A DNA stretch of 42,396 bases from Candidatus Enterococcus wittei (lineage in GTDB: Bacteria; Bacillota; Bacilli; Lactobacillales; Enterococcaceae), in contig NZ_NGMO01000002.1 of assembly GCF_002140175.1 (NCBI RefSeq), positions 772,857-815,252 on the forward strand. Direction: 5' to 3'. The position numbers and the translations under genes are program-made. How positions within the stretch are numbered: position 1 is the stretch's first letter; each line of letters starts with the position of its first letter. The notes beneath the pieces were generated by a model. The model had not been told where the DNA came from. It made no database searches and saw only the letters and a list, made by a program, of their open reading frames with translations. Below are positions 1 through 42,396 of this stretch, piece after piece.

Positions 1-84
1 TTTATGGAACAGTTGTTACTTAGGTAAGAAAATAATTAAAGTTGTAGATAGGTTGATTGAAGAGGAATTACTGAATTTTATGCC

Positions 85-121
85 TAAAACACGAACATTA
101 ACCTGTGTTTTAATTTTTTTG
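85..121 (+). terminator. Terminator of a gene upstream of the window
   Basis: Arms TAAAACAC and GTGTTTTA enclose a 12-nt loop and are followed by AATTTTTTTG. It would end a plus-strand transcript entering from the left. The reading frames in the first 27 bases close with stops, but too little remains to identify that gene. Confidence 0.6.
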
Positions 122-254
122 TCTACTTTTTGTACATTATTTTAAAAAGAAATTAAGCTATGGAAAAACCTTATTAAATATACCTTTTTTCAGAAAAAAA
201 TAATAAATCCTTCATAATAGAATGTTTATTTTTAAGAAAAAGTAAAAAAAAGTG

Positions 255-283
255 TTGCAATTTTAATAATTATTCATTAAACT
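255..283 (+). promoter_or_regulatory. oppA promoter (predicted)
   Basis: TTGCAA at 255-260 and TAAACT at 278-283 are separated by 17 bp, about 60 bp upstream of the oppA start. The surrounding 150 bp is almost pure A/T. The spacer contains a TTTAA followed by TAATTAT that matches the start of the putative TldR guide. Confidence 0.5.
262..273 (+). promoter_or_regulatory. Candidate TldR target in the oppA promoter
   Basis: TTTAA (262-266), a known target-adjacent motif of some IS605-type TnpB proteins, is followed by TAATTAT (267-273). These seven bases equal the first seven after the proposed gRNA scaffold (7638-7644); bases 8-12 do not match. The site lies between the -35 and -10, where a bound protein would block RNA polymerase. 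The DNA is very AT-rich, so a chance match is quite possible. Confidence 0.35.
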
Positions 284-342
284 CTTAAACAACTTCAGAA
301 AATATTAATTATTCTGAAAATTGCGAAAAAGGGGTACGGAAG

Positions 343-2007
343 ATGAAAAAGAAATTAACGTTTGGTGTTATAGCCGTATGCGGTCTTGTACTTGCTGGTT
401 GTTATGGTGGCAGTGCAGATACAAAAGATAGTGGCTCAGCAAGTAGTGGCAAAGCTGATGGGGGAGGCGTTTTTAATTTAGTAGTACCTCAAGAAATGCC
501 AACAGCAGATTTATCTGTAGCGACAGACACAATCAGCTTTACTGCTTTGAATAATGTGTATGAAGGGATTTATCGCTTAGATGAAGACAGCAAACCACAA
601 CCGGCAGGCGCTACGGAGCTAGCTGAAGTCAGTGAAGATGGTTTGACCTATAAAATCAAATTGCGTGAGGATGCAAAGTGGTCTAATGGGGATCCTGTAA
701 CTGCTGCTGATTATGTTTATGGTTGGCAACGAACAGTTGATCCGGCAACAGCTTCTGAATATGCTTATCTATTTGCACCAGTAGCAAATGCAGAAGACAT
801 CACTGCTGGCAAGAAAGATAAATCTGAATTAGGAATCAAGGCAGTTGGAGATCATGAGTTGGAGATTACTTTAACAAAACAAACACCTTACTTCCAATAC
901 TTACTTGCCTTTCCATCATTCTTCCCACAAAATCAAGCGGTTGTAGAAAAAAATGGAGATGCTTATGCTTCTAAAAGTGATAAAGCTGTTTACAATGGCC
1001 CATTTACATTAGCAGATTTTGATGGACCAGGAACTGATACAGAATGGACCTATAAGAAAAACGATCAGTATTGGGATAAAGATGCGGTTAAATTATCAGA
1101 AATCAAAGTAAGCGTTGTAAAAGAATCTTCAACTGCTTTAAATCTATTTAAAGATGGCCAAGCAGATGATGTGATTTTATCCGGTGAATTAGCGCAACAA
1201 AATGCCAATGATCCAGCTTATACTTCTGTAAAAGAAGCACGTACAAGCTACATTGAATTTAATCAAAGAGATGATAAATCTCCATTTAAAAATGCTAACT
1301 TGAGAAAAGCTATTTCTTATTCAATCAACCGTGATGCTCTAGTGAAACAAGTCATGGGAGATGGTTCGGTTGCTTCCACTGGATTGATCCCAGCAGATAT
1401 GACGAAAAATCCTGAAACAAATGAAGATTTTGCAGCAGAAGCTGGCGAATTAGTTTCTTACGATAAAGACAAAGCAAAAGAATATTGGGACAAAGCAAAA
1501 AGTGAATTAGGGATTGACTCTCTTGAATTTAGCTTGATGGCCTCTGATGATGATTCAACGAAAAAAGTCATTGAATATATCCAAAACTCAATCCAAGAAA
1601 ATCTTGATGGTGTCAAAGTAAAACCAACACCTGTACCATTTTCTGTTCGTTTAGATCGTTCATCTTCTGGTGATTTTGATACAGTCCTAGGTGGATGGGG
1701 CGCAGATTATGCGGATCCAAGTAGCTTCACTGATCTATTTGTCACAGGTAATTCTTATAACCGTGGACAATGGAGCAATGCTGACTATGACAAAGTAGTT
1801 GAAGCCTCTGCTTCAAAAGATGCTGGTGATGAAAATGCACGTTGGAAAGACTTGCAAGAAGCGAATAAAATCATCGCAGATGACATGGGTGTCGTACCCG
1901 TTTATCAAAAAGCTGAAGGTCACTTAGTAAATGAAAAAGTAAAAGGAATCGTTCACCATGCTGCAGGTGCGTCATGGGATTATAAATGGACTTATATTGA
2001 AGAATAA
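343..2007 (+). CDS. oppA: Oligopeptide ABC transporter, substrate-binding lipoprotein
   Basis: A 554-residue extracellular peptide-binding protein of the SBP_bac_5 (OppA/DppA) family that delivers oligopeptides to the OppBCDF permease. The N-terminus is a lipoprotein signal with lipobox LAGC, so Cys20 is the predicted lipidated residue. The body has typical OppA features: an early YEGIYR segment, KWSNGDPVTAADYVYGWQR, and a late GGWGADYADP. The start has the upstream GGGGTACGGAAG as ribosome site. The gene has its own promoter and terminator and is separated from oppBCDF by a gene on the other strand, so oppA can be made and repressed independently of the permease. In enterococci, relatives bind nutritional peptides or pheromones; which applies here cannot be read from sequence. 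Confidence 0.93.
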   Translation: MKKKLTFGVIAVCGLVLAGCYGGSADTKDSGSASSGKADGGGVFNLVVPQEMPTADLSVATDTISFTALNNVYEGIYRLDEDSKPQPAGATELAEVSEDGLTYKIKLREDAKWSNGDPVTAADYVYGWQRTVDPATASEYAYLFAPVANAEDITAGKKDKSELGIKAVGDHELEITLTKQTPYFQYLLAFPSFFPQNQAVVEKNGDAYASKSDKAVYNGPFTLADFDGPGTDTEWTYKKNDQYWDKDAVKLSEIKVSVVKESSTALNLFKDGQADDVILSGELAQQNANDPAYTSVKEARTSYIEFNQRDDKSPFKNANLRKAISYSINRDALVKQVMGDGSVASTGLIPADMTKNPETNEDFAAEAGELVSYDKDKAKEYWDKAKSELGIDSLEFSLMASDDDSTKKVIEYIQNSIQENLDGVKVKPTPVPFSVRLDRSSSGDFDTVLGGWGADYADPSSFTDLFVTGNSYNRGQWSNADYDKVVEASASKDAGDENARWKDLQEANKIIADDMGVVPVYQKAEGHLVNEKVKGIVHHAAGASWDYKWTYIEE

Positions 2008-2028
2008 GTCCTGAAAAAAATGAAAAAA

Positions 2029-2070
2029 GAGAGTCTGAGATATAGTTAACATCTCAGACCTCTCCCTTTT
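2029..2070 (+). terminator. oppA terminator
   Basis: Arms GAGAGTCTGAGAT and ATCTCAGACcTCTC (one unpaired C) are followed by CCCTTTT. Its position 22 bp after the oppA stop suggests a mainly monocistronic oppA transcript. Confidence 0.8.
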
Positions 2071-2098
2071 CTAAAGAACGCTAGTTCAAATGAATTAC

Positions 2099-2443
2099 TT
2101 ATAACAATGATAAAAGCGTAAATATAAGTGAAACAATAAGTAAAATTCCAGCGATGATCAGCCAAAAGCTATACATACCGTAGCTGGCAGACGATAGTGA
2201 AGTAAATTCTAGTTTTTTCTTGCGGTTTCTTGTTCGAGCCAGATGGACCGATCGATGAAAGTGATCAAAGAAACCTGAGGAAAAAACCCATAAAAAACCG
2301 CCGATAATCAAAAACGGCAACGCACATAAAAATAAATCATTGGATAACTGGACGGTTGTTAGCTGATTGGTCACTGCATTTTTAAGAAAAACAAATAAGA
2401 TCAACGCACCAGCAAACAAATAAGGACGATATTTTTTTTTCAT
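2099..2443 (-). CDS. DUF3899-like small membrane protein
   Basis: About 114 residues with three hydrophobic segments: residues ~8-24, ~36-58 and a C-terminal one at ~92-114. The motif IGGFLWVFSSGFFDHFHRS resembles the DUF3899 family of Firmicute membrane proteins, whose function is unknown. Two adjacent ATGs exist; the inner one is preferred because AAAGGAG then sits about 8 bp upstream. The gene lies on the minus strand between oppA and oppB, splitting the transporter locus. Its promoter region (2447-2523) is shared back to back with the start of oppBCDF. Confidence 0.6.
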   Translation of the reverse strand: MKKKYRPYLFAGALILFVFLKNAVTNQLTTVQLSNDLFLCALPFLIIGGFLWVFSSGFFDHFHRSVHLARTRNRKKKLEFTSLSSASYGMYSFWLIIAGILLIVSLIFTLLSLL

Positions 2444-2523
2444 CATTAAACTCCTTTATCTATGGTTCATTAAATAATGTAGCGAAACATTGACCAGAAG
2501 TCAAAAGCTAGGGGGAAACATTA

Positions 2524-3465
2524 GTGAATAGTTATATAAAATATGTATTACAACGTGTCTTTTTTATGATCATCACGCTGTGGTTGATTGCAACGATTAC
2601 CTTCTTTTTAATGCAATTATTACCAGGAACACCTTATACAAATCAGGAAAGATTAAGTCCAGAAACAATTGAAATGTTGAATAAACAAGTAGGTCTAGAC
2701 AAGCCAGTAATCGTACAATACGGTATTTACCTTTCTAATTTGGTCCAAGGCGATTTTGGGATCTCATTCCAATTTAAAAATCAGCCTGTAGCGAATTTAT
2801 TAGCTGGAAGGATTGGGCCTTCATTACAACTCGGAATACAAGCGATTCTCTTTGGTACCATTTTCGGTACGATTTTAGGGACAATTTCTGCGATGAAGCA
2901 AAATACATGGGTCGATACTTCATCTACTCTTGTCGCTATCTTAGGACGCTCCATTCCTAACTTCGTTTTTGCCGTGTTATTGCAATACATTTTTGCAATG
3001 AAATTGCATCTTTTGCCAATTGCAAAGTGGGATGGATTTGTGTATACGATCTTACCGACGATTGCATTAGCCATGTCACCATTGGCAGATTCCGCTCGTT
3101 TTATTCGGACAGAAATGGTAGAAGTATTGCATAGTGACTATGTTGAATTAGCCAGAGCGAAAGGGTTAAGTCGTTGGGAGATTGCCTTTAAACATGGTCT
3201 TCGTAATAGTTTGATCCCGTTGCTGACATTATTGGGACCTTTAGCCGTTGCTTTGATGACCGGATCGTTAGTTGTTGAGAACATCTTTGCTATTCCAGGA
3301 ATCGGGGAACAATTCGTTAAATCGATCACGACAAATGATTACCCGACGATCATGGCAGTCACGATCTTGTATTCATTTATGTTGATTTTTGTGATTCTGA
3401 TTGTTGACTTATTATATGGATTAGTTGACCCAAGAATCCGAGTTTCTGAAGGGAGTCGAAGCTAG
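2524..3465 (+). CDS. oppB: Oligopeptide ABC transporter permease OppB
   Basis: A 313-residue inner-membrane permease (BPD_transp_1) that pairs with OppC to form the peptide channel. It has an N-terminal membrane helix (FFMIITLWLIATITFF), five further helices, and the cytoplasmic EAA loop around ELARAKGLSRWEIAFKHGLR, which docks on the ATPases. It starts with GTG, preceded by TAGGGGG. It is the first gene of oppBCDF-tldR and ends exactly one base before oppC begins, so translation is probably coupled. No terminator lies between it and oppF. Confidence 0.93.
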   Translation: MNSYIKYVLQRVFFMIITLWLIATITFFLMQLLPGTPYTNQERLSPETIEMLNKQVGLDKPVIVQYGIYLSNLVQGDFGISFQFKNQPVANLLAGRIGPSLQLGIQAILFGTIFGTILGTISAMKQNTWVDTSSTLVAILGRSIPNFVFAVLLQYIFAMKLHLLPIAKWDGFVYTILPTIALAMSPLADSARFIRTEMVEVLHSDYVELARAKGLSRWEIAFKHGLRNSLIPLLTLLGPLAVALMTGSLVVENIFAIPGIGEQFVKSITTNDYPTIMAVTILYSFMLIFVILIVDLLYGLVDPRIRVSEGSRS

Positions 3466-4509
3466 ATGGAATGGATACCAAAACGTTATGAAACAATTGC
3501 AGAGATACCTGCAGATGAGTTCTTACCATTACAGAAAAATACTGAAGCAGAACGTGAGAAAATTGAAGCTCCTTCATTGAATTTTATCCAAGATTCTTGG
3601 CGCCGATTGAAGAAAAACAAAGCGGCAGTTATTTCAATGATCTTGTTATCAATGATTATCTTGATCTCAATTGTGACGATCTTTGTTTCACCACATAACC
3701 CTACTGCACAAAATATTGATTATATCAATTTACCGCCACGTATCCCAGGAATCAATATCGATGGATTGAATGGAAAAGCCATGGTCGGTGGAGAATTAGT
3801 TGATAAATATGCACAAGCCAATGTTCCAGCCAATGTCAACTTCTTTTTAGGAACAGATGGATTAGGAAGAGATGTCTTGAGTCGTCTATTCATGGGAACG
3901 CGTATCTCTTTATTGATTGCGTTCATCGCTGCATTGCTTGATGTGACCATCGGGGTAGCTTATGGGCTGATCTCTGGCTTACTAGGTGGACGTGTGGATA
4001 ATGTGATGCAACGTTTCTTAGAAATTTTATCAGGGATTCCCAATTTAGTAGTAATGATCTTGATGTTAGTTGTATTTGAACCAGGGATCTTCTCGATTGT
4101 GGCAGCTATGGCAATCACGAACTGGATTCCGATGGCGCGGATCGTTCGAGCACAGACATTGAAATTGAAAGATCAAGAATATGTACTAGCGGGAATGACG
4201 CTAGGTGAATCAAAATTAAAAATCGCCTTTAAACATATCTTACCAAATATTTCGAGTGTGATCATCATACAAATGATGTTCAGTATTCCTACGGCTATTT
4301 TCTTTGAAGCATTCTTAAGCTTTATCGGACTTGGTTTGACACCGCCTTCTGCTTCATTAGGAACGATGCTAAGTGACGGATACAAAACATTCTTATACTT
4401 GCCGTATCTACTATGGATACCGGCAGCAACATTATCGGTTATCATGATCGGCTTCAACTTATTAGCAGATGGTTTACGTGATGCCTTTGACCCTAAAATG
4501 AAAGAGTGA
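3466..4509 (+). CDS. oppC: Oligopeptide ABC transporter permease OppC
   Basis: A 347-residue second permease. A cytoplasmic N-terminus of ~60 residues precedes the first helix (AAVISMILLSMIILISIVTI). An extracellular stretch contains the typical FFLGTDGLGRDVLSRL motif, then come five helices with an EAA loop near YVLAGMTLGESKLKIAFKH. The start abuts the oppB stop. Its stop codon region runs into oppD. Family and operon context make the assignment secure. Confidence 0.93.
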   Translation: MEWIPKRYETIAEIPADEFLPLQKNTEAEREKIEAPSLNFIQDSWRRLKKNKAAVISMILLSMIILISIVTIFVSPHNPTAQNIDYINLPPRIPGINIDGLNGKAMVGGELVDKYAQANVPANVNFFLGTDGLGRDVLSRLFMGTRISLLIAFIAALLDVTIGVAYGLISGLLGGRVDNVMQRFLEILSGIPNLVVMILMLVVFEPGIFSIVAAMAITNWIPMARIVRAQTLKLKDQEYVLAGMTLGESKLKIAFKHILPNISSVIIIQMMFSIPTAIFFEAFLSFIGLGLTPPSASLGTMLSDGYKTFLYLPYLLWIPAATLSVIMIGFNLLADGLRDAFDPKMKE

Positions 4510-4514
4510 GTAAG

Positions 4515-5597
4515 ATGACGAAAATTCTTGAAGTAAAGAACTTAGAAATCTCCTTTGATACGTATGCTGGCAAAGTACAGGCGATTCGAGGCGTTGATTT
4601 TCATTTGAACAAAGGTGAGACATTAGCGATCGTTGGCGAATCCGGTAGTGGGAAATCAGTTACTACTAGAAGTATCATGCGGTTATTGTCAAGCAATGCT
4701 TCAATCGATTCAGGAGAAATTTTATTTAATGGTGAAAACATCGTAGGAAAATCAGAAAAGGAAATGCAAAAGATCCGTGGAAAAGAGATTGCAATGATTT
4801 TTCAAGATCCGATGACTTCTTTAGATCCGACGATGCCAATTGGAAAGCAAGTAGCAGAATCACTGCGTAAGCACAATAAAGTGACGAAAAAAGAGGGAGA
4901 AAAAGCAGCATTAGAACTGTTGAAGCTTGTAGGAATCCCAGAAGCTGAAAAGCGGATCAAAAGCTATCCCCATCAATTTTCAGGTGGACAAAGACAGCGG
5001 ATCGTGATTGCGATTGCTTTGATTTGTTATCCAAAGATCCTGATTGCTGATGAACCTACAACTGCTTTAGATGTAACGATCCAAGCACAGATTTTAGAAT
5101 TATTAAAAGAGATCCAAACGAAAATCGACACATCGATTATCTTTATCACGCATGACCTTGGCGTAGTAGCAAATGTGGCGGATCGAGTAGCAGTAATGTA
5201 CGGTGGCAAAATCATTGAAGTAGGGACAGCAGAAGAAATCTTTTACAACCCACAGCATCCATATACTTGGGGCTTGCTTGGTTCAATGCCTACATTGGAC
5301 AGTGGTAATGAACGCCTTTATGCCATTCCTGGGTCACCACCAGATTTATTGAATCCACCTAAGGGAGATGCTTTTTATCCGAGAAATGAGTTTGCTTTAA
5401 AAATCGATGCGGAACAAACGCCACCGTTTTTTGAGCTTTCGAAAACACATCAAGCAGCCACTTGGCTTTTAGCCCCTCAAGCACCAAAAGTAACACCACC
5501 AGAAGAGATCCAACGTCGTTGGGCTATTTTTAAAGAAAAACAACAAGCACGCGGCCAAGGGGGAATAACAGATGAAAAAAAAGTTGCTCGAAGTTAA
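4515..5597 (+). CDS. oppD: Oligopeptide ABC transporter ATPase OppD
   Basis: A ~360-residue ATPase powering peptide uptake as a heterodimer with OppF. Counting from the ATG at 4515, Walker A is GESGSGKS (41-48), the Q-loop is in IFQDPMTSLDP, the signature is FSGGQRQR, Walker B is ILIADEPT, and the H-loop is in FITHDLG. The C-terminal oligopeptide/dipeptide domain is present (HPYTWGLLGSMP, IPGSPPDL). A GTG at 4506, overlapping the oppC stop, is an alternative start three codons upstream; ATG is preferred because AAAGAG lies 8 bp before it. The 3' end overlaps oppF by 26 bp. Confidence 0.92.
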   Translation: MTKILEVKNLEISFDTYAGKVQAIRGVDFHLNKGETLAIVGESGSGKSVTTRSIMRLLSSNASIDSGEILFNGENIVGKSEKEMQKIRGKEIAMIFQDPMTSLDPTMPIGKQVAESLRKHNKVTKKEGEKAALELLKLVGIPEAEKRIKSYPHQFSGGQRQRIVIAIALICYPKILIADEPTTALDVTIQAQILELLKEIQTKIDTSIIFITHDLGVVANVADRVAVMYGGKIIEVGTAEEIFYNPQHPYTWGLLGSMPTLDSGNERLYAIPGSPPDLLNPPKGDAFYPRNEFALKIDAEQTPPFFELSKTHQAATWLLAPQAPKVTPPEEIQRRWAIFKEKQQARGQGGITDEKKVARS

Positions 5598-6525
5598 AGG
5601 ACTAAAACAGTACTTCAATATCGGTAAGAAAAATGAAGTGCATGCAGTCAATGATATTAGTTTCCATATTTATGAAGGAGAGACTTTTGGTTTAGTTGGT
5701 GAATCAGGTAGTGGGAAATCCACTACTGGACGTACGATCATTCGTTTGAATGAACCGACAGGCGGGGAGATCTTGTTTGATGGAAAAGACGTGACGAAAG
5801 TTAAAGGAAAAGAAGCAATGACCAAGTTTCGTCGGGAAGTCCAAATGATCTTTCAAGATCCCTATGCCTCTTTGAACCCACGGATGAAAGTACGAGATAT
5901 CATCGCAGAAGGAATCGATGTGAATGGATTAGCAAAAACGCCAGAAGAACGTACGGAAAAAGTCAATGAGCTGCTAAAAACAGTAGGATTGAATCCTAGT
6001 CATGGGACACGTTATCCTCATGAATTCTCAGGTGGGCAACGTCAGAGGATCGGGATTGCCCGAGCTTTGGCGGTCAAGCCAAAATTCATCATTTGCGACG
6101 AACCGATTTCTGCCTTAGATGTCTCGATCCAAGCACAAGTAGTCAATCTTTTACAAGATCTCCAAAAAGAACAAGGATTGACGTATTTGTTTATCGCACA
6201 TGATTTATCCATGGTCAAACATATCAGTGACCGGATTGGAGTAATGCATAACGGTTTATTGCTTGAGATGGGAACTAGTGACGAAATTTACAATCATGGT
6301 GTCCATCCATATACAGAAAGTCTACTTTCCGCTATTCCGTTACCTGACCCCGATCATGAACGCCAACGTCGTCGTATCAAGTATCAACCAGAACCTGCAG
6401 ATGGACAGGAGCGGACTTTGAGAGAAATTGCTCCTGAACATTTTATCTATGCTACTGAGCAAGAAGTACCTTACTATGCAGCAAAATTAAAACGACAAAA
6501 AGAAGCGATGCTTGTAGCTAATTAG
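5572..6525 (+). CDS. oppF: Oligopeptide ABC transporter ATPase OppF
   Basis: A 317-residue second ATPase of the Opp system. Walker A is GESGSGKST, the Q-loop is in [13 protein letters not shown], the signature is FSGGQRQR, Walker B is [12 protein letters not shown], and the H-loop is in [11 protein letters not shown]-terminal peptide-transporter domain follows ([16 protein letters not shown]). It starts inside the oppD 3' end with GGGGG upstream. Only 12 bp containing TTAGGAGGAGAGG separate it from the next gene, so the TnpB-like gene shares its transcript. Confidence 0.93.
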
Positions 6526-6537
6526 GAGGAGAGGCGG

Positions 6538-7545
6538 ATGTTGAAAGCCTTCAAATTCCGAATTTATCCGACTCCTGCTCAGAAGCAGTGGTTGATTCAA
6601 ACATTTGGCTGTGTTCGTTTCACCTATAATCATCTTTTAAAAGCAAGACAAGCACATTATGCCGAAACGAAGGAAATCGATTATACGTTGACACCCGCCG
6701 TTTTAAAGAAGCAGTTTCCATTTTTAAAAGAAACTGATAGTTTGGCTTTAGCAAATGCACAATTAAACTTAGATCGTGCATTTCGTAATTATTTTAAAGG
6801 ACGTACTAGCTTACCTAAGCTTAAAAACAAAAAGAGTATTTGGCAGTCTTATACAACAAATAATCAAAAAGGAACCATCTATTTGGAAGATAAGTACTTG
6901 AAACTGCCCAAATTAAAAGAAAAAATCCGGATCCATGTTCACCGACCTTTAGAAGGAACGATTCGTTCGGCCACGATTTCTTCTCGCTATAATGAAGTAT
7001 TTTACGTGTCTTTGCTTTGTGACGTTTCTCCAAAACCACTAGTTGCTTCGAATAGATGGATTGGCGTGGCCTATGACCCGCACGCTTTGATTGAGACATC
7101 CACACCAATCGACCTTGTTGTACCAAAATTTAATCGGATCAACCAAAAAATTTTCCAGGCTAAAAGGAAGTTAGCTGTGAAAGGGAAAGCTGCTCAGAAA
7201 AGAAAGATCCATGTTGAAAAAGCTAAGAATTATCAAAAACAAAAAAGAAAAATCAAAGATCTCTATTTGAAACAAAAATATCAAAGAGAAGATTATTTAG
7301 AACAAATCTCTGGTGCTTTGGTACGTAATTTCGATTATCTATTTATTGAATCAAGACCAAAAAGTTGTGAGGAGTCTGATTTTTCCACGCAGTTATGGGA
7401 TAAATTAATTACAAAAATACGATACAAAGCGCAATGGTATAATAAAAACTTGCTTTTGATCGATATGAACGAGCAAAAGCAACAAGTAACAAATAAAAAA
7501 AGTCACCATTTGGAAAAAATTGGTGTGGAAGTGGTTTTTAAGTAA
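6538..7545 (+). CDS. tldR: TldR: nuclease-dead TnpB-like RNA-guided repressor
   Basis: A 335-residue protein of the IS200/IS605 OrfB (TnpB) family. The N-terminus is classic (MLKAFKFRIYPTPAQKQWL, then CVRFTYNHLL), followed by a wedge/REC-like part and a RuvC-like fold. The catalytic pieces are broken. The first RuvC Asp (normally GxDxG) is replaced in GVAYD (176-180), with Ala178 at the Asp position. The second acid survives in LFIES (Glu271). The zinc-finger cysteine pairs and the last RuvC Asp are absent, because the protein ends at VVFK. The gene is intact, has a strong ribosome site, and sits 12 bp after oppF rather than inside an IS: no tnpA and no second IS end was seen. This fits the oppF-linked TldR family described in 2024 (Wiegand and colleagues), RNA-guided repressors domesticated from TnpB. 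An inactive transposon relic is the alternative, but the open frame and operon position argue against it. Confidence 0.88.
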   Translation: MLKAFKFRIYPTPAQKQWLIQTFGCVRFTYNHLLKARQAHYAETKEIDYTLTPAVLKKQFPFLKETDSLALANAQLNLDRAFRNYFKGRTSLPKLKNKKSIWQSYTTNNQKGTIYLEDKYLKLPKLKEKIRIHVHRPLEGTIRSATISSRYNEVFYVSLLCDVSPKPLVASNRWIGVAYDPHALIETSTPIDLVVPKFNRINQKIFQAKRKLAVKGKAAQKRKIHVEKAKNYQKQKRKIKDLYLKQKYQREDYLEQISGALVRNFDYLFIESRPKSCEESDFSTQLWDKLITKIRYKAQWYNKNLLLIDMNEQKQQVTNKKSHHLEKIGVEVVFK

Positions 7546-7653
7546 AAGAACTGGTAGGAGCGCCAGGGTTCGCCTTGTTAATAAAAAACAATTGCTGTTT
7601 TTGTTTCTAGGAATTTTCTTTGCTAAGACAAGCTCACTAATTATGACAAACCA
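7546..7653 (+). ncRNA. Candidate TldR guide RNA (scaffold and guide)
   Basis: TnpB-type guide RNAs start near the 3' end of the protein gene and end in a guide. Here the 3' region can fold: AAAAACA (7584-7590) pairs with TGTTTTT (7596-7602), and CTTGT (7574-7578) pairs with ACAAG (7628-7632). This leaves a single-stranded tail after CTCAC. The 16 bases TAATTATGACAAACCA (7638-7653) lie between that fold and a terminator and are the proposed guide. The 5' end may reach into tldR. The scaffold-guide boundary is inferred. Confidence 0.55.
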
Positions 7654-7696
7654 AAAAGATGAGATGGAGATATTTGCTCCAAGCTCATCTTTTTTT
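7654..7696 (+). terminator. Terminator of opp-tldR-gRNA transcript
   Basis: Arms GATGAG-at-GGAG and CTCC-aag-CTCATC enclose a short loop and are followed by TTTTTTTG; A-rich on the other side, so it may also serve nrtR, which converges on it. It would define the 3' end of a guide RNA precursor. Confidence 0.8.
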
Positions 7697-7703
7697 GTTC
7701 TCT

Positions 7704-8525
7704 TTATTCAGAATGGACCGATTTTAAACGATAGATCTTTGAGGGACGACCGATACCAACTGGACGTTCACCGACTTCCTCAAAATATTGTAACATTGCT
7801 TTTTTAAAATTAGAATGATCGATCATCTTGAAGTCGATTCCTAAAAATTTTGCAAATACTTTCCTTGCTTCCGTGATCGTAAAATCTTTCCCTAATACTT
7901 GTAAGACTTGTGGTTCATGTTCCATCTTATTGACAACCCGATTGAAAGCTTTGACAATGATCTCACTATGGTCAAAAGCCAAGGTGTCTTTCCCAGAAGA
8001 ATGACTCGTATTTAAATCGAGTGAAATAGCTACCTCACCATTTGATAAATGAAGGGTATGCCCACTACGTTCAAGGGAAAACCATTTGACTTCTTTCGCA
8101 TCATCTCCTGCAATCAATGGTTCTTCACCAATAAAAGCTAAGTAACTAACCGTTACGACCCATCCTCGTGGATCTCGATCAGGAGTGCTAAAAGTATGCA
8201 GTTGTTCGATGTTATCTTTGGAAATGACCACACCGGTTTCTTCTTGTGTTTCCCGTAAAACACTTTCCCCAGTAGATTCATTTTTTTGAACGAACCCTCC
8301 TGGTAAAGCCCATGAATTACGATAAGGATGACTCTTACGTTGGATCAGTAAGACTTTTAATTGATCTTCTTCCTTGTTATAACATAATAATACGATATCC
8401 ACAGTCAATGACGGTTTTTCATATTCAGGACGCTCTTGTTTTTGGTACCAATCAAGAAAATCTGTTTCATTTGCTTCTTGTTCATAATACGTTTTTTCTT
8501 CTTTTTTAGAATGAAATCCAGACAC
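7704..8525 (-). CDS. nrtR: NrtR-type Nudix/winged-helix regulator
   Basis: 273 residues. An N-terminal Nudix hydrolase-like domain (residues ~40-170) is followed by a winged-helix domain (FTITEARKVFAKFLGIDF, then GRPSKIYRL). This is the architecture of NrtR, an ADP-ribose-sensing repressor of NAD metabolism genes. The Nudix box is complete (GFVQKNE, then RETQEETGV with the spacing G-x5-E-x7-RE-x2-EE), so residual hydrolase activity is possible. The start is GTG at 8525 with AGGAGGTGAT 5 bp upstream. No NAD gene adjoins it; its targets may lie elsewhere, although a niacin transporter is encoded 7 kb away. It converges with the opp-tldR operon. Confidence 0.8.
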   Translation of the reverse strand: MSGFHSKKEEKTYYEQEANETDFLDWYQKQERPEYEKPSLTVDIVLLCYNKEEDQLKVLLIQRKSHPYRNSWALPGGFVQKNESTGESVLRETQEETGVVISKDNIEQLHTFSTPDRDPRGWVVTVSYLAFIGEEPLIAGDDAKEVKWFSLERSGHTLHLSNGEVAISLDLNTSHSSGKDTLAFDHSEIIVKAFNRVVNKMEHEPQVLQVLGKDFTITEARKVFAKFLGIDFKMIDHSNFKKAMLQYFEEVGERPVGIGRPSKIYRLKSVHSE

Positions 8526-8615
8526 GTTATCACCTCCTGAAAATAGTAGAGTACTTTTTACTTTATTGTAGCAGAATCGAAGAGAAAACCAAAGATTCTC
8601 TTAGGCTAAATACGA

Positions 8616-8894
8616 TCAAATGTGAAATAAAAAAGGTAAAACTAAATTAAATAGAAAAAACAGTAAGTAAAAAGGTAAGACTTTTTGTTTATCTTCCCGA
8701 ATGGCTAAAAAGCCACAAGTCACAATATATAAATCGAGCAAGAGACGTAAAATAAATGAAATCAGTAAGAAACTGTTTAAATTCCCCTGTAAATTGAAGT
8801 GTCCATACAGATGAAGGTAGTAATAACTAAACAGTAGATGGATAACAGAAAGGATAGCAATACTGATCATGAATAGTTTATGTTTTTTTGACAT
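8616..8894 (-). CDS. Small hypothetical membrane protein
   Basis: 92 residues with about three hydrophobic segments (residues ~8-28, ~42-63, ~72-92) and a lysine-rich N-terminus (MSKKHKLF). No family recognised. The start at 8894 has GAGGGA about 11 bp upstream, a weak spacing. It stands alone between nrtR and metG, both more than 80 bp away. Confidence 0.5.
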   Translation of the reverse strand: MSKKHKLFMISIAILSVIHLLFSYYYLHLYGHFNLQGNLNSFLLISFILRLLLDLYIVTCGFLAIREDKQKVLPFYLLFFLFNLVLPFLFHI

Positions 8895-9095
8895 GTTTAT
8901 TTAATCCCTCTTTTTTAGAATAGATAGTGTTCATTATAGCATGTTTTTCAAAAGAAAAAATGTAGGAATGCTGACAGTTATAAATAACTTGAGTTGACAT
9001 TGAGAAGGACCAAAACAGATGTTCAACGGTCGTTATTAAAGAAGCGGTCCAATGAAAGAAGTCTGTTAGAACATGGCTACTGATAGTAAAAAAAG

Positions 9096-9124
9096 CTAAC
9101 AGGGTATTCATTTTATGGTATACT
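9096..9124 (+). promoter_or_regulatory. metG promoter (predicted)
   Basis: CTAACA (9096-9101) and TATACT (9119-9124) are spaced by 17 bp, 47 bp before the metG start. The -10 is good and the -35 weak. No T-box specifier or terminator hairpin was found in the short leader. Confidence 0.45.
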
Positions 9125-9155
9125 AGCAAGGAAACGAATTCGCACCATGCGATAA

Positions 9156-11180
<2,025 letters not shown>

Positions 11181-11190
11181 AAAATCAACA

Positions 11191-11231
11191 AAAAAGTAGA
11201 GCGATCATTTTATGATCGCCCTACTTTTTTT
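11191..11231. terminator. Bidirectional terminator, metG and membrane gene
   Basis: AAAAAAGTAG and GCGATCAT pair with ATGATCGC and CTACTTTTTTT around a TTT loop. The converging minus-strand gene ends inside this hairpin, so its last codons and stop form part of the stem. Confidence 0.88.
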
Positions 11232-11806
11232 AGTTTGATTCGTTGTTTCATTTTAGTAGGTAATAAGGCAGCCACGATTGAAAATGGAATACAGAGAATA
11301 TACCAGAAAATCATCCGACTGTTTCCATAACGAGTGTAAATATTCATCAATAAGTAATGGAAAATAAGCAGGCCAAACAATAAACTGATTGAAAAGAACC
11401 AGTTGTTATCCCAATGGGTGAAATGGCGTAAAAGCATTATTGAAATGGGGTATCCATAAAAAAATCCACCTACGATAGAGACGCGCCAATTCTTTACCAA
11501 AGTCTGCATATTCAAAAGTAACAAAATGAGTGATAACACTAAGCCTATTGGTGGGAATAGACTAACTAGAAAAGAATAGATGATCCCCCATACCATCATT
11601 CCTGGTCCTTTGATCAAAGTTACAATTAGAAGGAAACCAACTAATAATAGAAGTTGTTGGGAAAAAGTTGCAATCGTCATCCAACCAAACAAGACTAATA
11701 ATAACCAATGCCAACGTGATTGTTGTGATTCTTTTTGAGGAACGAAATGAGCCATTCTCTTTTTTAGAAATGCAGCGATTTTAGGATCAACTGAGTGAAA
11801 ATCCAT
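11210..11806 (-). CDS. Hypothetical polytopic membrane protein
   Basis: 198 residues. A ~28-residue polar N-terminus (SVDPKIAAFLKKRMAHF) is followed by about five or six hydrophobic segments and a basic C-terminal tail (KMKQRIKLKKVGRS). No family is recognised with confidence. AAGGAGGAATC precedes the ATG at good spacing. Its 3' end overlaps the shared terminator with metG. Likely expressed alone; it diverges from the permease gene that follows. Confidence 0.65.
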   Translation of the reverse strand: MDFHSVDPKIAAFLKKRMAHFVPQKESQQSRWHWLLLVLFGWMTIATFSQQLLLLVGFLLIVTLIKGPGMMVWGIIYSFLVSLFPPIGLVLSLILLLLNMQTLVKNWRVSIVGGFFYGYPISIMLLRHFTHWDNNWFFSISLLFGLLIFHYLLMNIYTRYGNSRMIFWYILCIPFSIVAALLPTKMKQRIKLKKVGRS

Positions 11807-11978
11807 GTGATTCCTCCTTATTGTTCGAGATAAACTTATAGTAACTGAAATAATGCCAATAAAACATCCGTCTTTAGAGGGATGTTTTCAATAAAAATTT
11901 CTGAAAACAATGGTAAAAGGAAGCTTTCTCAGTTATACTGAAAAAAATAAAAAGGTAAAAGAAATGAGGAAGAGGATG

Positions 11979-13292
11979 ATGGGTAAATTAAAACGTGAAA
12001 TCAATTTATTTGGGGCATTATCAACAGTCATGGGAACAGTCATCGGTGCGGGTGTTTTTTTCAAAACAGCAGCTGTAGTTGCCAGTACACAATCGACTAG
12101 CTTGACTTTATTTGCATGGTTGGTCGGAGGTTTTTTGACGATTTGTGCCGGCTTGACTGTGGCGGAATTAGCAACAGCGATTCCAGAAACCGGAGGAGCT
12201 GTTAAATATATTGAAGCAGCATATGGGAAATTGCCGAGCTTTTTATTAGGGTGGGCGCAAAGCTTGATTTATTTTCCTGCCAATATTGCTGCCTTGTCCA
12301 TCATCTTTGCGACACAATTTATCAATTTATTGCAATTATCTACTGATTATTTATTACTAGTTGCGATTATCACAGCATTTTCAATCACGGGTTTGAATCT
12401 TTTAGGAACAAAGGTTGGAGCAACGGTCCAATCAATCACGTTAATCGTCAAACTGATTCCGATTGCTGTGATTGTTATCTGGGGGTTATTAACACCTGGA
12501 CAAGGCGCTGTGCAACTGTTTCCCATTGAAGCAGGGAAAGATGTCTCTTGGATGGAAGGATTAAGTAGTGCGCTATTGGCTACATTATTCGCCTATGATG
12601 GTTGGTTAGGTGTGGGAGCAATGGCAGGAGAAATGAAGCGTCCAGAAAAAGACTTACCAAAAGCGATCATTTTAGGACTAAGTTTTGTGACAATGGTTTA
12701 TCTATTGATCAACTTCGTCTTTTTAAAAACACTTCCCATTGATCACATTGCTGGGAATTTAAATGCAGCTTCTGATGCTTCTAGTGTGATTTTTGGGGAA
12801 TTTGGTGGCAAACTAGTAACGATAGGGATCTTGATCTCTGTTTATGGAGCTTTGAATGGCTATACGCTGACAGGTATCCGAATCCCTTACGCTATGGCAC
12901 TGGAAAATGAATTACCTTTTAGTAAACAGTTGACGAAGCTTTCAAAAAAATTCACTGTACCTTACGTACCAGCTTTGTTCCAATTAGTGATCGCATGTAT
13001 CATGATGAGTCTAGGATCTTTTGATTTTCTAACTGATATGTTGATTTTTGTCATGTGGTTATTCAGTTTACTGATCTTTATCGGCGTATTCATTTTAAGA
13101 AAGAAAGAACCAGATATGCCTCGTCCGTATAGAGTTCCCCTTTATCCTGTCATTCCGATCATTGCAATCATTGGAGCCATCTTTATTTTAGGGATGACTT
13201 TGATCACCCAAACAACCTTAGCAATGGTTGGAATCGTAGTTACATTGATCGGGGTTCCAGTTTATTACTATAAACAGAGAGCAGTGAAATAG
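11979..13292 (+). CDS. APC-family amino acid permease
   Basis: About 437 residues with 12 predicted helices. The N-terminus (GKLKREINLFGALSTVMGTV then IGAGVFFKT) carries the GxG substrate-binding bend of the amino acid-polyamine-organocation superfamily. The closest type is the SteT/LAT-like exchanger (ETGGAVKYIEAAYG, AYDGWLGVGAMAGEMKRPEKDLP, EPDMPRPYRVPLYP). Substrate not determinable; serine/threonine or other neutral amino acids are candidates. The frame is open back to 11910, but a TATACT at 11934-11939 and GAGGAAGAGG at 11966-11975 indicate that translation starts at the ATG at 11979. A terminator follows. Confidence 0.82.
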   Translation: MGKLKREINLFGALSTVMGTVIGAGVFFKTAAVVASTQSTSLTLFAWLVGGFLTICAGLTVAELATAIPETGGAVKYIEAAYGKLPSFLLGWAQSLIYFPANIAALSIIFATQFINLLQLSTDYLLLVAIITAFSITGLNLLGTKVGATVQSITLIVKLIPIAVIVIWGLLTPGQGAVQLFPIEAGKDVSWMEGLSSALLATLFAYDGWLGVGAMAGEMKRPEKDLPKAIILGLSFVTMVYLLINFVFLKTLPIDHIAGNLNAASDASSVIFGEFGGKLVTIGILISVYGALNGYTLTGIRIPYAMALENELPFSKQLTKLSKKFTVPYVPALFQLVIACIMMSLGSFDFLTDMLIFVMWLFSLLIFIGVFILRKKEPDMPRPYRVPLYPVIPIIAIIGAIFILGMTLITQTTLAMVGIVVTLIGVPVYYYKQRAVK

Positions 13293-13317
13293 TTGTATTG
13301 GCTGAAATAAGCACCGT

Positions 13318-13357
13318 CAGATAGTGGAAAAAGTAAACTTCCACTATCTGTTTTTTT
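13318..13357 (+). terminator. Permease terminator
   Basis: CAGATAGTGGAA and TTCCACTATCTG form a perfect 12-bp stem with an 8-nt loop, followed by TTTTTTTG. Confidence 0.9.
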
Positions 13358-13441
13358 GTTGAATTTTGTCTGATTTTAGTCATTGATACTTCTGTAACGC
13401 CTGCTTATATGCTAAAGTAATGATGAAAAGGAGCGATAAAG

Positions 13442-14210
13442 ATGATCTTTGATTCTCATACTCATTTAAACGCAGAGCAATTTAATGAAGATATCCCTGA
13501 AACGATCAAACGTGCAGAAGCACTAGGTGTTACAAAGATGGCGGTAGTAGGATTCGATACACCAACGATTGAAAAGTCTTTACAGCTTAGTCACGATTAT
13601 CCTAATATCTATAGTATCATTGGCTGGCACCCGACCGAAGCAGGGAGTTATACGAAAGAAATTGAAAATAAATTACAAGAACAACTAACAATGCCTAAAG
13701 TTGTCGCTTTAGGAGAGATTGGACTAGATTACTATTGGATGGAAGATCCAAAAGAAGTCCAAGATAAAGTATTTAGAAGACAAATTGCAATCGCTAAAGA
13801 GATGCACTTACCGATCAGTATCCACACAAGAGAAGCTTTGGAAGATACTTTTAAGGTTTTAAAAGAAGAAGATGTTCGAGATATTGGTGGGATCATGCAT
13901 AGCTTCAGTGGGGATTATGAGTGGGCAGAACGTTTCCTAGACTTAGGGATGCATATTTCTTTTAGCGGTGTTGTAACCTTTAAAAAAGCGCTAGATGTTC
14001 AAGAAGCAGTGATTCATGTACCAATGGACCGAATGTTAGTAGAAACAGATGCCCCATATTTAGCCCCAGTTCCTTATCGTGGGAAACGTAATGAGCCTGG
14101 TTATACACGCTATACTGTAGAAAAGATTGCTGAATTACGAAATATTCCAATGGAAGAAGTGGCTGAACAAACATGGAAAAATGCGCACCGCTTGTTTGGT
14201 CTAGCAGAAG

Positions 14211-14218
<8 letters not shown>
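13442..14218 (+). CDS. tatD: TatD-family metal-dependent DNase
   Basis: 258 residues of the TatD/YabD hydrolase family, a TIM-barrel metal-dependent deoxyribonuclease linked to DNA quality control. Metal ligands visible in order: HxH in SHTHLN, Glu in [10 protein letters not shown], His in SIHTREA, His in MHSFSG, Asp in [19 protein letters not shown] precedes the ATG. It is the first of three overlapping genes (tatD-rnmV-rsmA), a conserved Firmicute order next to metG; in this genome the permease and the membrane protein separate the trio from metG. Confidence 0.92.
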
Positions 14219-15657
<1,439 letters not shown>

Positions 15658-15710
15658 AAAAGGTTGCAGTACAGCAGAATACCGTGAATGATTTCTAGAA
15701 GGATTTCTAG

Positions 15711-15742
15711 AAGGATAAGGGGGAAACTCTTGTCCTTTTTTA
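15711..15742 (+). terminator. rsmA operon terminator
   Basis: AAGGATAAG pairs with CTTGTCCTT (one T-G pair), followed by TTTTTAG. Just upstream is a 12-bp tandem repeat (GATTTCTAGAAG twice) of no evident function. Confidence 0.75.
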
Positions 15743-15841
15743 GTTTCACTGTGAATTATTAATAATTACTTTCATCATTCTGTTCATATGAAACCAAAGA
15801 ATAAGAAATAAGTTTGCTGTAGTTTGATTGATCAATCTGAT

Positions 15842-15901
15842 ATGTCTTGACACATACTTGTCGTAAGCGTAAACTGAGACAGTATAAAAGTGTCAAGACA
15901 C
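15842..15901 (+). promoter_or_regulatory. niaX promoter with two NiaR-like operators
   Basis: Two near-identical palindromes of form GTGTC-WW-GACAC: ATGTCTTGACAC (15842-15853) and GTGTCAAGACAC (15890-15901), with centres 48 bp apart. The first contains the probable -35 (TTGACA 15847-15852), with TAAACT 17 bp later as -10. The second lies downstream of the start point, just before the ribosome site. This is a repressor arrangement. The niacin-responsive repressor NiaR is the natural candidate because the gene encodes a niacin transporter; the protein itself is not in the window. Confidence 0.6.
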
Positions 15902-15916
15902 GTTAGGAGAGAAAAA

Positions 15917-16543
15917 ATGAAAACAAACTCTGTAAGAAAGATGACTATTTCTGCTTTACTGATCGGTATGGGGGTCATTATTCCGATGATTATGCCTAAA
16001 ATAGTCATTCCACCGGCCTCTTTTACTTTAGCTTCTCATGTTCCTTTATTTATTGCCATGTTTTTTTCACCGGGAGTCGCTGTAGCAGTGGCATTAGGAA
16101 CAACTTTTGGCTTTTTCTTAACAACTCCAGTCATCATTGCGCTTCGTGCATTCTCGCATTTAGTTTTTGCTCTTATTGGTGCATGGTATTTACAAAAAAG
16201 GCCAGGAATTGTCCTTAAAGATGGAAAATTCACTTTATTCAATTGGCGTTTTCAAGGATTTAACTTTTTGATTGGAATCATTCATACAGTGGTAGAAATG
16301 ATTGTCGTGAGTATCTTTTTCTTTATTGGGAATATGCCTGAGACGTATTACGCTGAAGGCTATTTCTATACTGTCTTTATTTTGATGGGAGTCGGTGGAT
16401 TGATCCATAGCTTAGTAGATTATAATATCGCCTATTTTATTGTCGGTACTTTGAGTAAATACTTTGATATCCCAGTATTTACAGCAGCAAAACGAGCGCA
16501 AAAGAAAGAAATCATTCAAGGAACAGTTAAAAAGACCATTTGA
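15917..16543 (+). CDS. niaX: ECF transporter S-component, niacin (NiaX)
   Basis: About 208 residues with six hydrophobic segments. It is a substrate-specific subunit of an energy-coupling-factor transporter, working with a shared EcfAA'T module encoded elsewhere. The N-terminus (TNSVRKMTISALLIGMGVII, then PMIMPKIVIPPASFTLASH) matches the NiaX niacin group. The frame stays open back to a GTG at 15890, but that codon lies inside the downstream operator. The ATG at 15917 with TTAGGAGAG upstream is the real start. Regulated through the two palindromes above. Confidence 0.8.
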   Translation: MKTNSVRKMTISALLIGMGVIIPMIMPKIVIPPASFTLASHVPLFIAMFFSPGVAVAVALGTTFGFFLTTPVIIALRAFSHLVFALIGAWYLQKRPGIVLKDGKFTLFNWRFQGFNFLIGIIHTVVEMIVVSIFFFIGNMPETYYAEGYFYTVFILMGVGGLIHSLVDYNIAYFIVGTLSKYFDIPVFTAAKRAQKKEIIQGTVKKTI

Positions 16544-16564
16544 TCTGATAGAATCAAATAAAAA

Positions 16565-16617
16565 AGTTGCGATGGAATCAATCCATATTTTTGGGATTGA
16601 CTGCTATCGCAACTCTT
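16565..16617. terminator. Bidirectional terminator niaX/msmK
   Basis: AGTTGCGAT and TCAATCC pair with GGATTGA and ATCGCAACT, interrupted by small internal loops. A-rich and T-rich flanks let it end both the niaX transcript and the converging msmK transcript. Confidence 0.78.
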
Positions 16618-16625
16618 CTTAAATT

Positions 16626-17735
16626 CTAAGGGATCGTGATGACTTCTTCGGTTTCTTTATCGAAGAAATGCCCTTTATTGATGTTAAACGCAAGATCGAT
16701 CCTTTCACCAGGTTTATGGAAATCTCGTGCATCTACTTTTGAAATGAATTCAGTTGTTCCAGTTTTGGTATAAAGCATGGATTCAGCACCTAATAATTCT
16801 GAAACGACTACTTCTGAATTGACCACTGCTTCGGGGGAAGCTTCCAAGACTACTTGTTCACTATGGATATCTTCAGGACGGATGCCGAAAATCACATCTT
16901 TTCCTTCATAACCTTTTTCAACTAAAACTTTATTTTTACCTTCTGGTATTCTTAATCTTAGTCCATGCCCATCTGAAATCACACCTTGATTTAATGTGAC
17001 ATTGAAAAAGTTCATGGCAGGGGAACCAATAAAACCAGCAACGAACATATTGACTGGTGTATCGTATACTTCTTTTGGTGACCCGATTTGTTGAATGAAG
17101 CCATCCTTCATGATAACGATGCGATCCGCCATCGTCATTGCTTCAGTTTGATCATGGGTTACGTAAATCGTTGTTGTTTCCAATCGTTGATGTAACTTAG
17201 CGATTTCTGCACGCATCGCTACACGTAGCTTGGCATCTAAGTTTGACAATGGTTCGTCCATCAAGAACACTTTGGCATCGCGGACGATCGCTCGACCAAG
17301 CGCCACCCGTTGTCGTTGACCTCCAGAGAGTGCTGCAGGTTTGCGTTTCAAGTATTCTGTTAGTCCTAAAATCTCAGCTGCGTTTTCCACACGTTTTTTG
17401 ATTTCTTCTTTGTCATATTTACGTAATTTCAAACCAAATGCCATATTGTCAAAAACAGTCATATGTGGATAAAGGGCGTAGTTTTGGAAAACCATTGCGA
17501 TGTCTCTATCTTTTGGTGCCACATCGTTCATTATTTTTTCGCCGATGACTAATTCACCTTCGGAAATATCTTCAAGTCCAGCAATCATTCGAAGCGTTGT
17601 AGATTTTCCACAACCTGAAGGTCCTACGAAAACAATAAATTCACGATCTTTGATTGCTAAATTGAAATCTGTCACAGAATAATTTTCTGCATTGTCATAT
17701 TTTTTATACACATTTTTTAGAGCCATTTCTACCAT
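16626..17735 (-). CDS. msmK: Sugar ABC transporter ATPase (MsmK/UgpC type)
   Basis: 369 residues of the CUT1 sugar-importer ATPase family. Walker A is GPSGCGKST, the Q-loop is in MVFQNYALYPHMTV, the signature is LSGGQRQR, Walker B is VFLMDEPLSNLD, and the H-loop is in YVTHDQTEAMT. The C-terminal third is the regulatory OB-like (TOBE) domain (GIRPEDIHSE, ending in HFFDKETEEVI). No permease or binding protein adjoins it, the usual situation for a shared 'multitask' ATPase that energises several sugar importers. ATGGTAGAAATGG offers two starts; the first is kept. A cre site lies in the promoter region, consistent with carbon catabolite control. Confidence 0.88.
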   Translation of the reverse strand: MVEMALKNVYKKYDNAENYSVTDFNLAIKDREFIVFVGPSGCGKSTTLRMIAGLEDISEGELVIGEKIMNDVAPKDRDIAMVFQNYALYPHMTVFDNMAFGLKLRKYDKEEIKKRVENAAEILGLTEYLKRKPAALSGGQRQRVALGRAIVRDAKVFLMDEPLSNLDAKLRVAMRAEIAKLHQRLETTTIYVTHDQTEAMTMADRIVIMKDGFIQQIGSPKEVYDTPVNMFVAGFIGSPAMNFFNVTLNQGVISDGHGLRLRIPEGKNKVLVEKGYEGKDVIFGIRPEDIHSEQVVLEASPEAVVNSEVVVSELLGAESMLYTKTGTTEFISKVDARDFHKPGERIDLAFNINKGHFFDKETEEVITIP

Positions 17736-17783
17736 GAGTCAAACCACGCTTTCTTGTCATTTATTTGATAAATCTAGTATATT

Positions 17784-17797
17784 TGAAAGCGCTATCC
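17784..17797 (-). promoter_or_regulatory. cre site upstream of msmK
   Basis: TGAAAGCGCTATCC fits the catabolite-responsive element consensus TGWAANCGNTNWCA at all but the last base. It is 49 bp upstream of the msmK start, where CcpA binding would repress. mgsA on the other strand begins 120 bp away and might also be affected. Confidence 0.7.
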
Positions 17798-17918
17798 AAA
17801 ATCAATGTCATTGTGTACAAGAATTCTTCTAAAGTTTTGTCATGTTGTCTAATCTACCTATTGATAAATGTAAAAAAAGATAAAAATTTGTTACACTTGA
17901 TAAAAGGAGAGATGTTTA

Positions 17919-18350
17919 ATGAAGATTGCTTTAATTGCACACGACCGTAAAAAAGACCTGATGATCAAACTCACTACTGCCTACAAAACGATTCTGAAAC
18001 AACATGAGCTTTTTGCTACAGGGACAACGGGACAACGTATTGCCGAGGCTACTGGCCTGAAAGTCCATCGTTTTAATTCTGGGCCTTTAGGAGGTGACCA
18101 ACAAATCGGTGCAATGATTTCAGAAGATCAATTAGATTTGGTGATTTTTCTTCGTGATCCATTAGCGGCACAACCTCATGAACCCGATGTAACGGCCTTG
18201 ATACGTTTATCGGATGTTTATGCCATCCCTTTAGCGACAAATATCGGGACAGCTGAAGTATTGCTGAGAGGATTAGAAGCAGGGTTTATGGATTTTCGTG
18301 CTCTCATTCATGAAGAAGGAACTAAAAAACCATTTGGTATAGAGTATTAA
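17919..18350 (+). CDS. mgsA: Methylglyoxal synthase
   Basis: 143 residues. Converts dihydroxyacetone phosphate to methylglyoxal and phosphate, a bypass of lower glycolysis when phosphate is scarce or sugar phosphates accumulate. Family motifs: [18 protein letters not shown] (phosphate binding), [14 protein letters not shown] with the catalytic Asp region, [15 protein letters not shown], and [19 protein letters not shown] precedes the ATG. A cytosolic, monocistronic gene diverging from msmK, so the two sugar-linked genes share a ~180 bp control region. Confidence 0.94.
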
Positions 18351-18487
18351 AGAAAAACTATTTCATTGAATAGGATTATTTCTATAGCAATATTCGTTTT
18401 TTAGTGTTAGTAAGTAGTATATATGAGCGAATGTACGTGTTAGAACGAACTTAATTGTTTAATTTTATCACATTGTAAGTTTTTTTA

Positions 18488-18517
18488 TTTACAGTTTCTC
18501 TTTACTTGTGCTATAGT
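18488..18517 (+). promoter_or_regulatory. folT promoter
   Basis: TTTACA (18488-18493), 18 bp, TATAGT (18512-18517), about 30 bp before the riboswitch begins. Confidence 0.6.
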
Positions 18518-18544
18518 TTGTCTGGGAGTTTTCCCAAAATTAAA

Positions 18545-18640
18545 CAGAGTAGGAAATAAAGCGTTAAGTGCCTTGAGGATGGGATGTTGCCTCTAGGACG
18601 AAGAACAATTGGTTCGCGGTTTTATTTCCGCATTCGCTGC
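18545..18640 (+). promoter_or_regulatory. Tetrahydrofolate (THF) riboswitch
   Basis: The leader contains the conserved blocks of the THF class in order: GAGTAG, GCGTTAAGTG, GATGGGATGT, a variable stem tgcc/GGACGAA, GGTTCGCGG, CCGCATTCGCT. Outer stem, three-way junction and pseudoknot elements are recognisable. Downstream GCTGC and GCAGC can form a hairpin just before the AAAGGAG ribosome site, which suggests control of translation start: with folate bound, folT would be off. No T-rich terminator is present, consistent with that. Confidence 0.88.
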
Positions 18641-18677
18641 ATATATGATGTAGCAGCTCTTAAAGGAGATGCTAGAA

Positions 18678-19214
18678 ATGAAAAAAAATCGCTTGGATGC
18701 ACGTATGATTGCTATTATGGGGCTACTGATCGCACTGATGGTCACTTTGTCCCGATTAGTCGCATTTGAGACACCATTTCTCAAAGTCAGCATGACATTT
18801 GTTCCGCAAGTGATCATGGGGATCTTATTCGGTCCATTTTGGACAGGGATCGGCTCGGTCTTAGCTGATATTGTAGGGATGGCCTTATTCCCGAAATCGC
18901 TCTTTTTTATTGGATTCACTTTGAATGCGTTTATAGAAGGAGCAATCTATGGTTTCTTTTTCTATCGAAAAGAAGTCACATGGAAAAACTCGATTTTGGC
19001 GACATTGAGCGTAACAGTAATTATCAGTTTGATATTGACACCATTATGGTTAGCTCTAATGTATCAGGTGCCATTGCTCAATTTAGCATTTTGGCTACCA
19101 CGTTTGATAAAAGCAGTTGTTTGGCTACCCATTCAATCGGCAACGATTTATGTGGTTGGTCGAACGATTCCATATAAAAGAATTTTAAAAAGTTTAACTA
19201 TCCATACAAAATAA
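18678..19214 (+). CDS. folT: ECF transporter S-component, folate (FolT)
   Basis: About 178 residues and six hydrophobic segments. The N-terminal DARMIAIMGLLIALMVTLSR and VSMTFVPQVIMGILFGPFW are characteristic of FolT-like S-components, which bind folate and use the common ECF ATPase module. An ATG at 18669 lies directly against the AAAGGAG and is unusable; the ATG at 18678, 9 bp from it, is the start. The THF riboswitch upstream supports folate as substrate. Confidence 0.87.
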   Translation: MKKNRLDARMIAIMGLLIALMVTLSRLVAFETPFLKVSMTFVPQVIMGILFGPFWTGIGSVLADIVGMALFPKSLFFIGFTLNAFIEGAIYGFFFYRKEVTWKNSILATLSVTVIISLILTPLWLALMYQVPLLNLAFWLPRLIKAVVWLPIQSATIYVVGRTIPYKRILKSLTIHTK

Positions 19215-19257
19215 AAAGCAAGCAGTCTTCCCATCCCAGAGGACTGCTTGCTTTTTT
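19213..19257. terminator. Bidirectional terminator folT/ABC exporter
   Basis: AAAAAGCAAGCAGTC pairs with GACTGCTTGCTTTTTT around a loop of about 14 nt. The stem is symmetrical enough to serve both converging transcripts. Confidence 0.92.
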
Positions 19258-19270
19258 ATTCATTGAGAGT

Positions 19271-21037
19271 TTAACTTTTTGTGAATTGTGCTTTATACAG
19301 TTGATGGTAGTATCCATTTTCGATTTTCAACAGTTCATCGTGTGTACCCATCTCAACAATTGCACCTTGTTCCATAACTAGGATTTGATCGGCATTTTTA
19401 ATGGTCGACAAGCGGTGAGCAATAACGAAACTTGTTTTTCCTTTCATCATTGCGAGAAATGCTTGTTGAATTTTCTTTTCTGTCAATGTGTCCACTGAGC
19501 TAGTTGCTTCATCTAGAATCAACATAGGGGGATTGCTGATCATCGTCCGTGCAATTGTCAGTAACTGTCTTTGACCATCTGAAATTTTCAGGCCCTGACC
19601 ACCAATCCTTGTGTCTAATTTTTCTGGTAAACGTTGGACGAATTCATACATATAAGAAGATTTAAGTGCCTCATTGATTTCTTCGTCACTAGCAGTCGGT
19701 TTACCGTAGCGGAGATTATCTCTTAGACTACTGTCAAAGAGCCACGTATCTTGCAAGACCATTCCAAAACTCTTCCGGAGACTATCTCGAGTGATTTGTC
19801 GGATATCATAGTCATCGATCGTGATCGAACCAGAAGTTGGGTCGTAAAAACGCATGAGTAAGTTGACTAAAGTCGATTTCCCTGCGCCTGTTTTACCAAC
19901 GATAGCGATCGTTTGACCAGGCTTAGCCACAAAACTAAAATTTTCAATCAAACGTTGCTTAGGTTCGTAAGAAAATGAAACATGTTTAAAGGCCACTTCA
20001 CCTTTGATTTTTTTCGGATCTAATTGATAAGCATAAGGATCATCTGGTGTTTCTTCTTGTTGATCAATCAACTCAAAGGCACGTTCTAATCCAGAAAAGG
20101 CAGTTTGGATTTGTGTTGTGATCCCTGATAGTTCAATGAATGGTTTAGAAAACTGAGTAGAATAGATCGTGAAACTTGAAATGATACCTACTGTAATAGC
20201 AGAATCACTTCTTAAAGCAAGTAATCCTCCTACTAAACCAATCGAAAGATACGATAAATGGTCAACGAATCTGGAAGAAGGATTGGTTAGAGAAGAAGAA
20301 AATTGTGCTCGCTGGCCCTTTTCATATAGGTCAGCATTCAAAGCACTGAATTGTTGTTGATTCATTTCTTCTTGTTGGAAAGCTTTGATAATTTTTTGAT
20401 TGCCTATTCGTTCAGTGACAAACCCAGAAATATTTCCGATGATTCTTTGCTGATTGTCAAAATCATTCTGAGAAGCTTTTGCTACTAACCAACTAACTAA
20501 AAAAATGATAGGAGTAGAGAAAATGACTACTAAGGTGAGTAGTGGGCTTAGATTCAGCATAAAGATAAGAGAAAGAACGATAATTGCCACACCAGAAAAT
20601 AATTGATTAAACGCAGCAGAGATAGCGATCGAAATGTTATCCATATCATTTGTAAAGCGGCTGACGATATTGCCGTGGGCATTTTGATCATAATATCTTA
20701 GTGGCAATAAATTTAAGTGCGCAAAGGCATCTTTTCGTAATTTTGCCACAGAAAGATAAGCTAAACGATTACTCAATACTTGGATCAGCCATTGACTAAC
20801 GACGTTTACTAGCACGATCGTACCAAAAAGTAATAGTAGTTGGAACAACCGTGTAAAGTTTACTTGCCCAACTCCAATCATTTGGTCAATACTTTGACCA
20901 ATTTGCAAGGTCATCACGACGGTGGCACCACCATTGATGATCCCTAATAAGATGGCCAATAGGATTTCTTTAGGATAAGCAGTTAAATAAGGAATGAAGC
21001 GTTTCAACATCTTCCAGGATAGTTTTTTTGTTCTCAT
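19271..21037 (-). CDS. ABC exporter half-transporter, catalytic-site subunit
   Basis: 588 residues: six-helix transmembrane domain (residues ~20-310), then an ATPase domain (~345-588). Walker A is GKTGAGKST, the Q-loop is in MVLQDTWLF, Walker B is MLILDEATSSVD with the catalytic Glu, and the H-loop is FVIAHRLSTI. The signature is the variant ISDGQRQ instead of SGGQ. The partner gene lies 2 bp upstream in the same operon. The canonical Walker B here and the degenerate one in the partner define a heterodimeric exporter of the LmrCD/TM287-288 type, usually drug or lipid exporters. Substrate unknown. Confidence 0.88.
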   Translation of the reverse strand: MRTKKLSWKMLKRFIPYLTAYPKEILLAILLGIINGGATVVMTLQIGQSIDQMIGVGQVNFTRLFQLLLLFGTIVLVNVVSQWLIQVLSNRLAYLSVAKLRKDAFAHLNLLPLRYYDQNAHGNIVSRFTNDMDNISIAISAAFNQLFSGVAIIVLSLIFMLNLSPLLTLVVIFSTPIIFLVSWLVAKASQNDFDNQQRIIGNISGFVTERIGNQKIIKAFQQEEMNQQQFSALNADLYEKGQRAQFSSSLTNPSSRFVDHLSYLSIGLVGGLLALRSDSAITVGIISSFTIYSTQFSKPFIELSGITTQIQTAFSGLERAFELIDQQEETPDDPYAYQLDPKKIKGEVAFKHVSFSYEPKQRLIENFSFVAKPGQTIAIVGKTGAGKSTLVNLLMRFYDPTSGSITIDDYDIRQITRDSLRKSFGMVLQDTWLFDSSLRDNLRYGKPTASDEEINEALKSSYMYEFVQRLPEKLDTRIGGQGLKISDGQRQLLTIARTMISNPPMLILDEATSSVDTLTEKKIQQAFLAMMKGKTSFVIAHRLSTIKNADQILVMEQGAIVEMGTHDELLKIENGYYHQLYKAQFTKS

Positions 21038-21039
21038 AG

Positions 21040-22755
21040 TTATTCCTCCTCCTGTGATGCGACGATTTCACGATATTCAGCGGATTGTTGAAGTAAAGCA
21101 TCGTGTGTACCTTGAGCGACGATTCGACCTTGATTCATCACAAGGATGTTCTGTGCTTCTTGGATCGAACGAACTCGTTGTGAGATAATGATAACCGTCG
21201 TATCTAAAGATGTCTGTAGTGCTTTACGTAAGTTTAAATCTGTTTGATAATCTAACGCACTCAAGGAATCATCTAGAATCAGTAGGGCAGGTTTAGCAAT
21301 CAATGCTCGAGCAATCGTCAAACGTTGTTTTTGCCCACCTGAGAAATTTTTCCCGTTTTCCATGACTTTAGTATCTAGTCCTTTAGGTAACTGACGAACA
21401 AATTCTTCTGCTTGTGCGATTCTCAACGCTTCCCAGCATTCGGCATCTGTAGCATCCGCTTGGCCCCATTGTAGATTTTCTCTAATAGTACCGGTAAATA
21501 AGACCGCTGTTTGTGGAACTTGTGCGATCTGGTTTCGTAAGGAATCTAACTTCCAATCACGAACATCTAATGCTTCAAAAGATACTGAGCCGGAACTGAC
21601 ATCGTAGAATCGAGGAATCAATTGAGTCAAGGTTGTTTTCCCACTTCCTGTTGGACCGATGATCCCTAAAACAGTATTTTTCTTTAGGTGGAAGGTGATG
21701 TCTTGTAAGGAAAGCCCAGAATCTGCAGTATAACGAAAATCGACATGATCAAATTGAACGATCGAGTCAGCATCTGCCATAGGTTCATGTGTAGTGGCTG
21801 CATCATGGATCGTTGTTTCAGTATCTAACACTTCCTTGACTCGCTTACCTGATGCTTCGGCGCGAGTAAAAATGACTACTAGGTTTGAAACAACGATCAA
21901 CGCCAACAACATTTGATTCATATAGTTGATCAAGGCCAACACTTGTCCTTGTTGGAGATGCCCAATATTGACTTTCACTCCACCAACAGTCAAAAGACAA
22001 ATGATCCCAACATTCATAATCAGTGTTGTGGCTGGAGATAATAAGGCAGAAATGTTAGAGACTCGCAAATAATTTTTTGCTAAGGTATCAGTATCCTCAT
22101 CGAAGGTCTGGATCTCTTTATTTGTCCGTGAGAATGCACGGATAACGCGTACGCCACTTAGATTTTGGCTGACGGTTTCATTGAGGCGATCAAGTTTTTC
22201 TTGTACCTTTTGATAAAGAGGGATCGTTTTTTTGATGATGAAAAATAAAATGATAGAAAAAATAGGTAAAAGTGCTAAGAAAAATAAGCCGATCTGCCAA
22301 TCGATCACAAAGGCCATCACTACTGAACCAATACTTAAAAAAGGTGCCCGTATCAATAGACGAATGACCATTGCCAATGCGAGTTGCAGCTGATTGATAT
22401 CATTAGTCATACGGGTAATCAAAGTATCTGTTCCGAAATGATTCAATTCACTGTGAGAAAAAGCATTGATTTTCTTGATGAGTTGATTTCTCAGTTCTGT
22501 TCCAAAACCTTGCGAAGCGATAGAGGCATAATATTGGCAGATAATGGCACAGATCAAACCAATTATGGAGATAGCAATCATCCACAGTCCCATTTCTATG
22601 ATGACTCCACGATTGTTCATTTTTAGACCGTTGTCTATCAAGGAAGCCATTAATAAAGGCAAAATCAGTTCAAAGACAGCTTCTAAAAATTTGAAGACGG
22701 GTCCTAGAATGATTTGTTTACGGTAATCTTTTGCGTAGCGTAATAACTGAATCAT
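21040..22755 (-). CDS. ABC exporter half-transporter, degenerate-site subunit
   Basis: 571 residues: six-helix membrane domain (~15-300), then ATPase domain. Walker A GPTGSGKTT and signature FSGGQKQR are intact, but Walker B is LLILDDSLSALD (Asp for the catalytic Glu) and the H-loop reads IIISQRVRSI (Gln for His). These changes mark the non-hydrolysing composite site of heterodimeric exporters; its signature half comes from the variant DGQ in the partner. First gene of the pair, with GGAGGAATGAA upstream. 2 bp separate the two genes. Confidence 0.88.
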   Translation of the reverse strand: MIQLLRYAKDYRKQIILGPVFKFLEAVFELILPLLMASLIDNGLKMNNRGVIIEMGLWMIAISIIGLICAIICQYYASIASQGFGTELRNQLIKKINAFSHSELNHFGTDTLITRMTNDINQLQLALAMVIRLLIRAPFLSIGSVVMAFVIDWQIGLFFLALLPIFSIILFFIIKKTIPLYQKVQEKLDRLNETVSQNLSGVRVIRAFSRTNKEIQTFDEDTDTLAKNYLRVSNISALLSPATTLIMNVGIICLLTVGGVKVNIGHLQQGQVLALINYMNQMLLALIVVSNLVVIFTRAEASGKRVKEVLDTETTIHDAATTHEPMADADSIVQFDHVDFRYTADSGLSLQDITFHLKKNTVLGIIGPTGSGKTTLTQLIPRFYDVSSGSVSFEALDVRDWKLDSLRNQIAQVPQTAVLFTGTIRENLQWGQADATDAECWEALRIAQAEEFVRQLPKGLDTKVMENGKNFSGGQKQRLTIARALIAKPALLILDDSLSALDYQTDLNLRKALQTSLDTTVIIISQRVRSIQEAQNILVMNQGRIVAQGTHDALLQQSAEYREIVASQEEE

Positions 22756-23019
22756 CGATATTCATTCCTCCTATAAAAAATTTAGACCCTATCATCCTGC
22801 TAATAATGGTAAAAAAAATTAAATGATGAAGTAGATGTTAAATAAATAGTACGAATCGCTTAAACAATATCAATAACATATTAAGAAAACGTTCGCTATT
22901 TTAAGTAGGTCCCTTCATATTGTAGCCTATGAAATTTAGAATGGAAAGAGAACAAGCCTTTTCATAAATGTCGCTTTTTAGAAATTCTTAAGAAACACCT
23001 CGATCTTTATTGGCTTTAC
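22756..23019. other. Non-coding gap upstream of ABC exporter
   Basis: AT-rich, no open frame of note. It holds the exporter promoter region; a GAAAACGTTCGC (22887-22898) only loosely resembles a cre site. Nothing else supported. Confidence 0.4.
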
Positions 23020-23063
23020 AAAAAAAGAGACTCAGAAAAATCTTTTCCGAGACTCTTTTTTTT
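23020..23063 (-). terminator. LPMO gene terminator
   Basis: On the minus strand: AAAGAGTCTCGGAAAA, short loop, TTTTCTGAGTCTCTTTTTT. It lies 24 bp past the LPMO stop. Confidence 0.85.
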
Positions 23064-23086
23064 GCTGTTTTATCAACGATTTATAA

Positions 23087-23740
23087 TTATTTTTTTAAAG
23101 TATTTTGGATATCTGTTAAAGGTGTTTTACTTTGAATATTCGCATCAATCACATTGTAGAAAGCATAAGCGGTATCGTCAATATCCCAAACAGCTAAAAT
23201 AACGTGGTAACCAAAATGATCATTTGGAATATTGACTGTGTGTGTCGGATTAGTACTAGCGAAAGCACCATTCCCTTGTATTTCACCAATTGGTTCTAGT
23301 TCATCACGTGTTAGTGGTTTGTTTTGATCCCAGCCATTTTTTGTGATGTAGTAATGCCATTTAGTTGTTACATGATTTGCTGTAAAGGTCCATGTGAACG
23401 TATTTGCGCCTGTAGTTAAATTTTGTTTTGTCCAGAGTGCTGACGTTTGTTGATCTAAAAGAAAATCACCAACTGCGCCATTTGCAGAAGCAATTTTCCC
23501 ATCTGCAGGTCCAGCGGCAGGAAAACCTTTAGGGGCTTCTAATGATTGTGGCTCATCGATTACTTTTCCATATTTTTGAAAGGCAGCATTCCAGTTACCC
23601 GCTTTATCCAAGTTACCTTGATAGCCACGACTGATTGGTTCTGAAACATAACCATGAGCTGAAACATCCACAGATGATAATGCAGTTAAGCCAGTTGTTG
23701 CCAAGATCATTCCTAACCCTACTAATGTCTGTTTTTTCAT
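23087..23740 (-). CDS. Chitin-active lytic polysaccharide monooxygenase (AA10)
   Basis: 217 residues from the ATG at 23740. A 28-residue signal peptide ends VSA, leaving His29 as the mature N-terminus (HGYVSEPISR). This His and His123 (FTANHVTTKW) form the copper histidine brace of AA10 monooxygenases (CBP21 family), which oxidatively cut crystalline chitin. There is no extra binding domain. GGAGGAATGAAC precedes the start; the ATG two codons earlier is too close to the ribosome site, and the longer frame to 23818 has no support. Secreted; works with the chitinase encoded 1.5 kb away. Enterococcus faecalis has the same pairing. Confidence 0.92.
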   Translation of the reverse strand: MKKQTLVGLGMILATTGLTALSSVDVSAHGYVSEPISRGYQGNLDKAGNWNAAFQKYGKVIDEPQSLEAPKGFPAAGPADGKIASANGAVGDFLLDQQTSALWTKQNLTTGANTFTWTFTANHVTTKWHYYITKNGWDQNKPLTRDELEPIGEIQGNGAFASTNPTHTVNIPNDHFGYHVILAVWDIDDTAYAFYNVIDANIQSKTPLTDIQNTLKK

Positions 23741-24074
23741 GTTCATTCCTCCGATAAATACTTTATTATAAAAGATTTCTCTTCTACAAAAATGAAGTAT
23801 AACGAAGTTTTTGCTCAAAAAAACAATTTGTACACTATTGCAACAAATCTAAAAATTTGTAACTAGAATCTAAGTTTCTTTTCTAGTGTTATAACTAAAT
23901 AGATGAAAGATATCAGTTGATCTTTAGGAGTTAGATAAGTGTTGAGCTAAATGTATTTTCACTAAGAATAAGCAATATATTATGCCATAAATGTTTCTGA
24001 GTATTAGCAAAAAAGCAAAGAATGATTTTCGCTATTTTTATGAAATATCTTTATGAGGTTAGCGTGAAAAGACA
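23741..24074. other. Non-coding gap between LPMO and rgg
   Basis: AT-rich. It contains the LPMO promoter region, with no convincing peptide gene or operator. Short pheromone genes sometimes accompany Rgg regulators, but none with a ribosome site was seen here. Confidence 0.4.
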
Positions 24075-24146
24075 AGCGTGGGACAAAAGCGTTATTTACT
24101 TTTGTGCCACGCTCTAAATACATATAAATGCTTCTGTCCCAGCTTC
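24075..24146. repeat. GGGACA-type intergenic hairpin element
   Basis: AGCGTGG-g-ACAAAAG (24075-24089) pairs with CTTTTGT-g-CCACGCT (24099-24113). GCTTCTGTCCCAGC follows at 24129-24142 and could pair alternatively with the GGGACA arm. Such 'tgggaca...tgtccca' hairpins recur between genes in staphylococci and enterococci, often as terminators. Here it follows the rgg 3' end and lacks a long T-run. Confidence 0.5.
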
Positions 24147-24187
24147 GTTGGTTAGTTAGGATAAATAGTAATCAGGAAAACAGATTA

Positions 24188-25093
24188 CTAGGACACTAAT
24201 ATTTTGCTTCCCTTTGTTTTTGAACGAGCATCAACCTGTTCTGACAGTGAGACCATTAGTTTTTCTTTTAACTCATTCAGATAATCTCTCGTATTGGTCA
24301 TTTCTAACCAACCAAAGAAAGCCATTCCTTCTTCGATATCTTTACAAGCTACTTTTTGCCCATCAGCCAATCTGTCTAACGCAGTAAAAACTTTATAGTA
24401 TGCCAAGTCTAAAGATTGCTTATGGGCGGTAGAGAGTTTTTTCAAGGTTGCTAAAAATAATTTTCGTAGAATTATCGACTCACGATCAAAGGAAAGACGT
24501 AGTCCGTTTAAGATGAAATTGGATAAGATTTCAGAATAATAAGTGGTATCTATATACGCTTTCATTTTTGTAATGCTGTTTTGAAAAGAGTGAATGATAT
24601 ACTCATCTTCAAAAATAAACAAGCAATTTGAAAAAATAGTCAGTTCGAAATGTCCCCAAGTATCTATCTTTTCAAGATATTTTTTGATGACGTTGATTTC
24701 TTCAGTCATTGATGCAGTAAAGGAAGCGCTGTATAAATAACTCGCGATTAATTTTCGCTGAGCATAAATCAAGCGGTAATAGATATTCCCCGTTTTTTCG
24801 TATTCATTCAACAATTCTTGTTCTTGAGCTGGAGTAATCGTTTTTGAAGTAATTAAGTAATTAGTTAGTTTCTGTTTATTTGAAAGAGAGTTGCTATTTA
24901 AAAGAAACTGATATTCTTCAAGTGAAATGTTCATGCGATCAAGATAACTTACTAGTAGTTCAAAGCCAATTTTTGTACCTCTGGTTTCAAATGCAGCCAA
25001 TGTACCTCTTTGAGAGATTCCATCAGTTAATTGTTCTTGTGTTAAGCCACGATCTTTTCTTAATTTTCGAATTAGAGCAGCATGTTCTGTCAT
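24188..25093 (-). CDS. Rgg/GadR/MutR-family transcription regulator
   Basis: 301 residues from the ATG at 25093, chosen because AGGAGGT lies 8 bp upstream; the frame continues to 25228 without a ribosome site. N-terminal XRE helix-turn-helix (residues ~6-60: LIRKLRKDRGLTQEQLTDGI, RGTLAAFE), then a long all-helical repeat domain like that of Rgg proteins, which usually bind short peptide pheromones. It sits between the LPMO and the chitinase and probably controls one or both. A peptide partner was not found. Confidence 0.78.
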   Translation of the reverse strand: MTEHAALIRKLRKDRGLTQEQLTDGISQRGTLAAFETRGTKIGFELLVSYLDRMNISLEEYQFLLNSNSLSNKQKLTNYLITSKTITPAQEQELLNEYEKTGNIYYRLIYAQRKLIASYLYSASFTASMTEEINVIKKYLEKIDTWGHFELTIFSNCLFIFEDEYIIHSFQNSITKMKAYIDTTYYSEILSNFILNGLRLSFDRESIILRKLFLATLKKLSTAHKQSLDLAYYKVFTALDRLADGQKVACKDIEEGMAFFGWLEMTNTRDYLNELKEKLMVSLSEQVDARSKTKGSKILVS

Positions 25094-25297
25094 GCTCAAT
25101 ACCTCCTGAAGGGCAATTTTTTTATAAATACATATTAACATATTAACTAAATCGGATGTTATGTTTTCATAACTGTGCTGTTTTATATAAAAAGTGCGTA
25201 TTTTTATGGAGATTTGTTGTAATAGCATACAAAATAAATTTCCTGTTTTTTTACATGCTTTAATGTGGATTGTAATACAAAACTAGGAGGGAAAAAA

Positions 25298-27034
25298 ATG
25301 AATAGAAAAACTTTGTTATTTTCAGTAGGACTTTTAGGATGCTTGATAGGTGGAGGCACAAACGTATTTGCGGCTGATGCTGCAGACACTATGCCAGATA
25401 TTTCTACGAAACAAATTTCCGTAGGTTATTATCACAACTGGGCAAGTGAATATGGAGCAGGGTATAAAGGCGGAAGACCGGCGGATATTGATTTAGCAAA
25501 AGTAAATCCATTTTACAACGTGATTTCCGTGGCTTTTATGAAGGGAGAGGGTATCCCAACTTTTAAACCTTATAATATGTCTGATCAAGAATTTAGAGCT
25601 AAAGTAGCAAGTTTGAATGCTGAAGGACGTGCTGTTCTTATTTCACTTGGTGGTGCTGATTCCCATATAGAATTACATAAAGGGGACGAACAATCTTTTG
25701 CAAACGAAATTATTCGTTTAGTAGAAGTCTATGGTTTCGATGGATTAGATATTGATTTAGAACAAACTGCTGTTGCTGCAGGAGACAACACAACAGTTAT
25801 TCCAGAAGCATTGAAAATTGTTCGTGATCATTACCAGAAAGAACAAAAACATTTTATTATTTCAATGGCTCCAGAATTCCCTTATTTAAGAACCCAAGGG
25901 AAGTATGTTCCTTATATCACAGCATTGGAAGAACAATATGACTTCATCGCTCCTCAATTATATAATCAAGCAGGGGATGGAATCAGTGTAGGATCAGAAT
26001 GGATCGCTCAAAACAACGATAGTAAGAAATTTGAATTCCTTTATGGTATCTCAAAAGCATTTAATGAAGGAAATAACGGATTTATCAAAATTCCAGCAAA
26101 TCGTTTAGCTTTAGGGATTCCTGCGAATGAAGATGCTGCAGCAAACGGGTTCGTTCAGGATCCGTCAAAAGTCTATCAAGTGTTTGAACAAATGAAGAAA
26201 GATCAAACACCACTGAAAGGCTTGATGACATGGAGTATCGATTGGGATGAAGGAAGAAATTCAGCAGGTGTGATGTACAATAGTGGATTTGCAAAATCAT
26301 ATCAAGATCTATTTGGTACACCAACGCCTGATACACAGAAACCATCTCAACCAACTAATTTAAGAGGTACAGCAACATCCTCATCTGTTTCTTTGTCTTG
26401 GCAAGCATCTACGGATAATGTAAGTGTTGCTTCTTACAACATCTACGAGAATGATCAATTAGTGGGAACAAGCCATACGACTAACTTCACTCATTCAGGA
26501 TTACTTGCTGATACGGTCTACACTTATAAAGTTGAAGCAGTTGATACTTCAGGCAATAAATCTACTCTTTCAGACGCCTTTACGATCAAAACAAATGAAC
26601 TGACTCAATTACCTGCACCTTCAGTTCCAGACAACCTAGCAGTGAAAGGTGTGACAAAGTCGACCGTTTCATTAGAGTGGAAAGCTAATGATCAAGCTGA
26701 AGAAATCACACATTACGAAGTTTACCGCGATGGTGTCAAAGTGGCTGAATCAGTTGCACCTATTTTTGAAGATAAAAACTTAACGGTAGCGACTACTTAT
26801 AGCTACCAAATCAAAGCAGTCAATGCAATTGGTACATCAGAACTTACACAAAAGGTAATGGCAACGACTTCAAATGAGCAAACAGAAGGCGAAGAATGGA
26901 CAATTGGAAAAGCTTATGTAACCGGTGATATCGTTACGTACAATGGAAAAACGTATCGTTGTCTACAAGCTCATACAGCTATTGCTACTTGGGCACCAGA
27001 TTTAGTAACGAGCTTATGGCAATTAATTGGTTAA
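25298..27034 (+). CDS. Secreted GH18 chitinase with FnIII and CBM5/12 domains
   Basis: 578 residues. Signal peptide of ~26 residues ending VFA. GH18 catalytic domain (~residues 36-345) with DGLDIDLE (148-155), Glu155 being the acid catalyst, and the substrate-assisting MAPEFPY and SWS-type MTWSIDWD segments. Two fibronectin III modules follow (~355-440 and ~448-535), then a C-terminal CBM5/12 chitin-binding module (WTIGKAYVTGDIVTYNGKTY, ending WQLIG). The start is set by CTAGGAGGG 7 bp upstream of 25298. Next to LPMO and Rgg, this is an enzyme pair for chitin or related host glycans. Its terminator hairpin is followed directly by an IS. Confidence 0.94.
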   Translation: MNRKTLLFSVGLLGCLIGGGTNVFAADAADTMPDISTKQISVGYYHNWASEYGAGYKGGRPADIDLAKVNPFYNVISVAFMKGEGIPTFKPYNMSDQEFRAKVASLNAEGRAVLISLGGADSHIELHKGDEQSFANEIIRLVEVYGFDGLDIDLEQTAVAAGDNTTVIPEALKIVRDHYQKEQKHFIISMAPEFPYLRTQGKYVPYITALEEQYDFIAPQLYNQAGDGISVGSEWIAQNNDSKKFEFLYGISKAFNEGNNGFIKIPANRLALGIPANEDAAANGFVQDPSKVYQVFEQMKKDQTPLKGLMTWSIDWDEGRNSAGVMYNSGFAKSYQDLFGTPTPDTQKPSQPTNLRGTATSSSVSLSWQASTDNVSVASYNIYENDQLVGTSHTTNFTHSGLLADTVYTYKVEAVDTSGNKSTLSDAFTIKTNELTQLPAPSVPDNLAVKGVTKSTVSLEWKANDQAEEITHYEVYRDGVKVAESVAPIFEDKNLTVATTYSYQIKAVNAIGTSELTQKVMATTSNEQTEGEEWTIGKAYVTGDIVTYNGKTYRCLQAHTAIATWAPDLVTSLWQLIG

Positions 27035-27093
27035 AAAATATTGAAAAAAACTGTAAATAACATTCTAAATCTAGGGATTTGTTTACAGTCTGA

Positions 27094-27113
27094 CAGCAAG
27101 CGCAAGCTTGCTG
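27094..27113 (+). repeat. Terminator hairpin A, left copy (IS target duplication)
   Basis: CAGCAAGC-GCAA-GCTTGCTG abuts the IS left end. The T-run expected after a terminator stem is missing; it is found with the second copy at 39093-39099. Confidence 0.85.
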
Positions 27114-28633
27114 CAGACTGTAGACAAAGAAAAAAATTTCTTTGTTCTACAGTTTTTTTGTTACAATTAAAGAAAACGTTTGCTTTTCGAGGAGGAATGT
27201 ATAATGATGTCCAAACAATCAATGGATAGTCGAATGGAAGAAGCCAAAATTTCGCTAGATGCACTTGTTCCTAAAAATCATTTGGTCCGTAAAATTGACA
27301 AATCATTGTCATTTGATTTTATTTATCCAATTGTTGAATCAACTTACTCGACCATTGGTCGTCCTAGTGTTGATCCTGTCGTCTTAGTAAAATTAGTATT
27401 CATTCAATATTTATTTGGGATTCGTTCGATGCGTCAGACCATTAAAGAAGTTGAAACAAACCTAGCTTATCGTTGGTTTCTTGGGCTTAGTTTAATTGAT
27501 AAAGTTCCTCATTTTTCGACTTTTGGTAAAAACTATGCACGGCGTTTCAGAGAAACCGATTTGTTTGAACAGATATTTATCGTTATTCTTGAACAAGCAG
27601 TTGATGCTAGATTTATTCATGAAGAAATTTTGTATATGGATTCAACTCATATTAAAGCGAATGCGAACAAACGTATTTTTACAAGAGAAATGGCACATAA
27701 AGAAGCCATTTTATACCAAAAACAATTGGAAGAAGAAATTAATGAGGCAAGAATTGCCGAAGGCAAACGCCCTTTTGGTTCAATCATTCGTCAGGAGGTG
27801 GTAGAAAGGAAAATTAGTGTCGCAGATCCAGAAAGTGGTTATTATGTAAAAACAGAACGAGAAAAACAGTTTGCTTATTCTGCTCATACCGTTTGTGATG
27901 AAAATGGTTTTGTATTAGATGTCATGATTACGCCTGGAAATCTACATGACAGCCGAATGCTCGTGCCACAAATTGAACGTGTTAAATCGCGTGGTTTCTC
28001 CTTTTATGGTGTAGCTGCTGATGCTGCGTACAAAACACCTTGGAATACCAAGTATTTAATCGACCAAAAACTACGGCCCATTTTTCCTTATACTCGACCC
28101 AAAGGAAACAAAGAACGTTTTAAAAAGAAAGATTTTGATTATGATTCCCATTATAATTGGTACTTATGCCCCAATGATCAAACACTTCAGTTTCGCACAA
28201 CTACTCGAGATGGCTATAAAAAATATGTATCTAAATCTTTTATTTGTGAAACTTGTCCATTATTGAAAAATTGTACAGAAAGCCAGAAACACCAAAAAGA
28301 AATACATAGACACATTTGGGAAGATTACTTAGATGAAGCAGAACATTTACGCCATACGGCGTATAATCGCGAAAAATATAAAAAAAGAAAAGAAACGATT
28401 GAACGCGTTTTTGCAGACGCAAAGGAAAAGCATGGAATGCGCTACACCAAGTATCGAGGCTTGGAAAAAAATCAGGTGCATACGATGCTTGTTTTTGCCG
28501 CAATGAACCTGAAAAAATTGGCCACTTGGCAGTGGAAGCATATGTCTTCATATCTTTTATTATACAAAAATAGACAAAAGTATCAGTCTACACTCTTAGT
28601 AAAGAGGAAACTGATGCTTTTGTCTACAGTCTG
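27114..28633 (+). mobile_element. IS1182-family insertion sequence, copy 1
   Basis: 1520 bp with terminal inverted repeats CAGACTGTAGACAAA. The left end carries a further hairpin (CTGTAGAACAAAGAAA type) ahead of the transposase. The right end carries a long stem TAGACAAAAG-t-ATCAGT / ACTGAT-g-CTTTTGTCTA. Bounded by hairpin A on the left and hairpin B on the right. Copy 2 (39120-40639) is the same length, opposite in orientation, and identical wherever compared. Confidence 0.9.
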
Positions 28634-28757
28634 CAGAAAGAAAGGTATCCTTTCTTTCTGTTCACCAATTGCCCCTATGCCTTCTTGTCACTTATATTTC
28701 TATATAGAAAAGTCTCTTTTTATTGAAGTACTATCTCAGTATCATTCCTATATCTAA
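27204..28757 (+). CDS. IS1182-family transposase, copy 1
   Basis: DDE transposase. Starts at 27204, 8 bp after GAGGAGG. The acidic triad is probably Asp in YMDSTHIKA, Asp in VAADAAYKT and Glu in KETIERVFADAKEKHG. A cysteine cluster (FICETCPLLKNC) precedes the last. There is no stop codon inside the IS: the frame crosses the right end at codon C/28632-28634 and continues ~41 residues into flanking DNA (RKKGILSFC...). The natural length is thus set by the insertion site. An AGAAAACGTTTGCT resembling a cre site lies before the ribosome site. Confidence 0.9.
   Translation: MMSKQSMDSRMEEAKISLDALVPKNHLVRKIDKSLSFDFIYPIVESTYSTIGRPSVDPVVLVKLVFIQYLFGIRSMRQTIKEVETNLAYRWFLGLSLIDKVPHFSTFGKNYARRFRETDLFEQIFIVILEQAVDARFIHEEILYMDSTHIKANANKRIFTREMAHKEAILYQKQLEEEINEARIAEGKRPFGSIIRQEVVERKISVADPESGYYVKTEREKQFAYSAHTVCDENGFVLDVMITPGNLHDSRMLVPQIERVKSRGFSFYGVAADAAYKTPWNTKYLIDQKLRPIFPYTRPKGNKERFKKKDFDYDSHYNWYLCPNDQTLQFRTTTRDGYKKYVSKSFICETCPLLKNCTESQKHQKEIHRHIWEDYLDEAEHLRHTAYNREKYKKRKETIERVFADAKEKHGMRYTKYRGLEKNQVHTMLVFAAMNLKKLATWQWKHMSSYLLLYKNRQKYQSTLLVKRKLMLLSTVCRKKGILSFCSPIAPMPSCHLYFYIEKSLFIEVLSQYHSYI
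28634..28663 (+). repeat. Terminator hairpin B, inner copy
   Basis: CAGAAAGAAAGG, loop TAT, CCTTTCTTTCTG, then TTC. It is the reverse complement of the hairpin right of copy 2, with GAAC completing a 15-bp stem arm on the csbD side. The T-run belongs to the copy at 40640. Confidence 0.82.
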
Positions 28758-28770
28758 ATCATCATAGAAT

Positions 28771-28992
28771 TTATTTTTTATCTTTTTTAGAAAACTTATG
28801 TTTAACGTCTTCAAATCCTTCTTTGAGTTCATCACCGACATTACGGGCTTTTTCTTTAATATCCGCACCTACAGATTGTGCTTTGCCTTCACGTTCTTTG
28901 CTTTTATCACCTGTAGTTTTACCATAGGCTTCTTTTCCTTCGCCTGCTACTTTGTCTTTCAAATCTTTAGAGCGTCCTTCTAAATCTGCCAT
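28771..28992 (-). CDS. CsbD-family stress protein
   Basis: A 73-residue, highly charged, lysine/glutamate-rich helical protein ([20 protein letters not shown]) of the CsbD family, small proteins commonly induced in general stress; molecular role unknown. GAGGAGGAATTAGA upstream supports the start. In the arrangement before the inferred inversion, hairpin B would be its complete terminator; now hairpin plus IS follow without the T-run. Confidence 0.85.
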
Positions 28993-29127
28993 TCTAATTC
29001 CTCCTCTAAAATTTGTTTTCTGTCACTAAATTCAGAGTAACACCAATGGCAGAAACAAACAAACAGTATGCTTGAACACGGTGTGTTTTAGCAATAGTTC
29101 ATTTTCCTTTTAAAGAAAGAAAACAGC

Positions 29128-30327
29128 TTATTTTCCAGCCTCAGCCAAGTTTTGTTCAAATGTTCCCCAGACTTTTACTTCTTTGTTTTGGACCATGATC
29201 GTGCCATTAGCAATCACTGTATCAATTGCTAAGGTTTCCTTATCTAAAAGACACAAATCAGCATCCTTACCTACTTCAATTATTCCTTTTTGTGTTAATT
29301 TCAGCACTCTTGCTGGATTACAAGTCACCGCACGCAAAGCAATCTCTAAAGGAATACCTTCCTTTTGTACAGCTTCTTTAATCCCAACAAGTAATGATTT
29401 TGCACTACCGACACCAAGACCAATGAAATGATTGTTTTCATCAAAATATGGAAGGCTGCCTTGTCCATCAGAGGTCATAGTGAAATTATCAAGAGAAACA
29501 CCCGCTTCCAGTAATTGTTTTAAAGCTTTACTAAAACGCACTTCCCCATCTGTTTTTTCCCAGAAATCAGGATCTTCACTCGCCGTAAAGTCGATTGTTC
29601 CACCTTTTTTAGCAAATTCAATACAAGCATCAAGTAATTCAGCCGTACGGTTCGCATGGGTAGGATAAAATTGACTAATCGGTATTTCTGTTTCATCCAC
29701 AACGCGATGAAGTAATTCTAACTTTCTTTTCCCTCCACCTAAATGAACATTGACAATCCCAGCTTTACCGGAAAGCATCCCTCCTACTCGAGCATCAGCG
29801 ACTGCTCGAGCAAACTCGTCAAAAGATGGTTGAGAAGAACGATGATCAGAAACTGCGATTTCGCCAATTCCAATAATTTTATCAATCGTCAAAAAGTCTT
29901 TGATCAACGAATCAGTGACTGTCTTAACAGGTAATCTGTAGGATCCCACATAAACATAAGTGGAAAGCCCTTCTGCTTCCAGCCCTCTTGCTTTACTGAT
30001 CAATGCTGTCATGTCACGACCTTCGCCATCTGTTCCGATACAGCCGACTACTGTGGTTACACCAGCAGTTGTCAGTTGACTGAGTGTTACTTCCGGTGTG
30101 CGATTTTGATAGCCACCTTCACCACCGCCTCCTAAAATATGGAAATGTGCATCGATAAACCCTGGCGTTAGAATTTTCCCTTCTCCCGATAGTTCTTCAA
30201 CTCTGACATTCTCATAACCACCTGATAAGTGGTCTTCTAAAGCAATGATTTTTGTGCCTGCAATCAGTACATCTTTTTTCCCTAGATATTCAGGGGCATA
30301 CACTTCAATTTGTCGAATCAGTTTCAT
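29128..30327 (-). CDS. iadA: Isoaspartyl dipeptidase (beta-aspartyl peptidase)
   Basis: 399 residues from the ATG at 30327 (GGAGGAAAAA upstream; the 13-codon longer frame overlaps the preceding terminator). A cytosolic amidohydrolase removing isoaspartyl residues from dipeptides made by damaged proteins. Metal-site motifs: GFIDAHFHILGGGGEGGY, VNVHLGGGKRKLE, FYPTHANR, and Asp in MTSDGQGSLP. Downstream of the YfcC carrier, probably co-transcribed in part: dipeptide or amino acid uptake plus hydrolysis. Confidence 0.92.
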   Translation of the reverse strand: MKLIRQIEVYAPEYLGKKDVLIAGTKIIALEDHLSGGYENVRVEELSGEGKILTPGFIDAHFHILGGGGEGGYQNRTPEVTLSQLTTAGVTTVVGCIGTDGEGRDMTALISKARGLEAEGLSTYVYVGSYRLPVKTVTDSLIKDFLTIDKIIGIGEIAVSDHRSSQPSFDEFARAVADARVGGMLSGKAGIVNVHLGGGKRKLELLHRVVDETEIPISQFYPTHANRTAELLDACIEFAKKGGTIDFTASEDPDFWEKTDGEVRFSKALKQLLEAGVSLDNFTMTSDGQGSLPYFDENNHFIGLGVGSAKSLLVGIKEAVQKEGIPLEIALRAVTCNPARVLKLTQKGIIEVGKDADLCLLDKETLAIDTVIANGTIMVQNKEVKVWGTFEQNLAEAGK

Positions 30328-30341
30328 TTTTTCCTCCTTCG

Positions 30342-30380
30342 AAAAAAAGGATAGGCGATTGCTCACACCATCCTTTTTTT
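30342..30380 (-). terminator. Terminator between yfcC and iadA
   Basis: AAAAAAAGGAT and ATCCTTTTTTT around an ~17-nt loop. The T-run ends about 10 bp before the iadA ribosome site, so iadA probably depends on read-through or this is an attenuator. Confidence 0.75.
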
Positions 30381-30421
30381 CTTAATTTTTATTTCTCATT
30401 CATTTTTTAGCTTTTATTTCT

Positions 30422-32161
30422 TTATTCCAATCCAATTGCAATCGCGATCATGATAAAGATAGTTCCTAATACAAAGAAGAAGCCTTGCATCTTGATTTGG
30501 AATCTAGCCCATTTCGCCCATTCAATACGTGCCACACCTAGCACACCAATCAAGCTCGCTGAAACAGGAGTGAAGGCATCCATAAATCCTGAGCCTAATT
30601 GATAGGCTAATACAGCTACTTGACGGGAGACTCCCACTAGATCTGCTAATGGTGCCATGATCGGCATTGTTAGGGCCGCTTGTCCTGAATTTGATGTAAC
30701 GACTAAATTGAATAAACTTTGGAATACATACATTGCCCAAGCACCGATTACTGCTGGAACGCCAGTCAATGCGGTTCCAATACCATGTAAGATTGTATTT
30801 AAAGCGGAAGGAACAGAAGCATCCGACCCACCTAAAACAAGTAAGATTCCCTTGGCCATCCCTACAACAATCGCAGTTCCTGCTAAATCAGCAGCTCCTG
30901 ATTGGAAAGAAGAAGCAACATCGTTGACCTTCATATCATCTAATTTAAAAATCACAGCAATGATCCCAGCTGCTAACCCCATTACAAAGAATTGAGAAGC
31001 GATTTCTGGAATATAGTAACCTTTTTGTGTCACTCCCCAAACGATCCAGATCAATACGAACAGCATCTCAACTAAGATCAGCTTATGACCTAGTTTGAAT
31101 TCTTTCTGTTCATCAGAAGTTTTTTTCAGATGTGTTCGGAAGTAATTATCTGATTTATAGGTTAATGAACTTTCTGGGTTTTTACGAATTCTTTCACCAT
31201 AAACCATCAAATAACCAGCAGATAAAGCTGTAACAACCACCCACATGATTAAACGGAAAGTTGCACCAGATAAGACAGGAATCCCAGCAATCCCTTGAGC
31301 CACAGCAACACTAAATGGACTCATCCAAGAAGTCGCATTTCCGACCTGTGAAGCGACATATGTGACGGTGACTGCCACAATGGAATCATAGCCTAATGCA
31401 ATGACGAACGGTACCATGACCATCGAAAATGGGATGACCTCTTCTGCCATACCAAATGTAGCTCCACCAAATGAAAAGGCAAAGAATAATAATGGCAAAG
31501 CTAAACGTTCAAGCCCTCTGGTTTTGCTGATAAAAGCATAAATTCCTGCATCAATAGCCCCTGTACGCATAATGATACCAAAAGCACCACCAACGACTAA
31601 GATAAGAGCAGCAATTCCGACAGCAGATCCATATTTATCACCAGAAACAAGACCTTCAAATACGAAATTTAAAAATCCGAAGCCTCCAGTGTCATCTGTT
31701 CCCCATAATTTAGCTGTTTTGTGTAGTTTCTTTGATGTATCATAAATACTTTCACCATATTGATTGTAAAGCACATCATCTGTTAAAGAGATTTCATCGA
31801 GTTTTTCTTGTGTCAGGTTCTTTTCACCATCATCAATAACCTCTTTTAATCCTTGTTCAGGTACATCAAGTTTCTCTCGTTCACTTGGATTATTTTGCAA
31901 TTCTTCCAGTTGATCGAAAACATAGGATTTATCTAATGCATAAGCATAGCGAAAAGAATCTTGACGCAACACTGTTCTGGTACTTGTTTCTCCATTTGCA
32001 TCTTGATACTTGATATCTTCCGTGCTAAATTTACCAGCTGGAACAATAAATGTCAGCAACCAAGCAAAAACAACTACACCAAAAATAATCACATAGGTAT
32101 GTGGAGTAGTCATTTTTGTAAAGTCACGCTTTATTTTTCCCGAAGAATTTTTTTTCTTCAA
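30422..32161 (-). CDS. yfcC: YfcC-family (DcuC-like) transporter
   Basis: About 579 residues; a membrane carrier of the YfcC family (distant ArcD/DcuC relatives), proposed to move basic amino acids or peptides. One N-terminal helix (TYVIIFGVVVFAWLLTFIVP), a long extracytoplasmic loop of ~100 residues (DQLEELQNN, EKLDEISLTDD), then about ten helices. Start inferred as TTG at 32161, with AAAGGAAG 8 bp upstream; the 16 upstream codons lack a ribosome site. Forms a locus with iadA and the SIS gene. Confidence 0.78.
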   Translation of the reverse strand: MKKKNSSGKIKRDFTKMTTPHTYVIIFGVVVFAWLLTFIVPAGKFSTEDIKYQDANGETSTRTVLRQDSFRYAYALDKSYVFDQLEELQNNPSEREKLDVPEQGLKEVIDDGEKNLTQEKLDEISLTDDVLYNQYGESIYDTSKKLHKTAKLWGTDDTGGFGFLNFVFEGLVSGDKYGSAVGIAALILVVGGAFGIIMRTGAIDAGIYAFISKTRGLERLALPLLFFAFSFGGATFGMAEEVIPFSMVMVPFVIALGYDSIVAVTVTYVASQVGNATSWMSPFSVAVAQGIAGIPVLSGATFRLIMWVVVTALSAGYLMVYGERIRKNPESSLTYKSDNYFRTHLKKTSDEQKEFKLGHKLILVEMLFVLIWIVWGVTQKGYYIPEIASQFFVMGLAAGIIAVIFKLDDMKVNDVASSFQSGAADLAGTAIVVGMAKGILLVLGGSDASVPSALNTILHGIGTALTGVPAVIGAWAMYVFQSLFNLVVTSNSGQAALTMPIMAPLADLVGVSRQVAVLAYQLGSGFMDAFTPVSASLIGVLGVARIEWAKWARFQIKMQGFFFVLGTIFIMIAIAIGLE

Positions 32162-32318
32162 AAGTAGTCTTCCTTTCTGTGTACATTTTTTACAATAATG
32201 AATAAGCAAATAGATTATACAGTAAAAATAAATTCCTCACATGAATAAACAATTAAAAAATTTTTTTATTCTAGCTAATGTAAACAGGATTTTTTATAGA
32301 GAAAACTATTTTATCAAG

Positions 32319-32360
32319 GAATTCTAATCTATAATTTGATTAGAATTCTTTTTATTCTTT
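32319..32360 (+). terminator. Orphan plus-strand terminator
   Basis: GAATTCTAATC, loop, GATTAGAATTC, then TTTTTTATTCTTTT. No plus-strand gene precedes it, because yfcC starts on the other strand at 32161. The 32162-32630 gap otherwise holds the yfcC promoter and AT-rich DNA. Confidence 0.65.
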
Positions 32361-32666
32361 TATAATCAAAGATAAGTCGATAGTTTAATTTTCATTTATC
32401 GATGCAAGCGAAGTGTCGTTTTTAATCCTCCTTCAAATATTTATACATTTAAACTAAGACAAATTTAAACAAAAAATCACCACACCATATCCTACTACTT
32501 TCTTTTTTACTCAAAAAACAAGTTTCACTATAGATTGACTATTTATATGTTTTAAGTTCCAAGGACACTTATATATAACATAGGTTATATATATATTTTT
32601 TTAATTTTTGATTTTCATTAAGTAACATCATTGCAAAATTGATAACAAATGTACTATAATTGAGGT

Positions 32667-32757
32667 GTAAAGAGTTTTGGGGAAGACTCTTTCATCAACG
32701 TGTATGAAGAGACAAGAAAGAATTTTTATAAAAAATTCTTTCTTGTCTCTTTTTCAA
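32667..32757 (+). ncRNA. Candidate small RNA, promoter plus terminator
   Basis: Promoter TTGCAA (32631-32636), 18 bp, TATAAT (32655-32660). The predicted RNA of ~90 nt has a small AGAGT/ACTCT hairpin, then a strong terminator: GAGACAAGAAAGAATTTTT pairing to AAATTCTTTCTTGTCTC, then TTTTTC. No open frame of note. It is convergent with the SIS gene and could act against its 3' end. Confidence 0.5.
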
Positions 32758-32772
32758 GACTTATCTTACGTA

Positions 32773-33372
32773 CTAGCTGATGAGATGATATACCGAGAAA
32801 TAGAGAATTTGTTGCAGCAGGAGCATCGTAGCGATGGAAGAAGTACCACAGATTGCCAAATCCAATCCTGGTATCGTAAGAACAGCATCATTTAAGTTGG
32901 CGCAATTATCTAATACTAAATCTGCCAGCTCAAATAACCTCAATCCACTGCTATGTTGTGCTTTGATACTTCGTGACAAATCAAATCCCGTAATAACGAT
33001 TAATAAATTTCCTTGTTTTTTGATCCACTGGGCTAATTCGATGATTGCTGGAGCTCTTCCTTCATTGGATAGTAGCAAAAAAATATCGGTTGGTTTGAAA
33101 GTAATTTGATCAATAATCGCTTGTCCAGTTCCTTCAATCATTTCATAAATCCCAGCGGCTGGGTGATGTATCCAATGGGTAGGTACCAATTCTGGACATT
33201 GCTGCCAAAACTCATAAGCTACACCTTGAAGTGTTCGGCTTGCAAAAATCTGTAAATGTCCACCTTCTTTAATTTGTTTTGCGATCCAACGTCCTGCTTG
33301 ATTCATCAGTGGTTCTTCGATTCTTAGCTTCCTCTCAAGCTGTTGACAGAAATCAAAATAATGTAAGTTCAT
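32773..33372 (-). CDS. SIS-domain protein (UPF0309-like), possibly C-terminally short
   Basis: 199 residues from the ATG at 33372 (GAGGAG upstream). A sugar-isomerase-fold protein: FASRTLQGVAYEFWQQCPEL, IFLLLSNEGRAPAIIELAQW (phosphosugar-binding Ser/Gly loop), ADLVLDNCANLNDAVLTIPG. It resembles UPF0309 proteins, which are usually ~240 residues; this one stops soon after GTSSIATMLLLQQIL, so the last helix may be missing. Substrate unknown. Upstream of yfcC and iadA in the same direction but with non-coding DNA between. Confidence 0.65.
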   Translation of the reverse strand: MNLHYFDFCQQLERKLRIEEPLMNQAGRWIAKQIKEGGHLQIFASRTLQGVAYEFWQQCPELVPTHWIHHPAAGIYEMIEGTGQAIIDQITFKPTDIFLLLSNEGRAPAIIELAQWIKKQGNLLIVITGFDLSRSIKAQHSSGLRLFELADLVLDNCANLNDAVLTIPGLDLAICGTSSIATMLLLQQILYFSVYHLIS

Positions 33373-33427
33373 ATTATTCTCCTCTTTATCTGTACTTTCG
33401 TAATAGAGACAGCTACCAAAAGAATAC

Positions 33428-33468
33428 AAAAAAGATGAGGCTAGGAATAACTTCCCAGTCTCATCTTT
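33428..33468 (-). terminator. Minus-strand terminator ahead of the SIS gene
   Basis: On the minus strand AAAGATGAG-a-CT-g-GG / CC-t-AG-c-CTCATCTTTTTT. It ends 56 bp before the SIS start. Either it closes the decayed transposase transcript at 33557-33709, or it is an attenuator in the SIS leader; no alternative pairing was identified. Confidence 0.65.
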
Positions 33469-33556
33469 CACCTAAACCATTTATCTATATACAAAGGTAT
33501 TCTTCAAACATGCAATTTCATAAACGTAGCAGCGTTGATAAAAGTCTGATTGATGA

Positions 33557-33709
33557 CTACTTTCTTGTAACAGAAATAAGCGATAGCTTTTTACCATGAC
33601 CAAGCAATCCACAAAAAACACGCTCAATTGTTTCTGTCTTGTTCACGGTTAAAAAGTATCTTTTCTTGGCATAGTCACTTAAATGACAAGCATCCCTTAA
33701 AAATTCCAT
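33557..33709 (-). pseudogene. Transposase remnant
   Basis: A 50-codon frame containing NKTETIERVFCGLLGHGKK. This aligns by eye with the conserved ETIERVFADAKEKHG around the catalytic Glu of IS1182-type transposases. Only this C-terminal scrap remains, with no IS ends recognised. The frame lacks a ribosome site. Confidence 0.5.
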
Positions 33710-33750
33710 CTAGAAGTAGAAAATTCCCTTAAAATTAGGTACAATGAATA

Positions 33751-33862
33751 AGGTTGATGCCTCGCATTGACTATGGCAAAATGATCGGTCAGGGTGTAAA
33801 CGTGTGACTGGTCATTCCTTGGTAGCTAGTTGCCGCTAACTACCAAGGAGCCTTTTTTTATT
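33751..33862 (+). ncRNA. Candidate structured small RNA
   Basis: -10 TACAAT (33740-33745) with a weak TAGAAA 17 bp upstream. The ~110-nt product folds into two clear hairpins: TGATCGGTCA with TGACTGGTCA (10 pairs, three of them G-U), then TCCTTGGTAG with CTACCAAGGA followed by GCCTTTTTTT. No peptide frame with a ribosome site. Of higher GC than its surroundings. No known RNA family recognised. Confidence 0.55.
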
Positions 33863-34010
33863 TAGCAGTTTCTATCTTCACTCATTGTAAGTAATCTTCT
33901 TAATAAGTTCAAGGGCGAACTTGAAAAACACTAGTTGTAAATTTTTTAAAGATGATTAAATGCCTTATTTTCGTGGTTCTGATCAACACTTTATTGAAAA
34001 TAATTTCTTC

Positions 34011-34071
34011 AAAAAATCCGAAAAATCCGATGGTAGTTTGTCCTACTTTCGAGATTTTTTCGGATTTTTTT
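34011..34071. terminator. Long bidirectional terminator
   Basis: AAAAAATCCGAAAAATC and GATTTTTTCGGATTTTTTT enclose a second stem GGTAG/CTAC. It can end the minus-strand membrane gene (34159) and any plus-strand read-through from the small RNA. The remaining non-coding DNA between 33863 and 34158 holds nothing else supported. Confidence 0.8.
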
Positions 34072-34158
34072 GAATACTGATCACCTAATCCTATGAACAG
34101 GTGGTTTCCTCCACCACGAAGCAATTTTCTAGCCTATCCAATAAGTGACGAACGTCGT

Positions 34159-34518
34159 TTATTTTTCTGATCGTATTTGTTTTCTTGATCGATACGATGC
34201 CGCATGTCTTCCTTTTTTAGTCACGTGGAGTTTATTTAGTCCATAAGGGAGATAAACTACTAAATATAAAAGGATAAAAATAGAAGCAAACAACAAAGCC
34301 TCCAATCCCCCCCATAAAAGGACGATGAGTAAACAACCAATAGAAATCGCTGCTAGATACCAAATGAAAATCAATAATGTTTCTTTTTTCTTGGCCATAC
34401 TCACCATGATATACAAACAAATGAATAAAATCGGCAATAAAAACAACCAGTTGCTTCCCTCCATCAACCATTTCAATCCATCAAGGAAAGTTTGCGCAAT
34501 AAAGATTAATATTTCCAT
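34159..34518 (-). CDS. Hypothetical membrane protein
   Basis: 119 residues from the ATG at 34518; a GTG four codons earlier touches AGAGGT and is unlikely. Three hydrophobic segments (WLFLLPILFICLYIMV, LLIFIWYLAAISIGCLLIVL, LLFASIFILLYLVVYLPY) and a strongly basic tail (KKGRHAASYRSRKQIRSEK). No family recognised. It lies downstream of galU in the same direction, 89 bp away, and may belong to the gpsA-galU operon. Confidence 0.6.
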   Translation of the reverse strand: MEILIFIAQTFLDGLKWLMEGSNWLFLLPILFICLYIMVSMAKKKETLLIFIWYLAAISIGCLLIVLLWGGLEALLFASIFILLYLVVYLPYGLNKLHVTKKGRHAASYRSRKQIRSEK

Positions 34519-34607
34519 CTTGTGTAACACACCTCTACTATTATTCTCTTACTCTAGAAAATCTGCAGATGATTTGGTTCCTTTATATATTTTTTCTAGA
34601 AATAATT

Positions 34608-35501
34608 TTATTCGAAGGACTTACTTAAATCAATGAGGTATTGTTTAAGCGGTTCACTAATTTCTGGATGTTTTAAGCCGTATTCAATACTTGTCTTCAT
34701 ATAACCAAATTTATCTCCTACATCATAACGTGTTCCTGTAAATGTTCTGGCATACACTCGTTGACTTTTATTTAATTCATCAATCGCATCAGTTAGTTGG
34801 ATCTCATTTCCAGCACCTGGCTTTTGTGTTTCTAAAATATCAAATATTTCTGGTGTAAGTAAATAACGACCAATGATGGCTAAATTACTTGGTGCTTTAT
34901 CAGGCTCCGGTTTTTCAACAAACTGTTGGACTTGATATAATCCAGACTGTTCTTCTGTTCCCGGATGAATAATCCCGTATTTTGAAGTATCTTCGTGAGG
35001 AACTTCCATGACAGCAACTGTCGCTGATCCTGTTTGTTCATAAGCTTTTATCAATTGTTCCGTCAATGGGGTTTCTGCCACCATCAAGTCGTCCCCCAAC
35101 ATAACGATAAAAGGTTCATTTCCTACAAAGGTTTTTGCCTGTAGGACTGCATCACCTAGTCCATTGGGATGAGATTGACGAATAAAGTGAAGCTTGACTT
35201 TCGTTGTTTCTTCCACCAGTTTAAGTAAATCGTTTTTCCCTTTTTCTCGTAAGTTCATTTCCAACTCAACGTTTGAATCAAAATGGTCCTCGATCGGACG
35301 TTTCTCTTTCCCAGTTACTATCAGAATATCCTCAATACCAGATTGTAATGCTTCTTCGACGATAAATTGAATCGTCGGTTTATCGACAATCGGTAACATC
35401 TCTTTTGCCATTGCTTTCGTGGCAGGTAAAAAACGGGTACCCAAACCAGCGGCAGGAATCACTGCTTTTTTTACTTTTATCTTCTTCCTCGACTTATCCA
35501 T
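34608..35501 (-). CDS. galU: UTP-glucose-1-phosphate uridylyltransferase
   Basis: 297 residues. Makes UDP-glucose for glycolipids, teichoic acid decoration and capsule. Nucleotide-binding N-terminus [20 protein letters not shown] with the activating [10 protein letters not shown]; later [22 protein letters not shown] and [13 protein letters not shown], and [14 protein letters not shown] near the end. MDGMDK offers two starts; the second (35501) gives better distance to AGGATGG. 18 bp after gpsA: a common gpsA-galU pair linking lipid and envelope precursors. Confidence 0.95.
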
Positions 35502-35519
35502 TCCATCCATCCTATTCGT

Positions 35520-36533
35520 TTACTGAAATTCGTTTTCTATTTTTCCATCACGCAACATAATTTCTTTTGCGGCTTTATTAATATCTTCTCCATGATATAA
35601 CACATTATAAATCGTTTGCGTGATCGGCATTTCAACCCCTAGTTGTTCTGCCAATTCGACCGCTGCTTTTGTTGTAGAAACACCTTCAACGACCATCCCC
35701 ATATTCGCTAAGATTTCGTCTAATCTTTTTCCTTGACCGAGTAGATTTCCTGCTCGCCAATTTCGTGAGTGAACGCTCGTACAGGTAACGATCAAATCAC
35801 CTACGCCGCTTAACCCTATGAATGTCAATGGATTAGCTCCCATGGCAACCCCTAAGCGGCTGATTTCTGCCAATCCCCTCGTCATGATAGCTGCTTTTGC
35901 ATTATCTCCAAAGCCTAATCCATGGATTGCTCCTGCGCCGATGGCAATAATGTTTTTCAATGCTGCTCCAGTTTCTACCCCAATCACATCATTATTTGTA
36001 TAAATTCGAAAATAATCGTTCATGAACAAAGACTGGACATATCTGGCAGCTTTTTGATCTAAGCTAGCAGCCGTAATCGTTGTAATGTCATGAACAGCGA
36101 CTTCTTCTGCATGACTTGGTCCAGACAGAACAACAATTGCTTGTCGCTTTTCTTCTGGGATCTCTTCAGCGATCACTTCAGAAATACGTTTATGCGTGTC
36201 TTGTTCAAGACCTTTACTCGCATGGATAATGATTGGTTTTGTCGTTAACTTACGAATCAATTCTTGTGCAACCACTCGGATTGCTTTTGTTGGGACCACA
36301 AATAATACCGCATCTACATCTTGAATTGCATCTGCTAGCTCTGTATAGCCAACAATCGATTCAGGAAGATGCAAATCTGGCAAATATTGCTGATTGGTAT
36401 GATACTCATTGATTTCAGCTATTTGTTCAGGAATATTTCCCCAAATACGAACATCATGTCCATTTTCCGCTAATACTTGTGCTAAAGCAGTCCCCCAAGA
36501 GCCAGGACCTAGAACTGCAATTTTTTGTTTCAT
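35520..36533 (-). CDS. gpsA: Glycerol-3-phosphate dehydrogenase [NAD(P)+]
   Basis: 337 residues. Reduces dihydroxyacetone phosphate to sn-glycerol-3-phosphate for phospholipids and teichoic acids. Rossmann motif [20 protein letters not shown] (GxGxxG), [19 protein letters not shown], and the catalytic-lysine region [21 protein letters not shown]-terminal [18 protein letters not shown]. The ATG at 36533 follows GGAGGAAC; the seven upstream codons include that ribosome site. First gene of gpsA-galU. Confidence 0.95.
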
Positions 36534-36787
36534 GAAAGTTCCTCCAAATTCCACTTGATATTCCCTATTATAGTATAGCTTTCTAAAATACTGGACTTAT
36601 TTTCATTCTTTTAATGGTTTATTTAGGACTCTCCTACAAAAAAATGAAATAACCAGACATTTTCTCACGTTACTTTCATTCTAGGTGAACAATTAAAATG
36701 TTGCAATACTATACACTTTGAACATTTTCGGTTCCAGACAAATATACTATCCATGTAAAACAGCAATGCTTGAAGGAGGTTAGTACT

Positions 36788-36817
36788 ATGTGGCAAGTCA
36801 CACCACCAGTTCTTTAA
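36788..36817 (+). CDS. Nine-codon minigene MWQVTPPVL
   Basis: ATG-TGG-CAA-GTC-ACA-CCA-CCA-GTT-CTT-TAA, preceded at ideal distance by GAAGGAGGT, one of the best ribosome sites in the window. Upstream TATACT (36743-36748) with TTGAAC 19 bp before it may be the promoter. Downstream is a strong terminator (36864) and no other frame. The peptide has a Pro-Pro pair, which slows ribosomes, and a lone Trp. Possibilities: a leader peptide controlling attenuation before the phosphoesterase gene, a small RNA with a coding part, or a secreted-less signal peptide. Not recognised. Confidence 0.45.
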   Translation: MWQVTPPVL

Positions 36818-36863
36818 TAGTAGAATAAGTCCGTTTTAACTGAAGAAAACAATCCCGAAAGTG

Positions 36864-36912
36864 AAGGAATCTCAAAATAAGTCTATTTTGAATATTCCTT
36901 CTTATTTATTTC
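36864..36912 (+). terminator. Terminator after the minigene
   Basis: AAGGAAT-c-TCAAAATA, loop AGTC, TATTTTGA-at-ATTCCTT, then CTTATTTATTT. It lies 130 bp before the phosphoesterase start, so it either isolates that gene or attenuates it. The rest of 36913-37040 holds the AAAAAGGAG and AGGGGAG ribosome-like sites only. Confidence 0.75.
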
Positions 36913-37040
36913 CATTGCTTAAACAACGACTATTTTGAAGGAGTAGAAGGGCTCTTCATCAAAAAGTTTGGAGTAAAGACGGGTAAATAAAAAACAAAAA
37001 AGGAGTATGCCAAAGAAAATGAGAATTAGGGGAGTAAATC

Positions 37041-38579
37041 ATGGACTATAGGAATTATTCTAGAGGATCCATAAAAAAAAATGTTAAGAGTGTTATTTTT
37101 AGTACAAGTATTTTAGTAGGCGCATTGCTGGGAGGTAGCAATGTATTAGCAGATATCGATTATGCTTTTGTTGCTACATCTGATCCACAATATCCATGGA
37201 CAGCAAAAACAGATGCTCAAGTTAGTCAATCAGATAGTGAGAAGAATGCTGAATCTCAATGGTTGATTTTAAACCAGTATAATAGTATTAACGATTATTC
37301 TAGAAGCATCGGAAATAAGGTAATACATACACATATCAATGGAGATGTGACAGCCTACGGACATGATTGGCAGTGGAATAAAATGGAACAATTATTCCAA
37401 ACTCTAAAAATGCCTTATTCTTATGGTTTAGGGAATCATGATATTGAAAATAATTATGGTGATACTTTATTTGATAACGCCTGGCAGTTGTCATTTAAAA
37501 AGATGTATAATTTTAATCCATATTATCAGATTTCAAAAGATACATGGATTGAAAGTTATCCTTTCCAATATAAGTTTGTTGGTAGCCTAGATTATTCACA
37601 AAGAATCGGTGATTTTAGAATGATTACAGCGAACAACTATCCAACGATGAGCAATTCATCCACTAAGGGTGAGTACGTTTATTGGCTAACATCGGGAATG
37701 AATTATATTGAGAAACAGTTAGAAGAAGCAAAGAATGCAAATCAACCGGCTATACTTTACATACATAAACCTAATGACTGGAAATGGGGAAATGATTCAG
37801 AAGGAAAATTCAAATCAATTATAGAAAAATACTATAATAATGGAACGCTACGTGCAATTTTCACAGGACATTATCATTATAATTTAGGCAAGGTTTCCTA
37901 TCCGGAGTATTTTGGCAATGTACCGATTTATTCTTCTGGTAGTGCCTCACAGAAATCTTATCTAACCGCAGAAGTAGATCACTCTAAAAACGAAATGAAA
38001 ATATATAAGGTGGTTGGAAATGTTTGGGAAAACAAACAACTGATCGATACAATTGCAATCAATGCCAGAGGAATTACTACTGTGAATGACGCAACAGATT
38101 ACTCACAGCAAAAAGATTTAGTTAATAGGGTTGGGAGTTCCTATCACCTCATTAATTCTCTTAATAACAGCAGAGTATTAGATGATTCAGCGGAGAGTGA
38201 TGATTTAATCTATTTTCATGAAACCGGAGCCACTAATCAACAATGGAAATTTGTATTTTCTGATACTAAAAATTGCTTTACAATCAAAAATAGAGCAAAC
38301 AATTTTTTGATGTATGAATCAGATAATAAATGGAATGGATTTTCTCAATTGAGAACAGGAAGTCTAAGTACTTCAGATAGTCGAGCCCAATGGCGAGTAG
38401 TAAGTGCAGGAAGTGCATATGGAACTATTCCTTTATATAAGTTTAGAAATGTTCGCAGTGGCAAAATTCTTACTTTAAATGCTTATAGCGGAAAGCTGAA
38501 TGATGCTGGAATCGGTGGTACTTTAATTACTTCACCTGATTTTGGAACAACAGATCTACAAAAATTTATGCTTGACTAG
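37041..38579 (+). CDS. Secreted metallophosphoesterase with C-terminal lectin-like domain
   Basis: 512 residues. Signal peptide (basic start, then VIFSTSILVGALLGGSNVLA). Calcineurin-type metallophosphoesterase domain, residues ~38-350: TSDPQYPW, HINGDVTAYG, YGLGNHDIE, ILYIHKPNDW and IFTGHYHYN supply the two-metal ligands. The last ~150 residues (YHLINSLNNSRVLDD, TNQQWKF, QWRVV) look like a ricin-type beta-trefoil carbohydrate-binding domain. Probably a secreted phosphatase or phosphodiesterase tethered to glycans; substrate unknown. Preceded by TAGGGGAG; its own terminator follows. Codon use is more AT-rich than in the housekeeping genes around it. Confidence 0.8.
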   Translation: MDYRNYSRGSIKKNVKSVIFSTSILVGALLGGSNVLADIDYAFVATSDPQYPWTAKTDAQVSQSDSEKNAESQWLILNQYNSINDYSRSIGNKVIHTHINGDVTAYGHDWQWNKMEQLFQTLKMPYSYGLGNHDIENNYGDTLFDNAWQLSFKKMYNFNPYYQISKDTWIESYPFQYKFVGSLDYSQRIGDFRMITANNYPTMSNSSTKGEYVYWLTSGMNYIEKQLEEAKNANQPAILYIHKPNDWKWGNDSEGKFKSIIEKYYNNGTLRAIFTGHYHYNLGKVSYPEYFGNVPIYSSGSASQKSYLTAEVDHSKNEMKIYKVVGNVWENKQLIDTIAINARGITTVNDATDYSQQKDLVNRVGSSYHLINSLNNSRVLDDSAESDDLIYFHETGATNQQWKFVFSDTKNCFTIKNRANNFLMYESDNKWNGFSQLRTGSLSTSDSRAQWRVVSAGSAYGTIPLYKFRNVRSGKILTLNAYSGKLNDAGIGGTLITSPDFGTTDLQKFMLD

Positions 38580-38639
38580 TAGTACACAGGGAACCTTTAT
38601 CAATGGGTATTAGTAAAGAGAGATCTTAAAATAATTAGT

Positions 38640-38679
38640 GAGCAGGAAGAAACCTTTTCTTTTTGCTCCTTTTTATTTT
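38640..38679 (+). terminator. Phosphoesterase terminator
   Basis: GAGCAGGAAGAAA and TTTTCTTTTTGCTC (two G-U pairs), then CTTTTTATTTT. Confidence 0.75.
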
Positions 38680-39099
38680 AATCTTCTGATACGATTATTC
38701 AACTATTTTAGGGAACATTTATGTACCACAAGCAAGGATAACGATGTATGGAAGCAACCTTTTAAAGATTTTAATGATCGTATCATAGCTTTTAAAAAGA
38801 AACGTTTTCCCTATGTTCTAAAATCCTTTAAATGTTTCGAACTCACGTTTTTTACCTATGTAACGTAAATCTTGATAGAGTCTATAGTCAAAGTGTGTAG
38901 ACTAGGCAAATCTCAAAGGAAAGAATTAAAACTAGATATTTAAGGTATCTTCATAAATCGAGTATGGATATCTTGAACTCTCTTTATGACTTGGTTCGCC
39001 AATTTAATTTTATAGATCTTCTAGGTGCCTTTTCTATTTTTTATCAATAAAAAAGAAAAGGATGGAATTCATCTACATCAAAAAGTATAGCGAAAAAAA
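38680..39099 (-). other. Non-coding stretch with a decayed minus-strand frame
   Basis: No intact gene. On the minus strand a frame reading HFDYRLYQDLRYIGKKREFE, then TFKGF and a stop at about 38817, looks like the remains of a protein; no family recognised. A hairpin CCTTTTCTATTTTTTA/TAAAAAAGAAAAGG lies at 39026-39060. Bases 39093-39099 (AAAAAAA) are the T-run, on the minus strand, of hairpin A. Confidence 0.4.
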
Positions 39100-40549
39100 C
39101 AGCAAGCTTGCGCTTGCTGCAGACTGTAGACAAAAGCATCAGTTTCCTCTTTACTAAGAGTGTAGACTGATACTTTTGTCTATTTTTGTATAATAAAAGA
39201 TATGAAGACATATGCTTCCACTGCCAAGTGGCCAATTTTTTCAGGTTCATTGCGGCAAAAACAAGCATCGTATGCACCTGATTTTTTTCCAAGCCTCGAT
39301 ACTTGGTGTAGCGCATTCCATGCTTTTCCTTTGCGTCTGCAAAAACGCGTTCAATCGTTTCTTTTCTTTTTTTATATTTTTCGCGATTATACGCCGTATG
39401 GCGTAAATGTTCTGCTTCATCTAAGTAATCTTCCCAAATGTGTCTATGTATTTCTTTTTGGTGTTTCTGGCTTTCTGTACAATTTTTCAATAATGGACAA
39501 GTTTCACAAATAAAAGATTTAGATACATATTTTTTATAGCCATCTCGAGTAGTTGTGCGAAACTGAAGTGTTTGATCATTGGGGCATAAGTACCAATTAT
39601 AATGGGAATCATAATCAAAATCTTTCTTTTTAAAACGTTCTTTGTTTCCTTTGGGTCGAGTATAAGGAAAAATGGGCCGTAGTTTTTGGTCGATTAAATA
39701 CTTGGTATTCCAAGGTGTTTTGTACGCAGCATCAGCAGCTACACCATAAAAGGAGAAACCACGCGATTTAACACGTTCAATTTGTGGCACGAGCATTCGG
39801 CTGTCATGTAGATTTCCAGGCGTAATCATGACATCTAATACAAAACCATTTTCATCACAAACGGTATGAGCAGAATAAGCAAACTGTTTTTCTCGTTCTG
39901 TTTTTACATAATAACCACTTTCTGGATCTGCGACACTAATTTTCCTTTCTACCACCTCCTGACGAATGATTGAACCAAAAGGGCGTTTGCCTTCGGCAAT
40001 TCTTGCCTCATTAATTTCTTCTTCCAATTGTTTTTGGTATAAAATGGCTTCTTTATGTGCCATTTCTCTTGTAAAAATACGTTTGTTCGCATTCGCTTTA
40101 ATATGAGTTGAATCCATATACAAAATTTCTTCATGAATAAATCTAGCATCAACTGCTTGTTCAAGAATAACGATAAATATCTGTTCAAACAAATCGGTTT
40201 CTCTGAAACGCCGTGCATAGTTTTTACCAAAAGTCGAAAAATGAGGAACTTTATCAATTAAACTAAGCCCAAGAAACCAACGATAAGCTAGGTTTGTTTC
40301 AACTTCTTTAATGGTCTGACGCATCGAACGAATCCCAAATAAATATTGAATGAATACTAATTTTACTAAGACGACAGGATCAACACTAGGACGACCAATG
40401 GTCGAGTAAGTTGATTCAACAATTGGATAAATAAAATCAAATGACAATGATTTGTCAATTTTACGGACCAAATGATTTTTAGGAACAAGTGCATCTAGCG
40501 AAATTTTGGCTTCTTCCATTCGACTATCCATTGATTGTTTGGACATCAT
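39044..40549 (-). CDS. IS1182-family transposase, copy 2
   Basis: Same start context as copy 1 (GAGGAGGAATGTATA before the ATG at 40549) and the same 476 in-IS codons. The frame again lacks an internal stop and leaves the element, here adding ~25 residues from hairpin A and its neighbour (SKRKLAVFFAILFDVD...) before a stop at 39044. DDE residues as in copy 1. Confidence 0.9.
   Translation of the reverse strand: MMSKQSMDSRMEEAKISLDALVPKNHLVRKIDKSLSFDFIYPIVESTYSTIGRPSVDPVVLVKLVFIQYLFGIRSMRQTIKEVETNLAYRWFLGLSLIDKVPHFSTFGKNYARRFRETDLFEQIFIVILEQAVDARFIHEEILYMDSTHIKANANKRIFTREMAHKEAILYQKQLEEEINEARIAEGKRPFGSIIRQEVVERKISVADPESGYYVKTEREKQFAYSAHTVCDENGFVLDVMITPGNLHDSRMLVPQIERVKSRGFSFYGVAADAAYKTPWNTKYLIDQKLRPIFPYTRPKGNKERFKKKDFDYDSHYNWYLCPNDQTLQFRTTTRDGYKKYVSKSFICETCPLLKNCTESQKHQKEIHRHIWEDYLDEAEHLRHTAYNREKYKKRKETIERVFADAKEKHGMRYTKYRGLEKNQVHTMLVFAAMNLKKLATWQWKHMSSYLLLYKNRQKYQSTLLVKRKLMLLSTVCSKRKLAVFFAILFDVDEFHPFLFY
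39100..39119 (-). repeat. Terminator hairpin A, right copy with T-run
   Basis: On the minus strand CAGCAAGC-GCAA-GCTTGCTG followed by TTTTTTTC. Identical to 27094-27113 but inverted in the genome. Confidence 0.85.
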
Positions 40550-40639
40550 TATACATTCCTCCTCGAAAAGCAAACGTTTTCTTTAATTGTAACAAAAAAA
40601 CTGTAGAACAAAGAAATTTTTTTCTTTGTCTACAGTCTG
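39120..40639 (-). mobile_element. IS1182-family insertion sequence, copy 2
   Basis: 1520 bp with the same ends as copy 1 and opposite orientation. The proximal 86 bp from the left end to the transposase start and the translated transposase are identical to copy 1, so the two diverged very recently or are kept alike by recombination. Confidence 0.9.
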
Positions 40640-40663
40640 AAAGAAAGGATACCTTTCTTTCTG
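40640..40663 (+). repeat. Terminator hairpin B, outer copy with T-run
   Basis: AAAGAAAGG, loop ATA, CCTTTCTTTCTG, then TTCTTTTTTTATTTT. Reverse complement of 28634-28657. Joined to the inner copy's GAAC arm it would form a 15-bp terminator stem. Confidence 0.85.
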
Positions 40664-40882
40664 TTCTTTTTTTATTTTAGTAAGAAAATCGATAATAAAT
40701 TGGCTATTTGACTTATCTTTGATGGACGGTGTCAGACATCTTGTGGCTCTTTATCAAATTAATTTCAAAGAATTTCATGGTGTTTTTTTCTTTTTTTGAT
40801 CCATAAAACAGATAGCACTGAAGTACACTTATGTTAGAAAAGATAGAACCGTTTTTTTTAAATAAGCTATCAATTTTTTAAT

Positions 40883-41121
40883 TTTTTCTAAAGAAATGCA
40901 AATGATAGTCACAAAGGCAATAAAATTCCAACAGGTAATATATACAAAGTATTTCAACAAAAAAGAAAATAGAAATAACATGATGAATGAGAAAATACAT
41001 AGAAAAAATCCCTTTAATTTTTAATCCTTAATCAAGTCATAACGCCATTAGAACAAAATGGTAAAAAAAGGCATAACATCTGAACCAAATGCGTGTTTTT
41101 TTATTTGGGAACTGGAAATTT
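40883..41121. repeat. Diverged direct repeat, unit 1
   Basis: About 239 bp, starting TTTTTTCTAAAGAAATG and sharing TTTTTAATCCTTAATCAAGT, CATAACGC, GCATAACATCTGAAC and GTGTTTTTTTATTTG in the same order with unit 2. On the minus strand a 50-codon frame (40829-40981; MLFLFSFLLKYFVYITCW at its start) encodes a hydrophobic peptide, but without a ribosome site; it is broken in unit 2. Confidence 0.75.
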
Positions 41122-41201
41122 GAAATAAAAAGATGTCAGGAGAGCCTACCAGAATCAGAAATTATAGAATTATTTTATCAAAATTAGAAATATATTCTTT
41201 G

Positions 41202-41440
41202 TTTTTCTAAAGAAATGAAACTAAAGGTTACAAGAATAATAAAAACCACAGCATTTAATATATACAAAGAATATCAACAAAAAATATAAGATAAATAATA
41301 CAACAGATGAGAAGATAGATAGAAAAAAATCCACTTAATTTTTAATCCTTAATCAAGTCATAACGCTATTGGAATAACACGATGAAAAAAGCATAACATC
41401 TGAACTGAATAAGTGTTTTTTTATTTGAATATGGGAAATT
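41202..41440. repeat. Diverged direct repeat, unit 2
   Basis: Second unit, same length, roughly four-fifths identical by eye with small indels; 80 bp of unrelated sequence separates the units. No coding frame is conserved between them, so they may be a duplicated non-coding region or remnants of a duplicated small membrane gene. Confidence 0.75.
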
Positions 41441-41594
41441 ATAGTACAACTTACTATAGTCAAATTAAACTATACTTTGAGATGAAATTTGTATTTCCGA
41501 TAAGTGGGGCAACTAATTATAAGGACAGAATAGAACCAAGAGTTGTATAAAAAAGACAGGCAACAAATGTTACTTTCTATCAAAAGAAATTTAG

Positions 41595-41831
41595 AGTTAT
41601 TGTTCCCAATTTAGAATAATAGCTACAGACTTCTTTATTGCTAGATTTTACCAACAATATGAATATGGTAGCAAACAAACTTTTTTTGGAGTTAGAGGGC
41701 AACTACCCAAAGTTATTATGGGTGATTTAGTTTGGATGATTGAAGAAATGAAAAAAAGGGGATTTATTCCCCATCGATTACTTATTCTTAAAGGAAGATT
41801 AAAGGTTGATTCAATCATTCATTTCAATTAA
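41595..41831 (+). pseudogene. Coding remnant of unknown kind
   Basis: A 78-codon open frame without start or ribosome site, reading FIARFYQQYEYGSKQTFFGV, then RGQLPKVIMGDLVWMIEEMK and KRGFIPHRLLILKG. The charged, protein-like sequence suggests a real gene fragment. A second frame just upstream (MLLSIKRNLELLFPI) ends as this one begins, compatible with a frameshift. No family recognised. Confidence 0.35.
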
Positions 41832-41949
41832 ATTCTCAATATGTATTTGATGCTCGAAGCTCAAGGAACTAGCGAGTACCGGTTCTGTATATCATTGTTA
41901 TTAAGGGAATACAAATGCAAATTTAATCTTAAGTTAAGGAGTGGAGAAA

Positions 41950-42396
41950 ATGCCAAACAGAGTTTCACAGGTTTATTTTGTAAATAATTATAGACAAAGA
42001 TCAGGTCAGCACTACAACCAAATGAATAATTATCATAACCAAAGACCGATCAATCAAGCCGATATCAACCGTATAGCCCAAGGGGTGGGACAACGGCCTA
42101 CAGTCAAAGGAATAGGTAAATATCCCTTGATAGCAACGCTTTTTTATTCGAGTTTGTTACTATTCATTGCCTTACAGCAAAATCGACAACTTAGAGACTT
42201 AAAAAACTCTGTTGCAGAAATAGAAGGGGGGCATTATCCAAGAATCGGTCCAGACTTGTCAAATAATAGAACTGACTTGATCCCATTCAATAATGAAACC
42301 AATATAGACTTATACAATAGTAGAACCGATTTGATCCCATTCAGTAATGGAGCCAGTGTAGACTTGTACAATAGTAGAACCGATTTGATCCCATTC
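41950..42396 (+). CDS. Repeat-containing single-pass membrane protein, partial
   Basis: The frame is open to the window edge (149 residues visible). AAGGAG lies 7 bp before the ATG. Residues 1-55 are polar and rich in Asn, Gln and Arg (NNYRQRSGQHYNQMNNYHNQ). One membrane segment follows (YPLIATLFYSSLLLFIAL, ~60-77), a short coil (QQNRQLRDLKNSVAEIE), then tandem 18-residue repeats with consensus NSRTDLIPFSNGASVDLY starting at 42262, 42316 and 42370 (the last cut). The 54-bp DNA repeats are close to identical. No family recognised; topology suggests a cytoplasmic N-terminus and an exposed repeat tail. Confidence 0.65.
   Translation, partial: MPNRVSQVYFVNNYRQRSGQHYNQMNNYHNQRPINQADINRIAQGVGQRPTVKGIGKYPLIATLFYSSLLLFIALQQNRQLRDLKNSVAEIEGGHYPRIGPDLSNNRTDLIPFNNETNIDLYNSRTDLIPFSNGASVDLYNSRTDLIPF

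Follow-up and report, generated by a model that had tools for sequence, protein, structure and literature searches.

What would a TnpB homologue without its nuclease residues do at the end of an oligopeptide permease operon? This question is raised by tldR, a gene that follows oppF in a 42,396-nucleotide stretch of Candidatus Enterococcus wittei (hereafter the window; G000:C2:772857-815252 in a source genome of 3.37 Mb). A preliminary description had taken tldR for an intact, domesticated and nuclease-dead TnpB relative linked to oppF, and had proposed a feedback loop in which peptide uptake is tied to an RNA-guided repressor made from the same transcript. Here we examine the protein, its surroundings and the homologous loci of related genomes. 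Based on these sequences, we consider it highly probable that TldR and a guide RNA act together as an RNA-guided repressor of their own opp system, holding back the peptide importer.

The nuclease-dead TnpB homologue and its neighbours

The genes concerned are the following.

343..2007, plus strand: oppA, peptide-binding protein (open reading frame, profile search)
2099..2446, minus strand: small membrane-like open reading frame of 115 aa, antisense, between oppA and oppB (conserved)
2524..6525, plus strand: oppB (2524-3465), oppC (3466-4509), oppD (4506-5597) and oppF (5572-6525) (position, similarity across loci, synteny)
6538..7545, plus strand: tldR, nuclease-dead TnpB homologue (open reading frame, profile searches, alignment, fold match to ISDra2 TnpB)
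7704-8525, minus strand: NrtR-like Nudix regulator with a winged helix, convergent with the guide RNA (profile searches)

The tldR reading frame starts with ATG, encodes 335 aa and begins 12 bp past the oppF stop, where a Shine-Dalgarno-like GGAGGAG is also located. The protein exceeded the cut-offs of the NCBIfam profile guided_TnpB (140 bits, cut-off 100) and of Pfam HTH_OrfB_IS605 (68.5 bits, cut-off 21), and it remained under those of the narrower NCBIfam model IS200_TnpB (213 bits, cut-off 425) and of Pfam OrfB_IS605 (24 bits, cut-off 30.5). According to the profile searches and the fold match, the homology to TnpB spans the WED/REC and RuvC regions. The open reading frame and these searches thus bear out the intact TnpB-family gene that had been described 12 bp after oppF.

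The preliminary description had also reported a change of the first catalytic RuvC Asp (in GVAYD) and the absence of the zinc-finger cysteines and of the last RuvC Asp, and had suggested an alignment as a check. We aligned the window TldR with seven TnpBs of insertion sequences (IS), and the loss was seen at each of these places: the RuvC-I Asp, which is D in all seven, is replaced by Ala178 within 'IGVAYDP', and neither the RuvC-III Asp nor the CxxC zinc-finger cysteines have a counterpart. The RuvC-II Glu, which had gone unmentioned, is retained (E271, in 'FIES'). Intact IS TnpBs possess the RuvC-I D, the RuvC-III D and the zinc finger, whereas the window TldR is without all three; in other words, it lacks the complete RuvC D-E-D and zinc finger of an active IS200/IS605 TnpB. 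The AlphaFold model, built from only 6 sequences, was modest (pLDDT 72, pTM 0.46), and the statements on RuvC residues are therefore based on the sequence alignment. The same catalytic loss was found in 55/55 short-clade and 20/20 E. faecalis-type proteins aligned, where the short-clade count leaves out L085, L115 and L116 (broken or without a guide RNA) and the IS TnpBs L117 and L118.

We also searched for a Y1 transposase (PF01797). None was present in the window, in agreement with the reported lack of a transposase partner, and the three matches in the genome all lie elsewhere. An oppF homologue was found just upstream of tldR in 49 of 58 short-clade loci (canonical opp operon in 45, divergent opp-like operon in 4) and in all 20 E. 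faecalis-type loci fetched. This synteny, together with the Y1 search, constitutes the stable tie to a non-transposon gene without TnpA that characterizes TldRs, so that the alignment and the synteny confirm both the nuclease-dead status and the link to oppF.

Full-length orthologues, 62-100% identical, occur in 13 of 15 genus genomes (own genome included), and relatives are found in Enterococcus mundtii, E. villorum and E. durans (67-75%) and in Tetragenococcus solitarius (48%). Some match to TldR was obtained in 83 of 105 family genomes, full-length TnpBs counted in; the related genomes in all family counts are not independent observations. Order-wide, 34 of 246 genomes matched at E 1e-45 or better, and the six order-level matches outside the family were TnpB-sized, with open frames of 364-386 aa. 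We calculated dN/dS for nine chosen pairs, of which two gave no value and four were near saturation; the three closest pairs showed values of 0.074, 0.107 and 0.029, which indicates purifying selection on a catalytically dead TldR. We also built a tree from 49 chosen proteins, in which both TldR clades were separated from the TnpBs with support 98/93; with the root placed among the TnpBs, a single domestication would be possible.

In some relatives, tldR copies are found in other surroundings. The copies of L093, L096, L098-L100 and L103 lie near Nudix and metG genes with no opp nearby, and their guides start with TAATTAT. Among the genomes with such a Nudix/metG-side TldR, G039, G042 and G043 carry a second TldR at opp elsewhere.

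The predicted guide RNA

Directly past the tldR stop codon we found a predicted guide RNA, which was absent from the preliminary description. It consists of the following parts.

7549..7637, plus strand: guide-RNA scaffold, from AACTGG to CTCAC (homology to the right end, ..AGTTCAC, of intact TnpB elements)
7638..7653, plus strand: guide UAAUUAUGACAAACCA (= TAATTATGACAAACCA), of which nt 1-7 match the oppA site (sequence conservation)
7655..7697, plus strand: intrinsic-terminator-like hairpin closing the guide RNA (sequence, RNA fold)

The scaffold thus reads AACTGG...GTTTCTAGGAA...CTCAC and is followed by the guide and then by the hairpin, which might serve as a terminator for both the guide RNA and the Nudix gene. 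The counterpart of the scaffold end in the nearest intact TnpB insertion sequences is their right end, AGTTCAC, and a 3' guide RNA with a scaffold homologous to the omega-RNA region of TnpB is a further characteristic of TldRs. The bases past the IS right end are host flank, and 20 different flanks were observed in 20/20 IS copies. Given that the right end is followed by a variable host flank, the boundary between scaffold and guide is fixed independently. The TAM, TTTAA, was read from the IS left-end flanks (14 of the 15 copies listed, out of 20 IS loci).

The scaffold anchor was present in 55 of 58 short-clade loci, and TAATTAT stands right past the scaffold end in all 55. The pattern used for guide extraction itself contained TAATTAT, and the test was the occurrence of TAATTAT within 70 bases past the scaffold anchor (55/55). 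Therefore, the guide does not vary with the insertion site as that of an active TnpB does: its start is fixed in 55 loci, in contrast to the 20 different IS flanks. Covariation in the scaffold is weak, with two-sided changes in 2 of 12 pairs, and the case for a guide RNA consequently rests on sequence conservation. With the scaffold model R2, every one of the 13 genus genomes with tldR gave one match of more than 70 bits, and the two genus genomes without tldR gave none above 70 bits. In the own genome, R2 showed a single strong match (82.1 bits; the next had 19.2 bits), which speaks against extra guide RNAs acting in trans there. In L072, L076 and L077, the tldR C-termini read RQGSPRG or RQGSPRE and the frame extends into the scaffold, so that gene and RNA overlap.

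Conservation of the guide goes beyond its pairing with oppA: positions 8-15 (7645-7652), about RANAAACC, are conserved in 55 related guide RNAs, and position 8 is always a purine in the short-TldR clade. A target for the full-length guide was considered and rejected, since TAATTATGACAAACC with up to 2 mismatches had 7 matches in the own genome (guide RNA included) versus 14 for the reversed-pattern control. The pattern TAATTATRANWAACC had a single occurrence per genome in the 13 genus genomes that carry tldR and none in the 2 that lack it; for 12 of the 13, this occurrence is the guide RNA. The remaining genome, G002, has a guide ending in AAATCA, outside the TAATTATRANWAACC pattern; its one match is at another place and is not identical to its guide. 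No further site for the entire guide was found in the genus genomes.

The predicted target site at the putative oppA promoter

The first seven nucleotides of the guide recur upstream of oppA, where we recognized the following features.

255..283, plus strand: putative oppA promoter, TTGCAA (255-260), 17-bp spacer and TAAACT (278-283) (reading and conservation)
262..266, plus strand: TAM TTTAA (IS left-end flanks)
267..273, plus strand: target seed TAATTAT = guide nt 1-7 (sequence match, conservation)
294..322, plus strand: CodY-box-like repeat TTCAGAAAA...TTCTGAAAATT (sequence)

TTTAA and TAATTAT together (262-273) fall inside the 17-bp spacer between the -35-like and -10-like boxes, in a putative promoter that a generic promoter scan did not list. 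The combination of TTTAA and TAATTA, TTTAATAATTA, was found upstream of oppA and between the boxes in 45/45 canonical short-clade loci, including L073, whose contig ends before the -35. Counted per oppA copy, it was found in 46 of 49, and the three copies without it are second copies located downstream; in L113 and L114, one upstream copy lay at the border of the fetched sequence and does not enter this count. The guide pairs with the target over 7 nt in 32 of the 45 loci and over 6 nt in 13, and position 8 matches in none (0/45). In the divergent opp operons, TAM and seed occupy the opposite strand immediately upstream of the -35, with 6-7 nt matched, in the three of four loci whose oppA had been fetched; in the fourth, the variant operon L108, oppA lay beyond the fetched stretch.

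In the 20 fetched loci that we call E. faecalis-type (19 from genus g13, one from g2), opp is followed by a TldR of greater length, 354-373 aa. Its RuvC-I D position holds T in 16, S in 3 and C in 1, its RuvC-III D position is E in 20/20, and the RuvC-II E is kept in 20/20. The guide is TAATTATTAGTT-like. In 20/20 loci its target, TTTAA-TAATTATT, is located downstream of the -10-like box and on the opposite strand, with a match of 8 nt in 18 loci, 9 in one and 7 in one. A TAM-and-seed target in a conserved, inferred promoter is thus shared with known TldRs, and given that the same TAM and seed occur in three places and orientations, an ordinary promoter element would not explain the site.

These loci also bear on an Rfam family. 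Ref70 (RF02841, 'Enterococcus sRNA 70') aligned with the window guide RNA from end to end, CACUAAUUA included, with 31.8 bits against a gathering threshold of 115 bits and E 0.0005 on 281 bases. The gathering score was passed in 17 of 103 family genomes (115.6-140.5 bits; 16 of g13, one of g2), and the full-score match in G073 lies just 3' of its TldR; at E 1e-4, 47 of the 103 matched, the own genome not among them. As judged from these alignments, Ref70 corresponds to the guide RNA that accompanies TldR in the E. faecalis-type loci (L199-L218). Going by the name of Ref70 alone, g13 and g2 would be the E. faecalis group. A literature search on Ref70 yielded nothing relevant, including in the available portions of PMC3166299, PMC7724050 and PMC10117718.

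We next turn to loci without tldR. No TTTAATAATTA was found on either strand in 17/17 regions upstream of oppA homologues from 9 genomes, where two rows of G095 are included and G015 and G070 are left out because of their E. faecalis-type TldR; OppA is 76-85% identical only in G003, G018, G022, G025 and G031, the others being more distant homologues. In G003, a member of the same genus without tldR (OppA 85%), the boxes TTGCTT and TAAACT are kept and the seed is missing from the spacer. Within the own genome, TTTAATAATTAT occurs twice, at the oppA site and inside tuf, compared with 3 for the reversed-pattern control, so that it is the place of the oppA site, not the number of occurrences, that speaks. 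Sites with a 6-nt seed numbered 6 versus 9 for the reversed control.

Four further TTTAATAATTA sites of the own genome lie outside long open reading frames (G000:C1:25385, C1:26742, C1:884012 and C3:436187) and are possibly weak extra targets or chance occurrences. L104, L105, L107, L109 and L110 have a second site, TTTAATAATTATTAATT, on the minus strand in the gap between oppA and oppB.

Two features of the locus concern its expression. The repeat at 294-322 resembles a CodY box and, with a loosely defined pattern, a similar one was recovered from 60 of the 65 related leaders; as it lies just downstream of the oppA promoter, nutrient control may be layered on top. A homologue of the antisense open reading frame was present between oppA and oppB in 65/65 canonical loci examined, and opp therefore looks like an interrupted (noncontiguous) operon. 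Co-transcription of oppF and tldR, 12 bp apart, is likely, whereas that of oppA with oppB-tldR is uncertain because of this conserved antisense frame.

Interpretation and relation to known systems

We propose that the domesticated, nuclease-dead TnpB and its 3'-encoded guide RNA would form a ribonucleoprotein that recognizes TTTAA and the 6-7 nt seed inside the oppA promoter. By binding this DNA, the complex would open a short R-loop and keep RNA polymerase off, and the importer would be restrained by a product of its own locus. Such negative autoregulation would probably operate on top of nutrient control of the CodY type. The feedback loop of the preliminary description thereby gains direct sequence support, since a guide RNA lies 3' of tldR, the TAM derives from IS flanks and the oppA site accompanies the gene (45/45 and 20/20) and is absent without it (0/17). 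The part that placed repressor and permease on the same transcript stands as plausible for oppF-tldR and is uncertain for oppA.

How else could these data be read? The site is AT-rich and nearly palindromic (TTTAATAATTATTnATTAAA), so that another regulator could use it; it might serve an ordinary dimeric regulator as operator or be a feature of the promoter, and resemble the guide only by coincidence. This would suit the fact that TTTAATAATTATTAAA is its own reverse complement and that the window version keeps the TTTAAT..ATTAAA ends. However, the sequence shared with the guide starts precisely where the scaffold gives way to the guide, and at the oppA site it has the TAM of the nearest TnpBs in front of it; moreover, the site changes position and orientation with the clade and is missing without the gene (0/17). 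Such an operator therefore seems improbable to us. We give still less credence to the idea that TldR and its RNA act mainly against active TnpB elements, as a decoy or antagonist, with the link to opp a genomic accident. Intact IS elements with the same scaffold end and TAM do occur in some of the same genomes (for example, G007 and G054), yet the TldR guide does not vary and corresponds to a single promoter, unlike the IS guides, which all differ, and in five genus genomes (G001, G005, G010, G011 and G013) TldR is the sole match among the matches listed. As for a decaying, functionless transposon remnant, broken tldR copies do exist in L085 and L116, but an intact frame in 13/15 genus genomes, the low dN/dS and the conservation of guide and target make this reading scarcely credible.

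Besides the AT-rich, nearly palindromic site, the antisense frame, the weak covariation and the promoter missed by the generic scan, a further observation counts against the repressor proposed here: the complementarity between guide and oppA ends at nt 6-7. If the guide has been selected to stop pairing at this point, the locus might be a tuned natural CRISPRi with a 6-7 bp R-loop and partial, reversible repression, in which the 3' half of the guide has a second job. We regard this extension as rather unlikely. If the repressor reading itself holds, the locus would represent an RNA-guided transcription factor that is chromosomal and long kept, with a guide, TAM and target open to family-wide comparison, also with genomes that lack both gene and site. 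It would also offer a candidate function for Ref70, here known by name alone, and open cheap, concrete tests of how few base pairs natural RNA-guided repression needs.

The kind of system is already known, and its guide and target are here readable directly from the sequence. The oppF-associated TldRs of enterococci that Wiegand et al. described in 2024 (Nature 631:439) reportedly have a dead RuvC, a guide RNA 3' of the gene, a short guide and a promoter target. Compared with these, nothing in the window locus is known to be qualitatively different, and it represents another species' copy. Our literature search listed no further paper on an oppF-linked TldR; in the available portion of PMC12844089, TnpB and oppF are both present and are treated apart. 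The identity of Ref70, the family-wide target table with its relocations, the absence of the site without the gene and the mismatch at position 8 come from the present analysis. The full-score members of Ref70 are the E. faecalis-type guide RNAs, whereas the window guide RNA aligns with the family but scores below gathering. ISDra2 TnpB (PDB 8h1j, 8ex9, 8exa and 8bf8) matches the window TldR in fold. In the flagellin-linked (fliC) TldR of Enterobacter prophages, a 6-nt seed by the TAM suffices for RNA-guided promoter repression, according to the available portion of PMC13418256. As presented there, that TldR is phage-borne and aimed at flagellin, whereas the window TldR resides at the opp locus and appears to be aimed at its own operon; at the oppA promoter, the complex of TldR and its RNA would follow the same logic.
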